Both the position numbers and the translations under genes were made by a program. Shown piece by piece: positions 1 through 64,000 of a stretch of DNA of 64,000 nt. The stretch covers positions 248,001 to 312,000 of the forward strand of contig NZ_CP129137.1 in NCBI RefSeq assembly GCF_030406905.1, given 5' to 3'. The DNA comes from Streptomyces sp. HUAS CB01. Its GTDB lineage: Bacteria; Actinomycetota; Actinomycetes; Streptomycetales; Streptomycetaceae. The notes under the pieces were generated by a model. That model was not told the origin of the DNA and made no database searches. It saw nothing but the letters and a program-made list of their open reading frames with translations. The first letter of the stretch is position 1, and each line of letters opens with the position of its first letter.

Positions 1-419
1 ACGAGACCTGGCGCGGAGGCCCGGGCGGCCAGCCATGCCCCGGCCGCGAAGACGCCGCCGAGCGCCAGACTGAGGAGCGGGCCGATACCGGCGATGCGCA
101 CCTCTGCGGCGGGGCTGGAGGCCTCCGTCTTGAGCCGGGCAGCTCCACCCAGCAGCCAGAGGACGATGTCCTCGACTTCGACGCCGTTACGGCGGGCCAC
201 GACGGCGTGGGCGATCTCGTGGGCGAGCAGGGAGGCGAAGAAGACGACCGCCGCGGACAGGCCGGTCAGCCAGTACAGGACGGCGGGGTGGCCGGGGTGC
301 GTCTCCGGCAGGCGCCCCTGGGCGAGGCCCAGCGCGATGACGGCGAAGACGAGGAGCACGCTCCAGTGCACTCCGACCCTGACGCCGGCGATACGTCCCA
401 TGGGAAACGTCGCTCGCAC
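1..419 (-). CDS. Site-2 protease family (M50) membrane metalloprotease, N-terminal part
   Basis: Membrane zinc metallopeptidase of the M50 family, cut by the left window edge, so only about 139 N-terminal residues are visible. A hydrophobic first segment follows the start, then a second hydrophobic stretch carries the zinc motif HEIAH (LLAHEIAHAVVARRNG), the HExxH signature of M50 enzymes. A third hydrophobic segment begins before the edge. I chose the GTG at 417-419 because GGGAG lies 6 nt upstream and the extra residues MRATFP match the family N-terminus; an ATG at 401 is the alternative. Family members cleave substrates within or near the membrane and some carry C-terminal CBS domains, which would lie outside the window. 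The substrate cannot be told. A CBS-domain gene lies upstream on the same strand. Confidence 0.8.
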   Translation of the reverse strand, partial: MRATFPMGRIAGVRVGVHWSVLLVFAVIALGLAQGRLPETHPGHPAVLYWLTGLSAAVVFFASLLAHEIAHAVVARRNGVEVEDIVLWLLGGAARLKTEASSPAAEVRIAGIGPLLSLALGGVFAAGAWLAARASAPGL

Positions 420-468
420 CTCGTACTCCCGACTCGACCGTTGTCGGCGCAGACCGGTGGAAGGGGTG

Positions 469-927
469 TCAACCGTCGAGCAGCGGAGCCTTGTCCGTCC
501 CGTGGAAGACCTGGGGCACCTTCCGGGCGGCGTCCACCACGACTGCCAGATCCGAGAGCTCCTGAGTGAGCTGCCAGAACAGGTCGTCGAAGGAGACGAT
601 GCCGATGAGGCGTCCCTCCGCCACCACCGGGAGGTGACGCACCCGGGCCGATCGCATGATGAGGATGGCGACCGCCACGGCGGTGTCCGCCTCCACGGTC
701 ACGGGGTCGGTCGACATGACCCTTTTGACCGGAGACCCCGTCGACAGGCCCCGGGCCATCGCCCGGACCACCAGATCTCGTTCGGTGACGACGCCGATCA
801 CCCGGTCGCCGTCGACCACCGGGAGCGCTCCGACGCCTGCATCGGCCATGTGGCGTGCGGCGCTCTCGAGCGGTTCGGCTTCGGACACACAGACCGGCGG
901 CGTGTTCATCATGTACTGGATCTGCAT
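469..927 (-). CDS. CBS-domain pair protein
   Basis: A 152-residue stand-alone tandem CBS protein. The first CBS unit (about residues 1-60) contains VGALPVVDGDRVIGVVTERDL; the second (about 70-130) contains RVRHLPVVAEGRLIGIVSFDDL. Such pairs bind adenine nucleotides and act as energy or redox sensors; no enzymatic domain is attached. AAGGGG precedes the ATG at 925-927. A divergently oriented cluster of stress-type genes and two further CBS proteins occur within 14 kb, pointing to a dormancy/stress island. It is followed 49 bp downstream by the M50 protease gene on the same strand, and the two may be cotranscribed. The role in the cell is inferred only. Confidence 0.85.
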   Translation of the reverse strand: MQIQYMMNTPPVCVSEAEPLESAARHMADAGVGALPVVDGDRVIGVVTERDLVVRAMARGLSTGSPVKRVMSTDPVTVEADTAVAVAILIMRSARVRHLPVVAEGRLIGIVSFDDLFWQLTQELSDLAVVVDAARKVPQVFHGTDKAPLLDG

Positions 928-1002
928 CTGGCAGCCCCTTCGATGCCGAGTCGGCGATCACCGCATGACCGGACCGGCTCGTCGGTGACGCGGGGTGTGG
1001 TG

Positions 1003-1209
1003 CTACAGCCCTTGCGAGAGCAACAGCTCATGGGCCATGCGGGCGCCGCGGGCCGCTTGCTCGTCCTGCTTCACGTCCTGGGACGGAATCGGCTCGAGGC
1101 CTTCGGCGAGAGCCTTGATGGCACCGGCGAGCGTCTCCACCTGCGATTCCAGCCGGCGCAGACGCTGATCGGTGGTCTGTGGCGTGTGTCCGCCGTTCCC
1201 TGTCGTCAT
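1003..1209 (-). CDS. Small hypothetical protein, predicted coiled coil
   Basis: A 68-residue protein. The central segment (LRRLESQVETLAGAIKALAEGL) has heptad-like spacing of hydrophobic residues and is probably a short coiled coil or amphipathic helix. A strong GGAGG lies 6 nt before the ATG, and third-position GC is high, so I take it as real. I do not recognise a family with a known function. It starts divergently from the acyl-CoA synthetase/PDH operon across a roughly 460-bp intergenic region that contains DevR-box-like palindromes, one of them just upstream of this gene. Regulation together with that operon is an inference. Confidence 0.65.
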   Translation of the reverse strand: MTTGNGGHTPQTTDQRLRRLESQVETLAGAIKALAEGLEPIPSQDVKQDEQAARGARMAHELLLSQGL

Positions 1210-1237
1210 CGTCTACCTCCATCAGCAGCGGAAGTGC

Positions 1238-1251
1238 GGGACTGGAGTGCC
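1238..1251. promoter_or_regulatory. DevR/OsdR-like box
   Basis: GGGACTGGAGTGCC is a 14-bp near-palindrome one base away from GGGACT-N2-AGTCCC, the core of the DevR (DosR) box. It lies about 30 bp upstream of the small gene starting at 1209. Similar but weaker palindromes occur at 1334 and 1434 in the same divergent intergenic region. Binding is not shown by the sequence alone. Confidence 0.35.
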
Positions 1252-1333
1252 GGGCGACGGCCGGGGCGCGAGGCCTTTTCGCGCGTTCACCGCGGCGTAC
1301 TCCAAGCGTCACTTTCGGGGACGCACTTGCCGA

Positions 1334-1347
1334 GGGCCGAACGTCCC
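1334..1347. promoter_or_regulatory. DevR/OsdR-like box, weaker
   Basis: GGGCCGAACGTCCC is an imperfect 14-bp inverted repeat (half-sites GGGCCG and GGGACG) in the divergent region upstream of the acyl-CoA synthetase operon. It has the same architecture as the site at 1238. In GC-rich DNA such sites occur by chance, so the weight comes from three being clustered here. Confidence 0.25.
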
Positions 1348-1433
1348 TCCCTGGCGCCGAACGACCCATCGCCGCTCATGGCGAGGGATGCGCCCGGAGC
1401 GGTCCGGCCTGGGCTTGTCGGACCCACCGGACT

Positions 1434-1447
1434 GGACCGGTCGGCCC
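1434..1447. promoter_or_regulatory. DevR/OsdR-like box, weak
   Basis: GGACCGGTCGGCCC is an imperfect inverted repeat with two half-sites of the GGRCCG type, about 225 bp upstream of the acyl-CoA synthetase start. It may be a third operator in the cluster; this is low-confidence pattern matching. Confidence 0.2.
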
Positions 1448-1671
1448 TGCTGCGCGGCGGGTGGGCGGAGGTGCCATGACGACGAGAGGCGCGGCGAAGT
1501 GGTGCAGCGCCGTGCCTCCGGAAGCACGGGAAGCGACGTCCGAGTCCACGGGCTGCCGTGTCCGCACGCCGTATGCGGTTCCGGACCCCGCCGGACAGGC
1601 AGACCGCGTCGCCGTGCGCCGCGGTTCCCGATCCGCGACGCTGGAGGCGGGGCAGTCGTCGGGAGGAGCGC

Positions 1672-3458
<1,787 letters not shown>

Positions 3459-3462
<4 letters not shown>

Positions 3463-4532
3463 CCGTGGCCCGCGGCAGCCGCCCCCGGAAGACCTCATCC
3501 ACGTCGAAGCCTGCGAGGAAGACCGCGACCGGCAGCCGGAACGCGGTGGGCGCCGACCAGTCGAACGCACGGCACAGGGCGGCACTGCTCGAGGCGATGC
3601 TGCGCATCCGGCGCTTCGAGGAGCGATGCGTCGAGTTGTACAGCGCCGCGAAGATCCGCGGCTTCGTCCACCTCTACATCGGCGAGGAGGCCGTCGCCGT
3701 CGGTGTCAGCGAGGCGCTGACACCCGAGGACGCGGTCGTCTCCACCTACCGTGAGCACGGCCACGCGCTCGCCCGCGGCATCCCCGCCGAAGCCGTCATG
3801 GCGGAGATGTACGGCAAGGCGACCGGCTGCAGCGGGGGCCGCGGCGGGTCCATGCACCTGTTCGACGCGAGCCGACGCTTCTACGGTGGCAACGCGATCG
3901 TGGCGGGCGGCATCCCCCTGGCCGCCGGCCTCGCCCTCGCCGATCACATGCGTGCCCGGCCTCATGTCACCTGCTGCTTCTTCGGCGACGGCGCTTTCGC
4001 CGAGGGCGAGTTCCACGAGACCGCGAACCTCGCCGCCCTCTGGGGCCTGCCGCTGCTTCTCGTCTGCGAGAACAACCGGTACGCCATGGGTACCGCCCTC
4101 GAGCGGCACGAGGCCCAGACCGACCTGGCCCTGCGGGCCGCCTCGTACGGCATGGTGGCATGGGCCGTGGACGGCATGGACGTGGAGGCCGTCGAGTCGG
4201 CCGCCCGCCGGGCGGCCGGTGCGGTCCGGGCGGGCGCCGGACCGCACTTCCTGGAGCTGCGCACGTACCGCTTCCGTGCCCACTCCATGTACGACCCCGA
4301 CCGCTACCGGGACAAGGCGGAGGTCGAGCAGTGGAAGGCCCGCGACCCCATCACCCGGCTCGCCGACCGCATGCGCGAAGAGGGCCGGCTGGGCGAACGC
4401 GAGCTCGCGCGGCTCGAGAAGCAGGTCGCCGAAGAGGTCGACCGCGCTGTCGAAGCGGCGGAACAGGCGCCCGAGGAACCGGTCCGGGATCTGCTGCGCC
4501 ATGTCACCAGCGCTTCGCCGGAGGGGGACTGA
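3459..4532 (+). CDS. Pyruvate/2-oxoacid dehydrogenase E1 component, alpha subunit
   Basis: A 357-residue thiamine-diphosphate-dependent E1alpha. The cofactor motif is visible as [17 protein letters not shown] followed by [10 protein letters not shown] (GDG...NN), and the substrate loop [15 protein letters not shown] near residue 270 corresponds to the phosphorylation-loop region of E1alpha proteins. The N-terminal 35 residues are basic and low-complexity, unlike most homologues. It decarboxylates a 2-oxoacid and, with E1beta, passes the acyl group to the lipoyl domain of E2. The start overlaps the synthetase stop by 4 nt and only 1 nt separates its stop from E1beta. The substrate (pyruvate versus acetoin or a branched-chain oxoacid) cannot be fixed from the sequence; the neighbouring acetyl-CoA synthetase favours a two-carbon product. 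Confidence 0.88.
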
Positions 4533-4533
4533 C

Positions 4534-5532
4534 ATGGCTGCCGGCGGAGGGCCCCGGGAAGCGACGACCACCTACCGGGAGGCATTGCGGGAGGCGCTGC
4601 GCGAGGCCCTGCGCTCCGACGACCGCGTCTTCCTGATGGGCGAGGACGTGGGCCGGTACGGCGGATGCTTCGGTGTCAGTCTCGGCCTGCTGGAGGAGTT
4701 CGGTCCGGAGCGGGTCCGCGACACCCCCCTCTCGGAGTCCGCGTTCGTGGGCGCGGGGATCGGCGCGGCGCTGGCGGGGCTGCGGCCGATCGTGGAGATC
4801 ATGACCGTGAACTTCAGCCTGCTGGCCCTCGACCAGATCCTCAACAACGCGGCCACGCTGCTGCACATGTCGGGCGGCCAGCTGCCCGTACCGCTGGTGA
4901 TCCGCATGACGACGGGGGCGGGACGGCAGCTGGCCGCGCAGCATTCGCACAGCCTGGAGGGCTGGTACGCGCACATCCCCGGCATTCGCGTCGTCGCTCC
5001 GGCCACCATCGACGACGCCCGCACCATGCTGGCCCCGGCACTGACCGACCCCGATCCGGTGCTGATCTTCGAGCACGGCAGCCTCTACAACGCCTCCGGT
5101 GAACTCGACGCGTCCGCCTCGCCCGTGGGCCTGGACCACGCCGCGGTCCGCAGGCCCGGCACCGACGTGTCCCTGATCGCGTACGGCGGTTCGCTGCCCA
5201 AGGCCCTGGAAGCGGCGGACGAGCTGGCCACCGACGGCATCAGTGCCGAGGTGCTCGATCTCCGCACGCTCCGGCCGCTCGACGACGCGGCGATCGCCTC
5301 CTCGGTGGCCCGCACGCACCGGGCGGTCGTCATCGACGAGGCATGGCGCAGCGGAAGTCTGGCCGCCGAGGTGTCCGCCCGTATCGCCGAGGACTCTTTC
5401 TACGAACTCGACGCCCCCGTGGAGCGCGTGTGCAGCGCCGAGGTCCCCATTCCGTACGCCAGGCGCCTGGAGGAGGCGGCCTTGCCCCAGACCGCCGACG
5501 TCGTCGCGGCGGCGCACCGGGCGGTGGGCTGA
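4534..5532 (+). CDS. Pyruvate/2-oxoacid dehydrogenase E1 component, beta subunit
   Basis: A 332-residue transketolase-like beta subunit. Typical segments are [17 protein letters not shown] near residue 30, [18 protein letters not shown], the [19 protein letters not shown] region that contacts the alpha subunit, and the C-terminal domain with [19 protein letters not shown]. It forms the alpha2beta2 E1 enzyme with the preceding product. The start at 4534 is one nucleotide after the E1alpha stop, and the E2 start lies 2 nt after its stop, so the three enzyme genes form one translational unit. No E3 (dihydrolipoyl dehydrogenase) gene follows, so E3 must be supplied from elsewhere in the genome, as is common for such clusters. 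Confidence 0.88.
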
Positions 5533-5534
5533 CC

Positions 5535-6926
5535 ATGGGCGCGTTCACCATGCCGTCCCTCGGCGCCGACATGGACGAGGGAACTCTCCAGGAGTGGTTG
5601 GTAAGGCCCGGTGAGCGGGTCCGCAAAGGTGAGGCAGTCGCGGTCGTCGAGACCGCGAAGTCCACCATCGAGGTGGAGTGCTTCGAGAGCGGCACGGTGG
5701 AGGAACTGCTCGTCGAGCCCGGTACGACGGTGCCGGTCGGCACGGCGCTCGCGCTGATCGTGCCGTTCGCCAGGGCACGTGAAGCGCGTGGGGAGCCGGA
5801 GGAGCCGGAGGAGCCGGAGGAGCCGGAGGAGCCGGAGGAGCCTACGCCGCCCCTGCCGCAGCCGCATCGTGCGGCGCCGCCCTCCGGAACCGAGGCGGCC
5901 CGTGCGCCGGCGCCGAACGCCGCCCGCGCGCACGGGCACGCCGAAGCGGGCCCGCTGCTCCGGCACCTCGCGGAGCGCAGCGGCCTGGACTGGGCGGCGC
6001 TGCACGGTTCCGGACCCGGAGGGCGCGTCACCCGGAGCGACGTCGAGCGCGCCGCCGGCGGTGCCGCGCGGCCCCCGCGGGTCCGGGCCACTCCGCTGGC
6101 CAGACGGCTCGCCGCCGAACTGCACGTCGATCTGGGCTCGCTGAGAGGCACGGGCAAGGACGGCGCCGTCCGTGCCGCGGACGTGCGCAGCGCCGCGCCG
6201 GGTGGCGCCACCGCGCCCGCGCCCGCGCACCGCGCATCCCGGCCGCGGACCGCGGAGGACCGGGCCTCCGCGATGCGCCAGGCGATCGCCGCACTGATGA
6301 CCCGCGCCAACCGGGACATCCCGCACTACTACCTGTCCACGAACGTCGACATGGCCGCCGCCATGGACTGGCTGCACGAGCACAACCGGCGCAGCCCGGT
6401 CGGTGAACGGCTGCTGCCCGCAGCCCTGCTGCTCAAGGCGGCCGCCTGTGCGGCCCGCGAGGTGCCCGAACTCAACGGCTACTGGGTCGACGGCGGATTC
6501 GTGCCGGGTGACGGTGTGCACCTCGGCGTGGCGGTGTCCCTCCGCGGGGGCGGCCTCGTCGCCCCGGCCCTGCACAACGCCGACACCCTCGATCTGCGGC
6601 AGCTGATGGCCGGGCTGAAAGACCTGGTCGTCCGCGCCCGCACAGGCCGGCTGCGCGGATCCGAGGTCTCGGCCCCCACGCTCACGGTCACCAACCTCGG
6701 CGACCAGGGGGTGGAGACCGTCTACGGCGTGATCTACCCGCCCCAGGTGGCCCTCGTCGGCTTCGGACGGGTCGGCGACCGGCCGAGCGCCGTGGACGGC
6801 CTGCTCGGCGTGAGGCCTGTGGTCACGGCCACCCTGTCCGCAGACCACCGAGCGACGGACGGAGCTGTCGGTGCCCGCTATCTGACGGCGGTCGACCGTC
6901 TGTTGCAGAATCCGGAGCAATTGTGA
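5535..6926 (+). CDS. Dihydrolipoamide acyltransferase (E2) with two subunit-binding domains
   Basis: A 463-residue E2 core subunit. The lipoyl domain spans about residues 1-78, with the lipoylated lysine in VVETAKSTIEV (K42). A hinge of repeated EEP units follows (about 87-104), encoded by five copies of a 9-bp repeat. Two peripheral-subunit-binding motifs appear in tandem, about 140-174 (WAALHGSGPGGRVTRSDVE) and about 186-220 (LGSLRGTGKDGAVRAADV); most E2 proteins have one. The catalytic domain ends with the DHRATDG active-site motif (His about 438). It accepts the acyl group from E1 and transfers it to CoA. The stop overlaps the acyl carrier protein start by 4 nt. The short GxxVxxxDV pattern is certain; function of both binding domains is inferred. 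Confidence 0.87.
   Translation: MGAFTMPSLGADMDEGTLQEWLVRPGERVRKGEAVAVVETAKSTIEVECFESGTVEELLVEPGTTVPVGTALALIVPFARAREARGEPEEPEEPEEPEEPEEPTPPLPQPHRAAPPSGTEAARAPAPNAARAHGHAEAGPLLRHLAERSGLDWAALHGSGPGGRVTRSDVERAAGGAARPPRVRATPLARRLAAELHVDLGSLRGTGKDGAVRAADVRSAAPGGATAPAPAHRASRPRTAEDRASAMRQAIAALMTRANRDIPHYYLSTNVDMAAAMDWLHEHNRRSPVGERLLPAALLLKAAACAAREVPELNGYWVDGGFVPGDGVHLGVAVSLRGGGLVAPALHNADTLDLRQLMAGLKDLVVRARTGRLRGSEVSAPTLTVTNLGDQGVETVYGVIYPPQVALVGFGRVGDRPSAVDGLLGVRPVVTATLSADHRATDGAVGARYLTAVDRLLQNPEQL
5792..5836 (+). repeat. Five tandem 9-bp repeats inside E2 hinge
   Basis: The unit GGAGCCGGA is repeated five times without change and encodes the EEP hinge of the E2 protein. The perfect copies suggest recent slippage expansion; copy number is likely to vary between strains. 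Confidence 0.9.
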
Positions 6927-7168
6927 ACCGCACCGAAGCACTGGAACTGGTCAAGGACTCGATCTCCCGCGTCGTACCGGGCGCCGACTTCGATGCCCTG
7001 GGCCCCGACGACTCCTTCCGCGATGCCCTGGAGATGGACTCGCTGGACTTCCTGGGCTTCGTCGAGGCTCTCAGCGATCGTTCCGGAGTCCGCATCGAGG
7101 ACGAGGACACGCCACAGCTCACGACTCTCTCCGGTACCGCCGACTTCCTGGTCGCCCGTGCCGGATGA
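6923..7168 (+). CDS. Acyl carrier protein
   Basis: An 81-residue acyl carrier protein. The phosphopantetheine attachment motif is DSLDFLGFVEAL, with the serine at about residue 39, in the usual position between helix I and II; the protein is acidic and of the usual ACP length. The GTG start overlaps the E2 stop (GTGA), which ties it to the dehydrogenase operon. An ACP in an operon with acetyl-CoA synthetase and a PDH-like complex, but without a ketosynthase, is unusual. It may accept an acetyl or other acyl unit made by the complex or be loaded by the synthetase. No gene for a phosphopantetheinyl transferase is adjacent. Confidence 0.85.
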   Translation: MNRTEALELVKDSISRVVPGADFDALGPDDSFRDALEMDSLDFLGFVEALSDRSGVRIEDEDTPQLTTLSGTADFLVARAG

Positions 7169-7324
7169 GGGCAACCATCCAGCTGTGGTGCGGCGACCGG
7201 GACCCACTGCCGGGACGGCCGCAAGCGAGGTCGGTTCACCCACCAGTCACCTAGGCAGCGCCCTGCCGTCGGGCTCGCGGCGTTCGACGTCGCCGCCAGT
7301 GGCCGCCCGAGAGCCGGAGCCTGG

Positions 7325-7585
7325 TCACGGGCTCCCCGGCCGGTGGGCCGCGAGGCGTTTGCGCGCTTCGGCGTACGAATCCGGGTCGATCTCGCCGGAG
7401 GCGAAGCGACGGTCGAGGATCTCTTCCGGCGTTTCCCTCGATGTCTTCCGGCGGTCCGCCGCGTCGTGGCGACCGGAAGACTGCTGCGTGAGCCGGATCA
7501 CCGCCCACACCACCAGGCCGATCAACGCGATCCACAGCAAGGGCATGAAAGTCATCCAGGCCCAGCCACCATTCCAGTACATCAT
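7325..7585 (-). CDS. Small membrane protein with SHOCT domain
   Basis: An 86-residue protein. The N-terminal part (about residues 1-37) is one hydrophobic helix rich in tryptophan (MMYWNGGWAWMTFMPLLW and onward). The C-terminal part, TPEEILDRRFASGEIDPDSYAEARKRL, is a SHOCT (short C-terminal) domain, generally found at the end of small membrane or secreted proteins. GGGAGG lies 10 nt upstream of the ATG at 7585, which decides the start over an upstream in-frame codon. Its function is unknown; SHOCT domains are thought to mediate oligomerisation. It is transcribed toward the acyl carrier protein gene and is convergent with it. Confidence 0.8.
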   Translation of the reverse strand: MMYWNGGWAWMTFMPLLWIALIGLVVWAVIRLTQQSSGRHDAADRRKTSRETPEEILDRRFASGEIDPDSYAEARKRLAAHRPGSP

Positions 7586-7788
7586 CGTGACCCACCTCCC
7601 GGGACCCTTCCACTCTCCACCCGTTCCGAGAGAGAGCACCAGGGCACATCGGACCCACCTCAGGGGTCACTCGGGCCCTGAGTGCCCGCCTTCCCGGGAG
7701 CGGCTCGTTCCCCGCCGGTCGCGGTGGATGGGCCGAGGACGTCGCGGCCCTGCGAACGGGTTGCGAGGAACCCGCACCCTCCTCGGGA

Positions 7789-7808
7789 GCACGGCGACGC
7801 CGTCGTGC
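7789..7808 (-). terminator. Candidate hairpin terminator after fasciclin gene
   Basis: GCACGGCG and its near complement CGTCGTGC form an 8-bp stem with one GU pair and a 4-nt loop, about 70 bp downstream of the fasciclin gene on the minus strand. There is no U-tract, as is usual in Streptomyces. Confidence 0.35.
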
Positions 7809-7880
7809 GAACGCCACCAGCCTCGTCCGGTCGCAGCCGGCAGTCGCCCCTCGGCTGTCGGCGAAGGCGCCCCGGCCGTG

Positions 7881-8474
7881 TCAGTCAGGAGGGGTGAGGA
7901 GCGCGTCAATGAGGTAGACGGTGGCGTTGGCGGTGGTGATGTTGCCGCAGACGATGTCCGCCGTGTTGTTGACCTTGAACGATGTACCGGAGCCGGAGGT
8001 GGTGAGCTGCGAGCCTTCCAGCGTCTTGAACGAGCCGTTCGGCAGCTCGCTCGGGGTGACGTCAGCGTCCACCACGTGGTAGGTCAGTACCTTCTTCAAC
8101 CGCTCCGGGTCGTTCAGCAGTGAGTCGCGCTCTGCCTGGGACATGCTGTTGAAGGCGTGGTTGGTGGGCGCGAAGAGGGTGATGTTGTTCGATCGGTTGA
8201 GGGTGTCGTCCAGTCTGGCCTGCTTCAACGCCGCCGTCAGCTGTGCCAGCTGGCGGCTTCCTGCCGCGGCGTCCGCCACCTTCTGCTCGGCCATGGCGGC
8301 GACACTTCCTCCTCCGCTCCGGGGCAATTCCGAGCAGTCGGGCCCGAACGTTCCCGTCGGACCGGGCGTCGGCGCCTGCGCGTAGGTGTGGGGGGCGAAC
8401 GCGCCCAGCAGGAGCGGGACGGCAACCAGCGGGGCGGTCACGGCATGTGCCGTGCGAACTCGCGAGAACCTCAT
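7881..8474 (-). CDS. Secreted fasciclin (FAS1) domain protein
   Basis: A 197-residue exported protein. Residues 1-33 form a Sec-type signal peptide ending near APHTYAQA. A single FAS1 domain follows (about 60-195): it contains the H1-box-like NNITLFAPTNHAFNSM, the conserved YHVVDADVT segment, and the closing ATVYLIDALLT. Two cysteines (DCSELP and DIVCGN) may form a disulfide. FAS1 proteins act in adhesion at the cell surface. AAGGAG lies 8 nt before the ATG. This class of single-domain secreted FAS1 protein often pairs with anti-sigma systems in actinomycetes, but none is seen here. Confidence 0.85.
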   Translation of the reverse strand: MRFSRVRTAHAVTAPLVAVPLLLGAFAPHTYAQAPTPGPTGTFGPDCSELPRSGGGSVAAMAEQKVADAAAGSRQLAQLTAALKQARLDDTLNRSNNITLFAPTNHAFNSMSQAERDSLLNDPERLKKVLTYHVVDADVTPSELPNGSFKTLEGSQLTTSGSGTSFKVNNTADIVCGNITTANATVYLIDALLTPPD

Positions 8475-8675
8475 GATGACACTCCTTGGACGAACTTCCG
8501 AGCATGCGGCCGAGGTCCCCGATCGGCGCGACGAGCATGTGTCGCCGCTGCTCTCGGTCCCCCGCAGACACGCCGCTGAGAGGGATGCGCGTGAACGGAG
8601 CGGGGCGCCACGGTGACGGCCCGTTCGCGCAGCACCGGCCGGACGGCGATTCCTTCGAGTCCGGTGGGACGGTGG

Positions 8676-9095
8676 TCACTTCGCAGCACACACGGCCTCG
8701 ACGAAATGCCCCACCTGCTCTTCCGGCAGCCGGCGTGCGAGGTCCGATTCGCTGATCATCCCCACCAGGCGGTGGTTCTCGACGACCGGCAGCCGGCGGA
8801 TCCGGTGCTGCTCCATGGCCTGCAGGACCTCGCCCGAGTCGGCACCGGCGTCGATCGTGACCGGCTTGCCCTGCTCGAGCATGCCCGCGGTCATGGTCTT
8901 CGGGTCCTTGCCCTTGGCAAGGCACTTCACCACGATGTCGCGATCGGTGATGATCCCGTGGAGCCGGTCGTCCGGCCCGCAGATCGGCAGTGCGCCGACG
9001 TCCAGCTCACTCATCCGGCGCGCCGCGTCCGCCAGGGTCTCGCTCTCCTGGATGCACGTGGCACCGGCGTGCATGATTTCCCGTGCCGTGGTCAT
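8676..9095 (-). CDS. CBS-domain pair protein (BON-less)
   Basis: A 139-residue tandem CBS protein starting MTTAREIMHAGATC. The first unit contains VGALPICGPDDRLHGIITDRDI, the second IRRLPVVENHRLVGMISESDL. The N-terminal pattern (TTAREIM) is nearly identical to that of the protein at 38755-39168, so the two are paralogues. AAGGAG lies 7 nt before the ATG. It sits immediately downstream of the GH65 gene on the minus strand, with a 131-bp gap that could hold its own promoter. A nucleotide-sensing regulatory role is inferred from the family only. Confidence 0.85.
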   Translation of the reverse strand: MTTAREIMHAGATCIQESETLADAARRMSELDVGALPICGPDDRLHGIITDRDIVVKCLAKGKDPKTMTAGMLEQGKPVTIDAGADSGEVLQAMEQHRIRRLPVVENHRLVGMISESDLARRLPEEQVGHFVEAVCAAK

Positions 9096-9226
9096 AGCCG
9101 TCTCCTTCGTGCCTCGCGATCTGCGCGGAGGGGGAGCACCGCCCTCCCTACCGGCCCCCCATGCCAGTGTGGGTCGTCGGCATCCCGTACGCATGCCAGG
9201 CGCACGCCGTCCCGGCCCAGGCGGCA

Positions 9227-11626
9227 TCATGCCGTCGGCAGCACCAGCGTGCAGGTCTCCCCCGGTGCGACGGTGACGGCCCGGTCGGTCAGGACCACCC
9301 GGATCGGCAATTCCTCCGAGGCGGGTACGACGATCCGCAACTGTCCCCGTCGCAGTCGTACGCCGACGCCCCAGTGGCCGCGATACCGCAGCGAGAATCC
9401 GTACTCGGACAGCGCGGGAAGCGGCACCGGATCCAGCCACAGTGCCTCCTCGCGGGTCTCCAAGCCGGTCAGGCCGCGTTGGACCAGGTCGAGGGTTCCG
9501 GCCATGGCCCCGAGGTGGACGCCTTCGCCGGTGGTGCCGCCCTGGATGTCGGCGATGTCCGCCTCCAGTGCCTCCCTGCAGTACTTCCAGGCGTCGGCCC
9601 GTCTGACGCGGGCAAGGACCCAGCCGTGGACGAGACCGCTGAGGGTGGAGCCGTGGCTGGTGCGCCGCAGGTAGTAGTCGACCGTCCTGCGCCAGAGTTC
9701 GTCGTCGAGCTCGTATCCGAGACGGTGGAACAGTTGCCGCAGCTCGGCGGGCGAGAAGAGGTAGCCGAGCATGAGGACGTCGGCTTGTTTGGAGGCCTGA
9801 TAGCGGTTGACCGTGTCCCCCTCGGCCTCGAGTATCCGGTCGAGGCGCCGGATGTCGTCGTACCGCTCCCGGTAGGCGTCCCAGTCGAGCTCCTCGAGGT
9901 CGCCGTAGCCGTCGAACTGGCTGATGACGCCCTGGTGGTGAGGCACCATCAGCCGCCGCGACACCTCTTCCCACCTGGGAAGCTCGCCGATGTCCAGCTC
10001 CACGCGCTCGAGGAGTTCCCGGCGGCGCCATGCCGGAAGGCGCCGCACGAGGTCCACGGCACAGCCGATCACCCAGGCGGCGGTGACGTTGGTGTAGGCG
10101 TTGTCGTCCAGTCCGGGCCGGTCGGCACCCGGGTAGCTGTCGTGGTACTCGTCGGGGCCGACGACCCCGCGGATGCGGTAGCGGCCCGGCTCGGGGTCGA
10201 AGGCGGCGGTGTCCACCCAGAAGCGGGCGATCTGCAGGACCATCTCCGCACCCTTGGTGTGCAGGAACTCCGTGTCACCCGTGGCCTCGCAGTACCGCCA
10301 GACGTTGTACGCGATCGCCGAGCCCACGTGGTGCTGGAGGTGGGTGTGGTCCGGCAACCACCGGCCCGAGCGGGGGTTGAGATGCAGTCTTTGGGTCTCC
10401 TCACGGCCGTCGCTGCCGCTCTGCCACGGGTACATCGCCCCGGCCCGCCCCGCCTTCCGGGCGGAGCGGCACGCCTGCGGAAGGCGCCGGTACCGGTAGT
10501 TCAGCAGCGCACGGGAGACCTCGGGGAAGTGCAGGTTCAGATAGGGCAGCACGAACAACTCGTCCCAGAAGACATGCCCGCGGTACGCCTCACCGTGCAG
10601 TCCTCGGGCCGGCACGCCGACGTCGAGGTCCGCGGTGTGCGGCGACAGCGTTTGCAGGACGTGGAAAAGGTGCAGACGCAGGACGCGACCGGCCTGGCCC
10701 GGCACCTGGACGTCGGCGTGCCGCCACAACTGGGCCCATGCGGTGACGTGGGACTCCATCAGGGCGGCGAAGTCGGCGGCCGTGGTCGCCCGCTCGACCG
10801 CTGCTCCGAGCGGATCGCTGATCGCCGGGTCGCGTGAGGTGTGCAACGCCACGGTCTTGTCCACGACGACGGGTACGCCGGGAGCAATGGGGATCACCAG
10901 ACGGCGGACGGCTCGGTGTCGCGAGGGATGCAGCCGCGACGACGTCGGCTCCCGACCGTGAACGACCGTACGCGCCGCCATGGCGACACCGACGTCGGAT
11001 CTGTTGGTACGGCAGCGCAGCCACACGGTGTCGGACTCCTCCACCCCGGTCTGCACATGGGCCAGGTGGCTCCGGTTGAGGGACCGGTACCGGTGCACGT
11101 TGGCGTTGACCACATCACCGTCGATCGCCGACTCGACTTCGATCTCTCCCGACCAGTCCTCGGCGGTGAACACGGTGCGCAGGACCGCCAGATGAGGATC
11201 TGCCATGTGCACCAGGCGGACCTGCTCCACCCTCAGCACGCCGGCCACCTCGTCCTGGTAGCGGAACGTGCGCATGAGCGTGGCACGCCGCAGATCCAGG
11301 CTGTGCCGATACTGCAGGAACGTGCGGGAGTCCGCGGTGAACCACCGCCCGGCCGGACCTCCGGCGGAGCGGAGACGGAACCGCAGGGGCAGCCAGTTCG
11401 GGAGGTTGACCAGGTCCTCGTTCACCACCGGGCGGCCTGCCACGGTGGACTCCAGGCGGTTGTAGCATCCGGCCAGGTAGGTCCCCGGGTAGTGCACCAG
11501 GCCGGCCCTGCTCTCGGGTACGGCCCCCCGTGTGGCGAAGTATCCGTTGCCGAGCGTGCACAGTGATTCACGCAGCCGCTCGGCCGCGGGGTCATGGCCC
11601 TCGTACTGCCAGGTCCACTCCGGCAT
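9227..11626 (-). CDS. Glycoside hydrolase family 65 protein (disaccharide phosphorylase or hydrolase-like)
   Basis: A 799-residue GH65 enzyme, the usual length for the family, which includes maltose, trehalose and kojibiose phosphorylases. The N-terminal beta-sandwich has LGNGYFATRGAVPES; the catalytic (alpha/alpha)6 barrel carries GHVFWDELFVLPYLNLHFP and the general-acid region RGVVGPDEYHDSY; a GSTLSGLVHGWVLARV segment lies near the phosphate-binding loop. There is no attached phosphomutase domain. It probably cleaves an alpha-linked disaccharide such as trehalose or maltose, with phosphate or water. The ATG follows GAGGAC. It is flanked by universal-stress and CBS genes, so it may serve trehalose turnover during stress; this is an inference. 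Confidence 0.85.
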   Translation of the reverse strand: MPEWTWQYEGHDPAAERLRESLCTLGNGYFATRGAVPESRAGLVHYPGTYLAGCYNRLESTVAGRPVVNEDLVNLPNWLPLRFRLRSAGGPAGRWFTADSRTFLQYRHSLDLRRATLMRTFRYQDEVAGVLRVEQVRLVHMADPHLAVLRTVFTAEDWSGEIEVESAIDGDVVNANVHRYRSLNRSHLAHVQTGVEESDTVWLRCRTNRSDVGVAMAARTVVHGREPTSSRLHPSRHRAVRRLVIPIAPGVPVVVDKTVALHTSRDPAISDPLGAAVERATTAADFAALMESHVTAWAQLWRHADVQVPGQAGRVLRLHLFHVLQTLSPHTADLDVGVPARGLHGEAYRGHVFWDELFVLPYLNLHFPEVSRALLNYRYRRLPQACRSARKAGRAGAMYPWQSGSDGREETQRLHLNPRSGRWLPDHTHLQHHVGSAIAYNVWRYCEATGDTEFLHTKGAEMVLQIARFWVDTAAFDPEPGRYRIRGVVGPDEYHDSYPGADRPGLDDNAYTNVTAAWVIGCAVDLVRRLPAWRRRELLERVELDIGELPRWEEVSRRLMVPHHQGVISQFDGYGDLEELDWDAYRERYDDIRRLDRILEAEGDTVNRYQASKQADVLMLGYLFSPAELRQLFHRLGYELDDELWRRTVDYYLRRTSHGSTLSGLVHGWVLARVRRADAWKYCREALEADIADIQGGTTGEGVHLGAMAGTLDLVQRGLTGLETREEALWLDPVPLPALSEYGFSLRYRGHWGVGVRLRRGQLRIVVPASEELPIRVVLTDRAVTVAPGETCTLVLPTA

Positions 11627-11687
11627 GCGCCGTCCTCACCCCTCTCCTTCCCGCGGCGTACGGGAGCCCGGTCGGCGCATCGGGACG

Positions 11688-12566
11688 TCAGGTGCGCTCG
11701 GGGACGACGGCGACCGGGCACTCGGAGTGATGGAGCAGGGCGTGGGCGACCCTGCCGATCTGCAGACCGAAGTGGCCGTGCGGTCTCAGGGCGCCGACGA
11801 CCAGGAGGTCGGCGCCGGCCGAGGCGTTCAGGAGCACCTTGTGGGCCGGTCCTTCCACCACGCGCCTTTCCACCTCGACCTGGTCCCGCACAAGATCGCG
11901 CAGCACTTCGTCGAGGATCGCCGAAGCCCGCTCCGCGTGCGAGCGGCCGGCTTCCTCCCCGAGGAGAGGGTGGTCCACGTGCTCGTGTACGGGGCAGCGC
12001 CATGCCCTCACTGCCTCCAGAACACAGCCACGAGCCTCGGCCTCGCGGAGGGCGAACCGTACGGCTCCCACGTCCTCGGCCGATTCGCCGACGCCGACCA
12101 CCACCCGTCCGTTGACTCCGTGCCGGTTCCGCTCCGAGCCCCGCACCACGACGACGGGGCACATCGCGCGGGCCGCCACCGTGAGGCCGACCGATCCCAG
12201 CAGCAGTCCGCCCAGGTCGCTGCGCCCTCGGGATCCCGTGACCAGGGCGGAGGCGTCGTGCCCTTCCCGCAGCAGCACGGACGCGGCATCGTCGGGCAGC
12301 ACCTCGCCGGACACCTTCACCTCCGGGTCACGCAACCGGGCTCGCTCTGCGGCGGAGGCGACGATGTGCTCCCCCATGAGCTCTTCCGCCGGACGATCCG
12401 TGCTGAAGGACGGCCGCCTGCCCTCGTAGCGCTCCCACAAGGAGGCGTAGACCAGGCGCACAGGGAGCCCGCGCCGTGCCGCTTCGTCGACCGCCCAGTC
12501 GACCGCCCGCAGGCTGCCGTCCGATCCGTCCACGCCCACGACCAGTGGGAGATCCATCCTCCCCAC
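11688..12566 (-). CDS. Tandem universal stress protein
   Basis: A 292-residue protein with two UspA domains (about residues 5-145 and 155-292). Each has the ATP-binding type signature: first GSRGRSDLGGLLLGSVG, second VGALRPHGHFGLQIGRVAHALL. Each domain closes with a CPVVVV or CPVAVV strand. Actinobacterial tandem USPs are typically induced by hypoxia or stationary phase. The GTG at 12566 (MGRMDLP) and the ATG at 12557 are both possible; AGGAAGG lies upstream of both. It is a paralogue of the protein at 14710-15531. Confidence 0.88.
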   Translation of the reverse strand: MGRMDLPLVVGVDGSDGSLRAVDWAVDEAARRGLPVRLVYASLWERYEGRRPSFSTDRPAEELMGEHIVASAAERARLRDPEVKVSGEVLPDDAASVLLREGHDASALVTGSRGRSDLGGLLLGSVGLTVAARAMCPVVVVRGSERNRHGVNGRVVVGVGESAEDVGAVRFALREAEARGCVLEAVRAWRCPVHEHVDHPLLGEEAGRSHAERASAILDEVLRDLVRDQVEVERRVVEGPAHKVLLNASAGADLLVVGALRPHGHFGLQIGRVAHALLHHSECPVAVVPERT

Positions 12567-12761
12567 CGCCTTCCTGTCCTACCCCGACGAGCGCCCCCTG
12601 TGATTACCGTGGCACCACCCGGGCACCGCCGCGACACGCCCGCGGCCGGCTCTCGTACCTCCGCGGCTGGTGGCACCGCCCCTGGAGGACGGTCAGGGCC
12701 GTGTGGTTGCCCCATCGGGAACGGCTCAGTGGTCACCGTCACCGTGCAGCCGCCCGCCCCC

Positions 12762-13676
12762 TCACTGCGAGGCCGGGCCGATACGACGACCGGTGAGACG
12801 CTGGGGCCGGATCGACACCCACATCTCCCGCTCACCACCCGCCCACGGTTCGGTGTGAGCACCGTCGGCAAGCTGTCGCACGGCGTCGGTTTCGGTGACG
12901 TGCCGCGCCGGGCCGACGGCGAGAACGCTCCAGCCCTCGCCGGCGCTCTCGTCCACATGATCGACCTCGAAGGCCACCTCGGACCCCACAGCCGCCGCGG
13001 GTGCCGAGCCCGGCGCGGTCCGGAAGGCGATCTCGTCGTCGACGACCTCATAGTTCACCGGAAGGACCGCCGGGCCGTCGGGGGTCGTCAAGGCGATACG
13101 GCCCACACCATGGGTGGAGAGCAGAGCACGGCACTCCTCCGCGCCGAGTTCCCGCAGCTCAGGGTGCAGGAGGGCCTGGCCTTGCCCAGGCGGCAGATCG
13201 ATGCCTCCCCCACGCAGGGCTTCCACACTCGTTCCCAGCGCGCCGGCCAGTCGGGTCAGCGTGCCCAGACTGGGGTCGGCCGGGCGTTCTTCCAGGTACG
13301 CGAGGTACTCCGGAGCCATTGCGGCGCGGCCGGCCACGGTGGCCCGGGTGAGCCCCTGCCGCTCGCGCTCGGCGGCCACCCGCCGGCCGATGTCGCCAGG
13401 ACTGGGCGCCCGGTCCGGCCTGGGCCCTCCGGACGTCCCTGCCGCTCCCTCGACGTCCGACGTAGAGGGCGCAGACGCCGCGGACGCGTGCTCCAGGTGA
13501 TGGACATGGGCATCGGGCCCGGGGAACACCATCGTCACCTCGTCCGTGTCCGACCAGCGCACGTCGTAGGGGGGTGTTCCATCCGCATGGTGGAGTCCGA
13601 CGATCTCGCCGTCGCGCCTGGCACCGCCGGTCGCCGGGCTTTCGATGACGAGTTGGTCGCCGAGGTGAGCTCGCAT
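12762..13676 (-). CDS. DUF1918, XRE helix-turn-helix and PPOX-like flavin-binding protein
   Basis: A 304-residue three-part protein. Residues 1-60 are a DUF1918 domain (MRAHLGDQLVIESP through VRWSDTDEVTMVFPG). Residues 85-155 form an XRE-type helix-turn-helix (GLTRATVAGRAAMAPEYLAYLE). The C-terminal half is a pyridoxamine-phosphate-oxidase-like split barrel (LLSTHGVGRIALTTPDGPAV and VAFEVDHVDE), which in other proteins binds flavin or F420. The start is the ATG at 13676, preceded by AAAGGG. It is divergent from the CBS-BON gene across about 210 bp. The architecture suggests a redox-linked transcription regulator; this is inferred. Confidence 0.82.
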   Translation of the reverse strand: MRAHLGDQLVIESPATGGARRDGEIVGLHHADGTPPYDVRWSDTDEVTMVFPGPDAHVHHLEHASAASAPSTSDVEGAAGTSGGPRPDRAPSPGDIGRRVAAERERQGLTRATVAGRAAMAPEYLAYLEERPADPSLGTLTRLAGALGTSVEALRGGGIDLPPGQGQALLHPELRELGAEECRALLSTHGVGRIALTTPDGPAVLPVNYEVVDDEIAFRTAPGSAPAAAVGSEVAFEVDHVDESAGEGWSVLAVGPARHVTETDAVRQLADGAHTEPWAGGEREMWVSIRPQRLTGRRIGPASQ

Positions 13677-13741
13677 GACCGCCGCCCTTTCCTCAGAATG
13701 TTGCTGTGACCCAACGTGCCACGCACGGCTTGCCGCCGCAC

Positions 13742-13755
13742 GGGCCGGAAAGCCC
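13742..13755. promoter_or_regulatory. Possible DevR/OsdR-like box
   Basis: GGGCCGGAAAGCCC is an imperfect inverted repeat with a 4-bp centre in the divergent promoter region of the XRE/PPOX and CBS-BON genes; a related GGGCCGACCAGTCCC lies at 13763-13777. These half-sites resemble those upstream of the acyl-CoA synthetase operon. The match is weak. Confidence 0.22.
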
Positions 13756-13887
13756 TGATCCTGGGCCGACCAGTCCCTTCTCGGGGCGGGCGCCGGTGGG
13801 GGTCCGCGCCGCGCCACGTCACGGGGCCGGCTCCGACAGCTCGACATGATCACGTTCTCCGGCACGGGCCTCGAAGGGACAGGTGTC

Positions 13888-14562
13888 ATGCACCACCGAA
13901 CGGTCGCAGAGCTCATGACCCGACAGGTCGTCCGGGCGCGGCGTGATCTGCCGTTCAAGGAGATCGTCAAGTTGCTGGCCGAGAACGACGTCACCGCCGT
14001 GCCGGTGGTGGACGAGCAGGACCGCCCGATGGGTGTGGTGTCCGAGGCGGACCTGCTGCGCAAGTCCGCGGACCAGGCCGACCCGTCCGGAAGGCCGGGG
14101 ATTCCGCAGCCGGAAGCCTGGGACCGAGCCAAGGCCGAGGGAGTGAGGGCCGAGGAACTGATGTCGGCTCCCGCGGTGTGCGCGCGCCCGGAGTGGAACG
14201 TGGTCGAGGCGGCCCGTCTCATGGAGGCCCATGGCGTCAAGCGGCTGCCCGTGGTGGACGAGACGGACAAGCTCCAGGGCATCGTCAGCCGCTGCGACCT
14301 GCTGCGGATCTTCCTCCGCCGCGATGACGCCATCGGTGAGGAGATCACTCGGGACGTGCTGCAGGAGACCTTGGGCCTCGCTCCCTCCGAGGTGTCGGTC
14401 GGCGTCCGTGAGGGGCAGGTCGCCCTGGACGGAACCGTCGAGTTCCGCAGCCTGATCCCCGTCATCGAGCACCTGTGCACGAGTGTGGACGGGGTGGTCT
14501 CGGTCTCGTCGCACCTCACGTACCGGACCGACGACGCCCGGGGGTCCGGCACAGGCCGGTGA
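13888..14562 (+). CDS. CBS-CBS-BON domain protein
   Basis: A 224-residue protein with two CBS domains (about residues 1-58 and 80-145) and a C-terminal BON domain (about 150-215, VSVGVREGQVALDGTVEFRSLI). The CBS motifs are VTAVPVVDEQDRPMGVVSEADL and VKRLPVVDETDKLQGIVSRCDL. BON domains bind phospholipid or membranes, while CBS pairs sense nucleotides; this fusion is common in the actinobacterial dormancy set. The start is ATG 13888 with AAGGGA upstream, rather than an in-frame ATG at 13846. It lies between the divergent XRE/PPOX gene and the convergent universal stress gene. Confidence 0.87.
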   Translation: MHHRTVAELMTRQVVRARRDLPFKEIVKLLAENDVTAVPVVDEQDRPMGVVSEADLLRKSADQADPSGRPGIPQPEAWDRAKAEGVRAEELMSAPAVCARPEWNVVEAARLMEAHGVKRLPVVDETDKLQGIVSRCDLLRIFLRRDDAIGEEITRDVLQETLGLAPSEVSVGVREGQVALDGTVEFRSLIPVIEHLCTSVDGVVSVSSHLTYRTDDARGSGTGR

Positions 14563-14709
14563 ACCGCCTGGCACGGGATCCGAGCACATCTCCCGATCCC
14601 GTCCTGAGCTGGACGATTGCGGCGAAGCGTCCGCGCGGCACGAGGTCTCGGGGCGGGTCGACAGCACGCGCGCCACAGGCCCGGCAGGCCGGTCCCCCTC
14701 TGCGAGTCG

Positions 14710-15531
14710 TCACATCTGCGGAACAACGGCGATCGGACACGGCGCGTGATGCAGCAGCGCATGGTTGATCAAGCCCAGTTGGAGCCCGAGATGCCCACGT
14801 CGCCTGCGGGCGCCCACGACGAGCAGATCGGCGTCGGACGCGGCCTCCAGAAGCGCCTGACGTGCCGGCCCTTCGACGACATGACGACTCACCGAGGCGT
14901 TCGCGTACCGCTCTGCGGAGCCCCTCAGCGCGTCGTCGAGCACCTGCGCCGGCGGGCGGCGCAGCGTCTGGACCCCGTATCCGGCCGGGGGCGGCGGCTC
15001 GGCGAGGCCCCCGAACGGGACGCTCCAGGCGTGCACCGCGACCAGCCGGCAGCGCCGCACGTGGGCTTCACGCAAGGCGAACTCCACCGCGGTGCCACTT
15101 CCTTCGCCGTCCTCGACACCGACGACGACGCTTCGGAACCGGACGTCGCGATGCGCTGGTCGGCCGCGCACCACGACGACCGGGCAATCGGCACGCGCCG
15201 ACACGGCAAGACTGACCGACCCCAGGAGAAGCCCCGCGAGGTCCCCGAGGCCCCTGCATCCGAGGACCAGGGCGAAGGCATTGCGCCCCTTGCCGAGCAG
15301 GGCTGCCGCAGGGTCCTCGTGCAGCACCTCGCTGGACAGCCGAGCCGAGGGTGCGTTCCTCCTGGCCCGTTCCGCGGCAACGGCGATCAGATCGGCCGCC
15401 TCGTGGTCCGGCGCGACGGCGTGAACGAGGAGGAGCGGTACGTCGTGCCGCGCCGCCTCAGCGGCGGCCCAGTCGACCGCCTCCAGGCTCGCCTCGGACC
15501 CGTCGACGCCGACCACGAGCGGGATCGCCAC
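14710..15531 (-). CDS. Tandem universal stress protein
   Basis: A 273-residue protein with two UspA domains. The first carries LGCRGLGDLAGLLLGSVSLAVSA and the second VGARRRRGHLGLQLGLINHALL, each followed by a CPVVVV or CPIAVV strand. I chose the GTG at 15531 because GGAGG lies 8 nt upstream; the GTG at 15540 overlaps that site. Loss of some consensus glycines in the second domain suggests it may not bind ATP as the first does. It is convergent with the CBS-BON gene. The product resembles the other tandem Usp in the window closely enough to be a paralogue. Confidence 0.87.
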   Translation of the reverse strand: MAIPLVVGVDGSEASLEAVDWAAAEAARHDVPLLLVHAVAPDHEAADLIAVAAERARRNAPSARLSSEVLHEDPAAALLGKGRNAFALVLGCRGLGDLAGLLLGSVSLAVSARADCPVVVVRGRPAHRDVRFRSVVVGVEDGEGSGTAVEFALREAHVRRCRLVAVHAWSVPFGGLAEPPPPAGYGVQTLRRPPAQVLDDALRGSAERYANASVSRHVVEGPARQALLEAASDADLLVVGARRRRGHLGLQLGLINHALLHHAPCPIAVVPQM

Positions 15532-15540
15532 TGATGCCAC

Positions 15541-16420
15541 CTCCGTGCCGGATGGACTTCATGCGCTCCTCGGCCCTGCCGAGGCGGCCGCGCCGAAGCA
15601 TGCTACGAGCGCCGTGAGCGAGAAGGGCTCCTCCACTCGGGGTGCCGCCTCGCACGACGTGCGATCTCGTTCACTGTCATTCCAGCTTCATACCAGTCGG
15701 ATTCGGTCGCCATGGGTGCCGACACGGTCGGGAGTCCTTCCTTCCCTCGGCACGCTGTGGTTCGAGGCCGCGCCAGTTCGGAGGACTCCGGGGTGAGACG
15801 TCGGCTGATGGGATCGATCGTCGCGGCCCGGACCACGTCGCCGAACTCCGGCACTGGCATACGCCCGGCGGAAGTCGGACGGCGTTGCCCGCCGTGTGTG
15901 CCGTGGTCGACGAGATGGCTCACCGCGTCGGTGATCTGCCGGTGAGGGTGGCAGGGCGCCCGCCCCGGCCCGCCGGCCATCACGGCACCGTCGGCAGTAC
16001 CCGGACCCGTGCCCTCTCGGCATTGCTCGGGTTACGAGCCATGCCGGGACCGGCGTTCCGGCCGGTCGGCCGCGCCCCCGCACCGATGGGCGAGACCCGA
16101 GCAGCTCACCACGCTCGGCATCACCCGGCCCCGCACTCGCAGGATGGCCTTGCCCGGTTGCGGTGGGCCTCCGCATGCAGAGCGTGACAGAGGAGCGGCA
16201 GAGGGTCGAGCGCGAGGTCACACATGGCTGCCGTCACGTCACCGTAGCGACATCCCGAATCCCACAGTGACGAGAGCCCCGAGGTGCCGGAGGCGCGGGA
16301 AACCGGACCGCGAAATCACGGCACGTCATAATCCCTTGGCCGCCAGTTCCCTTGCGCAACTCCCTTCCCCTTCTCCCTCCGCTCGCGCCCTCCTTTTCGA
16401 CCCGTCGTACAGTGAACTTC
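15541..16420. other. Intergenic stretch without a recognisable gene
   Basis: About 880 bp between the universal stress gene and the MOSC gene. Both strands have short open frames, but none has a family resemblance, a good ribosome site and Streptomyces-type codon use together. It includes a CCTCGG/CCGAGG hairpin near 15570. It may hold decayed sequence. Confidence 0.5.
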
Positions 16421-16924
16421 ATGACCATGGTTGAAGTGATTCAGCTCTTGTTGTCACCGAACCATCGCTACATAGGTCGGCCGGCCGACGGCCCGGCTCC
16501 GGCGCAGGAAAACGAGCTGGTGGACAGTGTCGAAGTCCGGCGGACTCTGGGGATCGTCGGCGACCGATACTTTGCTCATCCGGCGCACCGCCGCGCCGCC
16601 GTTACTCTGATGGCGGTGGAGAATCTTCCGTTGCACATCAATGCAGCGGTCGACCTTCGGCAGGTGCGTCGGAACGTGCTCCTCAAGGGGGTGGACATCG
16701 ATGCGTGTGTGGGATCGACGGTCAGCCTGGACAGCGGCAGCGGCCCGGTCCTCCTGGCGGTCAACAGCGCGGCGAGACCTTGTGCCTGGATGGAGACCAC
16801 TATCGGAGCCGGTGCCCAGCGCGCGCTGAGAGGTAAGGGCGGCGTGCGCTGCACACCGCTTTCTGATGGTGTTCTGACTTTGGGGACCGCAGCATTCACC
16901 ATTACTGGCATGGACTCGCAATGA
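16421..16924 (+). CDS. MOSC-like domain protein
   Basis: A 167-residue protein whose N-terminal half (VEVIQLLLSPNHRYIGRPAD, then VGDRYFAHPAHRRAAVTLMAVE) resembles small actinobacterial MOSC-domain proteins. MOSC domains bind molybdenum cofactor or carry sulfur; the characteristic cysteine is at about residue 90 (DIDACVGS). No ribosome site precedes the ATG at 16421, but TACAGT at 16409-16414 would be a plausible -10 placing transcription start at or near the ATG, so leaderless translation is possible. The AT content rises upstream, as expected for a promoter. Function is not defined by the sequence. Confidence 0.6.
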   Translation: MTMVEVIQLLLSPNHRYIGRPADGPAPAQENELVDSVEVRRTLGIVGDRYFAHPAHRRAAVTLMAVENLPLHINAAVDLRQVRRNVLLKGVDIDACVGSTVSLDSGSGPVLLAVNSAARPCAWMETTIGAGAQRALRGKGGVRCTPLSDGVLTLGTAAFTITGMDSQ

Positions 16925-17238
16925 GCACTCTGAGGAGCGCCCGACCCGAGGCGCCTGGGCCCCATTGGCGCGCAGGTGGGGCAAGTCGGTGGTGCAGCGC
17001 GGGCTCCAGGGCATCATCCCGTACTGACGCTCGGGCAACGACGAAGATTGCCGACCGACACGAAAGAGCGTCTTCGGCACCCTGAAAAAGCAGCGCATCT
17101 TCACCACGCCCGCTCCAGGGCCGGGCATTCCCCCGGGTAAGCCTGCCTTCCCTCGACCGGGAGCCTCCCCCGGAGAGCCGCACGTCCAGCCCAGCCCCGC
17201 TCGCGAGAGTCCGCCGGGCCCGATGGGAGGACCGCACA

Positions 17239-17568
17239 GTGACCAGACACTTCGACGGCGTGGCCGCTGGAGACGGCGCACGAGTGCCGGCGGAGCACAT
17301 CCCCGCCGCCGTCACCGCCGGAACCCTCGTCTACAGCGACGGCGCGACGCAGACCTTCGACGCCGACGGGTCCACCCGCTACTTCGAGACCGGGCGCCGG
17401 ACGGAGGGGACGTGGTCCGTCGACGAGAACGGCGACTTCTGCTCCTACTGGCCCCCCTCCTACCGGGCTTCCTACCGTCTTGAATGGGTGGTGGAGGAAG
17501 GAGAGGTGGTCGGCCTCCGGTTCTCGGACCTCAAGACCGGAGCCCGCTTCGACGGCCGCTACCAGTGA
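17239..17568 (+). CDS. Small hypothetical protein
   Basis: A 109-residue protein rich in alternating aromatic and charged residues, with no signal peptide. The segment TLVYSDGATQTFDADGSTRYFE followed by GTWSVDENGDFCSYWPPSYR suggests a small beta-sheet fold like a lipocalin-type or DUF barrel. The GTG start has GGGAGGACC upstream. I do not recognise the family. The gene stands alone between the MOSC-like gene and a hypothetical gene on the other strand. Confidence 0.6.
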   Translation: MTRHFDGVAAGDGARVPAEHIPAAVTAGTLVYSDGATQTFDADGSTRYFETGRRTEGTWSVDENGDFCSYWPPSYRASYRLEWVVEEGEVVGLRFSDLKTGARFDGRYQ

Positions 17569-17888
17569 GCGCCCGGCGTCCTGGGGCCGGATGCCAAGCG
17601 CGGACGGCAGAGGCGGCCAAGGCGACATGACACGGGAGTTCGTCGCCGCGTCACGTCTTCCGCAGCGCGGCTCCGGCCACCTCCCACAAGCACCGCCCCG
17701 ATCGGGTTTCGGGGGCTTCCGCGATCCGCCGCAGGCGGGCAGACCCCGGCACCCGGTGTCGCGTGAGCCGGGGGGCATGGGCGGGGCGGCTCAGCAGTCA
17801 CGACGTCGGCGCGGGAGTCGCGCTCGGAGATCGGTCCATGGCCCGGATCCTGCCACTGGTGCCCCGGCCCATCGCTCCGCGCGAGCGC

Positions 17889-18551
17889 TCATCCGGATCC
17901 GGACTCGAGCCAACTCCTCCAGACGCGGCGGGTGTTGGGCACCTCGGGGCGCTGGAGGAGCCACAGGACGTAGCCGGCGTGGCGACGAGCGCTCGGGCTG
18001 TCCGAACCGGCGGCCGCGGCAAGGCGGTTGCGCAAGTCGTCACTGTCAATGGCCCGTGCAACGCGTACGTACTCGCGGTCCTTGCAGCGATACGGCCGCC
18101 GGACGACGACCTCGATCAGGTCGACGAGCCGCCGTACGACCGCGTCGTCGTGGCCGACGACAGCGAGGCCGCGAATCAGGCGCTGCTTCGTGCCCCAGCA
18201 CTTCGCATGGCGCGTCCACTCCTGCGGGTGCCTCGCCTCCCACTCCAGATAGAGCAGCGCGTAGGGCAGTCCGGGCCACGTGACCACGCCCTGCCCCACG
18301 GGAGATTCTGCCAATGCGGCCGGGAAGGACTGCCTCACTGCCCGGCTGTAGCGTCTGCTCGCCATCACACGCCCCGGCTGCCGTCCACGTCGCCACGTCT
18401 CGTTCCAGTGAGCGGCAGCGTCCGCGACGTTCTTCCGGGCCTCGACCAACCGGCCGAGTGCCGCAGACCGTACCGCCGCGTCGTCCGCCGTCAGCCCGTA
18501 CGCCCAACCCAGCCTCGCGTCCCACCCGCGCGCACGCCTCCTCGTCGCCAT
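17889..18551 (-). CDS. Hypothetical protein, helical
   Basis: A 220-residue, arginine-rich, mostly helical protein of unknown function. It lacks a signal peptide and obvious catalytic motifs. The start at 18551 (MATRRRARGWD) is chosen because it has an upstream GGGAG and because residues further upstream are low-complexity. Segments such as DDAAVRSAALGRLVEARKNV and SARRHAGYVLWLLQRPEV resemble short helical repeats of HEAT or ARM type, which is only suggestive. The neighbours do not help. Confidence 0.5.
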   Translation of the reverse strand: MATRRRARGWDARLGWAYGLTADDAAVRSAALGRLVEARKNVADAAAHWNETWRRGRQPGRVMASRRYSRAVRQSFPAALAESPVGQGVVTWPGLPYALLYLEWEARHPQEWTRHAKCWGTKQRLIRGLAVVGHDDAVVRRLVDLIEVVVRRPYRCKDREYVRVARAIDSDDLRNRLAAAAGSDSPSARRHAGYVLWLLQRPEVPNTRRVWRSWLESGSG

Positions 18552-18641
18552 GCGGGAATCATCTCCCAAGCACGGCGGACCGTGCGACCCACTGAATGCC
18601 GGCGTTACTGGTTCGCACCTCCGCTCAGAACGCCGGTTCAC

Positions 18642-19016
18642 ACCTCCCTGACTGGTTGCCAGGTGGGCGTTGAGCAGGCTCCCCGGCCATCCGGCAGCCA
18701 GGGCCTCCCCGATGCCCGCATGATCTGCCCCACGACCACGGCAGCGTCCCCTGCTGCGCTTTCCACTGCTGGACCTCGACGTCGTGCTACCCGGGCCCGC
18801 TCGAGCAGGCGGGCCCCGGTTCCGTGGGCCTCCCCGCGAGCGAACCGCTCACAGACCGTCCGCCGCGGCCCGTGCCGTTGCGGCAGGTCGCGCGACGGAG
18901 CACCCCTCCGCACCACCACAACACCCCGTTGGTCACCTGCCGGTGATTCCGCCACAGCCGCGCTTGGCTCTCAACACCCTGCGGCACGGGCACGGTCCGC
19001 TCCCACGCTGCACCAC
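18642..19016. other. Intergenic stretch, no gene recognised
   Basis: About 375 bp between the hypothetical gene and the PAS/phosphatase gene, both on the minus strand. No open frame has convincing protein character; it probably holds the 3' end region of the phosphatase transcript and a promoter for the hypothetical gene. Confidence 0.5.
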
Positions 19017-20576
19017 TCAGGCATGGAAGCGTCCTGCCTCCGGTTCGCGGAGGGAGGCGGCCGGGGTGCCGTCGCGGTGGAGCGCGAAGGGCTGGACCCG
19101 GGCGATGAGCAGGGCGACGTCGTCGTGGTCGTTGGGGTGGCGCAGGGTGCGCAGGAGCAGGTCGCAGGTGTCGTGCGGGGAGCGTTCGGGGTCGTCCAGG
19201 AGGGCGAGCAGTCTGTTCAGACGTGCATCGATGGGCTGGTCTCGTCTTTCGACGAGTCCGTCGGTGTACATGACGAGCTGATCGCCTGGGGACAGGTCGA
19301 GCGTCCCGGCGTGAAAGGTGCCGGTTCCGACTCCCAGGGGTGTGCCGGTGGGCAGGTCGAGCAGTCGGCGTGTCCCGTCGGCGCGGAGCAGGGCGGCGGG
19401 CAGGTGGCCGGCCAGCGAGATGCGGCACTGGGCCGTGTTCGGGTCGTAGACGGCGTAGAGGCAGGTGGCGATGGTTTCCTGCTCGAGATCCTCGGTGATG
19501 TGGTCGAGGTGGCGGAGCACCTGGGCGGGATCGAGGTCCAGAGTGGCGAGGGTGCGGGTGGCGGTGCGGAGCTGCCCCATGGTGGCGGCCGCGCTGACGC
19601 CGCTGCCCATGACGTCACCGACGACGAGGGCGGTCTTGTCGCCGTCGAGGGCGATGACGTCGAACCAGTCGCCGCCGATCTCCATGGCGGCTCGGGCGGG
19701 CCGGTACCGGGACGCGACCGTGAGGCCCGGCCGCGGCTGCGGTGAGCGGGGCAGCAGGCTGCGCTGGAGGGTGAGCACGGTGCGGCGTTGTTCCTGTACG
19801 GCGCGGTGGCGTTCGGTGACGTCCACGCTGGAGGTCACCACTCCCAGCACCTTGCCGTTGGGGGCTTCGAGCCGGTGGAAGGAGATCGACCAGGCGTGCT
19901 CGTTCTCCGGGTCCGCCGGTGTGCGGCCGACGGTGTACTGGTCCAGGACCGGGGTGCCGGTGTCGAGGACCTGGCGCATCGTCGCTTCGAAGGACGGGTC
20001 CAGGAACGGCAGTACCTCGTGGACGTGCCGGCCCTTGTGCTCGGCGGCGGGCACGCCGTTCATGCGCTCCTCGGCGGGGTTCACCGACAGGTAGCGAAGG
20101 TCGGTGTCCAGCACTCCGAGGCCGATCGGCGACTGCGACACCAGGCGGGCGGCCAGGGCCAGGTCCCGTTCGACCTGCCGTAGCGTGGCCTGGTCCGCGG
20201 CCAGTCCCAGGGCGTAGTAGTCGCCCTGGTCGTCCATGAGCCGCATGCTGCGGAACTCCACCAGCCGGGTGCCGCCACCCTTCTGCCGGGCGGGGAAGAC
20301 CCCCGCCCAGCCCTCCCCGCTCTCCATGACCTGCGCAAACAGGTCCAGCGCGACCTGCAGGTCCTCCTCGTGGACCAGCAGGCGGCCCGCGAACTCGCCC
20401 AAGGCCTCCTCCGCGCTGTAACCGAACAGCCTCTCGGCCTGCGGGCTCCACAGATCGATCCTTCCTTCGGCATCGAGGAGCACGGCAGCCACGCTCAACA
20501 GGTCCAGGAGGCCGCCGGGCGCGGTGGAAGCAGGATCCTCCCCTGCCGGATCGCCCCTGGCCTCGGCTGCACACAT
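19017..20576 (-). CDS. Double PAS, SpoIIE-type serine phosphatase
   Basis: A 519-residue protein of the PAS-PP2C class common in Streptomyces. A first PAS domain (about residues 20-135) and a second (about 150-265) precede a short linker, QRRTVLTLQRSLLPR. The C-terminal phosphatase domain (about 270-490) shows GGDWFDVIALDGDKTALVVGDVMGSG, the metal-binding start of SpoIIE-type enzymes, and the closing DDVALLIARV. Such proteins act on anti-sigma-factor antagonists. Unlike the paralogue at 51894-54344 it has no GAF domain and no C-terminal kinase domain. The start at ATG 20576 follows GAGGAGAG. The PAS ligand is unknown. Confidence 0.88.
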   Translation of the reverse strand: MCAAEARGDPAGEDPASTAPGGLLDLLSVAAVLLDAEGRIDLWSPQAERLFGYSAEEALGEFAGRLLVHEEDLQVALDLFAQVMESGEGWAGVFPARQKGGGTRLVEFRSMRLMDDQGDYYALGLAADQATLRQVERDLALAARLVSQSPIGLGVLDTDLRYLSVNPAEERMNGVPAAEHKGRHVHEVLPFLDPSFEATMRQVLDTGTPVLDQYTVGRTPADPENEHAWSISFHRLEAPNGKVLGVVTSSVDVTERHRAVQEQRRTVLTLQRSLLPRSPQPRPGLTVASRYRPARAAMEIGGDWFDVIALDGDKTALVVGDVMGSGVSAAATMGQLRTATRTLATLDLDPAQVLRHLDHITEDLEQETIATCLYAVYDPNTAQCRISLAGHLPAALLRADGTRRLLDLPTGTPLGVGTGTFHAGTLDLSPGDQLVMYTDGLVERRDQPIDARLNRLLALLDDPERSPHDTCDLLLRTLRHPNDHDDVALLIARVQPFALHRDGTPAASLREPEAGRFHA

Positions 20577-20972
20577 AACGGCTCTCCTCACGCCCACACT
20601 GCGGCCCCGCAGTAGCGTGCGGCTCCCACTCCAGCCCAGGTCAATCGGCCGCAGCCTTGCCTTGCCCTATCGTCCCCCTGCCAGGGTCACCCCTGCAGCC
20701 TCAGCCGGGCAGCCATGGAGCAGCGCCGCACACCCCCGGTGTGATCGGGCATCACCTGCGGCAGGTTCCAGGAGTACGTGTCGGCGGCAGACAGGTCGAG
20801 GCGCGACGCAACGACCGCCCGTTGTCAAGCCCCGAACGTTGGAGGCATGACGGAGGACCGGGACGCAGGCGTAATGGAGTCACGGGTTCACACCGAGCGG
20901 TTGGCCCATCCCGGAACGTCCGACCGAACGGCGGCGGACAGCGCACCCCTTCCCCCTTGGAGGAGATTTCTC

Positions 20973-21230
20973 ATGGCTCGCACCACCTGCACGCAGCGCA
21001 TCGCACTGATCACTGCCACGACCGCCCTGGCCGCAGGAGGTGCCCTCCTCCCCACCAGCGCATTCGCCGCCCCGGCACCCCAGGTGAGCACCGCGGCCGC
21101 CCAGGCCAACGCCTTCGACCAGCACAAGCACCACGATCGGGACGACAACCGAGGAGAACGGAAGAAGACCAAGATCGTCATCAAGATCAAGGACAAGAAG
21201 ATCGTCATCAAGGTCACTTCGCGGAAGTGA
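20973..21230 (+). CDS. Small secreted lysine-rich protein
   Basis: An 85-residue protein. Residues 1-32 form a Sec signal peptide ending PTSAFAA. The mature part is short, with a linker (QVSTAAAQANAFDQHKHHDRDD) and a basic tail where KTKIVIKIKDK is followed by KIVIKV, an imperfect internal duplication of alternating lysine and beta-branched residues. TTGGAGGAG precedes the ATG. Function is unknown; the amphipathic basic beta-strand tail could bind membranes or nucleic acid. A very strong hairpin follows directly after the stop. Confidence 0.7.
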   Translation: MARTTCTQRIALITATTALAAGGALLPTSAFAAPAPQVSTAAAQANAFDQHKHHDRDDNRGERKKTKIVIKIKDKKIVIKVTSRK

Positions 21231-21243
21231 CGACGATCCACCC

Positions 21244-21293
21244 GCTGCGGGTTCGGCCGGAGAGACGCACCGCTCTCCGGCCGAACCCACAGC
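21244..21293 (+). terminator. Strong hairpin terminator
   Basis: A 16-bp perfect inverted repeat (21249-21264 with 21273-21288, halves starting GGGTTCGGCC and ending GGCCGAACCC) with an 8-nt loop, extended by 4 further bp after one mismatch (GCTG with CAGC). It starts 13 bp after the lysine-rich secreted protein stop. There is no poly-U tract, as usual in Streptomyces. Confidence 0.85.
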
Positions 21294-21415
21294 GCGTCGC
21301 AACGGGGTGTTGCCGACAGGGGGCGGCGCAGTCCCGCGACGCCAGGTCGGACAGCCGCAGGCACGACATACCGGGTTCGGGCGGCGAGAGCCTCCTCCCC
21401 TGGCTGGACCGCACT

Positions 21416-21811
21416 TCAAGAGCACCGCCATGCCGTCGGGCAGAAGCGGCCGGGGCCGGGCCGATCGTCCCGTCGCCGCTCCCCCGAACCGTCGCGCCTT
21501 GACCGTGACGGGGACCCGCTCGGCGACCGCCTGGAACCAGCCGGCGTACGCGGGCCTGCCGCTCGGTCACCCGTCCCGCGCCTCCCCGTCCGAAGGCGGC
21601 GCCGGGCTGCTCGGCGCAGCGACGCGCGTTCCGCGGTCCCGCCCGGGCCGTCCCAGAACTGGTGCTCGGCAAGCCGGCAGGACAGCGCGATCAAACTCCG
21701 TCGCATCGTTGTGGTGCTTGCCGTGGGCGACTGCTGCGCTAGGCCCTCGTATGTGCGGATCCAGTCGGTCTGCAGGCGTAGCAGGTCATCCGGGAAGAGG
21801 TGTCGCGCCAT
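21416..21811 (-). CDS. Small hypothetical protein, C-terminal end uncertain
   Basis: A 131-residue reading frame. The first 60 residues (MARHLFPDDLLRLQTDWIRT, then RRSLIALSCRLAEHQFW) resemble a widespread Streptomyces family of small uncharacterised helical proteins. The remaining residues are arginine and serine rich and do not resemble that family. Either the tail is divergent or the gene has a frameshift around 21620. No ribosome site is evident before the ATG at 21811; TAATGT just upstream could be a -10 of a leaderless message. The long minus-strand frame around it continues further upstream and should not be read as one protein. Confidence 0.5.
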   Translation of the reverse strand: MARHLFPDDLLRLQTDWIRTYEGLAQQSPTASTTTMRRSLIALSCRLAEHQFWDGPGGTAERASLRRAARRRLRTGRRGTGDRAAGPRTPAGSRRSPSGSPSRSRRDGSGERRRDDRPGPGRFCPTAWRCS

Positions 21812-22383
21812 GACCACATTAGAGCACATGTTCGATTTACATCGCATGACGAGGACTCCCCACGCTCCGCTGTCACCGGAGGTGGCTTCATCGCTCGGCC
21901 GGGAACGGGCGAGGACTGGTGGCACTGGACGCGGATGCGGCCGAGCGGCACGCCACAGCCGCTGAAAGGCGGAGCAGCCCGTCGCCGTCGCCGGCCCCTC
22001 GGTGGCCCGGCCTGACGGTCGAGTACGACGGCGGGCGGAGGGGCATACGGTGGAATTGCTGCTCGCCGGATCGGTCACGGACCCGCAGAGCGTGTGGTGG
22101 CGGGGGCTGCGCAGCGAGAGTCAGCGGTGCACGACGTCGCTCTGCAATCTCCCGGGCCGACCGGTCCCCCACCGACCGGACAGGGAGCCGGGCCTCATGG
22201 GCGCCGAACAACCGGAGCCGTTCATCGCCAGAACCGGCCGCCGGCTCGCGAGGGTCCAAGCCTCCGCTCTCGGGATGCTTCGCCCGGAGACGACCAGGTG
22301 CCGAAAGCACCGAGGGCGGTCACGGTAGGTGTTGTCAGCCGACGTTCGGCGGCCGTCTTCAGGCCACGAGGAGGACGAGGACC
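21812..22383. other. Intergenic stretch without recognised gene
   Basis: About 570 bp between the small hypothetical gene and the NAD(P)-binding protein gene. Sequences at 21815-21850 are AT-rich and look like a promoter region for the minus-strand gene. The remainder has open frames without family resemblance. Confidence 0.5.
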
Positions 22384-23127
22384 ATGCGTATCGCCGTTGC
22401 CGGTGCCACCGGGAACATCGGTGCCCTCACCGTGGGCGCCCTGGAGCGAGGCGGACACGAGGTCGTGCGCATCAGCCGCTCGCTCGGCGTGGACCTGATC
22501 ACCGGCGACGGTCTCGACGCCGCCCTCGCGGGCGTCGAGGCCGTGGTCGACGCCACCAGTTACACGGGGGCGGACCGGGATGCGGCGACGGCGTACTTCG
22601 GCACCGCGACGCAGAACCTGCTCGCCGCTGAGGAACGTGCCCATGTCCGTCACCACGTGCTGCTCTCGATCGTGGGGGTCGACCGTGTCGTGGGCAACGC
22701 GCATTACGCCGGCAAGCGGGAGCAGGAACGTCTCGTGGCCGAGGGCGGAGTGCCGTGGACGATCGTCAGGGCCACCCAGTTCCACGACTTCGCCGCGACG
22801 GTGGTGGGCTGGACCGAGCAGAACGGCGTCGCCACGATCCCGCCTCTGCTCGTACAGCCGATCGCACCGGAGGACTTGGCCGACATCCTCGCCGAGATCG
22901 CCACGGGCGCGCCCCGGGGGCGCTACCGCGATGTCGCCGGCCCGGAACCGCAGGATCTGGTGGACATGGCCCGACGAACCAACGACGTGCGAGGGCATGC
23001 GGTGAAGCTCGTACCCTCATGGTCGTCGGTGCTCGGCTCCGAGACGGCCGGAGACGTGCTTCTCCCCGGTGAGGGCGCCCGCGTCGCGCCGACCACGTTC
23101 GACGACTGGCTGGCCCGACAGCGGTAG
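22384..23127 (+). CDS. NAD(P)-binding SDR/NmrA-like protein
   Basis: A 247-residue atypical short-chain dehydrogenase. The nucleotide-binding loop is VAGATGNIGALTVGAL at residues 4-19 (GxxGxxG). Later segments, VDATSYTGADRD, and the loop HHVLLSIVGVDRVVGNAHY followed by YAGKREQERLV, give the NmrA/complex-I-intermediate type with a retained YxxxK-like motif (YAGKREQE). GAGGAGGAC precedes the ATG. It is probably an NADPH-dependent reductase or redox sensor, with substrate unknown. The gene stands alone and converges on the secreted AOC-like gene. Confidence 0.82.
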   Translation: MRIAVAGATGNIGALTVGALERGGHEVVRISRSLGVDLITGDGLDAALAGVEAVVDATSYTGADRDAATAYFGTATQNLLAAEERAHVRHHVLLSIVGVDRVVGNAHYAGKREQERLVAEGGVPWTIVRATQFHDFAATVVGWTEQNGVATIPPLLVQPIAPEDLADILAEIATGAPRGRYRDVAGPEPQDLVDMARRTNDVRGHAVKLVPSWSSVLGSETAGDVLLPGEGARVAPTTFDDWLARQR

Positions 23128-23277
23128 CGAAGCTCCGCAGGCGCGCACCGCTCAGGCGGGGCACGCCGAGACGCCCCCCGATCATGTCCGCATGCCGGTG
23201 CGCGTCAGCGGCGCTGCGGCGCCATGGAGCTTCTACGCGCCGGGCTCAGACCCGTTCCCCACCTTGGAGACCAGGGC

Positions 23278-23769
23278 TCACCGGGTCAGGTGGACCGTGA
23301 AGTGCCGCTCGGTCTCACCTGCGGGCACGGTACGAACGAAGCCCTGGGCGTTGCGGTACTCGCCCGATCCACCGGTGATGCCGACGTCGACGGAGGAGGG
23401 GGCGGGCAGATGGAGCAGTGCCTGTGCGGCGATCTGGCCCTCAGGCAGGGAGAAGGTGCCCAGGCACTGCAGCGCGCCCGGCTCGACTCGGGTGTAGGTG
23501 CAGACCACGCTGTGATCTCCCACCTTCTCGCCGTCGCGGTAGAGGTCCTCGTGGATGACGCGCTGGTCACCCACGCTGACCCCGGCCGCGCCCAGGTCGA
23601 GATCTCCGATCGAGGTCTGCTTGCCCACCAGCTCGAAGACCTGGTCGTGACGGGTCGACATGTCGGCCGAGGCCATCGGGGCGACGGTGACGCCGACAGC
23701 GACTGCGGCAGCCATCCCGGTGGCAGCCGTCAGGTAACGCACCTTGTTCTTGGTCCATGTGCTCGGCAA
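23278..23769 (-). CDS. Secreted allene-oxide-cyclase-like barrel protein
   Basis: A 163-residue exported protein. Residues 1-36 form a signal peptide (AAAVAVGVTVAPMASA). The mature part is a small beta-barrel of the allene-oxide-cyclase/dirigent type with GDLDLGAAGVSVGDQRVIHE, VVCTYTRVEPGALQCLGTFS, GGSGEYRNAQGF and a final HFTVHLT. Two cysteines in VCTYTRVEPGALQC could form a disulfide. It may be a carrier or stereocontrol protein; no enzymatic activity is established for bacterial members. It is divergent from the VOC gene, and the region between the two contains tandem palindromes. Confidence 0.75.
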   Translation of the reverse strand: MPSTWTKNKVRYLTAATGMAAAVAVGVTVAPMASADMSTRHDQVFELVGKQTSIGDLDLGAAGVSVGDQRVIHEDLYRDGEKVGDHSVVCTYTRVEPGALQCLGTFSLPEGQIAAQALLHLPAPSSVDVGITGGSGEYRNAQGFVRTVPAGETERHFTVHLTR

Positions 23770-23909
23770 CGTGTCGCTCCATTCATGCGCGGCGATCGAG
23801 GGCCGACGGAACGCCTGGGCGCCAGTCCGTCGGGAAGGCGACAGCGCCGCCCCAGCGGAAGTGGGGCAGCCCTGACGGGTCGTTCCTTCGAACAGTCACA
23901 CAACCTATC

Positions 23910-23930
23910 GTCACCGGTCAAGATGGTGAC
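23910..23930. promoter_or_regulatory. Operator-like palindrome, first of a tandem pair
   Basis: GTCACC and GGTGAC separated by 9 bp form a perfect 6-bp inverted repeat with inner bases TCAA. An identical arrangement lies 32 bp further on. Together they look like two dimer-binding sites about three helical turns apart, in the divergent region of the AOC-like and VOC genes. The regulator is not adjacent. Confidence 0.55.
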
Positions 23931-23941
23931 CAGTGGCATGC

Positions 23942-23962
23942 GTCACCCTTCAAAACGGTGAC
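23942..23962. promoter_or_regulatory. Operator-like palindrome, second of a tandem pair
   Basis: A second GTCACC-N9-GGTGAC palindrome with the same inner TCAA, 32 bp centre-to-centre from the first. The near-identical spacers support a real operator pair rather than chance. Confidence 0.55.
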
Positions 23963-24192
23963 GACACCGCGCCTTTCACCCTGGTGCCGGCCGACACCGA
24001 AAGGCCTGTCCGCAACGCTCCACGGCATGACGCCGGGCGCGGGCTCCGGGCGCGCGACGGGTCCCTCCGCGTCAGCAACGCAGGCGAAGCGATCACGACG
24101 GCCTGCCCCTACGCCGTTCCCCCCGCCGCAGTTTGAGCAGCGGGCGAAAACGGTACAGACAGCTCCACCGCTCACACCCAAGGACACCCCTC

Positions 24193-24666
24193 ATGGATCT
24201 GAAACTCGAAGTCATCGTGCTGCCCGTCTCCGACACCGACCGGGCCAAGGCCTTCTACCACAAGCTTGGCTTCCGCCTGGACCTCGACACGGGTCCCAGC
24301 ACCGACTTCCGCTGCGCGCACTTCACCCCGCCCGGCTCCGGGTGCTCGATCATGTTCGGGGAGGGGATGACCGCCGCCGAGCCCGGCTCGGTACAGGGCC
24401 TGTACCTCATCGTCTCCGACATCAACGCGGCCCGGGCCGAGCTCGCCGACCGGGGCATCGACATCAGCGACGTCTTCCACGACGCGAACGGCGTGCTGTT
24501 CCACGGTCACGAGCGCGGGGACGTCACCCACAACCTTCCCGGCCAGGAACGGCTGGCGGGCCGCCACCCGGAGGGCAACACCTACTCCTCCTTCGCCTCG
24601 TTCGCCGACCCGGACGGCAACGGCTGGGTGCTGCAGGAGATCACGGAGCGGTTCCCCGGCCGCTGA
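24193..24666 (+). CDS. VOC family (glyoxalase/bleomycin-resistance) protein
   Basis: A 157-residue vicinal-oxygen-chelate protein. The first half (LEVIVLPVSDTDRAKAFYHKLG) and the second half (LYLIVSDINAARAELADRGI to SFADPDGNGWVLQEI) form the paired beta-alpha-beta-beta-beta units. The metal ligands typical of the fold (a His in the first motif, Glu in WVLQEI) are partly present, so it may chelate a metal. Its role could be isomerase, dioxygenase or small-molecule binding. A weak ribosome site lies upstream. It is transcribed divergently from the secreted barrel gene, with the tandem operator between them. Confidence 0.8.
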   Translation: MDLKLEVIVLPVSDTDRAKAFYHKLGFRLDLDTGPSTDFRCAHFTPPGSGCSIMFGEGMTAAEPGSVQGLYLIVSDINAARAELADRGIDISDVFHDANGVLFHGHERGDVTHNLPGQERLAGRHPEGNTYSSFASFADPDGNGWVLQEITERFPGR

Positions 24667-24699
24667 CCCGGGCAGCAGGTCCCAGGATCGGCTCGCCCC

Positions 24700-25098
24700 G
24701 GCTTGTCGACCTTTGCTCGAGCGCGGTGGGCGCGCCGGCGGGGGTCGGTGAAGGTCCCGGTCCGTCCACCGAACGGCTCATCGTCGGCGCTGCCGTCGAC
24801 CGGCTGCCGGCCCGCGGGGCTGACGTCGTCGCAGGGGAAGCCCGAGTCACAGCTGAAGACGTCCGACGATGCGGGCTTGGCGAACGACCTGTCCAGGCCG
24901 GGGAACGTCAACGAGCCGTTCTGTACGCGTCCGGCGAAGACGCCCAACCCTCCGGCGTCCACGCGAAGGTCGGTCGACACGCACTTCTCCCAGACCGCGT
25001 TGGTGTACGAAGCGGTCGAACGAGCCGCGCGCCGGAGGAAGCTTCTGCGGGGACATCGCACGCAGACCCCGCCTCCGTCACCGATCACCAGCCGGTCC
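24700..25098 (-). pseudogene. GH64 beta-1,3-glucanase, C-terminal remnant split by IS110
   Basis: Minus-strand frame retaining the C-terminal half of a GH64 (laminarinase/thaumatin-like) enzyme: SYTNAVWEKCVSTDLRV, a GRVQNGSLTFPG strand, FAKPASSDVFSCDSG, then degenerate sequence. Its upstream partner lies beyond the IS element at 26610-26910. The insertion is placed where the enzyme would read DGYP followed by a strand with RLVIGDGGGV. The frame is no longer complete at its 3' end and the catalytic acids cannot all be found, so the gene is dead. Confidence 0.65.
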
Positions 25099-25161
25099 CG
25101 GGGGGTGTCTCTATGTCCTTCGTCAAGGACGTGGCGTCGGGTTTGGTGTTGTTTGGGGTGG

Positions 25162-26376
25162 TCATGCGGCGAGGGTGATGTCGGGGGTTCTGGATTCGTA
25201 GAAGGTGCCGTCGCGGAGCATGGCGAACAGGACGCTGATGCGTTGGCGGGCAAGTCGGAGGAGGGCCTGGGTGTGGGTTTTGCCGCGTGCTCGTTGCCGG
25301 TCGTAGTAAGCGCGGGAGGCCGGGTCGGCGTTCATGCAGGCGAACGCGGAGAGGAACATGGCGCGTTTGAGCTGCCGGTTTCCGCCCCGTGGTGCGTGCT
25401 CACCATGAATCGAGGTCCCCGACGACTTGGTCGTGGGGGCGAGGCCGGCGTAGGAGGCGAGGTGGGCGGCGCTGGCAAAGCCGGTGCCGTCGCCGACGGT
25501 GACCAGCAGGACGGCGGCGGTCCTGACCCCGACTCCGGGCATCGAGGTCAGGACCTGGTGAAGAGGGTGGGCCTCCAGCAGGGTGTCGATCTGGGCTTCC
25601 AGGGCCCGGCGCTGGTCGTGGACCGCGGCGAGCGAGCGGGCCAGCGAGGGGATGACCACGTTGAGGGTGTCTGTGCCGGGGACCACGACGGTCTGCTCGT
25701 CGAGGGCGTCGAAGACGTCGTCGATCAGGCGGGCGGCCATGCGCGGGGCCTTGGGCCGGATCACCTCGACGAGTCTGCGGCGGCCGGCCTTCCGCAGTGC
25801 GGCCGGGGATCCGTAGCGCTCGAGGAGCCAGGTGATGGCGGGGTGGTCCAGCCGCGGGCCCAGGACCCGCTCGAGGCTGGGGTGGAACTGGGTGAGCAGG
25901 CCGCGTATCCGATTGGAGGTGCGGGTGGCTTCCGCGGCGAGGTCCTGGTCGAAGCCCGTCAGGACGGTCAGCTCGGCGGTGATCTCGTCGGTCAGCTCCA
26001 GCGACCGCAGAGTGTGAGGCATCGTCCGGGCCGCGTCCGCGATCACCGCCGCATCCTTCGCGTCGGTCTTCGCCTCTCCGGGATAGAGATCGGCGATCCG
26101 CCGCATCGCCAGTCCCGGCAGGTAGGCGACCTCGCAGCCCGCGTCTCGGGCGACGGTCAGGGGCAGAGCGCCGATCGACGCGGGCTGGTCCACGATCACC
26201 AGGACGGTGCCGAACTTGGCCTTGAGCTTGTCGAAGACGGCCCGCAGCTTCGGCTCGCTGTTGGGCATCGGCTTGTCGAAGACCTTCTTCCCGGCCGGCG
26301 TGAGCCCGTGACCGTGGTGGGCCGTCTTGCCGACGTCCAACCCGAGGAAGACGCCTATGCCTTCGGTGTCTAACAT
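25162..26376 (-). CDS. IS110-family transposase (DEDD/RuvC-like)
   Basis: A 404-residue IS110 transposase. The N-terminal RuvC-like DEDD domain shows LGLDVGKTAHH and DAKDAAVIADAAR. A helix-hairpin-type segment SMPGVGVRTAAVLLVTVGD and the C-terminal serine region LASYAGLAPTTKSSGTSI hold the catalytic serine typical of the family. The ATG at 26376 is preceded by GGAAGGG. The protein looks intact. IS110 enzymes use an RNA from the adjacent non-coding end (bridge RNA) to choose target and donor DNA. Confidence 0.9.
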   Translation of the reverse strand: MLDTEGIGVFLGLDVGKTAHHGHGLTPAGKKVFDKPMPNSEPKLRAVFDKLKAKFGTVLVIVDQPASIGALPLTVARDAGCEVAYLPGLAMRRIADLYPGEAKTDAKDAAVIADAARTMPHTLRSLELTDEITAELTVLTGFDQDLAAEATRTSNRIRGLLTQFHPSLERVLGPRLDHPAITWLLERYGSPAALRKAGRRRLVEVIRPKAPRMAARLIDDVFDALDEQTVVVPGTDTLNVVIPSLARSLAAVHDQRRALEAQIDTLLEAHPLHQVLTSMPGVGVRTAAVLLVTVGDGTGFASAAHLASYAGLAPTTKSSGTSIHGEHAPRGGNRQLKRAMFLSAFACMNADPASRAYYDRQRARGKTHTQALLRLARQRISVLFAMLRDGTFYESRTPDITLAA

Positions 26377-26640
26377 CGCACCCTTCCGCAGGTGTTGATC
26401 GTGCTGGCCTCGGCGGTGGCACCGTGCTCGCGCATCCACGTTATGCAGACCTGCCGCCCGCGAACTGCCCGGCATTGCACCAGGCCGGGCGGTGGCCGGG
26501 TCTCTCATCAGCGTCTCCGACGGCACCTCCCGGGCCCGGCGACACCACCCCCCAGGTCATGCCTTCGACAGAGGGGACACAGTCATACCGGGCCCGGAGG
26601 CCAGCAGCCCCATTGCAGGACCGCGAAAAACATAACGGGG
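26377..26640 (-). ncRNA. Putative bridge RNA region of the IS110 element
   Basis: The 264-bp non-coding stretch between the element's left end and the transposase start. In the IS110 group, the bridge RNA is encoded upstream of the transposase, so it should lie here, read on the minus strand. I did not resolve its loops; several GC-rich short inverted repeats are visible. Confidence 0.35.
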
Positions 26641-26915
26641 GATACCCGTCCTCGGCGGCTTGGGCCCTGAGAGCCTCTGCGATGCGCTCGGCGGCGTTCA
26701 GCTCCAGCGGGGCCACTGTACGGGTGGCGTTGCCGGTGAGTGTGAAGCCGATCGGCACAGCGGTGACGAGGTCGACGCAGCTGAGGTTGGCGTACAGCTC
26801 CGCGGAGTTGAAGGTGAACTCGCAGCACGACCAGACCTTGGCGTGGATCACGTCCGCGTCGGCGGCAAAACTCGGTTCGACGAGCTGACCGGTGGTGTTG
26901 ACGACCGGCGAGCAG
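26610..26915 (-). pseudogene. GH64 beta-1,3-glucanase, N-terminal-side remnant
   Basis: Minus-strand frame with VEPSFAADADVIHAKVW, CEFTFNSAELYANLSCVD, IGFTLTGNATRTVAPLE and IAEALRAQAAEDGYP, all typical of the first half of GH64 enzymes. It ends where the IS110 element starts. The order and orientation match the remnant at 24700-25098, so one gene was interrupted. A start codon and signal peptide are not clearly present upstream; the region to 27080 is arginine-rich and probably degenerate. Confidence 0.65.
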
Positions 26916-27283
26916 AGTTCCCGCGAAGGGGGCGGTGACCGCCGCGGCGCCGGTCGCAGTCCCCTGCGGGGTGCGGGTCGCAGTGGCGATGCGGCGGCGC
27001 GCGCCCCTCCCCCCGAAGGTCCTCTCAGCCACCTCAATGGTCGGCTCGTCCGCGCCGACCAGCCGGGGGACCGCCTCGTGCACCGCAACCTGGCGGCATG
27101 TCAGGTCGACCGCGGCAACCGCCGCCGGCCGCTCGTCACCCTCACCGACGCGGGAAAGGAAGTCGTTCGAGTCCCATCGTCGTTCCGCTCAACGAAGCGT
27201 GGATTCCGCTCATTCGCAGGCCACTGCCGTGACCGACGGGCACCACGTGAAAAGCCGCAGAACCGGACCCCAAGAATCCGGAA

Positions 27284-27299
27284 TGTTAAATTCTTAACA
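27284..27299. promoter_or_regulatory. AT-rich perfect palindrome upstream of Dap operon
   Basis: TGTTAA-ATTC-TTAACA, a perfect 6-bp inverted repeat with a 4-bp centre, in an AT-rich island. It lies about 225 bp before the first gene of the diaminopropionate operon. It could be a repressor or activator site; I do not recognise the family, and it does not match the Zur or DmdR/IdeR boxes I know. Confidence 0.4.
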
Positions 27300-27354
27300 G
27301 CACGACTTTTGGGCGATCCTACTCAAGATATTGCTCGACAATCGCGGGAGACCT

Positions 27355-27528
27355 ATGGCACTCTTCAAGAGAGCCGAGGTCTCGGGGGACACCTGGACGG
27401 CACACCGGGGGACACAATCTCTTCTGCACGCCCGCGCCCGATCAGCGCGGGTGACGCGTATGGGCAAGCGCATCTCTGCGCGCATCGCGCGTTCGCATGC
27501 CCACAATCAACGGGGTAGATTTCAGTGA
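27355..27528 (+). CDS. Possible 57-residue small protein coupled to the Dap operon
   Basis: An open frame of 57 codons. It begins with ATG after GGGAG at 4-nt spacing, and its stop overlaps the GTG start of the sbnA-like gene (GTGA), which would couple the two. The product is basic (many Arg and His), with no signal peptide. Third-position GC is about two thirds, below the neighbours, so it may be a leader or chance frame rather than a protein with a function. A role as leader peptide in translational control is possible. Confidence 0.3.
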   Translation: MALFKRAEVSGDTWTAHRGTQSLLHARARSARVTRMGKRISARIARSHAHNQRGRFQ

Positions 27529-28514
27529 TAGCGGAAGAAGTCTATGATCTGGTATTGGATGACGTGTTCATCCGAGCCGATCATTTAGCACCAGGAAGCT
27601 CCGTCTTCCTCAAGATCGAGGGCCTGAATCCAGCGGGCTCGGTCAAACTCAAGACCGCCATCGCACTGGTGAGCCAGGCCGAGAAATCGGGGCGCGAATT
27701 CCCGCGCACCCGGCTGATCGAATCGACATCGGGAAACCTCGGGGTGGCCCTCGCCATGGTCTGTGCGGCGAAGGGATACCACCTCAGCTGCGTGACCGAC
27801 CCCCATGCCAACGCCCAGTCGGTGCGCCTGATGAAGGCGCTGGGGGCCGAGGTCGTGGTGATCGACCGACGGGACGGCAACGGCGGCTTCCTGCAGTCCC
27901 GCATCGACTACATCGGCGAGCGCCTGCTGCGCGAACCGGACACCTACTGGCTCAACCAGTACGCGAACCCTGCCGGTCCCCGGGCGCACCGGGAGCGCAC
28001 CGGCCGCTCCATCGTCGAGGAGATCGGCCATGTCGACCACGTCTTCATCGGCGCCGGCACCACCGGGACCCTTATGGGGTGTGCGGAGTTCTTCCGGCAG
28101 CACAGCCCGCACACCCGGATCATCGCGGTGGATTCGGTGGGATCGGTGACGTTCGGCGGCCCCGCGACCCCGCGCCACATCCCGGGTCTGGGCACCAGCC
28201 GACGCCCGGAAATACTGGACGAGAAGTTCGTCGACGAGGTCGTCCTGGTGTCGGAATCGGCCACCGTGGAGATGTGCAGAATGCTCGCCGAAGAGCGCGG
28301 ACTACTGCTCGGAGGATCCTCCGGAACGGTACTTGCCGCAGTTGCCGGAAAATCCAAGGACATTCCCGAGGGAAGCGTCATCGTGGCGCTCTCTCCGGAC
28401 TTCGGCGAACGCTATCTGGAAACCGTCTACAACGACGACTGGGTGGCCGAGCGCTGGCCCGAGGTAACGCACGCCGAAATCTCAGCGATTTCTCGGGTCC
28501 GGGCTCGGACCTGA
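27525..28514 (+). CDS. SbnA-like 2,3-diaminopropionate biosynthesis enzyme (ACEGA synthase)
   Basis: A 329-residue fold-type II PLP enzyme of the cysteine-synthase family. The PLP lysine lies in NPAGSVKLKTA (about K41), the asparagine loop is STSGNLGVALAM, and the phosphate loop is GAGTTGTLMG. In SbnA, the first enzyme of L-2,3-diaminopropionate (Dap) synthesis, O-phospho-L-serine and L-glutamate combine to N-(1-amino-1-carboxy-2-ethyl)-glutamate. The next gene encodes the SbnB-type partner, which makes this assignment firm as a pair. The start is GTG 27525, with a weak upstream ribosome site but coupling to a preceding small frame. Codon use at its 5' end is lower in GC than its neighbours, consistent with transfer. 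Confidence 0.85.
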   Translation: MIAEEVYDLVLDDVFIRADHLAPGSSVFLKIEGLNPAGSVKLKTAIALVSQAEKSGREFPRTRLIESTSGNLGVALAMVCAAKGYHLSCVTDPHANAQSVRLMKALGAEVVVIDRRDGNGGFLQSRIDYIGERLLREPDTYWLNQYANPAGPRAHRERTGRSIVEEIGHVDHVFIGAGTTGTLMGCAEFFRQHSPHTRIIAVDSVGSVTFGGPATPRHIPGLGTSRRPEILDEKFVDEVVLVSESATVEMCRMLAEERGLLLGGSSGTVLAAVAGKSKDIPEGSVIVALSPDFGERYLETVYNDDWVAERWPEVTHAEISAISRVRART

Positions 28515-28530
28515 GGAGAGGAATAGAAAC

Positions 28531-29532
28531 GTGTTCGACTTCGATGTGGTGGCGGGCGAGACCGTCCGCAACGTTCTCAGCGGTAAACGTGCCGAGGTCC
28601 TCGGCATTGTCGGCGATGCCTACCGTAGCCATGCGGCCGGGGAATCCGTGAACCCGGACAGCTATTTCCTGCGTTTTCCCGAGAAGCCCGAATCCCGGAT
28701 CATCGCCCTGCCCGCCTATCTCGGCGCCGATGTGCAGCTCGCCGGGATCAAGTGGATCGCCAGTTTCCCCAAGAACACACAGGCCGGAAAGCCCCGCGCC
28801 TCGGCCGTACTGATCCTCAACGACTACGAGACCGGCTACCCGGTCGCCTGCCTGGAAGCCGCGAACATCAGTGCGGCCCGCACCGCTGCCTCCGCCGCCG
28901 TCGCGGCGACCGCGCTGCGCCCGGGCGGCTTCGCCGGGACCCGGGTGGCGATCGTGGGCGGCGGCGTGATCGCCCGTAACATCTGCGACTACCTCCACGC
29001 GGCGGGCGTGGCGCCCGACGCGTACGTCGTGCACGACCTCCACCGGGAGTCGGGCGAGGCGCTGGTGGAGTATCTGCGCAGCACCCAGCAGCATTCCGCC
29101 TCGTTCACCGACGACCTGGGCACCGCGCTGGACGCCGAGACCGTGGTCTTCGCCACGACCGCGCTGGAGCCGTACGTCACCACGCCGTTCAAGCCCGGCC
29201 AGGTCGTGCTGAACGTGTCGTTGCGGGACCTCGCCCCCGAAGTGGTGCTGGCAGCCCAGAACATCCTCGACGACGTCGACCACTGCCTGAAGGCCGACAC
29301 CTCCCCGCACCTGGCCGAACAGCTCACCGGCTCACGGGACTTCGTGACCGGCACGCTCGCCGAAGTGCTCAACGGCGAGGTTGCGGCGGCCGCCGACAGG
29401 CCGGTGATCTTCTCGCCGTTCGGCCTCGGCGTCCTCGACCTGGCTGTCGGCGCCTATGTGCTGACGCAGGCGCGCGAGCAGGGCCAGTCCATCCCGATCC
29501 CCAACTTCTTCGGGGAGACGCGACGGTGGTGA
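28531..29532 (+). CDS. SbnB-like 2,3-diaminopropionate biosynthesis dehydrogenase
   Basis: A 333-residue member of the ornithine-cyclodeaminase/mu-crystallin family. The dinucleotide-binding Rossmann motif is VAIVGGGVIARNICDYL (about residues 137-153), and the segment IKWIASFPKNTQAGKPRASA matches SbnB proteins, which oxidise ACEGA with NAD+ and water to give L-Dap plus 2-oxoglutarate. GAGGAGAGG precedes the GTG start. It lies 16 bp after the SbnA-like gene and overlaps the following gene by 7 bp. With SbnA it supplies the rare amino acid L-Dap. Confidence 0.87.
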   Translation: MFDFDVVAGETVRNVLSGKRAEVLGIVGDAYRSHAAGESVNPDSYFLRFPEKPESRIIALPAYLGADVQLAGIKWIASFPKNTQAGKPRASAVLILNDYETGYPVACLEAANISAARTAASAAVAATALRPGGFAGTRVAIVGGGVIARNICDYLHAAGVAPDAYVVHDLHRESGEALVEYLRSTQQHSASFTDDLGTALDAETVVFATTALEPYVTTPFKPGQVVLNVSLRDLAPEVVLAAQNILDDVDHCLKADTSPHLAEQLTGSRDFVTGTLAEVLNGEVAAAADRPVIFSPFGLGVLDLAVGAYVLTQAREQGQSIPIPNFFGETRRW

Positions 29533-31463
29533 CCACACAGCTCACGGAAGGGGCCGGCCCCACCACTCAGCACACCGGGCACCACGACGACCGGCACACC
29601 ACCCTCGCGGTCGTAGGCGGTGGCTCTCGCGGCCTGGGTGTCATCGAGCGCCTGGTCAGCCTCTGTCTGGCGGACCCGTTCCCGGTCACCGTCCACCTGG
29701 TGGACCCCCGGCCGCTGGGCCCCGGATTCCACGTCGCCGACCAGCCCGACCATCTGCTGCTGAACACCGTCTGCACGCAGATCACCGCCTTCGCGGACGC
29801 CGAGATGGTCGACGGTCCCACACGGGTGACCGGCCCCTCCCTCTACGAGTGGTGCCGGGCAAGGGAGTTACGCCTTGCAGCGGACGGCTGCACCGTGCGC
29901 GAGGCATCCAAGGACGGTGCGTCGGCCGGCCGGGACATCCGCCCCAACGACTTCCTGCCCCGCCGGCTGCTGAGCGAGTACCTGCTCTGGGCCGCGCGGC
30001 GCATCGTCGCCGCCGCGCCCCCCTGTTTCACCCTCGTACCGCACGCCACCACCGCCCGTGAGGTGCGACGCTCCCCCGGCGGCGGGGAGGCCGTGCTCCT
30101 GGACGACGGCGGCCTGATCGACGCCGACGCGGTCTTCGTCACCGTTGGGCACCACTCGCTGTATCTTCCGGCCGAACCGCCGTCCGAGCCGCGGCTGGTC
30201 ACCCGGCCGTATCCGCTGCCCGCGGCCCTGGACGGGATCGCGCCGGGCGACCGGGTCGCGGTGCTGGGCATGGGGCTGACCGGCATGGACGTGATCGCGT
30301 CCCTGACGCTGGGCCGCGGCGGCCGGCACGAGACGACGGGCGAGGGCCGGACGCGCTACGTGCCCGGCGGCGACGAACCGCTGATCGTGCTCGCCAACCG
30401 CTCCGGTCTGCCGTCCCGCAGCCGCCCCCACCTCCACCCGGGGCGGGTCCGTTTCGCGCCGCTGGCGCTCACGCCCGAACGGATCCAGGAGCTGCGTGCG
30501 CGGCGGCCCGACGGCCGCATCGACTTCGTCGAGGACGCGCTACCGCTGGTCGAGGCCGAGATGGAACTGGCGTACTACCGGACGCTGTTGGGCCACCGAA
30601 GTGGTGATGTGCGCGCCGTGGGCGAGGAGTTCGCCCAGCGCGTCACCGCGTACGGCTGCGAGGGGCTGCTGGCCCAGCTGCGCGGGGACCACGGTCCGTT
30701 CCCGCTCCGGGGGGTCCTCGGCGCGCGGTTCGCCGACCGGCAGTGGAGCGAACAGGGCGACTACACCGCGTGGTTCACCGCCCAGGTCGCCGACGATCTC
30801 GCCGAGGCCCGGGCGGGGCTGGGCGTGAGCCCGGTCAAGGAGGCCCTGGAGGTGCTGCGCGACCACCGTGACGCGCTCCGGTCGGTGATCGACGCCCCGG
30901 GTGTCGACGAACCGTCGCTCGAGCACTTCTTCGGCACCTTCGCGTCCACGGTCAACTCTCTGGTGATCGGTCCGCAGCTGGAGCGGTCGGCGGAAATGCT
31001 GGCTCTGCTGGACGCCGGGGTGCTCCGGCTCGGCCCCGGCCCCCGGCCCAAGGTCATCGCGCCTTCCGGGCAGGGACCGTGGCGTCTGGAGTCCACCTGT
31101 CTGGCCCGGCCGGAGAGCGTGGAGGTCGACCATGTCGTCCTCGCCCACGTGGCCGAATCCGCCGCCGACCAGCTGCCCGGCTCACTGCTCGGCCGGCTCG
31201 TCGCCGCGGGCCGCGTCACCACCCTGGGGGGCCGCGGCACCCGGGTCCCCGGTCTGCGCGTGACCCGGGAGGGCCAGGGCATCGGCCCGGCCGGGGACGT
31301 ACAGCCCCGGCTGTTCTTCCTCGGGCCGCACACCGAGGGCTCCAGCTACTACAACCACTACGTTCCGTCACCCGGCGCGCCCTCCCGTGCGCTCAAGGAC
31401 GCCGAACTCGCCCTTCGCACCGCCCTGACCACCCTGCCCGTCCCGACCGCGAGGACCTCATGA
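29526..31463 (+). CDS. FAD/NAD(P)-binding oxidoreductase
   Basis: A 645-residue protein of the FAD-NAD(P)-binding class (NAD_binding_9-like). The N-terminal Rossmann loop is VVGGGSRGLGVIERL, with LVDPRPLGPGFH completing the nucleotide site. A second nucleotide-binding loop, VAVLGMGLTGMDVIASL, lies about residue 240. The C-terminal region has conserved segments (TEGSSYYNHYVPSPG) but no recognisable separate domain. GGGGAG precedes the GTG start. Similar proteins occur near PLP enzymes in amino-acid-derived secondary metabolism. It could oxidise or hydroxylate the Dap nitrogen or a condensation product. The reaction is unknown. Confidence 0.72.
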   Translation: MVTTQLTEGAGPTTQHTGHHDDRHTTLAVVGGGSRGLGVIERLVSLCLADPFPVTVHLVDPRPLGPGFHVADQPDHLLLNTVCTQITAFADAEMVDGPTRVTGPSLYEWCRARELRLAADGCTVREASKDGASAGRDIRPNDFLPRRLLSEYLLWAARRIVAAAPPCFTLVPHATTAREVRRSPGGGEAVLLDDGGLIDADAVFVTVGHHSLYLPAEPPSEPRLVTRPYPLPAALDGIAPGDRVAVLGMGLTGMDVIASLTLGRGGRHETTGEGRTRYVPGGDEPLIVLANRSGLPSRSRPHLHPGRVRFAPLALTPERIQELRARRPDGRIDFVEDALPLVEAEMELAYYRTLLGHRSGDVRAVGEEFAQRVTAYGCEGLLAQLRGDHGPFPLRGVLGARFADRQWSEQGDYTAWFTAQVADDLAEARAGLGVSPVKEALEVLRDHRDALRSVIDAPGVDEPSLEHFFGTFASTVNSLVIGPQLERSAEMLALLDAGVLRLGPGPRPKVIAPSGQGPWRLESTCLARPESVEVDHVVLAHVAESAADQLPGSLLGRLVAAGRVTTLGGRGTRVPGLRVTREGQGIGPAGDVQPRLFFLGPHTEGSSYYNHYVPSPGAPSRALKDAELALRTALTTLPVPTARTS

Positions 31464-32665
31464 GCGACAACCGTGACACCTACACCCCGTGGACCCGGGG
31501 CTACCGGCCCGAGACGCGTGCCGCACAAGGCGACGGCTGGCGCTGCCCGACCACCGGAGCGATACCGCCGCCGATCGGGCTCGGCGCCACCTTCGCCCGG
31601 GACGACCAGTACCGCACCCGCACCGGCCACGCCTATCTGCGCGACCAGGGAACGCCCGGCTACGAGCAGGTCGAGGACGTGGTGGCGGGCCTGGAGGGCG
31701 GCTCGGAGGCGCTGGTGTTCTCGTCGGGTATGGCCGCAGCCACCGCCGTCTTCCAGGTCCTGCCCGCCGGTTCCCGGGTGGTGGTCCCGCAGACCATGTA
31801 CTTCGGGCTGACCAAGTGGCTGCTGGAGTTCGGGCCGCAGCGGGGCCTCGAGGTCGTCCCCGTTCCCATGGACGATCTGGACGCGGTGTCCGCCGCGGTG
31901 GCGGCGGCACCGACCGCGCTGCTGTGGGCGGAGTCGCCGGCCAACCCCACCTGGCTGGTGACCGACCTGGCGGCGTGCGCCGAGATCGCGCACCGCGCGG
32001 GAGCCCTGTTCGGTGTGGACAACACCGTCCCCACCCCGGTGCACACCCGGCCCTTCGAGCTGGGCGCCGATCTGATCATGCACTCCGGTACGAAGTACCT
32101 CAACGGCCACACCGACGTCGTGGCCGGCTTCCTGGTCGCCGCGCCCGCTCCCGCCGAGGACCGCCACGCCCTGTGGGAGCGGCTGCGGCTGCACCGGCGG
32201 CTGACCGGTCCGATCCTCGGCCCGTGGGAGACCTATCTGCTGATGCGCGGCATCCGCACGCTCTACCCGCGGATGCGTCAGATATCAGCCACGGCCATGG
32301 CGCTGGCCGAGCACTTCGACGAACACCCACTGGTCAGCCGGGTTGCCTACCCCGGACTGCCCAACGACCCGGGGCACGGGGTCGCCGCCCGGCAGATGAC
32401 CGGCGGCTTCAGCGGCATGCTCTCGCTGCACGTCGCCGGGGAGTGGCAGCGTTCCCTGCGTGCTGCCCAGCACTGCGAACTGTTCATCCGCGCCACTTCC
32501 CTGGGCGGGGTGGAAAGCCTCATCGAACACCGATACACCTTTGAGGGACCGGGCAGCTCCTCTCCGAAGGACATGCTGCGCCTGTCCATCGGCCTGGAGA
32601 GCCCGACCGACCTCGTGGCCGATCTGGAGCAGGCATTGGAACGCGCCGCTAAGGACGAACATTGA
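31460..32665 (+). CDS. Cys/Met-metabolism PLP enzyme (cystathionine gamma-synthase fold)
   Basis: A 401-residue fold-type I PLP enzyme. The PLP lysine is in HSGTKYLNGHTDVVAG (about K212); the preceding motifs FSSGMAAATAVF and VDNTVPTPVHTRPFELGAD are typical of cystathionine gamma-synthase/methionine gamma-lyase enzymes. The start overlaps the FAD protein stop by 4 nt, so it is cotranslated. Such enzymes perform gamma- or beta-replacement or elimination, often through vinylglycine. In this operon it may attach the Dap amine to an activated homoserine or serine, but the substrate is not shown by the sequence. Confidence 0.8.
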   Translation: MSDNRDTYTPWTRGYRPETRAAQGDGWRCPTTGAIPPPIGLGATFARDDQYRTRTGHAYLRDQGTPGYEQVEDVVAGLEGGSEALVFSSGMAAATAVFQVLPAGSRVVVPQTMYFGLTKWLLEFGPQRGLEVVPVPMDDLDAVSAAVAAAPTALLWAESPANPTWLVTDLAACAEIAHRAGALFGVDNTVPTPVHTRPFELGADLIMHSGTKYLNGHTDVVAGFLVAAPAPAEDRHALWERLRLHRRLTGPILGPWETYLLMRGIRTLYPRMRQISATAMALAEHFDEHPLVSRVAYPGLPNDPGHGVAARQMTGGFSGMLSLHVAGEWQRSLRAAQHCELFIRATSLGGVESLIEHRYTFEGPGSSSPKDMLRLSIGLESPTDLVADLEQALERAAKDEH

Positions 32666-33984
32666 GCTCTGACACCTCCCACGCCGACAGCACCGGCGAG
32701 GCCGGCGGCAGCCCTGCCGCCGCCCCGGCTGGGGCCACCACGGCGTCCCCTCCGGCCGGCTCCGGGGGGCCGCCGGAAAGCTCCGGCCGACAGGACGGCC
32801 GCCCCGGGCTGTTCCGCGACATGTCGCTGTCCGCGGTGCTGGCCGGGTTCGTGGCCGTGGTCGTCTCGTACTCCGGACCGCTGGTCATCGTCCTCGCCGC
32901 AGCCGCGGCCGGGCATCTGGACAAGGAACAGACCAGCTCGTGGGTATGGGCCATCTCCATAGGCAGCGGCCTGACCTGCATCGGGCTCAGCCTGCGGACC
33001 AGGATGCCGGTCATCACCGCATGGTCGACACCCGGTGCCGCGCTCCTCGTCACCAGCCTGGGTGCCTACTCCTACGAGGAGGCCATCGGGGCGTTCATCG
33101 TCACCGGGGTCGTGATCACCCTGGTCGGACTGACCGGGGTGTTCGGCCGGCTGATGCGGCAGGTGCCCACGGCCGTCGTCGCGGCGATGCTCGCGGGCAT
33201 CCTGTTCTCCTTCGGCACCGGCGTGTTCACCTCACTGAAAACCGCGCCCTGGATCGCCGGGACGGTGCTGGCCGGCTATCTGCTCGGCAAGCGTTACCTG
33301 CCCCGCTACGCGGTCCTGATCGCTCTGGCGGTGGGAGTGGCGTGCAGCGCGGCCACCTCGCGGCTGGACATGCGGCTGGACCATCTGGAGCTGGCCCGCC
33401 CGGTGCTGACGGCTCCTCACTTCTCCGTGTCCTCCCTGATCGGCATCGCGGTACCCATGATCCTGGCGACCCTGGCCTCGCAGAACGCCCCCGGCATGGC
33501 CGTGCTCACCGCGTCCGGCTACCAGCCCAGGGACCGGCTGCTGATCGGCTCGACGGGCCTGATGTCCACCGCCCTGGCGCCCTTCGGGTCGCACGCCATC
33601 AACCTCGCGGCCATCACCGCGGCGATCTGCACCGGCCCGGAATCGCACCGCGACCCCAAGCGCCGCTACGTCGCCGGTGTCGCGTGCGGAGCGTTCTACC
33701 TCCTGATCGGGGCCTTCGGAACGACCCTCGTGGTGTTCTTCGCGGGCCTGCCGAAAGAACTGGTCGCCGCCATCGCCGGTGTCGCGCTGTTCGGCGCGCT
33801 GGCCGGCGGGCTGACCGGAGCGGTCACGGAGGAGAGGGACCGCGAGGCCGCCCTGATCACCTTCCTGGCCACCGCGTCGGGAATGACCCTCTTCGGCGTC
33901 GGATCGGCCTTCTGGGGCCTGGTGTTCGGTGTCGTGGCCCATCTCGTACTGACCCGCTGGAGGTCCCGCCCCGCCACCGCCTGA
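32662..33984 (+). CDS. BenE-family membrane transporter
   Basis: A 440-residue integral membrane protein. After about 52 residues of Ala/Gly/Pro/Ser-rich cytosolic leader there are about 12 hydrophobic segments. The core sequence MPVITAWSTPGAALLV, FGSHAINLAAITAAICTG and VGLTGVFGRLMRQVP are typical of the benzoate/H+ symporter BenE family, related to the nucleobase-ascorbate transporters. The TTG start overlaps the PLP-enzyme stop and has AAGGA at 6-nt spacing. BenE proteins are usually importers, but in this operon it may export or re-import the small product. An in-frame ATG at the first hydrophobic segment is a less likely alternative start. Confidence 0.82.
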   Translation: MSSDTSHADSTGEAGGSPAAAPAGATTASPPAGSGGPPESSGRQDGRPGLFRDMSLSAVLAGFVAVVVSYSGPLVIVLAAAAAGHLDKEQTSSWVWAISIGSGLTCIGLSLRTRMPVITAWSTPGAALLVTSLGAYSYEEAIGAFIVTGVVITLVGLTGVFGRLMRQVPTAVVAAMLAGILFSFGTGVFTSLKTAPWIAGTVLAGYLLGKRYLPRYAVLIALAVGVACSAATSRLDMRLDHLELARPVLTAPHFSVSSLIGIAVPMILATLASQNAPGMAVLTASGYQPRDRLLIGSTGLMSTALAPFGSHAINLAAITAAICTGPESHRDPKRRYVAGVACGAFYLLIGAFGTTLVVFFAGLPKELVAAIAGVALFGALAGGLTGAVTEERDREAALITFLATASGMTLFGVGSAFWGLVFGVVAHLVLTRWRSRPATA

Positions 33985-34001
33985 GCTTGCGCTCAGGGCG
34001 A

Positions 34002-34043
34002 GTACGGCGGCCGCCCCGGTGTGTACGGGGGCGGCCACCGTAC
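34002..34043 (+). terminator. Strong terminator of the Dap operon
   Basis: Two 16-nt arms (34002-34017 and 34028-34043) pair with a single mismatch around a 10-nt loop; the arms begin GTACGG and end CCGTAC. A small 7-bp hairpin (CCTGAGC-TTGC-GCTCAGG) overlaps the transporter stop. Together they mark the operon end. Confidence 0.8.
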
Positions 34044-34284
34044 TGCCTGCGTCCGTCCACGAGCGGGCGTCTCCTCGATCAAGCCCCCTGCCCCGTCGCG
34101 GACCGCCTCTCCCCGCCACCGTCGACGCATCGGCGCGGAATCCGAGATCCGCGGCACGATCCGCGTCCGAGGACGTCGAACCCGCGGTCGTGACCCCGTC
34201 CGGTCCGCCGGCAGGTGTTGCTCCAGTCGGACGCACGCGGCCCTCGGTCCGTCATGGCTGCGACCCGCACCCCTTGCTCCGACC

Positions 34285-34805
34285 GTGGGAGCGGCGCAGT
34301 GTGCGACGGAGATCCGGGTGCGTGGATGCGCTTTGCGCTCGAGTTCGCCCACGAAGGCGGCCGCGTAGTCCTCGGCGCCGGTGCGGCTGCGCCCCTCGTC
34401 GTCACTCAGCAACTGGTCCCCACCGAGACGGAAGTTGCCGGTCCGCTCTCCCGGGGCGATCTCCACCGGCGGCGACCCATGGGTCCAGTCGGGATCTCCG
34501 ACCGTGCGGCAGAAGGCGAGAACGTCGCGACGTGCGAGCGCTTCGCCGCGGAGGTCGGTGGGTAAGCCGGGCTGGTTCACCAGCTCCTCCCCCGGCGCCA
34601 CCTCCAGGCTGCCGCCGCCGACCACGACGAGCCGGGACACGCCGGCCGCCCGCACGGCGTCGACCACGGCGCGGTTCAGTGCGAGGAAGGGCTCCCTCGG
34701 ATCTCTGCCGTCGCGCGGGGGTACCAGCGCGGTGGCCCCCGCATCGTGACCGGCGGCAAGGGCGGCGACCCGGCGCGTGTCCCCCGCCCGGTGTACCTGG
34801 CTCAC
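34285..34805 (-). pseudogene. NAD(P)-binding SDR gene, N-terminally truncated
   Basis: A minus-strand remnant of a YwnB/NmrA-like SDR gene. It retains DPREPFLALNRAVVDAVRAAG, SRLVVVGGGSLEVAPG, PDWTHGSPPVEIAPGERTG, FRLGGDQLL and GAEDYAAAFVGELE. The N-terminal Rossmann loop with GxxGxxG, which should precede by about 50 residues, is missing, and the reading frame runs past the expected end (after RISVAH). The gene is therefore deleted at its start and lacks its usual stop. Confidence 0.55.
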
Positions 34806-35128
34806 CGCGCAGCGGCTTGCCCGGTGCTGGTCGACGCACCCCGATGCCCGCCACCGGAATCACGACAGGCGCCCCTCCGCTGGGCACCTGCACCTACTCC
34901 GCCGCGACACCGACGAGACCGATCGCCGACGCGGTGGTAGTGACCGTGCCGCGTCGCGTGCTGCGGGCTGTCCGTGGCCTGGCTGATCTCCTGGTGAGTG
35001 GGCAGGAGCCTGTCCGATGCGGCCGGGACCGGGCTCGGCCGGCTTGATCCTCGAGCGCCTGGAGCCGAACCAGCCGGAGTGCACCGGGAGCATCCTCTCT
35101 GCCGCTCGTGATCGGGCAGCGACCCCGT

Positions 35129-35159
35129 TTGACCTTGACACGGTGACAAGGTCTTCACT
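35129..35159 (+). promoter_or_regulatory. MerR-type promoter with palindromic operator
   Basis: A -35 TTGACC (35129-35134) and a -10-like TTCACT (35154-35159) are separated by 19 bp, the over-long spacer typical of MerR-regulated promoters. Between and partly over them, 35131-35153 is a 23-bp palindrome: GACCTTG and CAAGGTC flank CAC-G-GTG, with one unpaired A on either side. It is 23 bp upstream of the first of two genes, the second of which encodes a MerR protein. This strongly suggests autoregulation. Confidence 0.75.
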
Positions 35160-35181
35160 GCTTCCCAAGGAGGTGGTCCCG

Positions 35182-35865
35182 ATGACCGCGACGAGGCAGG
35201 AGACGGATGCGCTACGAGCGCTTCGGGGACTGGAGGACAGCCGTTCATCAGTACGCCTGCGCGCTGCTCTGGCGGTAGGCACGGCTCCTGACCCGTGCTT
35301 CGTCGACAAGCTCGTCGAGCGATGCGCGATCGAGCCCGAGTTCTTCGTCCGCGACATGCTGACCTGGGCACTCGTCCGCCACCCGGTGTCCCTGACGCTC
35401 CCCGGTCTGCTCCGCGAGGTCCGTTCGGAGCGTGCGCAGGCACGCAGCCAGGCGCTGCACACACTGTCCAAGATCGGGGACCAGCAGGCATGGGCTGCGA
35501 TCACCCAGGCAGTGTTGTCCGACGCCGACGACGAGGTGGCGAGGAGCGCCTGGCGGGCCGCGGTCGTGCTCGTGCCGGAGGGCGAGGAGTCCGCATTGGC
35601 CACGGTGCTGGCAACGCAGCTCGGGCGCGGTGAGCAGGAGACACAGCTCAGTCTCAGCCAGGCCCTGGTCGCCCTGGGGGAAGTGATCGTGCCGGCCCTG
35701 CATGCCGCGACGACCGCCTCCGATCCGCGCAGGCGTGCGCACGCGGTCGCGACACAACGGCTGCTGCGCGATCCGGACGCCGGATTCGAGTCGGCGATCG
35801 AGGAGGCCAAGCGCGTCGTGGCCCTCGCCGGGGCCCCCAAGACTGAAGATCGAGAACTGTGCTGA
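35182..35865 (+). CDS. HEAT-repeat protein, partner of MerR regulator
   Basis: A 227-residue protein made of about five HEAT-type helical repeats: LRAALAVGTAP, LPGLLREVRSERAQARSQALHTL, AWAAITQAVLSDADDEVARSAWRAAV and further repeats to the C-terminus. It has no other domain. A clear AAGGAGG precedes the ATG. Its stop overlaps the start of the MerR-family gene (35859), so the two are cotranslated from the MerR-type promoter upstream. It probably binds a ligand or protein partner; its C-terminal repeats resemble those of the MerR protein, suggesting a duplicated module. Confidence 0.8.
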   Translation: MTATRQETDALRALRGLEDSRSSVRLRAALAVGTAPDPCFVDKLVERCAIEPEFFVRDMLTWALVRHPVSLTLPGLLREVRSERAQARSQALHTLSKIGDQQAWAAITQAVLSDADDEVARSAWRAAVVLVPEGEESALATVLATQLGRGEQETQLSLSQALVALGEVIVPALHAATTASDPRRRAHAVATQRLLRDPDAGFESAIEEAKRVVALAGAPKTEDRELC

Positions 35866-36863
35866 TCGGTGAGGTGGCGAGACGGTCCGGGGTCAGCGCC
35901 CGCATGCTCCGGCACTACGAGTCGCTCGGTCTGGTGCGGCCCTCGGGTCGTTCGGGCTCCGGATATCGGGAGTACTCCGCGAAGGACATCCGGCGCATCT
36001 TCCACATCGAGAGCCTGCGGTCGCTGGGCCTGTCGCTGCGTGAGATCGGGCGCGCGCTCGACGATCCCGGTTTCACGCCGTCGGCGCTCGTCGGCGACCT
36101 CATCCGTCAGACGAGTGACCGCATCGCGGCCGAGACCGAGTTGCTCACGCGGTTGCGCCGAATCGACGCCGCGGACCCTGGCGGCTGGGAGGACGTCCTC
36201 CAGGTCGTCGCGCTCCTCCAGGCACTGGGGTCGCAGAGCGCCGACGCCCGCCAGCGCGCCGCCCTGGCCTCGGTCGACCGGGTTCCCGTGCCGGTGGAGG
36301 CTCTGGTCGAGGCGGCACTGAGCGAGACGGAGCCGAACGTCGCCGGCGCCCTGCGGTGGGCACTTGCGCAATCGGGCGAAGGCGGCGCGGAACTGCTGGC
36401 GAAGGGCCTCGGCTCACCGGTGGCCGCGGTGCGGAAACGTGCCGTTCAGTCCCTCGCCGCGATGCCGGGTGGTGAGGCGACCACGCACCTGCGGGACGCC
36501 CTCACGAACCCCGACATCGAGGTGCGTGGGTGTGCGGCGCTGGCGCTCGGGCCACGCGGAGTGGCCGAAACGGTCCCGACGCTCATCGACTTGATCGTGG
36601 CGGGACGGAACGACACCGAGGCAGCCGACGCACTGAGCACGCTGGCGAGCGACACCGCGACGGCCGATCAGATCGCGACCAGGCTCGTCGACATCCTCGC
36701 CCACGACACCACGGAAGCGCCTGCACGCGGACGGCTGACCCAGGCGCTGGCGGGCATTCCGGGGACGACGGCGTCACGTGCCCTCGTGGAGCTGTCGCAT
36801 GACGAAGACCGTTCTGTCGCGTTGACTGCCGCCTACCTTCTCCAGCTCCGCGACGCGCGGTGA
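35859..36863 (+). CDS. MerR family regulator fused to HEAT repeats
   Basis: A 334-residue fusion. Residues 1-70 are a MerR winged helix (MLIGEVARRSGVSARMLRHYE, wing with SGYREYSAKDIRRI). A dimerisation helix (about 80-110) follows. The remainder (about 125-330) consists of HEAT-type repeats (e.g. AVRKRAVQSLAAMPGGEATTHL and IEVRGCAALALGPRGVAETV). The effector-binding part of normal MerR proteins is thus replaced by a repeat solenoid. It overlaps the preceding HEAT gene by 7 bp. It presumably binds the 23-bp palindrome at 35131. Confidence 0.85.
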   Translation: MLIGEVARRSGVSARMLRHYESLGLVRPSGRSGSGYREYSAKDIRRIFHIESLRSLGLSLREIGRALDDPGFTPSALVGDLIRQTSDRIAAETELLTRLRRIDAADPGGWEDVLQVVALLQALGSQSADARQRAALASVDRVPVPVEALVEAALSETEPNVAGALRWALAQSGEGGAELLAKGLGSPVAAVRKRAVQSLAAMPGGEATTHLRDALTNPDIEVRGCAALALGPRGVAETVPTLIDLIVAGRNDTEAADALSTLASDTATADQIATRLVDILAHDTTEAPARGRLTQALAGIPGTTASRALVELSHDEDRSVALTAAYLLQLRDAR

Positions 36864-37371
36864 CGGACCTCGCCGCGGATGCCCCGCACGGGGACCGCGG
36901 GGCGGCGGGCTCCGGAACCTGTCACATCCGCCGAGGGGGAGGAGCCGGCCAAGGTGACGTCGTCCACGCCACCGGCTCCCGCTCCGGACGGCTCTCGTGG
37001 ATCTTTGGCTTGACTCCCGCTCCGTGGTGTCGGCGAAGGCCGGCGCCGGCAGGCGAGTTGTCGTAGTCCTACGCCGCGACGGACACGGGCCTGCTTCCCT
37101 AGCCCTCCGCGGTGGCGGCGGTCCTCGGTCCGTGACGCTGAGACCGGCTGCCTGTGCAGGGCGCCGCTCCCGCCGGCAGCGCTGTCCCGAAAGTAGCGCT
37201 GCAGGTTCGTCACGGCCTGAGCGTCGCGACGAAATATTGCAGCCGCTGCCCGAACAGTTGCGGAGAAGCTGCGAACGACATGGGTGCCACTGATCCGTTC
37301 TGACGGTGGTTCCAGGGAATGCTGGAGCGTGCTCGGGTTGGTGGCCGCGGCGTTCGACCGCGTCTCACGCG
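36864..37371. other. Intergenic stretch, no gene recognised
   Basis: About 510 bp between the convergent MerR-HEAT and hypothetical genes. No convincing coding frame or strong hairpin; AT content rises slightly near 37230-37300. Confidence 0.5.
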
Positions 37372-38385
37372 TCAGCGAACGGGATCGGCCACCCCGGCGA
37401 GGAGGGCGGCAGCCTCCTCCTGCGCGAGGGCGCGCTCGTACACGAGCTCGCCGGTCATCCCGGGAAGGAATCGGCCGGCGGGCCAACTCCTCCGGTACGG
37501 GGGCGGGTCGACGACCACCAGCCGCACCCCGTCCACGGCCGGGATGTCCGCGGGTTTGCCTTCGTTCCAGACCCACTCGCCGTCGGCACCGACCAGGTTG
37601 AAGGAGCCGAAGGTCGGCACCATCCCAGACTGGTCGCGGCAACAGGCGACGGCTTCGGGCGAGGGCGCCTCGCCCTCGACGAGGCCCCTGCCGATCAGCG
37701 CGTCTGCAAGGAGAGTGTGCAGCTGGAAGTTGTCGCCGATGCCGGACATGCGCAGCACGAATCCGGCGCCGGTCGCCCGGTCGAGCGCGATGAGCGGCTC
37801 GTCGTCGAGGACGGCGAGGGCGTAGGTGAGGCACTTGAACGGCTCAGCGGACAGCTCCGCGACCCGGGCGACCGCAGCCCACAGCCCCTCTCGACCGGGG
37901 GCCTCGCGCCGCACCCGCGGCGAGTTGAGCATCGCCACACAGGCCATCTCGAACTGCGGAAGCGCCTGCCAGGCCATCACGGGCTCGAAGCCGATCCGCT
38001 CGAAGTCGGCCTCTTCCAGGCCCTCACCCTCGTGGTCGGGCAACGCGCCACGTCCCGCGGCCGCCCATCGCTCGCAGAAGACGGCGGCCTGCTCGAAGGC
38101 ATCCAGGGCGCTCGAGAACACGTCGGGCGCACACACCAGCGGGTCGGCACCCCGCTCGACACATGCCCCGGTCATCACGGCCACCACCGCTCGCGGGCCG
38201 GCCGGCACCTGGCCGAGCACGGTGGCCAGCCGGGGCCCGGCCGCCTGAAGCTCAGCAGGTGCCGCCTTCCCGAAACCACGCGTCAGCCGTGTGAAGGCAC
38301 GCTCAGCCGCGTCCGCGTCCTGGGCCCGTACGGCCGCTTCGAAGTCCTCGACGGCGGCAGGAAACCGCCCACGTCCGAATATCAT
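37372..38385 (-). CDS. Conserved hypothetical protein
   Basis: A 337-residue cytosolic protein with helical N-terminal half (AVEDFEAAVRAQDADAAERA, FTRLTRGFGKAAPAEL) and an alpha/beta-type C-terminal half (TYALAVLDDEPLIALDRATG, FQLHTLLADALIGRGLVEG). It has no signal peptide, no clear catalytic motif and no recognised domain; I read it as one of the uncharacterised Streptomyces-specific families. The start, ATG 38385, follows no strong ribosome site. The neighbours do not suggest a function. Confidence 0.7.
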   Translation of the reverse strand: MIFGRGRFPAAVEDFEAAVRAQDADAAERAFTRLTRGFGKAAPAELQAAGPRLATVLGQVPAGPRAVVAVMTGACVERGADPLVCAPDVFSSALDAFEQAAVFCERWAAAGRGALPDHEGEGLEEADFERIGFEPVMAWQALPQFEMACVAMLNSPRVRREAPGREGLWAAVARVAELSAEPFKCLTYALAVLDDEPLIALDRATGAGFVLRMSGIGDNFQLHTLLADALIGRGLVEGEAPSPEAVACCRDQSGMVPTFGSFNLVGADGEWVWNEGKPADIPAVDGVRLVVVDPPPYRRSWPAGRFLPGMTGELVYERALAQEEAAALLAGVADPVR

Positions 38386-38677
38386 CCGCGCACACTAGCC
38401 GACGCCTGCGACAACCCCGGGCAGCCGCCGGCACGTTGTACGGGCCACAGGCGAAGCCGCTGCGCCACCCGGGAGTCCTGGGCAGGTGCGCCGGTCGACG
38501 CGAAACATGACAACCTCGGCGCCGCACTGGACGACTCGCTCAGCACCTGGCTCGACGCCCTCAAGAAGGCAGCGGAACAGCCGGCGACCCCGCGCCGAGC
38601 CTCCCGGTGAAAGGTGGTGCCGGGGGCGAGGGAGCCGTCGAGTCCTCCCTGACCGGGCACGTTCACGCCGGCGGTGA

Positions 38678-38700
38678 CCGGCGGCCCATCGGGCCGCCGG
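38678..38700 (-). terminator. Hairpin terminator after CBS gene
   Basis: A perfect 10-bp stem (CCGGCGGCCC with GGGCCGCCGG) with a 3-nt loop, 55 bp downstream of the CBS gene that ends at 38755 on the minus strand. Confidence 0.75.
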
Positions 38701-38754
38701 CTCCGTCCCCGCCGGACGCCACCCGGGGCGGGCCTTGCAGGGGCCGGGAACTCC

Positions 38755-39168
38755 TCAGGCGGAGATGGCCTCGAGGAGGTCGCCGACCTTGGGATCGGGC
38801 AATGCGCGGGCCACGTCGGCCTGGGTCACGATGCCCACCAGGGTGTGGCCGTCGATCACCGGAAGGCGGCGGACCTTGTGCTCGCTCATGGTCCGCAGGA
38901 TCTCTTCCGCGTCGTCATCGGCCCCGATGGTCACCGCTTCGCCCTGGGCGAGTTCCCCGGCCTTCACCTGCGCAGGGTCCTTCCCGGCTCCGAGGACCTT
39001 CACGACGATGTCGCGGTCCGTGAGCATCCCCTTCAGCCGTTCGTCCGTACCGCAGATCGGCAGAGCACCCACACCGAGGTCCGTCATCTTCTTCGCCGCG
39101 TCCAGGACGGACTCGTTCGCACCGACGCACGTGGCATCCGGTGTCATGATCTCTCGCGCGGTGGTCAT
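38755..39168 (-). CDS. CBS-domain pair protein
   Basis: A 137-residue tandem CBS protein, MTTAREIMTPDATCV at the start. The first unit holds VGALPICGTDERLKGMLTDRDI and the second VRRLPVIDGHTLVGIVTQADV. It is a close paralogue of the protein at 8676-9095. It is followed by a strong hairpin and flanked by a DUF2267 gene upstream, 154 bp away, and by an Hsp20 gene further upstream on the same strand. A stress-linked sensory role is inferred. Confidence 0.85.
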   Translation of the reverse strand: MTTAREIMTPDATCVGANESVLDAAKKMTDLGVGALPICGTDERLKGMLTDRDIVVKVLGAGKDPAQVKAGELAQGEAVTIGADDDAEEILRTMSEHKVRRLPVIDGHTLVGIVTQADVARALPDPKVGDLLEAISA

Positions 39169-39322
39169 GACGCTCTCCTCCTCCGCCTGTCGGAACCGTT
39201 GCTACGTGGCGCCTGCTCAGAGCACGACCGCGTACGCGCCGCGGCGCCTGATTGCGAGGAGGAAGAGCCCCAGCCTGCGGGCCGGAAGGGGGAGATCGTC
39301 GGAGCAGGTGACGTGGCGCTTC

Positions 39323-39769
39323 CTACGGTCGGCGGCCGAGAGGCTGCGTGAGTTCGGCTCGGCCGAACAGCAGCGCATAGCCGGGAGGCAGTGCCGCGAG
39401 TACGCGGTCGAGAAGGTCCGGGCCCGCGAGTGCGGCGACGACATGGAGAACCGCTCCGGCCTCCCACCGCGCGGTGGCGGGGGTGAGTCCGGCACGTGCG
39501 GCGAGGTCCTTGACGAAGCCCCACCCGGTGAGCGGTTCGATCTCGGGGACCTGCGAGGTGAACACGAGGGCCGCCTCGACGGGGAGACAGGCGGCGAGCT
39601 GCACGCGTTCGTCGCCCGTCAGCTGCCGGCCGAAGGCGGCGAGGACGGCCCGGACGGCTGTCTCGGCGCGTTCGCGGGTGGGGTAGGCGCCTTCGTAGCG
39701 GACTCTTTCGAGCAGGTGATGGAACGTCACACCCGGTGCGGTCGCAACCGTTTCGAGCTGGGGCACCAT
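39323..39769 (-). CDS. DUF2267 family protein
   Basis: A 148-residue protein with the DUF2267 pattern: FHHLLERVRYEGAYPTRERAETAV, VRAVLAAFGRQLTGDERVQLAACLP, then LARAGL-type segment (DLAARAGLTPATARWEAGAVL). Stress-island neighbours (CBS, Hsp20) often include this family. Helical, cytosolic, function unknown. The ATG at 39769 has a weak ribosome site; the preceding sequence does not offer a better start. Confidence 0.75.
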   Translation of the reverse strand: MVPQLETVATAPGVTFHHLLERVRYEGAYPTRERAETAVRAVLAAFGRQLTGDERVQLAACLPVEAALVFTSQVPEIEPLTGWGFVKDLAARAGLTPATARWEAGAVLHVVAALAGPDLLDRVLAALPPGYALLFGRAELTQPLGRRP

Positions 39770-39887
39770 CGGCGGAGGGACTGCCTTTCTCGTGAAGCGG
39801 TCGCAATTCTGCTACCGCGCTGGAGTGAGGGGGTGCGGGGCGGGCCGAGCCGGGAGGCGTGTCCCGCCCCACGGAATTCGGGGTGAG

Positions 39888-40322
39888 TCAGCTGCTGAGC
39901 TGCTTGCGGGCGGATCCCTCACCGATGGCGATCTTGCGCGGCTTGGCGCGCTCCGCGATGGGGATGCGCAGGGTCAGGACACCCGCGTCGTAGTCGGCAC
40001 TGATGCGCTCGGTGTCGAGCGTGTCGGCCAGCACGAGCTGGCGGGAGAAGACACCGAGAGGGCGCTCGGACAGCTCCATCTGCACGTCGTCGGCCTTCAC
40101 CAGCGGCCGGCGCTCGGCCTTCACGGTGAGCATGTTCCGCTCGACGTCGATCTCGATCGCGTCCGGGGTGACACCCGGCAGATCCAGGGCGATCACGTAC
40201 TCGTCGCCGTTGCGGTATGCGTCCATCGGCACCGCGGAGGGCCGGGACCACGTCCCCGTCGTCCCCAGGAGCTGCTGCGTGAGCCGGTCGAACTCCCGGA
40301 AGGGGTCGGTGCGCATCAACAT
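39888..40322 (-). CDS. Hsp20/alpha-crystallin small heat-shock protein (Hsp18-like)
   Basis: A 144-residue small heat-shock protein. The N-terminal part (FREFDRLTQQLLG) precedes an alpha-crystallin domain (about residues 40-135) with ALDLPGVTPDAIEIDVERN, LTVKAERRP and the conserved GVLTLRIPI near the C-terminus. The GGAGG motif lies 9 nt before the ATG. Two RheA-type operators lie 68-113 bp upstream, which in Streptomyces albus control the homologue hsp18 and give heat induction. No rheA-like gene is intact divergently, as would be usual. Confidence 0.9.
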   Translation of the reverse strand: MLMRTDPFREFDRLTQQLLGTTGTWSRPSAVPMDAYRNGDEYVIALDLPGVTPDAIEIDVERNMLTVKAERRPLVKADDVQMELSERPLGVFSRQLVLADTLDTERISADYDAGVLTLRIPIAERAKPRKIAIGEGSARKQLSS

Positions 40323-40389
40323 CGTGAAACACCTCCAGTCGGTTCAGGCAGTACCTGCCAATGCGCTGCAACCTGCTTCCGTTGTAGCA

Positions 40390-40408
40390 CGTCATCCAAA
40401 CGATGACA
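40390..40408. promoter_or_regulatory. RheA-type operator, first site
   Basis: CGTCATC-N5-GATGACA (spacer CAAAC) matches the RheA operator TGTCATC-N5-GATGACA of hsp18 in all but the outer base. It lies 68 bp upstream of the Hsp20 gene start. Confidence 0.8.
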
Positions 40409-40416
40409 ACTATGGG

Positions 40417-40435
40417 TGTCGTCGAAACGATGACG
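40417..40435. promoter_or_regulatory. RheA-type operator, second site
   Basis: TGTCGTC-N5-GATGACG (spacer GAAAC) is a near-match to the RheA operator. It lies 27 bp centre-to-centre from the first. The tandem pair suggests cooperative binding. Confidence 0.65.
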
Positions 40436-40453
40436 GGCGGTCGAGTGCCCCCA

Positions 40454-41099
40454 TGAACCGAACAGCCCGGGGACCCCGACCCGCCGCCGGCCTCCTTGCA
40501 CGCCACCGCGGCGGCCCTGAACACGATCCGCCGACGACGACCCAGCCGCCCTTCTCACCCCGCTCGCCGGCACCCACCCACACCTTCGAACCGACCACCC
40601 GGCTCGCCACCCGCGACGAACCGACCACCTGGTCCTCGCCACCCGCGTCGAGCAGATCACCCGCCACGCCGGCACCTCCGTACCGACTCCGGCGAGCAGC
40701 GACGCGACGGCCGAACGCTTCGACACGACCCCGCGCCGGACGCGGACAGGTGGGCGGCGCTCGACGTTCGGGTCGCGTCGCAGGTTGACCTTCGACGAGG
40801 TGAGCGCCTACCGCATCTCTCGACGTACTGCTCCGCTTCGGGAGGCGCCGCGGTCGAGATACGGCGCCGGGGTATGCCTCTTCCCATGAGCGCAGGAGGA
40901 GCACGTCCGTGGAGTGGGCCTTCCCTGCGCTCGTGCGGGACAGCTTGGCGCGCAGCCCGGCCGGGGTGGGCACGCCGTCGTGATCTTCGTGTGCGAGGAT
41001 GCCGCGTCGCCGCGGCGCCGCGTCCCCGTGCCGCCCCGCCGCCGCGACGGCAGGGAGTAAGGGGACGTTCGGCACGGGAGCGGCGGAGGGCGAGGCGCG
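40454..41099. other. Intergenic region with possible decayed gene
   Basis: Between the RheA operators and the AraC gene. Short plus-strand stretches in different frames (e.g. HATAAALNTIR and LLTPLAGTHPHLRTDHPA, RTDHLVLATRVEQITRH) have coding character and shift frame, so a gene may have decayed here. The position is where the divergent rheA regulator would be expected; I cannot confirm its identity. Confidence 0.3.
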
Positions 41100-42143
41100 A
41101 TGATAGGGACGGTGTTCCGCAGCGAGGACGTGCCGGTCGAGGACAGGTTCGACTGCTGGCGGGACATGCTGGGCCGGACGCGCTCCAGCGACATGGCCAG
41201 CGCGCACGCCGACGCCTTCTGGGCGGAGTGCCGGCTGATGGAACTCGGCCCGGTGACCGTGTTGCCGATGGCGGCCCTCCCGGCGCGCTACCGGCGCGGG
41301 CCCGCGATGGTACGCCGCTCGGACCCCGAGCTGTACCACCTCTCCCTGCTCCTCGACGGCGGGCTGGGACTCGACCAGGCGGGCCGGGCGGACACCTTCG
41401 GCCCGGGCGATCTGCATCTGGTCGACAGCTCCCACCCGTACGACCTCGGCCCGGACCGGGAAGGGGACTGCCGTCCCGTCAGGGGCGTGGGCGTTGACTT
41501 CCCGAAGGCGCTGCTGCCGCTCCCGGAGGACCGGGTGCACGCCCTGCTGGGCCGGGCCCTGCCGGCGGCGGACGGCATCGGCGCCCTCCTGCGGGACTGC
41601 CTGACCGGCCTGGACCGGCAGGCCGACTTCCTCCGGCCCTCCGACGCGCCGCGTCTGGGCACGGTCGTGCTCGACCTGGTCGCGGCGCTCGTCGCCCACG
41701 TCCTGGAGGCCGAGACGGCGCTGCCGCCGGAGAGCCGCCGACAGGTGATGTTCCGGCGCATCTCCGCCTTCATCCGCCGGAACCTGCAGGATCCGCGGCT
41801 CACCCCGCCCGCCGTCGCGGCCGCCCACCACATCTCCCTCAGCCAACTGCACCGGATCTTCCAGCTCGAGGCACACGGCGAGACGGTCGCGGCGTTCATC
41901 CGCGCCCGGCGACTCGAAGGCGCCGGGCGCGACCTGGCGGACTCCCGGACGAGCGCCGAGCCCGTCCACGTCGTCGCCGCCCGCTGGGGCTTCCCGCGTG
42001 CGCCGGAGTTCACCCGCGCCTTCCGCACCGCGTACGGGTGCTCCCCGACGGAGCACCGGATGCGGGCGCTGTCCGAGCGCCGTGGGCCCACCCCCGTGGA
42101 GCCCACCGCGACCACCGAGCCGCCCCGCGGTCCGGTGCCCTGA
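41100..42143 (+). CDS. AraC-family transcriptional regulator
   Basis: A 347-residue regulator. The N-terminal 210 residues form an AraC-binding-like cupin (CRLMELGPVTVLPM, YHLSLLLDGGLGLDQAGRAD). The C-terminal 100 residues carry two helix-turn-helix units: LTPPAVAAAHHISLSQLHRIFQ and VHVVAARWGFPRAPEFTRAF, the latter with the usual AYGCSPTEHR ending. The start at ATG 41100 follows a weak site. No target gene is adjacent on the same strand; its ligand is unknown. Confidence 0.85.
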   Translation: MIGTVFRSEDVPVEDRFDCWRDMLGRTRSSDMASAHADAFWAECRLMELGPVTVLPMAALPARYRRGPAMVRRSDPELYHLSLLLDGGLGLDQAGRADTFGPGDLHLVDSSHPYDLGPDREGDCRPVRGVGVDFPKALLPLPEDRVHALLGRALPAADGIGALLRDCLTGLDRQADFLRPSDAPRLGTVVLDLVAALVAHVLEAETALPPESRRQVMFRRISAFIRRNLQDPRLTPPAVAAAHHISLSQLHRIFQLEAHGETVAAFIRARRLEGAGRDLADSRTSAEPVHVVAARWGFPRAPEFTRAFRTAYGCSPTEHRMRALSERRGPTPVEPTATTEPPRGPVP

Positions 42144-42314
42144 ACCTATGCGCAGCGCACGGGCCTCCCGGTCCGTTCGCCACCGATTGCGACGCACGGC
42201 CAACGAACCGTGGACGCCACGCCAACGACAACCGGCTCTCGTCCGGCAACAGTTGACGCCGCTCGGATGCGTGACCCGCGCACACGCACCGGCTCCGCGC
42301 TCCCACTCGCACCC

Positions 42315-42367
42315 GGCACCCCGGCACCCCGGCACCCCGGCACCCCGGCACCCCGGCACCCCGGCAC
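42315..42367 (+). repeat. Six tandem 8-bp repeats
   Basis: GGCACCCC is repeated six times plus a 5-nt partial, between the AraC gene and the TetR remnant. Copies are identical, so it may vary by slippage. It has no clear coding role; on one strand it reads GCRGAGVP repeats. Confidence 0.9.
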
Positions 42368-42529
42368 GAAGTTCGCGTTCTGGTGCTCCGTCGTCAACGA
42401 CCACGGCAACACGTGGGTCCTGGGCCGCATCACGGGCACCGACCACACCACGGGCCGGGTGCACGACCCGCGCGCGAGCCGGCCCGCGCAGAGGCGCCAC
42501 ACCCGGTCCGTGCCCGGCGGGAGCCCGTC

Positions 42530-42715
42530 CGCGGTCCACGACATGGTCGAGAAGGATCCCGCCTGCCGCGCGGACCGTGGCGGGCCGGAGGTCCTCCTCG
42601 GACCCGAAGAGCGCGAACACCCCGTTCTTGCTCAGCCCCGACTCGCTCGCCGGGCGCCCAGCGACAGTCCATCCAGCCCTTCCACCGAGGCGATGCCGAC
42701 AATGCGCCGGAACCA
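42530..42715 (-). pseudogene. TetR-family regulator gene, frameshifted remnant
   Basis: Two frames on the minus strand join into the DNA-binding part of a TetR regulator. One frame reads RRIVGIASVEGLDGLSLGARRAS and the other SESGLSKNGVFALFGSEEDL, followed by RPATVRAAGGILLDHVV. The join near 42640 requires a shift. No ligand-binding part is recognisable further on. The gene is broken and truncated. Confidence 0.6.
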
Positions 42716-42854
42716 GCGGCCGGGTCCGGTCGCCGCGCTCGATCCGCCCGTCCGTCCGCACATCAGCCCTGCCCAGCAGTCCAGTGACGGACCGCCCGGC
42801 GAAATCCACCGCCGGACCGCCCCGCCGGGCTGCGGCGAGAGCCCGGGCAGATCT

Positions 42855-43241
42855 TCACCGAGATGTCTCGAAGCGGCTGCGGGAGGCCTCGATCTCACCG
42901 AGGAACTGGTGGGTCCAGTCGCACAGGCCGGAGATCGTCACGCGCAGCGCCCGGCCCGGTTCGGTCAGGGTGTATTCGACCCGGGGCGGCACCGTCGGGT
43001 GCACGGTCCGCTCGACCAGGCCGTTGCGCTCCAGCATGCGCAGGTTCTGGGTGAGCATCTTGTGGCTGATGCCCTCTATGCCGTTGCGGACCTCGCTGAA
43101 GCGCAACGTACTTTCACCCAGGGTTTCGATGATCAGCAGCGCCCACTTGTTGGCGACGTCCGAGAAGATTTCCCGGGCCAACGAGTCCGCGCGTGTGAGG
43201 TCGGCGTCCATGTCCGAGCCGCTGAACTGCTTGGTCACCAT
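42855..43241 (-). CDS. HxlR/DUF24-family transcriptional regulator
   Basis: A 128-residue winged-helix regulator. Typical segments: DVANKWALLIIETLGES, LRFSEVRNGIEGISHKMLTQNL, RMLERNGLVERTVHPTVPPRVEY, and a C-terminal helix ending the repressor. There is no cysteine of the YodB redox type in the first 20 residues. It is divergent from the RidA-family gene, a common pairing, and an operator-like sequence is present between the two. The start is ATG 43241. Confidence 0.88.
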   Translation of the reverse strand: MVTKQFSGSDMDADLTRADSLAREIFSDVANKWALLIIETLGESTLRFSEVRNGIEGISHKMLTQNLRMLERNGLVERTVHPTVPPRVEYTLTEPGRALRVTISGLCDWTHQFLGEIEASRSRFETSR

Positions 43242-43294
43242 CAGGTACCCCAGTCACTGAAAAGTGCGTTCTTCCCCGTCAGAAGCCAGTCTCC

Positions 43295-43309
43295 TACGGT
43301 TTCCGAGTA
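43295..43309. promoter_or_regulatory. HxlR-type operator candidate
   Basis: TACG-N7-AGTA matches the TACT-N7-AGTA pattern of HxlR/DUF24 repressors such as YodB with one mismatch. It lies between the divergent HxlR and RidA genes. A smaller palindrome CACT-GAAA-AGTG lies at 43255-43266, beside the regulator start. Confidence 0.4.
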
Positions 43310-43384
43310 ACCAGAAGAGACCGGGCCCCTTCACCGACGGAAGCGGGCCCGCAGGCTCGTACGAGACGAGGAGACGGACACAGC

Positions 43385-43792
43385 ATGGCCATCACCCTGG
43401 TGAACCCCGAAGGACTGCCCAAGATCGATGCCTACCGACAGGTGTCGGTCGCGACCGGGTCGAGGCTGGTCTTCGTCGCCGGCCAGGTCGCCTGGGACGC
43501 CGATGGAGCCACGGTCGGCGAAGGCGACCTCGCCGCTCAGGTCGAACAGTGCTACCTCAACGTCGCCACCGCCCTGGCCGGGGTCGGCGCCTCCTTCGAC
43601 GACGTCGCGAAAGTGAACGTGCACGTCGTCGACTGGACCCCCGACAAGATGCCCCTGCTCATGGAAGGCCTCACCCGGGCCGCCACCAAGCTCGGGACCA
43701 CCGCCGCGCCGCCGGCCACCCTGCTGGGCGTTGCGGCCCTGGACGTGCCCGAGCACCTGGTCGAGATCGAGGCGACCGCGGTCCTCGACTGA
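43385..43792 (+). CDS. RidA/YjgF family enamine deaminase
   Basis: A 135-residue RidA-family protein. Typical segments: NPEGLPKIDAYRQVSVATG, VFVAGQVAWDADG, CYLNVATALAGVGASFDDV and ATLLGVAALDVPEHLVEIEATAV. The usual arginine in the active site (RSR or similar) is replaced around the C-terminal third by GVAALDV, so activity as reactive-intermediate deaminase is uncertain. GAGGAGACGG precedes the ATG. It is divergent from HxlR. Confidence 0.85.
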   Translation: MAITLVNPEGLPKIDAYRQVSVATGSRLVFVAGQVAWDADGATVGEGDLAAQVEQCYLNVATALAGVGASFDDVAKVNVHVVDWTPDKMPLLMEGLTRAATKLGTTAAPPATLLGVAALDVPEHLVEIEATAVLD

Positions 43793-44014
43793 ACAGGGGC
43801 CCTCGACGCCGAGGTTGGCGCGACACCACCCTCCGTGCCACGTGTGCAGTGGGCGTGGGGGAACTTTCAGGCGGCCGTGGGTCCCGCTCCGCCTCCGCTT
43901 CCCCATGGGTCGAACCGCGTCGTGGTAGCGTCCGGGTGGAGTCATGCAGGTGCCCGCCCCGGACGAGATGTGCGCCGTACCCGGCCCGCCAGACCGCGCA
44001 CTCGAGGAGACGTC

Positions 44015-44893
44015 GTGGACGCAGGCCCACCCCTGATCGATTTCGCCGTTGCGACTCCCGAGCCTCGTGCGCTCGACGTCCGGTGGATCCACGGCTCGCC
44101 GTCGGCCAAGCACAACACCGACCCGGACATCCAGGTCCACGCGTACGACGAGCACACGTTCATCCTGCGCCAGAACATGGCGATCAACTACGAGGCGCCC
44201 TTCCTGTTCCTGCTGTTCGGCAACGCCCAAGCGGTGCTGATCGACACCGGCGCCACCGCGTCCGTCGAGTTCTTCCCCTTGCGGCCGGTGGTCGACGACC
44301 TCATCGAGGGCTGGCTCTCCCGCCACCCCCGCGAGGGGTACCGCCTGTTGGTGCTGCACACCCACGCGCACGGCGACCACATCGCGGGCGACGGCCAGTT
44401 CGCCGACCGCCCCGACACCTCGGTGGTCGGCGCAGAACTCACCACCGCCTGGAAGTACTTCGGATTCAGCGAAGACCCCGACGCCGTGGCCCAGGTCGAT
44501 CTGGGAGGGCGCATGCTGGAATGCCTGGCCACTCCCGGCCACCACGAGGCAGCGGTCACGTTCTTCGACCCCTGGACCGGGTTCCTGCTCACCGGCGACA
44601 CGGTCTACCCCGGTCGGCTCTACATCCAGGACCGGCAGGCCTTCGCCCGGACCGTCGACCGCCTGATCGAGTTCTCCGACCACCGACCGGTCACCCACGT
44701 CCTGGGCTGCCACATCGAGATGACCCGGCAGCCAGGCGTGGACTACCCGATCCGCACCACCTACCAGCCCGACGAGCCCGCACTGCAGATGTCCACCGGT
44801 CACCTGCGCGAGATCCGTGCCGCGCTCGACGAGATCGGCGAGCGGCCCAGCCGGCGTGCCTTCCCCCTCTTCGTCCTGTGCCCCAGCGAATGA
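44015..44893 (+). CDS. Metallo-beta-lactamase-fold hydrolase
   Basis: A 292-residue MBL-fold protein. The metal motif is HTHAHGDHIAG near residue 113, followed by other ligands in ATPGHHEAAVTF and LTGDTVYPGRLY. The N-terminal strand-rich part (FLFLLFGNAQAVLIDTGA) is typical. GAGGAG precedes the GTG start. It resembles small lactonase or glyoxalase-II-like enzymes; substrate unknown. It lies 222 bp downstream of the RidA gene and may be independent. Confidence 0.82.
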   Translation: MDAGPPLIDFAVATPEPRALDVRWIHGSPSAKHNTDPDIQVHAYDEHTFILRQNMAINYEAPFLFLLFGNAQAVLIDTGATASVEFFPLRPVVDDLIEGWLSRHPREGYRLLVLHTHAHGDHIAGDGQFADRPDTSVVGAELTTAWKYFGFSEDPDAVAQVDLGGRMLECLATPGHHEAAVTFFDPWTGFLLTGDTVYPGRLYIQDRQAFARTVDRLIEFSDHRPVTHVLGCHIEMTRQPGVDYPIRTTYQPDEPALQMSTGHLREIRAALDEIGERPSRRAFPLFVLCPSE

Positions 44894-45398
44894 ACTGCAC
44901 CAGCGAAGCGGCCCCGCGTGCGGTTCAAGCCGACTCCCCGCCGCAGATTCCCGGCCTCGCAGACGGCACCGGCGTCTGGACCGGTGCCACGGCGACGGGG
45001 ACCACGACGTTCACCACGGTCCGCACATCGCCGCGCGCCGGCGACGCACGGACCGAGTCGGTGTGGCCTGGGCACGGGCTCAGTACGCCCGGCGGGTGCG
45101 GCGCTCGCCGGTGACCTTCGAGGCGGGCAGGCGACCGGCCTTGGAGGTTCCCGTCAGGGTTCTCCGTCGATCTTCACGGTGAAGGCCAGGTTCAGATCAT
45201 CGCCCGCCGACGGTTGCGGAGCAGCGCACTCCTGCTCTGGCATCGGCAGCTTGGGCGACTGAGCCGCCGAGTTGCCGGCGCCCGCTGCGTCGAACGTCGG
45301 AGAATCGCCCGGCCCGGAGGCAGGCGCGTCTCCCGGGCCCGGTCGGGCCACGGCACGAGCCGTTCCCTTGGCCTCGCTGGCCGATTCCCTCACACGGA
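44894..45398. other. Intergenic stretch, no gene assigned
   Basis: About 500 bp between the MBL gene and the cold-shock terminator. A 79-codon minus-strand frame at 45154-45393 has low-complexity composition and no good ribosome site, so I leave it unassigned. Confidence 0.5.
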
Positions 45399-45431
45399 CC
45401 AGGCCCCCGGAGCGTCGCTCCGGGGGCCTGG
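45399..45431 (-). terminator. Strong terminator of the cold-shock gene
   Basis: A perfect 15-bp stem (CCAGGCCCCCGGAGC with its complement) and a GTC loop, 19 bp after the cspA-like stop on the minus strand. It would also stop transcripts from the other side. Confidence 0.85.
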
Positions 45432-45449
45432 TTCACGGCTGGGGCCGAA

Positions 45450-45779
<330 letters not shown>

Positions 45780-45958
45780 CTAACGATGACGCTACACGGC
45801 GATACCGCCCATGACCAGAGAGCAACGTGTGTCCGTGACCTCGCGGAGTAGCACCTCCCACTCGCCCGGAGCCGTCTCCGTGCTGGAGGGAACCCAGCCG
45901 GCGTAGGTCCGCCGACGCGAGGTGGGCCCTCGGCCACGGTCGCTGCGGAGGTGCACCC

Positions 45959-46363
45959 GTGTCCTGGCCGTCTGTGGTCATTCTTGTCCCCTCGAAGCGA
46001 CGCCCGTCGCTCGAAGGGCGCATCCGTTCCCTTGGCCTCGTGCCGGATCCTGGGACGGGTGACGCAAGACTGCACTGGCGCGGCCACTCGTACGACATCA
46101 GCCTTTCGGGCGAGATCCTGGCGGACTACGAGCCGGAGGAGCCCGAGCGGGTGAGAGCCCGGATCGGCGAACCGTACGCGGTCTACGTGTCGTGCCCGTC
46201 CATGGACGCCGCCCGGGCCTTCCTCCGCCACGTCCTGCCTGGTGGCGACGGTCTTGTCGACACCAACCATTTCGAGATCCTGCAGACGGGCGAGTTCCTC
46301 ACGCTGCTGGCCCGTTATCCGCAATGGGACTGGCGTCGCCTACCGAGCACAGATCTCCAGTAG
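45959..46363 (+). CDS. Conserved hypothetical protein
   Basis: A 134-residue cytosolic protein of unknown function. It starts MSWPSVVILVPSKRRPSLEG; later segments RLHWRGHSYDISLSGEILADYEP and YAVYVSCPSMDAARAFLRHVL suggest an alpha/beta fold. GCGGAGG lies 6 nt upstream of the GTG. It converges on the helicase remnant. I do not recognise a characterised family. Confidence 0.6.
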   Translation: MSWPSVVILVPSKRRPSLEGRIRSLGLVPDPGTGDARLHWRGHSYDISLSGEILADYEPEEPERVRARIGEPYAVYVSCPSMDAARAFLRHVLPGGDGLVDTNHFEILQTGEFLTLLARYPQWDWRRLPSTDLQ

Positions 46364-46469
46364 TCGGCGCCTCGTCATCTGTGGGACCGGACGAGGAGGG
46401 CGTGCAGGACCGGCCGCGCCCCTGTGCACGTGGTGACCTGCGAGGCGCAGGGCTCGCAGCAGGTGGCTG

Positions 46470-46920
46470 CGAACAGCGCATCCCGAGGGCGGTCAGCTGC
46501 TCGACCCTCTCGGCGGCGAGCGCGGCGGCGCGGGAGCGCTGGTTGCTGATCCGGGTCCCGAGACTGACGTCGCGCTGCTCCGGGCCCTCGCAGCTGGCCG
46601 GCGGAACGCCGACGGTCTCGATGTGCTCGCGGGGGACCTGGAGGTGCCCCTCGCGCTCGCGGTACCGGGTGGCGGCGGCGAGGTTGAGGGACCGCTCGTC
46701 CGCGTGTGTGGTGCGTGGTTCCGGCTGCTCGGCGGCGGTGTCCGCAGGCTCGACCCCGCCGGTGGCCATGACGACCTGGGTCCGCGGCCCGCGCTCCGGC
46801 ACGGCTGTCCGGGGCTCGGCCTCCAGGGCGCGGAGCACCGCGTCCACGGCCTCGCGCCGGTGGGGGGACAAGGGCTTCGTCGTGCGCAGACAGCCTTCGT
46901 GTCGGTTCTGCCAGGCGGTG
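46470..46920 (-). pseudogene. DEAD/DEAH-box helicase with helicase-associated domain, internal deletion
   Basis: Minus-strand frame starting near WQNRHEG, LSPHRREAVDAVLRALE and RGPRTQVVMATGG, which is the N-terminal end of a DEAD/DEAH helicase just up to the P-loop (ATGSGKT is cut after ATGG). It continues directly with LNLAAATRYREREGHLQVPREH and LGTRISNQRSRAAALAAERV, a helicase-associated repeat normally hundreds of residues further on. The whole motor domain is missing, so this is a deletion product. Such helicases are frequent beside tap and tpg in Streptomyces arms. Confidence 0.65.
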
Positions 46921-46940
46921 ATCTGGGGCGCGCGACGGGG

Positions 46941-47495
46941 TCAGAGGTCGAACTCGACGTAGTCGACATCCGTGAACTCCACGGACAGGCCCGCCGCACG
47001 GCGGCCTCGGTCCTTGAAGTACTCCTCCTGGAGGGCCTCCGCCGCGATGGTCCTCAGCTCCTGGTCGGTGGCTCCCTGCGTCTGGGCGTCGAAGAGACGG
47101 GCCGCGTACGCCGGCGGCAGGTGATGCGTGATCAGCCGGACGCGGGCGTCGTCGGTGCTGCCCGGAGCCGCGGTGAAGCCGAACCTGGCGCGGGTCTCGA
47201 TCACCATGCCCGTGGACGTGGCGGCCTGCTTCTTGGCCCGCTCCCGCACCCGGGGCTGCCAGCGCCGTCGCACTTCGGTGGCGAGTCGGGCCGCGAGTTC
47301 CGGGCGGGGCCGCCTGATCTGGTCCTTCACGTAGCGTTCGACCGTGCGTTGGGAGATGCCGAGCAGTTCGGCCACCGGCCTGGTGCCCTTGAGCTGCTTG
47401 ACCAGGTACCGCATCTGCGCCGGGGCGCTCTTCGGTGCCGGCCGGGTGGCCTTGTTCGCCACCGCTTCGTCGAGGCTGTCGTCGAACATGCCCAT
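46941..47495 (-). CDS. tpg: Telomere terminal protein Tpg
   Basis: A 184-residue terminal protein that is covalently linked to the 5' ends of linear Streptomyces chromosomes and primes end patching. The N-terminal part carries APAQMRYLVKQLKGT and a helix-turn-helix (LLGISQRTVERYVKDQ). A conserved middle, RRRWQPRVRERAKKQAATSTG and RARFGFTA, matches Tpg proteins, as does the ending VEFTDVDYVEFDL. Residue 114 is threonine (PGSTDDAR), which I recall as the deoxynucleotidylated residue of the S. coelicolor Tpg. It lies 6 bp after the tap stop and is cotranscribed. The usual length of 184-185 residues is kept. Confidence 0.93.
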   Translation of the reverse strand: MGMFDDSLDEAVANKATRPAPKSAPAQMRYLVKQLKGTRPVAELLGISQRTVERYVKDQIRRPRPELAARLATEVRRRWQPRVRERAKKQAATSTGMVIETRARFGFTAAPGSTDDARVRLITHHLPPAYAARLFDAQTQGATDQELRTIAAEALQEEYFKDRGRRAAGLSVEFTDVDYVEFDL

Positions 47496-47501
47496 CGCGT
47501 A

Positions 47502-49790
47502 CTACTCCCCCTCGTGGGCGGCGTCGGTGCCCTTGATGTGCTGAGCGGGATTGTGTCCCTCCTCGAGCATCCGGACAGCCCACATCAGGTCCTGCGTTCC
47601 TTCGTGCTTGACCATGCCGGGGCTCACCCCCAGCCGGAACGTACCGGGCGCGGGCTTGCCGTCCGGGGTGTACGGCAGGACGTCCAGCGGCGAGGGCCCG
47701 TCGGAGAGGTACACCGCGCAGTCCGACAGCAGCGCGACCGGGACCAGCGCGTCGTCCCCGAGGACGAGATGCCCGGTGGGGGCGGGTGCGTGCTGGGTGG
47801 CGAGCGCCGTCTTGAGCAGCTTGCGGTGCATGTTGACGCGCGCGGTGGAGATGACGGCTGCCCGGATGTCCGGGCGCCACGTGGGGCGTTCCAAGGCAGG
47901 CCACCGCTCCCCCGCCCGGTATCCGGCGCCCTGCGGGCGCTCGCGGAGCTTGCCGATCCCGCCCTTGACGGTCGCCTTGATCGCGGACAGGACGGCGGCC
48001 GTGCCGGGATCGGCCTGCCGGTGCGTCTCCATCGCGGCGAGGAACTCGGCGTCGTCCATCCCGGCCACCACACCGAGGTCGGCCATCGTCGCCTTGTACG
48101 CCTCGCTGAGCTGCTTGTACCAGGGGTCCAGGTAGGGCCCCGACTCCGGCCGCAGCCACGCCTCGACCGGCTCGACGGTGACGGGCAGCCCGTGGTTCGC
48201 GACGAGTTCGGCCGCGTAGGCGACGGTCGGGGTGGCGTACCAGGCCGGGCCGTCGGGACGTTGGCCGTTCGGGGTGAAAGGGCTCGGCAGCCGGGGATCG
48301 AGTTCGATGCCGGAGAGGTCGACGAGCCAGGAGCCGGGGATCCTCTTGTCGAAGGCGGGCTTCTTCACGTGGACCGGGGCCGACAGGCCGACGACGAGGC
48401 GGTTCGCGGCGGCGAGGAACGCGGTGTTGACGTCGATCCCGACCGCGAACCGGCGCGCGCACTCGGCGCCGGTGAGCAGCTCGGGCTCGCGGATCCAGTC
48501 GAACGCCTCCTCGTCGAGGACCTGGTCGGGAGTGCGCTGGTGGTGACGCGGGTACAGGCCCGCGACGATCGGATGCTCGGCCGGTGCCTCAGGCGGCGCC
48601 GGGTCGACCGGCTCGGACAGCGAACCGGGCACCGCGCCGGACATCCACGTGCCCGACGCCTCGTCCCGTACGGCGCGGGTCGGCGGGCGCAGCGCCGTCA
48701 TCAGCTCGAGCCCGCACACTGCCGTCGACCCGCGCGGCGTGATCACGCGGGACGCGTACCTGCCGAGCACGGCAGCGACATCCGGGGCGGGAAGCCGGGC
48801 GGTGCCGCCCCACGAGCGCGTGTCGAGCGCGTCCCACGGCAGGATCGCGAACTGCACACACTGCCGCCGGTCCCCCTCGGCAGGCCGGTAGACGCGCGCC
48901 CACGGCCCGAACCCGCGCTTCGTGAGCTTCCAGCCCGCCTTCACGATCTGCTTCACCACCGGATGGCTCTCCGGCAGCCGCAGGCCTCGCCGGTCCTCCA
49001 GCACCGGTGGCAGCCCGAGGCGTTCGGCGGCAGCCGCCGTGACCACGATGAGCGGATCCGCGTCCTTCCCCGAACGGTGCAGCCGCTCCGCTCCCAACCT
49101 CGCCTCGCCCAGCGCCCACTCCACGACCCCGACGAGTGTGTTGGCCGGGCACTCCAGCACCAGACCGCCCAGGCCGTACACGGACCCGTCGCCGTCGAGC
49201 ACACCCAGCGGACCGTGCGCGAAACGCGCATCGGCGGTGACGCCGACCGGAAGGGACGGGCGCCCCGTTGTCGTCCTCCTGGGCTTCGTCGTCTTCGTCG
49301 TCTTCGTCGCCGTCGGCTGCGTCGCCGTCGTCGGCCCTGTCGTCTTCGCTGGGGCGGCGCGACGAGGTGCCGCAACGGGTGAGGCAGTGCTTGCGGAACC
49401 GGTCGCTCCGGTCTGGGTGCGGTCAGGGTCCGGTGTTGTGGGCGTAGGTGACGGCTGGGGTGTCGGCTGCGTATCGCCGGGCGCGGGGAGTGCGGCGTCC
49501 GGTGCCGTCGGGCCGGGCACCGCCTCCGGCGCCGGGTAGCGGGCCGCAAGTCCCTCCAGGAGCCGCGCGTAGGCGGCGCGTTTCGGCGCCCTCGGCTCCG
49601 TCCGGCCCGCCTCCCAGCCGCTGACCGCCTCCCGTCGGACCTGCAGGACCTTGGCCACCTGCTCCTGACTCAGACCGGCAGTCTCCCGCAGTCGCTTCCG
49701 CTCGGCCGGGTCCGGCAGTGGCTCCCTCGACGCCACCTCCTCCAGCAGAGCGTCGACCGCACCGAACAGCGTTTCCTCATCGCTCGACAC
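47502..49790 (-). CDS. tap: Telomere-associated protein Tap
   Basis: A 762-residue telomere-associated protein that binds the 3' overhang of the linear chromosome and recruits Tpg. The N-terminal part has a helix-turn-helix (ETAGLSQEQVAKVLQVRREAV, then SGWEAGRTEPR). A low-complexity Thr/Pro/Lys region (about residues 105-185) separates it from the main body, which contains conserved segments such as GLGGLVLECPANTLVGVVEW, IRRAVD-type linker (FAVGIDVNTAFLAAANRL) and GGIGKLRERPQGAGYR. The ATG start at 49790 follows GAGG. It heads a two-gene operon with tpg. Its upstream region shows repeated CGTGYGATT motifs, possibly for its own HTH. Confidence 0.92.
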   Translation of the reverse strand: MSSDEETLFGAVDALLEEVASREPLPDPAERKRLRETAGLSQEQVAKVLQVRREAVSGWEAGRTEPRAPKRAAYARLLEGLAARYPAPEAVPGPTAPDAALPAPGDTQPTPQPSPTPTTPDPDRTQTGATGSASTASPVAAPRRAAPAKTTGPTTATQPTATKTTKTTKPRRTTTGRPSLPVGVTADARFAHGPLGVLDGDGSVYGLGGLVLECPANTLVGVVEWALGEARLGAERLHRSGKDADPLIVVTAAAAERLGLPPVLEDRRGLRLPESHPVVKQIVKAGWKLTKRGFGPWARVYRPAEGDRRQCVQFAILPWDALDTRSWGGTARLPAPDVAAVLGRYASRVITPRGSTAVCGLELMTALRPPTRAVRDEASGTWMSGAVPGSLSEPVDPAPPEAPAEHPIVAGLYPRHHQRTPDQVLDEEAFDWIREPELLTGAECARRFAVGIDVNTAFLAAANRLVVGLSAPVHVKKPAFDKRIPGSWLVDLSGIELDPRLPSPFTPNGQRPDGPAWYATPTVAYAAELVANHGLPVTVEPVEAWLRPESGPYLDPWYKQLSEAYKATMADLGVVAGMDDAEFLAAMETHRQADPGTAAVLSAIKATVKGGIGKLRERPQGAGYRAGERWPALERPTWRPDIRAAVISTARVNMHRKLLKTALATQHAPAPTGHLVLGDDALVPVALLSDCAVYLSDGPSPLDVLPYTPDGKPAPGTFRLGVSPGMVKHEGTQDLMWAVRMLEEGHNPAQHIKGTDAAHEGE

Positions 49791-49818
49791 GCCACACCTC
49801 CCTCCCGAACGCTACACC

Positions 49819-49850
49819 AATCGCACGCCATATCACGCACGAATCACACG
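49819..49850. promoter_or_regulatory. Direct repeats upstream of tap
   Basis: AATCGCACG (49819-49827) and AATCACACG (49842-49850) form a near-perfect direct repeat spaced 23 bp, immediately before the tap start. This AT-richer region also contains the likely tap promoter. A candidate operator for the HTH of Tap; speculative. Confidence 0.3.
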
Positions 49851-50411
49851 TGTTGACATGGATCGTGCATTGCGACGGATCCGCCGGGCGGTTCCGGACG
49901 TGCCGAGCCGGGATCGAGGGGTGTTCAGCGCTTCCCCTCATGTGCCGATGGGAACAGCGAGGGCCGTTACCCGACGGCGAGTTCCCGGATCGCGGCATGG
50001 TCGAGGCGGCCGCGATCCGGACGGCTCGGAATCCGCGCGCCGGCGCGAGCGTGGGCCATTCGTGCGAACCGCCGCGCGGTGGCGCTGTTACACAGCGGGC
50101 CGAGCCGGAAGGCGGGCGCGGAGAGGCGCAGCCGAAGGGGCGCGTGGGGCGCTGGAAACCGCTTGTTGTTGATCAGTGAACGGATCGGTGCAACAGGAAA
50201 CCAATTCCGTTCGGGACGGATGCGAAGTACATGCCCCTTGCAGGCAAGAGTTACGGACATGTCCGCATTTCGTCATAGCGTCCGGTTTGCGTCTCGTCGG
50301 GTCCGCGACCAGGCCACAGTGAGGGCCCTCGGCAGCAAGCCGGGAACCCGAACCGCCGCACAAGGCCCCCGAACAGGACCTTGTCAGGCACGTCCACGAA
50401 GGGGCATCCAC
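49851..50411. other. Intergenic stretch upstream of lamin-tail gene
   Basis: About 560 bp with no convincing gene. It contains a 12-bp perfect palindrome CGGACATGTCCG at 50254-50265, about 150 bp before the lamin-tail gene, which may be a regulator site. Confidence 0.4.
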
Positions 50412-50885
50412 ATGTCTGCTTCCCGCATCACCCGCCGCGTCGTCGCCACCGCACTCGCCTCCGGCGCACTGCTCGCGGCGGCCGCGCTGCCGGCGACCGC
50501 GGCCGACCACGACCGGCACCACGGCTTCCGGTCGACGGTCGTCATCGGACAGGTCCAGTACGACAGCCCCGGACGCGACGACCACTCCAACCGCAGCCTC
50601 AACGCCGAATGGGTCGAGGTCCGCAACACCGGCCGACACGCGGTCAACCTCCGCGGCTACACCCTCAGCGACCGCGACGGCAACCGCTACCGCTTCGACC
50701 ACCTCCGCCTCAACGGACGCTCCAGCGTCCGCGTCCACACCGGCATCGGCCGCGACACCCGCACCGACGTCTACCAGGACCGCCGCAACTACATCTGGGA
50801 CAACCGCGACACCGCCACCCTCCGCAACGACCACGGCCGCACCATCGACACCAAGTCCTGGGGCCGCTTCGGACACCGCCACTGA
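50412..50885 (+). CDS. Secreted lamin-tail-domain protein
   Basis: A 157-residue exported protein. Residues 1-32 form a signal peptide (ATALASGALLAAAALPATAA). The mature part is a lamin-tail domain (LTD): AEWVEVRNTGRHAVNLRGYTL, SDRDGNRYRFDHLRLNGRSSVRVHTG and NYIWDNRDTATLRNDHGRTID. LTDs in bacteria occur with nucleases or as secreted binding modules. AAGGGG lies upstream of the ATG. Residues are rich in Arg, Asp and His. A strong hairpin follows the stop. Confidence 0.85.
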   Translation: MSASRITRRVVATALASGALLAAAALPATAADHDRHHGFRSTVVIGQVQYDSPGRDDHSNRSLNAEWVEVRNTGRHAVNLRGYTLSDRDGNRYRFDHLRLNGRSSVRVHTGIGRDTRTDVYQDRRNYIWDNRDTATLRNDHGRTIDTKSWGRFGHRH

Positions 50886-50907
50886 CCCCACACCCCCGCA
50901 AACCCGA

Positions 50908-50934
50908 GGGCCGGCCGCACCACGCGACCGGCCC
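50908..50934 (+). terminator. Hairpin terminator after lamin-tail gene
   Basis: GGGCCGGCCGC and GCGACCGGCCC pair with one mismatch around the loop ACCAC, 23 bp after the stop. Confidence 0.7.
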
Positions 50935-51166
50935 CGGGCCATTCCCCGAGCAGGGCGGGACAGTCGGCGACCAGCCCGGGTACCGATCGCCCATAGGCCG
51001 ACGCCAGTTGCTCACCCCCACGGTGGCCGCACCCGTTCCCCCGACCAACTGCTCCCGTGCGTCGGTCCGTCGGCGAGGGTCACCGCAGCGTGGCGGTGTC
51101 GGCGCGGTGACCGCCCCCAAGGTCGACAGCAGCGGAGACATCGACTGGTGAACTGAGCCCTGCCGA

Positions 51167-51615
51167 TCAGCTTCGTGCCCAGACGGAGATGCCGAGGTGG
51201 AGTGCGGCCTGATGGGCGATCGCGAGCTTGCGTGTGGTCGGGCACCGCCACCGCTTGAGGTGGCTGATGCACCGCTCGACGGTGCTCCGATGCTTGCGTG
51301 CCTCGAAGCCGGGTGGACGGCCGCCGAGTCGGCCTCGTCGCAGGCGGTGGCCGACTCGGCCGGACGGCTGTGGCATGACCGTCCGGATGCCCCGGCGCCG
51401 CAGTGGGCTGCGGATGGCACGTGAGGAGTACGCGCGGTCGGCCAGAACGGACAGGGGCCGGGTCCGGGCCTGCCCAGGCCGGTGCGGGGTACGCGGATGC
51501 GGGACTTCGCCGTCTCGCAGGCGGGTGCGTCACCTGTCTGGCCTGCGGTGACGGAGTCGAGGGGCCGTGGGCGGCCGTCTGCGGCCAGGTGGACCTTGGT
51601 GCGCAGTGGCGCCCG
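51167..51615 (-). pseudogene. IS5-family transposase remnant
   Basis: Minus-strand fragments of an IS5-type DDE transposase in two frames. One holds RTKVHLAADGRPRPL and TAGQTGDAPA, from the first half of the catalytic domain. The other holds GGRPPGFEARKHRSTVERC and ISHLKRWRC, from the C-terminal end with the final E and K-x-W-R motif. A frameshift lies around 51380 and the N-terminal part and ends are missing. Confidence 0.7.
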
Positions 51616-51893
51616 GCGGCAGGCGGCCGGCGAGGCCCTCGGACCCGCCTTCCGGAACCACCGGCTGTGATCAGCCTCTGCGGGCGAGCAGTTGCGGAGC
51701 CGGCCCGCGACCACTCACCGCTCCCCCGGTGGCGCCCGCCCCGGCACGGGCGGCTCGCGGCGGCCGTTGAACATCCTGCACCGCGTGCGGAAAGTGTTCG
51801 GTGATCACCCTCTGCGGTCAGAGTGGATCGCGTGTGCGGTTGTCGTCCGTCTTGCGGCACGGGATGCTGGGGAGCACGAAGGGAAGCGGTGCC

Positions 51894-54344
51894 ATGGATC
51901 GTTTTCCGCATGCGGCAAACGTCGATTTCCACAGCCCCCTGGACCCCTCCAAGGCGGCCACCGCGGTGCTCGACGACCAAGGCCGCATCGTCGGGTGGGG
52001 GTCCTCCGCCCAGCGCCTGCTCGGGCATTCCGCCGAGGAGGCACTCGGCCGGTCGGCCGGCCGGCTGCTGGAGACGTCCTCCGGGCGCCGCCTGAGCGCC
52101 CTCTGCAAGGCCCACCAGTCCCGCAGCGTCGTCATGGACCTCTGCCACCGGGACGGACGTAGGGTGCGTGCGGTCGTGACGTTCTGCCCGCTGTCGCACC
52201 GGAACGGAGCCGCGACCGTCGTGATGGCTGCCGAACTGGACGCGCTCCGCAGCTGGGAGGCGCAGCTGGCGATGCTCCAGGGCCTGGCGACCGAGTCCCC
52301 CGTGGGCTTGACGATCTTCGATACCGATTCGCGCGTCGTCTGGGGGAACGTCTCCACGGATCTGGAGCTCGGGGGGATCGCCCAGTACACCGGCCGGTCG
52401 GCCGCGGATCTCTTTCCGGAGGGCGAGTTCATCTCCCGCCACCACCCCCCCGACGAGGACCAGGTGATACATCACGTGCTGACGACCGGGGAACCGATCA
52501 TCGGCATGCACTACCGCGGGCGGGCCCCCGCCGATCCGGTGCGGGAGCACGTCTGGTCCTGCTCGTACCACCGGCTCGTGGACGCCCGGGGTGAGCCACT
52601 GGGACTGTTCGAGGAGTCCCTGGACATCACCGACCAGTACCGTGCCCAGGAACGGCTGTCGCTGCTGGTGCGGGCGGGAAAGCGCGTCGGCGCCTCGCTG
52701 GACGTGCGTCGTACGGCTGCGGAGCTCGCCGACGTGGCCGTACCGCAGCTGGCCGACGAGGTGCTGGTGGATCTGCCTCCGGCGGTCATGGAGGGACGGC
52801 AGCCGCCGACGCGCTCGGCGCCGGGGCACGGACTGCTGCGGATGCACGGACGGACCCCGGAGGAGTTCCGGACCAGCCCCGTCTCCTACCCGCCCTCGTC
52901 ACCGCAGGCTCTGAGCCTTGCCACAGGCCGCTGCGTCGTCGGCGCCGCCACTCCCGAGGCACCGGGCGAGGCGGGGTCGAACGCCTCGCGCTCCTGCCTC
53001 TTCGTCCCGCTGCTCACCCGCGAGGCAGTCCTGGGCCTTGCCACCTTCCGGCGCGACAGCAACCCCGACCCCTTCGGCCCCGAGGAGCAGACACTCGCCA
53101 TGGAGCTGGCGGAGCGGGCCGCCGTCGGCATCGACAACGCCCGCCAGTACACCAGCCAGCATGCGGCAGCGCTGGTACTGCAGCGAAGCCTGCTGCCACG
53201 GCACCTGCCCCAACTGAGCGCGGTCGACGTCGCGTACCGCTACCTGCCTGCCGACAGCCGCGTGGGCGTGGGCGGCGACTGGTTCGACGTGATCCCGCTG
53301 TCCGGGGCCAGAGTGGGACTGACGGTGGGCGACGTGGTGGGCCACGGTATGCACGCCGCAGCGACCATGGGCCGGCTGCGCGCCACCGTACGGACCCTTG
53401 CGCTGCTGGACCTGGACCCTGCCGAGCTGCTCACCCGGCTGGACGACCTGGTCGCGCAGGAGTCGGAGCCCGACGGGGACGACGGGCTGGGCGGCGAGAC
53501 GATGGTCGTGACCTGTCTGTACGCGATCTACGACCCGGTCAGCGGCCGGTGCGTCTGGGCCAGCGCGGGCCATCCCCCGCCGCTGGTCGCCGACGCGAAC
53601 GGCTCGGTGGCCATGTCCCCCTTGATTCCGGGGCCACCCCTGGGGCTGGGCGTTCTGCCGTACGAGAACGTCGAGCTGGACCTGTCCGACGGCAGCGTGC
53701 TGGCCTTCTTCACCGACGGCGTCGTGGAGGACCGAGGCCAGGACATCGACAGCGGAATCGACCGCCTGGCGGAGGTACTGACCTGGCAGCGATGCCCGTT
53801 GGAGGAGTTGTGCGACCGGGCGCTGTCGGCCCTGCCGCCCGGGCCGCAGGTGGACGACGCCACGCTGCTGCTCGTCCGCACGCGGCGGCTCGGCTCAGAG
53901 CAGGTGGCGGACCTTGAGCTGCCGTCCGATCCGGCCATGGTGTCCCACGCGCGTACCCTGACCGAACGTCAACTGAGCACCTGGGGCCTGTCCGAGCTCT
54001 CGTTCACTGCCGAACTCGTCGTGAGCGAACTGGTCACCAACGGCATCCGGTACGCCGGCGGACCGGTCGTGCTGAGGTTGATCAGGGATCGCTGCCTGCT
54101 GTGCGAGGTCTCCGACAGCGCACACACTGCACCACACCTGCGGCGAGCGCGCCGGGACGACGAGGGCGGCCGCGGGCTGTTCCTCGTCGCCCAGATGTCC
54201 CAGCGCTGGGGCACGCGGTACACGTCCTCCGGGAAGACGATCTGGGCCGAGCTGACCATTCCCAAGGAGCTCTGCGGGGATCAGGGGCAGGAGACGCCGC
54301 TGGACGCGGCCCGCGGCGATCAGCGGCTCGCCGGCCACGCGTGA
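51894..54344 (+). CDS. Double PAS, GAF, SpoIIE-type phosphatase with anti-sigma-type kinase domain
   Basis: An 816-residue multidomain regulator. Order: PAS (about 10-115), PAS (about 120-245), GAF (about 260-410), SpoIIE phosphatase (about 420-650) with GGDWFDVIPLSGARVGLTVGD, and a C-terminal HATPase/anti-sigma kinase domain (about 680-800) with LVVSELVTNGIRYAGG and DDEGGRGLFLVAQMSQRWG. It can both phosphorylate and dephosphorylate partner-switching proteins, in the RsbW/RsbU style. I chose ATG 51894 (GAAGGGAAG upstream) rather than ATG 51864. It is a relative of 19017-20576 but has the kinase module the other lacks. No antagonist gene is adjacent. Confidence 0.85.
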   Translation: MDRFPHAANVDFHSPLDPSKAATAVLDDQGRIVGWGSSAQRLLGHSAEEALGRSAGRLLETSSGRRLSALCKAHQSRSVVMDLCHRDGRRVRAVVTFCPLSHRNGAATVVMAAELDALRSWEAQLAMLQGLATESPVGLTIFDTDSRVVWGNVSTDLELGGIAQYTGRSAADLFPEGEFISRHHPPDEDQVIHHVLTTGEPIIGMHYRGRAPADPVREHVWSCSYHRLVDARGEPLGLFEESLDITDQYRAQERLSLLVRAGKRVGASLDVRRTAAELADVAVPQLADEVLVDLPPAVMEGRQPPTRSAPGHGLLRMHGRTPEEFRTSPVSYPPSSPQALSLATGRCVVGAATPEAPGEAGSNASRSCLFVPLLTREAVLGLATFRRDSNPDPFGPEEQTLAMELAERAAVGIDNARQYTSQHAAALVLQRSLLPRHLPQLSAVDVAYRYLPADSRVGVGGDWFDVIPLSGARVGLTVGDVVGHGMHAAATMGRLRATVRTLALLDLDPAELLTRLDDLVAQESEPDGDDGLGGETMVVTCLYAIYDPVSGRCVWASAGHPPPLVADANGSVAMSPLIPGPPLGLGVLPYENVELDLSDGSVLAFFTDGVVEDRGQDIDSGIDRLAEVLTWQRCPLEELCDRALSALPPGPQVDDATLLLVRTRRLGSEQVADLELPSDPAMVSHARTLTERQLSTWGLSELSFTAELVVSELVTNGIRYAGGPVVLRLIRDRCLLCEVSDSAHTAPHLRRARRDDEGGRGLFLVAQMSQRWGTRYTSSGKTIWAELTIPKELCGDQGQETPLDAARGDQRLAGHA

Positions 54345-54764
54345 TCCCGCTGAGCGAGGGCGGCATCGCGCCCGCGGGCCCCTCTGCGTGCGATCTTGTC
54401 GAGCCCGCGACGACAGCGGGCGTACTCCCCCTGGCTGCGCCGGAGCCACTGCCCCGTTGCGTCGGCGAAGACGCCCGGGTCGGGCACCTCGGCGACCGAG
54501 GTGATCGAGGCGACCGAGCGGCGGGAGCCGGGCAGCAGGTCGCAGGCCGGGCGCGCCCAGTCCGTGGGAGGACCCGGGCGCGGCCCGTCAGCGGCTTCGG
54601 CGGGCGTTGAGCCGGGCGGCCTGGCGCGTCAGGTGGTCGCGTTCGGCGAGGTTGGGCGCGTTGTGGGCCGCCTCGGCGTACAGCCGTGCCGCCGTCGCCA
54701 GGTCGCCGTCGCGCTCGTGGAGGTACGCGGACACAGCGGCGCGGCGGGGCAAGGACTGTCCCTT

Positions 54765-54782
54765 GCTCGAAGAGCTCGGGGA
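54765..54782 (+). repeat. Short interspersed repeat, copy A
   Basis: GCTCGAAGAGCTCGGGGA, inside the sigma gene, matching copy B exactly in the opposite orientation. It encodes a SSPSSSSKGQSLP insert in the protein where homologues have none. Confidence 0.7.
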
Positions 54783-55307
54783 GGAAGCGTCCAGCGCGGC
54801 GAGCGCTGCGAGGCCGGCGCGCGGTCCGTCGGCCTCGCCGACGGCGACCGCGCGGTTGAGCCGGACGACAGGGCTGTCGGTCAGGCGCACGAGTTCGTCG
54901 TACCACTCGACGATCTGCACCCAGTCGGTCTCCTCGGCGCTGGGCGCGTCGGCATGGAGTGCCGCGATGGCGGCCTGGGCCTGGAACTCGCCCAGCCGGT
55001 CGCGGGCGAGGGCCGCCTGGAGGATCCCGACACCCTCGGCGATCGACGCGGTGTCCCAGCGGCCGCGGTCCTGCTCGGCGAGCGGCACGAGGCTGCCGTC
55101 GGACGCGGTACGGGCGGCACGCCGGGCGTGGTGGAGCAGCATGAGGGCGAGCAGCCCGGCCACCTCGGGGTGGTCGATGCGGGCCGCGAGCTGCCGGGTG
55201 AGCCGGATGGCCTCGGCGGCGAGGTCGACGTCGCCGGAGTAGCCCTCGTTGAAGACGAGATAGAGGACGCGCAGCACGGTGGCGACGTCACCGGGCCGGT
55301 CGAAGCT

Positions 55308-55325
55308 TCCCCGAGCTCTTCGAGC
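55308..55325 (-). repeat. Short interspersed repeat, copy B
   Basis: The same 18-bp core as copy A, in opposite orientation, encoding the SPARRARGSFDRP insert of the sigma protein. Confidence 0.7.
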
Positions 55326-55663
55326 AGGGGAGACCCCATGGCCGGAGACGATGCGCTTGGCCCGGCTGATGCGCTGCGCCATGGTCGCCTCGGGCACCAA
55401 ATAGGCCCGGGCGATCTGCCGGGTGGTCAGCCCACCGACGGCACGCAGCGTGAGCGCGACCGCCGATGCCGGCGTCAGCGACGGGTGGGCGCACAGGAAG
55501 TAGAGCTGGTGTCGTCCACGGCGGGCGCCGGACCGGGCGCCGGCTCGTCCTCCACGCGGTCCTCACGCCGGCGGCGGGCAGCGTCCGAGCGGGCAGCGTC
55601 CAGGAACTTCCGCCAGGCCACGGTGATCAGCCAGCCCTTCGGGTCCCGCATGGGGCCGCCACC

Positions 55664-55681
55664 GCCCGAAGAGCTGGGGGA
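55664..55681 (+). repeat. Short interspersed repeat, copy C
   Basis: GCCCGAAGAGCTGGGGGA, 16 of 18 bases identical to copy A, encoding the DPSPSSSGGGGP insert in the sigma protein. Confidence 0.6.
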
Positions 55682-55827
55682 AGGGTCGGCCGCCCAGGCC
55701 CGGAGCGCCTCGACCAGAGCGTCCTGGACGGCGTCCTCGGCCGCCGCGAAGTCGGCTCCGCGGCGGACGAGGACGGTGAGCACGCTCGGCATGAGGCTCC
55801 TGAGCAGGACCTCGTCCATCGGTGATG

Positions 55828-56235
55828 TCACTCCGTGATGGTGGGCGGTGCGGTGAGGAACGGGCGCAGCTCCAGCCACTCGTGGATCGGCTTGCCGCCG
55901 GCCCCGGGGGCGGCCGACAGTTCCCCGGCCAGCTCGACGGCGCGCTCGTCACTGTCGACGTCGATGATCATCCAGCCGGCGATGAGGTCCTTGGTCTCCG
56001 CGAACGGGCCGTCGGTGACCGGCGGGCGCCCCTCACCGTCGTAGCGGACCCACGCTCCCTCGGGTGCGAGCGCTTGGCCTCCGACGAACTCGCCCGTCTT
56101 CTCCAGCCGGGCCGCGAAGTCGTTCATGTACTGCAGATGCGCCGAGATCTCCTCCGGGCTCCACTGGTCCATCGGTACGTCGTTGACCGATGCCGGGGCG
56201 CCGCGGTAGTGCTTCAGCAGCAGGTACTTGGCCAT
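55828..56235 (-). CDS. YCII/DGPF family protein
   Basis: A 135-residue YCII-related (DGPF) protein. The signature VTDGPFAETKDLIAGWMIIDV is intact. Small YCII proteins are regularly encoded with ECF42 sigma factors, as here, where the stop overlaps the sigma start (GTGA). Their function is not established; a peroxidase-like or ligand-binding role has been proposed for the family. GAGGAGAG precedes the ATG. Confidence 0.88.
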   Translation of the reverse strand: MAKYLLLKHYRGAPASVNDVPMDQWSPEEISAHLQYMNDFAARLEKTGEFVGGQALAPEGAWVRYDGEGRPPVTDGPFAETKDLIAGWMIIDVDSDERAVELAGELSAAPGAGGKPIHEWLELRPFLTAPPTITE

Positions 56236-56940
56236 CGTGGTTCTCTCCTCGGTACTCCTGCGACCCGTTGTGGTCGCGTCCACCCCGGGGACGGAGCCGG
56301 ACGCGGGTTCTCGACATCGCCGTCGGACTGTTTTTCGGGATCTCGTGGATGAGCCTGAGTGAGCGTCCTCCGCGGCGACATCTCGGCCCCGTTCCCCGCG
56401 CCGATGTCGTCGCCGAGGCTGACGCCATCGCCCGGAGCATCGGTGGGAGCCCCTGCGAGTTCTCTCCGATGGACCACGCCTTCGACCCCGTCGGCAACCT
56501 CGGCGACACCGCCGAACGGAAGCACCTTGCCGACTCAGCCGCTGCCCCACCACGACGACTTCGGCGAACGCCCGGAAGGACAGAGACAGCCCGGCTTCCC
56601 CGTTCCATGTGTCGAACCGGAGGAACGCGCAACAGACGCGTGGTCCGATCCGAACGATCTCCGCAACGCCTTCGAAGGACCGCCAGGAGAGCTCCGGGAA
56701 GGTGCTGAACCCGACGCCGGGGAAGAGTGGGTGGTCGGCGCCGGTACGGCCGTGCAGGTTGTCGGCCGGCGCCCGGCGGAACGTCTCCGTACGGCGGCGA
56801 GATCGTCGGCGTACGTACGCGACGGACGGCTCCGGGCATGCCGCAGGCGGGCTGCCGCAGCCTCCCGCCCACCCATCCCCCTGTTGACGAAGCTGTTGAC
56901 TCATGATTGATTATGTTTGGTTCTGTTGCATTGATGGGGT
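56236..56940. other. Intergenic stretch with possible old coding remains
   Basis: About 700 bp between the YCII gene and the gal operon. Some minus-strand stretches such as ELSWRSFEGVAEIVRIGPR and CAFLRFDTWNGEAGLSLSF have coding character but shift frame. The last 60 bp (56884-56940) are AT-rich and look like the gal promoter region, with TTGACG/TTGACT and several TGATT repeats. Confidence 0.4.
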
Positions 56941-56958
56941 CACGGAGGAGCGCTCCGC

Positions 56959-58035
56959 GTGAAGAAGACGGTCACCCGACTCGCCGACGGCCGAGAGCTG
57001 CTCTACTACGACTCCCGCGACGACGTCGTCCGCGACGACGTCGACCGCCGGCCGCTGGAGTCGACCGCCACCACGTCCGAGATCCGGCACGACCGGCTCC
57101 TCGGCGACGCCGTCGCCGTCGCCTCGCACCGCCAGGGCCGGACCTACCACCCGCCCGTCGGCGAATGCCCTCTCTGCCCGTCCCGCGGCGGGCGGCTCAG
57201 CGAGATCCCGGACAGTGACTACGACGTCGTCGTGTTCGAGAACCGCTTCCCCTCCCTCGCGGGAGGGAACGGTCGCTGCGAGGTCGTCTGCTTCACCCCC
57301 GACCACGACGCGTCCTTCGCCGCGCTCACCGAGGAACAGGCCGCGCTCGTACTGGAGGCCTGGACCGACCGCACCGCCGAGCTGGCGGAGCGTCCGCAGG
57401 TCAGGCAGGTCTTCTGCTTCGAGAACCGCGGCGCGGAGATCGGCGTCACGCTAGGCCACCCGCACGGCCAGATCTACGCCTATCCCTTCGTCACCCCCCG
57501 CACGGCGCTGATGCAGCGCTCCGTCGCCGCCCATCGCGCCGCCACCGGCCGCAACCTCTTCGACGACATCGTCGCGAGCGAGCTGGAGTCCGCCGCCCGG
57601 GTCGTGCTGGCGGGCGAGCACTGGGTCGCCTTCGTCCCGTACGCGGCGCACTGGCCCTACGAAGTGCACCTCTACCCACGGCGCCGGGTCCCCGATCTGC
57701 GGGCGCTCGACGACGCGGCGCGCACAGAGTTCCCACAGGTCTATCTGGAACTGTTGAGACGCTTCGACCGGATCTTCGGTGCGGACCAGCCGCCGACGCC
57801 GTACATCGCCGCCTGGCACCAGGCCCCGTTCGACGACGGCACCCACGACGGCGGTACGCGTGACGAGCGTGGCGAGCGCGACGACTTCGCGCTGCACCTC
57901 GAGCTTTTCACCGTCCGCCGAACTCCCGGAAAGCTGAAGTTCCTCGCCGGTTCCGAGTCCGGCATGAGCGTGTTCATCAACGATGTGCCGCCGGAGAGAG
58001 CGGCCCAGCGACTGCGAGAGGTGGCGAGCGAGTGA
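56959..58035 (+). CDS. galT: Galactose-1-phosphate uridylyltransferase
   Basis: A 358-residue GalT, first of the Leloir operon. It transfers UMP from UDP-glucose to galactose-1-phosphate. The catalytic HPHGQ ([12 protein letters not shown]) is intact, and the metal-binding region includes [17 protein letters not shown] precedes the GTG. The galE start overlaps its stop by 4 nt. The AT-rich sequence upstream is the probable galactose-inducible promoter; the TGATT-type repeats there may be an operator for a DeoR-type regulator. Confidence 0.93.
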
Positions 58036-58997
58036 GCAAGTACCTGGTGACGGGCGGAGCCGGCTACGTCGGGAGCGTGGTGGCCGCGCACCTGCTGGAG
58101 GCGGGACACGAGGTCACCGTTCTCGACGATCTGTCCACGGGCTTCCGCGAGGCCGTCCCCGACGGCGCCGCCTTCGTGGAGGGCCGGGTCCAGGACGCCG
58201 CCCGGCATGTCGTGCCCGCGTACGACGGCGTCCTGCACTTCGCCGCGTTCTCGCAGGTCGGCGAATCGGTCGCGCAGCCCGGCAGGTACTGGGAGAACAA
58301 CGTCGGCGGGACGATGGCGCTCCTCGCCGCCATGCGCTCCGCCGGGGTCCGCAGGCTGGTCTTCTCCTCCACGGCGGCCACGTACGGCGAACCGGTCTCC
58401 ACACCGATCACCGAGTCCGACCCGACCGCGCCGACCAGCCCGTACGGCGCATCGAAACTCGCCGTCGACCACATGATCGGCGGCGAGTGCACCGCGCACG
58501 GGCTGGCCGCCGCGTCCCTGCGGTACTTCAACGTCGCCGGCGCGTACGGCGCCTGCGGGGAGCGCCACGAGCCCGAGTCGCACCTCATCCCGCTGGTCCT
58601 CCAGGTCGCGCTCGGCACCCGCGAGACGATCTCCGTGTTCGGCGACGACTACCCGACACCGGACGGCACCTGCGTGCGGGACTACATCCATGTCGCCGAC
58701 CTCGCCGAGGCACATCTGCTCGCCATGGACGCGATCACCCCCGGGGAGCATCTCGTCTGCAACCTCGGAAACGGCAACGGCTTCTCCGTCCGCGAGGTCG
58801 TCGAGACCGTCCGCAAGGTCACCGGCCATCCGGTCCCGGAGGCCGCGGCCGCGCGCCGCGCCGGCGACCCGGCCGTGCTGGTCGCCTCCTCCACCACCGC
58901 GCAGGAACGGCTCGGCTGGACCCCGTCACGGCCGGACCTCGCCGGGATCGTCGCCGACGCCTGGGACTTCGCCCGCGCCCGGCGGGCCGAGGCATGA
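58032..58997 (+). CDS. galE: UDP-glucose 4-epimerase
   Basis: A 321-residue extended SDR. The NAD-binding loop is [16 protein letters not shown], and the active-site YxxxK is in [13 protein letters not shown] (YGASK). It interconverts UDP-galactose and UDP-glucose in the Leloir pathway. The start overlaps galT and the stop overlaps galK, both by 4 nt. The segment [13 protein letters not shown] and the C-terminal GWTPSRPDL are typical of actinobacterial GalE. Confidence 0.93.
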
Positions 58998-60190
58998 GCG
59001 TCGCCGAGAAGTTCCGGGAGCTGTACGGGTACGGGCCCGAGGGCGTCTGGGCGGCGCCGGGCAGGGTCAACCTGATCGGCGAGTACACGGACTTCAACGA
59101 CGGCTTCGTCATGCCGCTCGCCCTCCCCCACACCGCGGTCGCGGCGGTGGCGCGCCGCACCGACGGGGTGCTGCGGGTCCACTCGGCCGACACCGGGGAG
59201 GGTGTCGTGGAACTGGCCGTGGACGCGCTCGAGCCCCAATCGGGCACGGGCTGGGCGGCGTACCCGGCGGGCGTCGTATGGGCGCTGAGGGACGCGGGAC
59301 ACCCCGTCACGGGCGCGGACCTCCATCTCGCGTCGACCGTGCCGACGGGTGCCGGGCTGTCGTCGTCGGCGGCCCTGGAGGTGGTCACGGCACTGGCGGT
59401 GAGCGAGCTGTACGGACTCGGCCTGCCGCCGGAGGAACTGGCGCGGCTGGCGCAGCGTGCCGAGAACGCCTTCGTCGGTGTGCCGTGCGGGATCATGGAC
59501 CAGATGGCGTCGGCCCACTGCACCGAGGGTCATGTGCTGCACCTCGACACCCGTGACCTCGGACGCCGCCAGGTCCCCTTCGACCTCGCCGCGCACGGCC
59601 TGCGGCTGCTCGTCGTCGACACCCGCCTGAAGCACGCGCTCGGCGACGGCGCCTACGCCGAGCGGCGCGCCGGGTGCGAGGCGGGTGCCCGGGCACTGGG
59701 TGTGCGCACGCTGCGCGACGTGGACTACGGGCAACTGGACGATGTCCTGCGGATGTTGGCCGACCTGCCGACCGGGGCAGGGGCGGGGGCCGGTGCGGGG
59801 GGCTCCGGGCCGGCGGCCGAGCAGGTCGTCCGCTACGTCCGTCACGTCGTGACCGAGAACCACCGTGTGGAGCGGACCCTCGCGCTGCTCGACGCGGGCG
59901 ACGTCCGCGGCGCCGGCCCGGTCCTCACCGAGGGCCATGCCTCGCTCCGCGACGATCTGCGGGTCTCCTGCCCGGAGCTGGACCTCGTGGTCTCGGCCGC
60001 GAACGCCGCGGGCGCATTGGGTGCCCGGATGACCGGCGGTGGCTTCGGCGGCTCGGCGATCGTCCTCGTCGAGACCGCGAACGAGGACACGGTGAGCAGG
60101 GCGGTGCTCGACGCCTTCGCGGCGGAGGGCCGCACGACGCCCCGGGTCTTCCCCGCCGTCCCGTCCGCGGGCGCCCGCCGGCTGCGGTGA
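58994..60190 (+). CDS. galK: Galactokinase
   Basis: A 398-residue GHMP kinase. The galactokinase signature [19 protein letters not shown] is near residue 22, the phosphate loop is [16 protein letters not shown] (about 115), and the third motif is [16 protein letters not shown] (about 345). It phosphorylates galactose at C1. A run of Gly-Ala ([13 protein letters not shown], about 260) is an unusual low-complexity insert. The start overlaps galE. It closes the galTEK operon, with the sequence after it converging on the poly-gamma-glutamate hydrolase gene. Confidence 0.93.
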
Positions 60191-60394
60191 GCCGCGCCGG
60201 ACGGCCGGGCATCCGAGCCGGGGCGGGGCCGGAAGGGCCCGGTCCGCTGCGGACGGCGCCGGCTCGACGGTACGGAAACCGCCGCGCGCCGGCTGCCGGC
60301 CCGGGTATCGCGGTGACGTGAGGCCACGCAGGGCGCAGGCCCGGGTCATCGTTCCTGCGGTTCGGGCTCCGGGCTGGGGCCCGAACTCCGCGCA

Positions 60395-61252
60395 TCAGAG
60401 GATGGCTTGGTCCGCACGAGCCTCCAGCCGGGCGATGGCCTTGCGCGCAGCCGCCACAAAGGCCGTGAACCTCTCGTTGGTGTGGGTCGGCCTGTCGAGC
60501 CGGGTGAAGTGCCCCTCGTCGAAGAGGCTTTGGCGCAGCTCCGTTGTCATCTCCAGCTGGGCGCCCTTGCGAAGCAGCGTCCTGTTGCAGATGTTCTCCG
60601 GGTTCTCACCGGCCAGGGCGGGGACGGTGGAGCCGTCGACGGTCTGGAAACCGGCGGCCTGGAACTCTTCGTGCAGACAGGTCTTGAAGGCGGTGTCGAG
60701 ACCTCCGACGACGACGGCCTCCGGCTTCCCTGCGGGTGTGCCGGCCTGCTCCTTCCTGCAGCCGTGCAGGCTCAGCACGTTGAGGCTGCCCGCGGCCATG
60801 GACAGGGCGACCCGGTCGTCGTTGTTGGTCGAGGTGACGTGCAGGTCACCGTTGTCGGCCGACGCGATGCCCTCGAACATCCAGTAGTCGTGGGCCGGCC
60901 CGTCCGCGGGGGTGGCCGCGAGCGTCGCGGGATGGTACCCGGCTATCGCGAGGCACAGTTCGGACGTACCGCCTTCGATACCGCCACCGTGGAGGGCCAT
61001 GATCGTGGTCCGGTTGAACGGGTATCTCTGGCCGTCGCTGACATCGGTCATCTCGTGGCGCTTGTAGCGGCGGGCGAAGAGCGTCCCCTCCTTCCCCGCG
61101 AGCTCGGTGTAGAGGTCGGTGTTGGACGAGTACAGGTCTGCCGCGGCGTGTGCGGGCGCAGCGGTGAGCGCGTCGAGGGCGGTGGCGCCGAGAGCAGCCC
61201 CGGCGAGGCCGGCAAGTACCGTGCGGCGGTTGGCGTAGGTCATGCCTTTCAT
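60395..61252 (-). CDS. Poly-gamma-glutamate hydrolase-like (PF05908-type) secreted protein
   Basis: A 285-residue exported protein. The N-terminus has a twin-arginine pattern (ANRRTVLAGLAGAALG) and a cleavage site near APAHAAAD. The mature domain matches the phage-type poly-gamma-glutamate hydrolase family, with ALHGGGIEGGTSEL as the zinc-binding HxGGxExG segment, NVLSLHGCRKE and LHEEFQAAGF. The family cleaves poly-gamma-glutamate; the role in Streptomyces is unproven. The start ATG 61252 has a weak ribosome site; MTYANRR at 61243 is an alternative. Confidence 0.78.
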   Translation of the reverse strand: MKGMTYANRRTVLAGLAGAALGATALDALTAAPAHAAADLYSSNTDLYTELAGKEGTLFARRYKRHEMTDVSDGQRYPFNRTTIMALHGGGIEGGTSELCLAIAGYHPATLAATPADGPAHDYWMFEGIASADNGDLHVTSTNNDDRVALSMAAGSLNVLSLHGCRKEQAGTPAGKPEAVVVGGLDTAFKTCLHEEFQAAGFQTVDGSTVPALAGENPENICNRTLLRKGAQLEMTTELRQSLFDEGHFTRLDRPTHTNERFTAFVAAARKAIARLEARADQAIL

Positions 61253-61763
61253 GATCAGGCACAGGTGTTCCTCGCTCGGCCGAAACGCGTGGGAAGCGTC
61301 ACGCTCCCGGTACCAGGCGCCGGTTCCGCCGCATCGGTTCAGTGGTCGTCCGCGTGCTCATCGGCTCGGGGAGGACCAGGGCTCGGTTCAGCGGCAGGAA
61401 TCGTCCGGACCATCGATCCGCTCAAGACGAACATGCCCGAAGCCGGGACCTTGGCTTCGCGGCGCTCCAGCAGTTCGGGAATCCGGTGCCGCTGCTCGTG
61501 CACCACGATTCTGCACCGTTGGTCCTGCCGCTGTCGGTGATCCCGGCCGTCAGGCACGAGGACGCCGAGTTCCGGCTCCACGGCGCCAACGGCCTGATCT
61601 GCGCGGCACACATCGCGCTGCGCGCCGCGGAGTGGCGACGGACAGGGACCACCGGGCCGCGGGCGACGGCGCAGGACGTGGCCCGAAGCCCCGTGTTGCG
61701 GGCTACCACCGTTGCCCCGGCAGCGGCAGGCCCGTCCCTCGTCCCGAAGGTCGGGCCGTCCGG
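61253..61763. other. Intergenic region with an unidentified coding-like fragment
   Basis: About 510 bp. On the plus strand, 61460-61660 encodes the coding-looking stretch LQQFGNPVPLLVHHDSAPLVL, then HEDAEFRLHGANGLICAAH and IALRAAEWRR, without a good start or a continuing frame. It may be the remains of an old gene; I do not recognise the family. Confidence 0.4.
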
Positions 61764-62339
61764 TCACCACTTGTGGGCGACGTCCACGATCAGTTTCCCG
61801 TCGGTCTGGAGCACCCGGAACGGCAGCCTGGCCCGGACGCCGAGCCCGACCTGGGTCTGGCCTTCGAAGCTCGCCCCGAACTTCGTGTCCTTGAACGTCC
61901 TGAAGCCGGAGAGGTCCACACCTGGCAGCGGCTTCCCTGCCCGCCCCGCGTACACCTGGCGCATCGTCTCGGGGTCGTAGCTGGGTGCGGAGACGAAGAT
62001 CTGGAGTATGGCGCCCCCGCCCACGGGTATCGGGTCACCGGATCCGTCCTGGTGGAAGGCGTCGACATAGCCGACGTGGTGGCCCAGCGGGCCCTTCGCT
62101 CCGCTGACGTCGAAGACCATGCGGTCGAAGCAGGTGTGCTGCCCCACCCTGATGTCCGTCAGAGGTTCGGCGTTCCCGTGTGCCGCCGACTTGACGCCGC
62201 TGCCCCAGGCGGTCGAGCAGGCGTCGGCGGGGGCTGTCGCCGCGGTGGAGTGCGGGGCCGCTGCCGCCTGACCTGCCGAGGCCGCCAGGCCCGCTCCCGC
62301 GAGCAGAAGCGCCGCGACCAGTGCCCATGAACGTCGCAT
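61764..62339 (-). CDS. Secreted AMIN-like domain protein
   Basis: A 191-residue exported protein. The signal peptide (MRRSWALVAALLLAGAGL) ends near SAGQAAAA. The mature domain shows ACSTAWGSGVKSAAHG, RVGQHTCFDRMVFDVSG and GGGAILQIFVSAPSYD, typical of the AMIN-like domain in Streptomyces secreted proteins. Two cysteines may pair. GAGGAG lies 5 nt before the ATG at 62339, which decides it over a GTG at 62345. AMIN-type domains often bind cell wall; here the role is inferred. Confidence 0.75.
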   Translation of the reverse strand: MRRSWALVAALLLAGAGLAASAGQAAAAPHSTAATAPADACSTAWGSGVKSAAHGNAEPLTDIRVGQHTCFDRMVFDVSGAKGPLGHHVGYVDAFHQDGSGDPIPVGGGAILQIFVSAPSYDPETMRQVYAGRAGKPLPGVDLSGFRTFKDTKFGASFEGQTQVGLGVRARLPFRVLQTDGKLIVDVAHKW

Positions 62340-62600
62340 GTTCACTCCTCAGAATCGTTGGTGACGTGCGTGTGCGCGCAGTGAGACGGATGAGCAGCGC
62401 GCAGGTTGCTCCGCTCCCGGCTTTCAGCCGGCACACGGTCCGAAAATCCCCTGAGGGGCCCGAGGGACGGTGAACCACACCCCGCCCTCAGGGCGTTGCG
62501 CGTACCGGACGGCTCGGCGGAGCCGGGAGCCGCGGCGAGAGCGCCGGATGGCGAGCCGCGCACCGGCGAAAGGAGCGCGGCTCGTCCCCTCCTGCCGGCG

Positions 62601-63419
62601 TCAGCGGTACGTGTAGAACCGCGTGTGGTCGAGCATGTCCTGCGGTGTGACGTCGTTCCACGGTTTCATCGTGTCCCGCAGGGCGACGACATTGCGGGTG
62701 GACGAGACGGGGGCGTACGCGGACGCGGGATGGAGACGCTGCCAGTCGGCCCACAACTTGTCGATGAAACAGTGGTGGAGCCAGAACACCGGGTCGTTCG
62801 GCGACGCCCCTGTCGTCATCTGGCCTCCGACCCACACGTGCACCCGGTTGTGAAGGTTCGGTCCCTGCCAGCCCTCGACGCTGTTGCGGAAGCCGCCGGA
62901 CCTGCTGTTCCACGGAGCAACGTCGTACGTGGGATCGGCCAGGACGGCGTCCACCTCGGCCCGGGTGGGCAGTTCACGGACGCCCACGCCGAGGGCGCGC
63001 CGCAGGAAGGTCCGGCCGTCGACCCGTATGTTCATGGGCCAGTTGCCCCCGGCGAAGGCGAACGGGCCCGTGGTGACCCGGCCGTCCCCGGTGCGGCCGT
63101 CCCCTCCCAGGAAGTTGTCCGCCCACAGGGAGCTGCGCGGTGTGCGGTCGACGGTCCAGTCCCAGTACGGGAGCGTGACGGTGGGACTGACGCTCTGCAG
63201 CGCCTGCTCGAACTGCAGCAGGAACCTGCGGTGCCAGGGGAGGAACGACGGTGAACGGTGTCCCGTGCGCTCGCCGGTGTCCGTGTCGCTGAGGATGAAC
63301 GCGTTGTGGGTGGTGATGAACTCGTCGTAACGGCCCTGGCGCTTGAGTTCGAGGACTGCGTCGACGAAGTTCCTCCGCTCGGTGGCGGACAGGTCTGCCT
63401 GGTTCCTTCGGTCTGCCAT
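62601..63419 (-). CDS. melC2: Tyrosinase (melanin biosynthesis)
   Basis: A 272-residue type-3 copper enzyme that oxidises tyrosine to dopaquinone. CuA ligands: TTHNAFILSDTD, GHRSPSFLPWHRRFLLQFE. CuB ligands: LHNRVHVWVGGQM and DPVFWLHHCFIDKLWADWQ. The protein has no signal of its own, as in the melC system where MelC1 carries it out and loads copper. AAAGGA lies before the ATG. Its upstream partner melC1 is 33 bp away on the same strand. Confidence 0.94.
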   Translation of the reverse strand: MADRRNQADLSATERRNFVDAVLELKRQGRYDEFITTHNAFILSDTDTGERTGHRSPSFLPWHRRFLLQFEQALQSVSPTVTLPYWDWTVDRTPRSSLWADNFLGGDGRTGDGRVTTGPFAFAGGNWPMNIRVDGRTFLRRALGVGVRELPTRAEVDAVLADPTYDVAPWNSRSGGFRNSVEGWQGPNLHNRVHVWVGGQMTTGASPNDPVFWLHHCFIDKLWADWQRLHPASAYAPVSSTRNVVALRDTMKPWNDVTPQDMLDHTRFYTYR

Positions 63420-63452
63420 GGCGATCCTTTTGTGGGGGGTTCGAAGGCGATG

Positions 63453-63950
63453 TCAGACGGTGACCGGCACCAGGGACGCGCCGTGCAGTTCGCGGACCGC
63501 GGCGCGGGCGGCGTCCCGCGGCGTGCGGTACTTCTCGTAGTGGTTGACGACGCTGATCCACGTTCCGTCGGCGTTCTGCATGACGTGCAGATCGTCGTCG
63601 TCCACGCGGACGACGAACGCGACGGGGTCTCCCGGCTCGCCGGCGGGCCGCCCGCCGGTGCCGTGGCCCGCGGGACCACCATGACCACCGTGACCGGCGT
63701 GACTCCCGTGACCGCCGTCGGCGGGCCTGCCCTCTATGTGCCGACCGAGGTACATCTCGTCGAAGGCCTCCGGCTCGGCAGCGGCAGCCTGCTCCGTGCC
63801 GTGGTTCGGTCGATTCGCGGCACGGGTGGTCGCGGCTGATCCGGTCCGTAAGCCTTTCGCTGCCGCGACGGTGGCCGGTGCAGCGATCACGGCGCCGGTC
63901 AGCGCGAGCATGGACACGCGGACCGCTTCGCGGCGGGTGGGACGTTGCAC
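63453..63950 (-). CDS. melC1: Tyrosinase cofactor, Tat-exported copper chaperone
   Basis: A 165-residue MelC1 protein. The N-terminus ([20 protein letters not shown]) has a twin-arginine signal. The mature part carries a His/Gly-rich stretch ([18 protein letters not shown]) consistent with copper binding, and a conserved C-terminal half with [26 protein letters not shown]. It delivers copper to MelC2 and carries it across the membrane. GAGGAG lies before the GTG. The melC promoter lies beyond the end of the window. Confidence 0.92.
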
Positions 63951-64000
63951 GATCTGCTCCTCTCGTCGGTCCGCCCCGGACCGGTTGGGGCCTGGGACGG

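What the first reader, a model, noticed from the sequence alone, without database searches (positions are those of the whole stretch)
27525..33984. Compact operon for a diaminopropionate-derived product with FAD and PLP enzymes and a transporter
Five genes overlap by 4-7 nt or lie 16 bp apart, and a strong terminator follows. SbnA and SbnB homologues make L-2,3-diaminopropionate. The next two genes are a FAD/NAD(P)-binding protein and a cystathionine-gamma-synthase-fold PLP enzyme, and the last is a BenE-type transporter. There is no NRPS, ATP-grasp or siderophore synthetase nearby, unlike most known Dap clusters. A simple reading is that the PLP enzyme condenses Dap with an activated amino acid, the FAD enzyme modifies it, and BenE moves it, giving a small aminocarboxylate such as a metallophore or antimetabolite. 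I recall Dap-type genes also being reported in the EDDS pathway of Amycolatopsis. The exact product is unknown.
Basis: partly seen in the sequence, partly recalled or inferred. Interest (0 to 1): 0.75.

Follow-up and report, generated by a model that had tools for sequence, protein, structure and literature searches.

The report
Putative N-hydroxy-diaminopropionate operon in Streptomyces
A five-gene operon in Streptomyces probably makes the amino acid diaminopropionate and then puts oxygen on one of its nitrogens, which could give a look-alike of the common metabolite homoserine; its three-gene core turns up in other bacteria of two phyla with different add-on genes, some of them from homoserine-handling families.

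Summary
In detail: five tightly packed genes (sbnA-sbnB-FAD-CGS-BenE) followed by a strong hairpin. Among 392 Streptomyces genomes the FAD and CGS orthologues occur in the same 12, in this order, mostly with different flanks. The interpretation shifts. The FAD protein is a relative of the solved L-aspartate N-hydroxylase FzmM (8cp2), with most of its arginine cluster kept but two aspartate-contacting residues changed (Asn413 to Asp/Glu in 75 of 78 sequences, Arg577 to Ser/Thr in 78 of 78); the published N413E mutant of FzmM loses aspartate hydroxylation. All 77 related loci examined, from two phyla, have sbnB beside this FAD gene, 75 also sbnA. Add-on genes vary: CGS+BenE, lactate-permease-like, homoserine acyltransferase, ThrH, carbamoyltransferase, or a hydrazinoacetate-type set. 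I propose that SbnA/SbnB make L-Dap and the FAD enzyme N-hydroxylates it. N3-hydroxy-Dap is the aza-isostere of homoserine, which would explain the recruited homoserine-type enzymes; the CGS-fold enzyme then acts on it and BenE transports the product. Substrate, nitrogen, oxidation state and final product are inferred, not shown.

The parts
27383..27412 (+). two CGGGGGA boxes (27383-27389 and 27406-27412), conserved upstream element
   Evidence: GGGGG of the first box and GGGG of the second invariant in 19 aligned type-1 upstream regions; the pattern box-box-CTTCTGC occurs once in the 8.1 Mb genome, backwards control 0; absent in L068, L070, L105
27421..27427 (+). CTTCTGC leader element, complementary to codons 3-5 of sbnA (27531-27537)
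   Evidence: 7 of 7 pairs (G-U allowed) possible in the 20 type-1 leaders that have it, CTTCCGC in L059; role not shown
27525..28514 (+). sbnA homologue; by family makes N-(1-amino-1-carboxy-2-ethyl)-glutamate from phosphoserine and glutamate
   Evidence: TIGR03945 above curated cut-off; best PDB match S. aureus SbnA 5d84-5d87
28531..29532 (+). sbnB homologue; by family releases L-2,3-diaminopropionate
   Evidence: TIGR03944 above curated cut-off; best PDB match 4m54
29526..31463 (+). FAD/NADPH N-monooxygenase relative, proposed Dap N-hydroxylase ('DapN', my name)
31460..32665 (+). cystathionine-gamma-synthase-fold PLP enzyme, divergent subfamily
   Evidence: PF01053 310.5 bits but below the cut-off of each of the 25 NCBIfam models shown of 43 matched; PLP lysine K212 kept, TSLG where MetB has ESLG, TPGY where MetB has NPTR
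32662..33984 (+). BenE-family transporter, TTG start
   Evidence: PF03594 and TIGR00843 above cut-off
34001..34044 (+). terminator-like hairpin without T-run
   Evidence: -47.7 kcal/mol, z -4.37 for 33990-34060

Best explanation
SbnA and SbnB make L-2,3-diaminopropionate (Dap). The FAD enzyme, a member of a distinct clade of the FzmM/CreE-type amino-acid N-oxygenases, uses NADPH and O2 to hydroxylate an amino group of Dap, most likely the beta one. N3-hydroxy-Dap (side chain CH2-NH-OH) is the aza-isostere of homoserine (CH2-CH2-OH). Clusters with this three-gene core then decorate or move this 'aza-homoserine' with enzymes borrowed from homoserine handling (acyltransferase, phosphotransferase, Rht-like exporter) or with a carbamoyltransferase. 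In the window type a cystathionine-gamma-synthase-fold PLP enzyme acts on it, either binding it like an O-acylhomoserine or using it as the cysteine-like nucleophile, and BenE carries the product, probably a small exported antimetabolite. Shown: the gene set, its conservation, the enzyme families, the active-site switch. Inferred: Dap as substrate, which nitrogen, the oxidation state, the PLP reaction, direction of transport, biological role.
Against: No biochemistry. Characterised relatives oxidise more than once (PcxL to an oxime, FzmM/CreE to nitro; passages). Arg276, a further Asp contact, is kept in only 24 of 78, the window included, so the pocket varies within the clade. In FzmM Asn413 sits at the rear of the chamber, so an Asp/Glu there could hold the beta-ammonium and present the alpha-amine instead. 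L114 and L127 have Asn and L120 His at 413. TIGR02137 for ThrH and the NCBIfam models for MetA, the exporters and SerA are below their cut-offs, so the homoserine link is family resemblance; ThrH is also a phosphoserine phosphatase. Only 8 of 77 loci have HTS or ThrH. L066 has sbnB and FAD but no sbnA, CGS or BenE nearby although the contig extends beyond. The reaction of the CGS-fold enzyme is a guess.
Confidence: 0.5

Rival explanations
1. Nitro/nitrite pathway: the FAD enzyme oxidises Dap three times to a nitro amino acid (for example 3-nitroalanine) and the CGS-fold PLP enzyme eliminates nitrite, a stand-in for the CreD lyase.
For: FzmM and CreE make nitrosuccinate; PLP enzymes of this fold do eliminations (established knowledge); 38 of 77 loci sit with a hydrazinoacetate-type gene set, and in triacsin such a pathway is paired with an Asp hydroxylase/lyase pair (passages).
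Against: No acceptor for nitrite among the five genes; 61 of 77 loci lack the CGS of this kind; acyl-, phospho- or carbamoyl-transfer to the product would suit an N-OH rather than a nitro group (inference).
Confidence: 0.15
2. Alpha-nitrogen hydroxylation or oxime formation: the enzyme oxidises the alpha-amine of Dap, or oxidises the beta-amine twice to an oxime as PcxL does with aminoethylphosphonate.
For: [quoted passage not shown] PcxL is oxime-forming.
Against: PLP, NRPS and homoserine-type neighbours would be expected to need a free alpha-amine (inference).
Confidence: 0.17
3. Aza-cystathionine chelator: the CGS-fold enzyme joins Dap (the aza-analogue of cysteine) to O-acylhomoserine, the FAD enzyme then oxidises the adduct, giving a metal-binding aminocarboxylate.
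For: Dap differs from cysteine, the normal CGS acceptor, only by NH2 for SH; PLP-site residues are kept.
Against: In 61 of 77 loci the FAD gene occurs without the operon-type CGS beside it (L080 and L082 have a 38-42% CGS-family gene about 5 kb away on the other strand; three of the 61 are contig-edge or exceptional cases), so the FAD enzyme seems not to need a CGS adduct; no siderophore synthetase among the five genes, no iron-box-like regex hit.
Confidence: 0.1
4. The FAD enzyme acts on the SbnA product (the Dap-glutamate adduct) or on another amino acid, and Dap is a co-substrate elsewhere.
For: Substrate untested; the arginine cluster could bind a dicarboxylate (inference).
Against: SbnB, which opens the adduct to Dap, is present in all 77 loci.
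Confidence: 0.08

Closest known systems
L-aspartate N-hydroxylase FzmM/CreE (nitrosuccinate pathway; PDB 8cp2, 8cp5)
   Same: Same fold; equivalents of Arg13, 266, 409, 412, 416, Asn62 and, in the window, Arg276 kept
   Different: Asn413 to Asp, Arg577 to Ser, Trp51 to His in the window protein; no CreD-type lyase among the operon genes; sbnB beside it in 77 of 77 relatives
PcxL (phosphonocystoximate N-oxygenase)
   Same: Named with FzmM and CreE as a subgroup of multiply hydroxylating N-oxygenases in PMC10404684 (passages)
   Different: Aminoethylphosphonate substrate; sequence not compared here
L-alanosine cluster (aln/ala)
   Same: Dap-derived, N-oxidised; N3-hydroxy-Dap proposed as intermediate (passages)
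   Different: There the hydroxylation is assigned to an acyl-CoA-dehydrogenase-like AlnG, with Dap on a carrier protein (passages); neither is among the five genes here
Staphyloferrin B sbnA-sbnB and other Dap clusters
   Same: Same Dap-forming pair above curated cut-offs
   Different: No siderophore synthetase or NRPS among the five genes
Cystathionine gamma-synthase / gamma-lyase family
   Same: Family and PLP-site residues
   Different: Below the cut-offs of the 25 NCBIfam models shown; TSLG for ESLG, TPGY for NPTR, no MTH stretch (what these markers mean is recalled)
MtRS-cupin operons described in 2010 (PMC2922099)
   Same: The Pseudomonas loci here contain the cupin, MetRS-like and lysine 6-monooxygenase genes; the paper names ornithine cyclodeaminase and cysteine synthase genes in some such operons (passages)
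   Different: The word diaminopropionate does not occur in its text, and the passages seen do not describe this N-hydroxylase clade or the five-gene set

Membership tests
Dap synthase pair SbnA/SbnB | both proteins above the curated NCBIfam equivalog cut-offs and adjacent | tested here: met
L-aspartate N-hydroxylase (FzmM/CreE) | fold and overall architecture | tested here: met
L-aspartate N-hydroxylase (FzmM/CreE) | Asp-contacting residues Asn413 and Arg577 | tested here: not met
   Asp449 and Ser615 in the window; Asp/Glu in 75 of 78 and Ser/Thr in 78 of 78
L-aspartate N-hydroxylase (FzmM/CreE) | paired nitrosuccinate lyase in the cluster | tested here: not met
   none among the five operon genes or the ten other window genes scanned; not tested elsewhere in the genome or in the related loci
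flavin N-monooxygenase acting on Dap | turnover of Dap | not testable with these tools
   needs an enzyme assay
cystathionine gamma-synthase | score above an equivalog cut-off | tested here: not met
   best PRK07811 310.2 against cut-off 513
cystathionine gamma-synthase | PLP lysine and neighbouring active-site residues | tested here: met
   Y59, R61, Y114, D187, K212, R374 align with the same residues of 3qhx and are invariant in the 12 operon copies and 120 listed homologues
siderophore / EDDS-type cluster | siderophore synthetase or metal-uptake genes, metal-responsive box | tested here: inconclusive
   no synthetase among the five genes or ten other window genes scanned; one iron-box regex without a hit in 20 upstream regions; EDDS genes not available to compare
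L-alanosine cluster | AlnG-like flavin dehydrogenase and carrier protein | tested here: not met
   not among the five genes

The most novel reading that the evidence does not exclude
The CGS-fold enzyme takes O-activated N3-hydroxy-Dap as an aza-homoserine. Gamma-elimination then breaks an N-O bond and gives a PLP-bound aza-vinylglycine whose nitrogen is electrophilic, so that 'gamma-replacement' at nitrogen makes an N-N, N-S or N-C bond: a PLP route to nitrogen-heteroatom bonds. Inference only.
Probability: 0.1. Interest if true: 0.92.

Novelty: new variant of a known kind. Interest (0 to 1): 0.7.

Why it matters
If right, a three-gene cassette found in two phyla makes an N-oxidised diaminopropionate that mimics homoserine, a node of methionine, threonine and isoleucine synthesis. 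It would be a simple, exportable antimetabolite and a building block for larger N-O or N-N compounds, and it would name a substrate for a clade of flavoenzymes that have only a general FAD/NAD(P)-binding domain to their name. One enzyme assay decides the central point, and dozens of natural variants with different add-on genes allow the logic to be tested.

Tried and rejected
Considered and set aside: a chance neighbourhood (against it); an L-Asp hydroxylase/nitrite cassette of the CreE-CreD kind (no lyase in the operon; residue switch); a siderophore reading (no support found).

Led nowhere: Rfam search of 27200-27700 gave no match at E<=5. RNAalifold on the upstream alignment gave 6 pairs without covariation, and seven single leaders fold only modestly better than shuffles or not at all (z from -1.91 to +0.46). 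L068 lacks the leader but has the same first codons, so the CTTCTGC/codon pairing is only suggestive; L070 and L105 lack the boxes too. The promoter and T-run terminator scan gave no promoter and 2 terminator-like sites, both inside genes, against 1.9 expected. The second structure job was not used. Model residues 1-22 and 605-617, which include most of the YNHYVPSPG stretch with Ser615, have pLDDT under 50, so pocket geometry was not argued from the model.

Literature: searches listed no paper that, by title and start of abstract, treats N-hydroxy-Dap, nitroalanine or aza-homoserine from such a gene set. Searches listed only 20 of 535, 49 and 74 papers. The library holds open-licence PMC papers only. 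The alanosine proposal is the exception. Papers were seen as passages only, except section 8 of PMC10404684; none was read whole.

Limits on counts: one search found 95 related stretches, kept 80 and gave 77 distinct loci; 15 were not examined. Its patterns come from my own alignment A1, so FAD relatives without those peptides were not sampled. One search scored only 8000 candidates and listed 120. Gene calls are from my own simple caller; those are poor in high-GC loci, and (tblastn with labelled references, E<=1e-12) was used instead. The labels for cupin, MetRS-like, DAO, lysine monooxygenase, lactate permease, ThrH, HTS and carbamoyltransferase rest on Pfam/NCBIfam scans of one or two representatives each. 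The second FAD-family match in the own genome was not examined.
Full report
What is there. The window lies in an 8.1 Mb Streptomyces genome (genus from the organism names of the near relatives). Five genes run on the + strand with a gap of 16 nt and overlaps of 7, 4 and 4 nt. The first two pass the curated cut-offs for the diaminopropionate (Dap) proteins SbnA and SbnB; the third has an FAD-NAD(P)-binding domain (PF13454) and matches no NCBIfam model; the fourth is a Cys/Met-metabolism PLP enzyme; the fifth a BenE-type transporter. A hairpin of -47.7 kcal/mol follows, without a T-run. An IS110-type transposase gene lies upstream on the other strand (25162-26526).

It is a conserved unit. Among 392 Streptomyces genomes, own genome included, 12 have the FAD protein at 66-100% identity; the next are G289 (42%), G248 (39%), G241 and G060 (45% and 44% over part of the protein), then many at about 36%. 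All 12 have the five genes in the same order. The CGS protein, searched alone at E<=1e-115, occurs in exactly the same 12. By my clustering the flanking genes are mostly different; shared ones are those of the two related pairs L043/L044 and L046/L047, a SerA-like gene after BenE in L040 and L041, and one further small family. In the 11 relatives the sbnB/FAD overlap is 7 nt each time. One named copy is on a plasmid record of S. nigrescens (L056).

The core is three genes. A scan of one genome for each of 84,980 species with the FAD alignment found 95 related stretches, kept 80 and returned 77 distinct loci. The scan used peptide patterns of the FAD protein only, so neighbours are an independent observation. 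sbnB lies beside the FAD gene in 77 of 77, sbnA in 75 of 77. In L125 the contig ends there; L066 is a real exception with no sbnA, CGS or BenE nearby. By contrast none of 14 FAD paralogues of about 36% identity has sbnA, sbnB or an add-on gene in its held flank of at most 1.5 kb a side. The FAD proteins of the linked loci form one clade (82 sequences, some from the same contigs, support 0.995). G289, G248, G241 and G060 belong to it: they too have sbnA and sbnB beside the FAD gene.

The add-on genes change. Of the 77 loci: 16 have CGS and BenE (Streptomyces and Cellulomonas); 10 a lactate-permease-like transporter, 5 of these with a SerA-like gene and 2 with ThrH; 3 a homoserine O-acyltransferase homologue (HTS), a LysE-type exporter and a SerA-like gene; 6 a carbamoyltransferase, with an NRPS in the three tested, L080, L082 and L124; 38, in Pseudomonas and Burkholderia, a cupin, a MetRS-like protein, a DAO, a periplasmic-binding-like protein and a lysine 6-monooxygenase (families scanned in L095). 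From my knowledge and the review passages, such a set makes hydrazinoacetate. L106 (Photobacterium galatheae) shows only a LysE-type exporter; L120 and L125 are on contigs that end close by; L066 has nothing of this. ThrH homologues occur in 5 of the 77. On the tree, the carbamoyltransferase, lactate-permease and ThrH types each appear in separate branches.

Why aza-homoserine. N3-hydroxy-Dap has CH2-NH-OH where homoserine has CH2-CH2-OH. Several add-on proteins are from homoserine families: HTS (PF04204, 329 bits; its best NCBIfam model is below cut-off), ThrH (NF010109 209 and 219 bits, cut-off 133; TIGR02137 below cut-off), LysE-type exporters whose best model is the homoserine/threonine efflux family though below cut-off, and the CGS fold, whose usual substrates are O-acylhomoserines. 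A carbamoyltransferase would suit an N-OH too. This pattern favours the beta nitrogen and a hydroxylamine. It is an inference from company kept, and HTS or ThrH is present in only 8 of 77 loci. Against it, relatives oxidise two or three times, and the entry-chamber geometry could favour the alpha-amine.

The CGS-fold enzyme. It is among the most conserved proteins of the set (82-95% to the window copy). It keeps the PLP lysine and five further active-site residues. It has TSLG for the ESLG of MetB, as do all 120 homologues listed, TPGY for NPTR (NPT is kept in 43 of the 120, the R in none) and no residues at the MTH stretch, like all 120. It is not a bona fide cystathionine gamma-synthase by score. 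I cannot tell whether it uses the Dap product as PLP substrate or as nucleophile.

Regulatory region. Of 23 distinct five-gene loci, 20 share two GGGGGA-like boxes, CTTCTGC (CTTCCGC in L059) and a leader of about 100 nt before a GTG start; L068, L070 and L105 do not. The full box-box-CTTCTGC pattern occurs once in the genome. CTTCTGC can pair with codons 3-5 in 20 of 20, but L068, without the leader, has the same first codons, and no covarying fold was found.

Verdict. A real, conserved operon, and a new variant of known chemistry: Dap synthase plus what looks like a specificity-switched N-hydroxylase, with exchangeable tailoring. The product of the window type is unknown; the central test is one enzyme assay.

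Noticed in passing
window 27383-27545: Conserved promoter/leader block of the type-1 operon: two GGGGGA-like boxes, CTTCTGC complementary to sbnA codons 3-5, no obvious ribosome-binding site, conserved uncommon codons such as ATA (5 of 78 Ile codons in the five genes).
   Followed up: partly
L064 and L092: Streptomyces capoamus carries two different versions of the core, one with CGS+BenE and one with HTS+LysE+SerA-like, on different contigs.
   Followed up: no
38 loci of Pseudomonas and Burkholderia among L079-L129: The Dap/N-hydroxylase core sits inside a cupin/MetRS-like/DAO/lysine-monooxygenase operon; in the syringae-type loci sbnA and sbnB were called as one frame of about 670-730 aa.
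   Followed up: partly
L106: Photobacterium galatheae has perhaps the smallest version: LysE-type exporter, FAD gene, sbnA, sbnB, in a different order.
   Followed up: partly
L066: Streptomyces sp. HD has sbnB and FAD orthologues with sbnA, CGS and BenE missing nearby; decay, rearrangement or assembly fault not resolved.
   Followed up: partly
L080, L082: Saccharothrix and Actinosynnema loci join the core to a carbamoyltransferase and an NRPS (both loci), and again end with a BenE-type gene; in L080 a thioesterase and an MFS gene lie between.
   Followed up: partly
window 25162-26526: IS110-family transposase about 1 kb upstream of the operon.
   Followed up: no
window 35017-36863: Two neighbouring HEAT-repeat proteins, the second with a MerR DNA-binding domain.
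   Followed up: no
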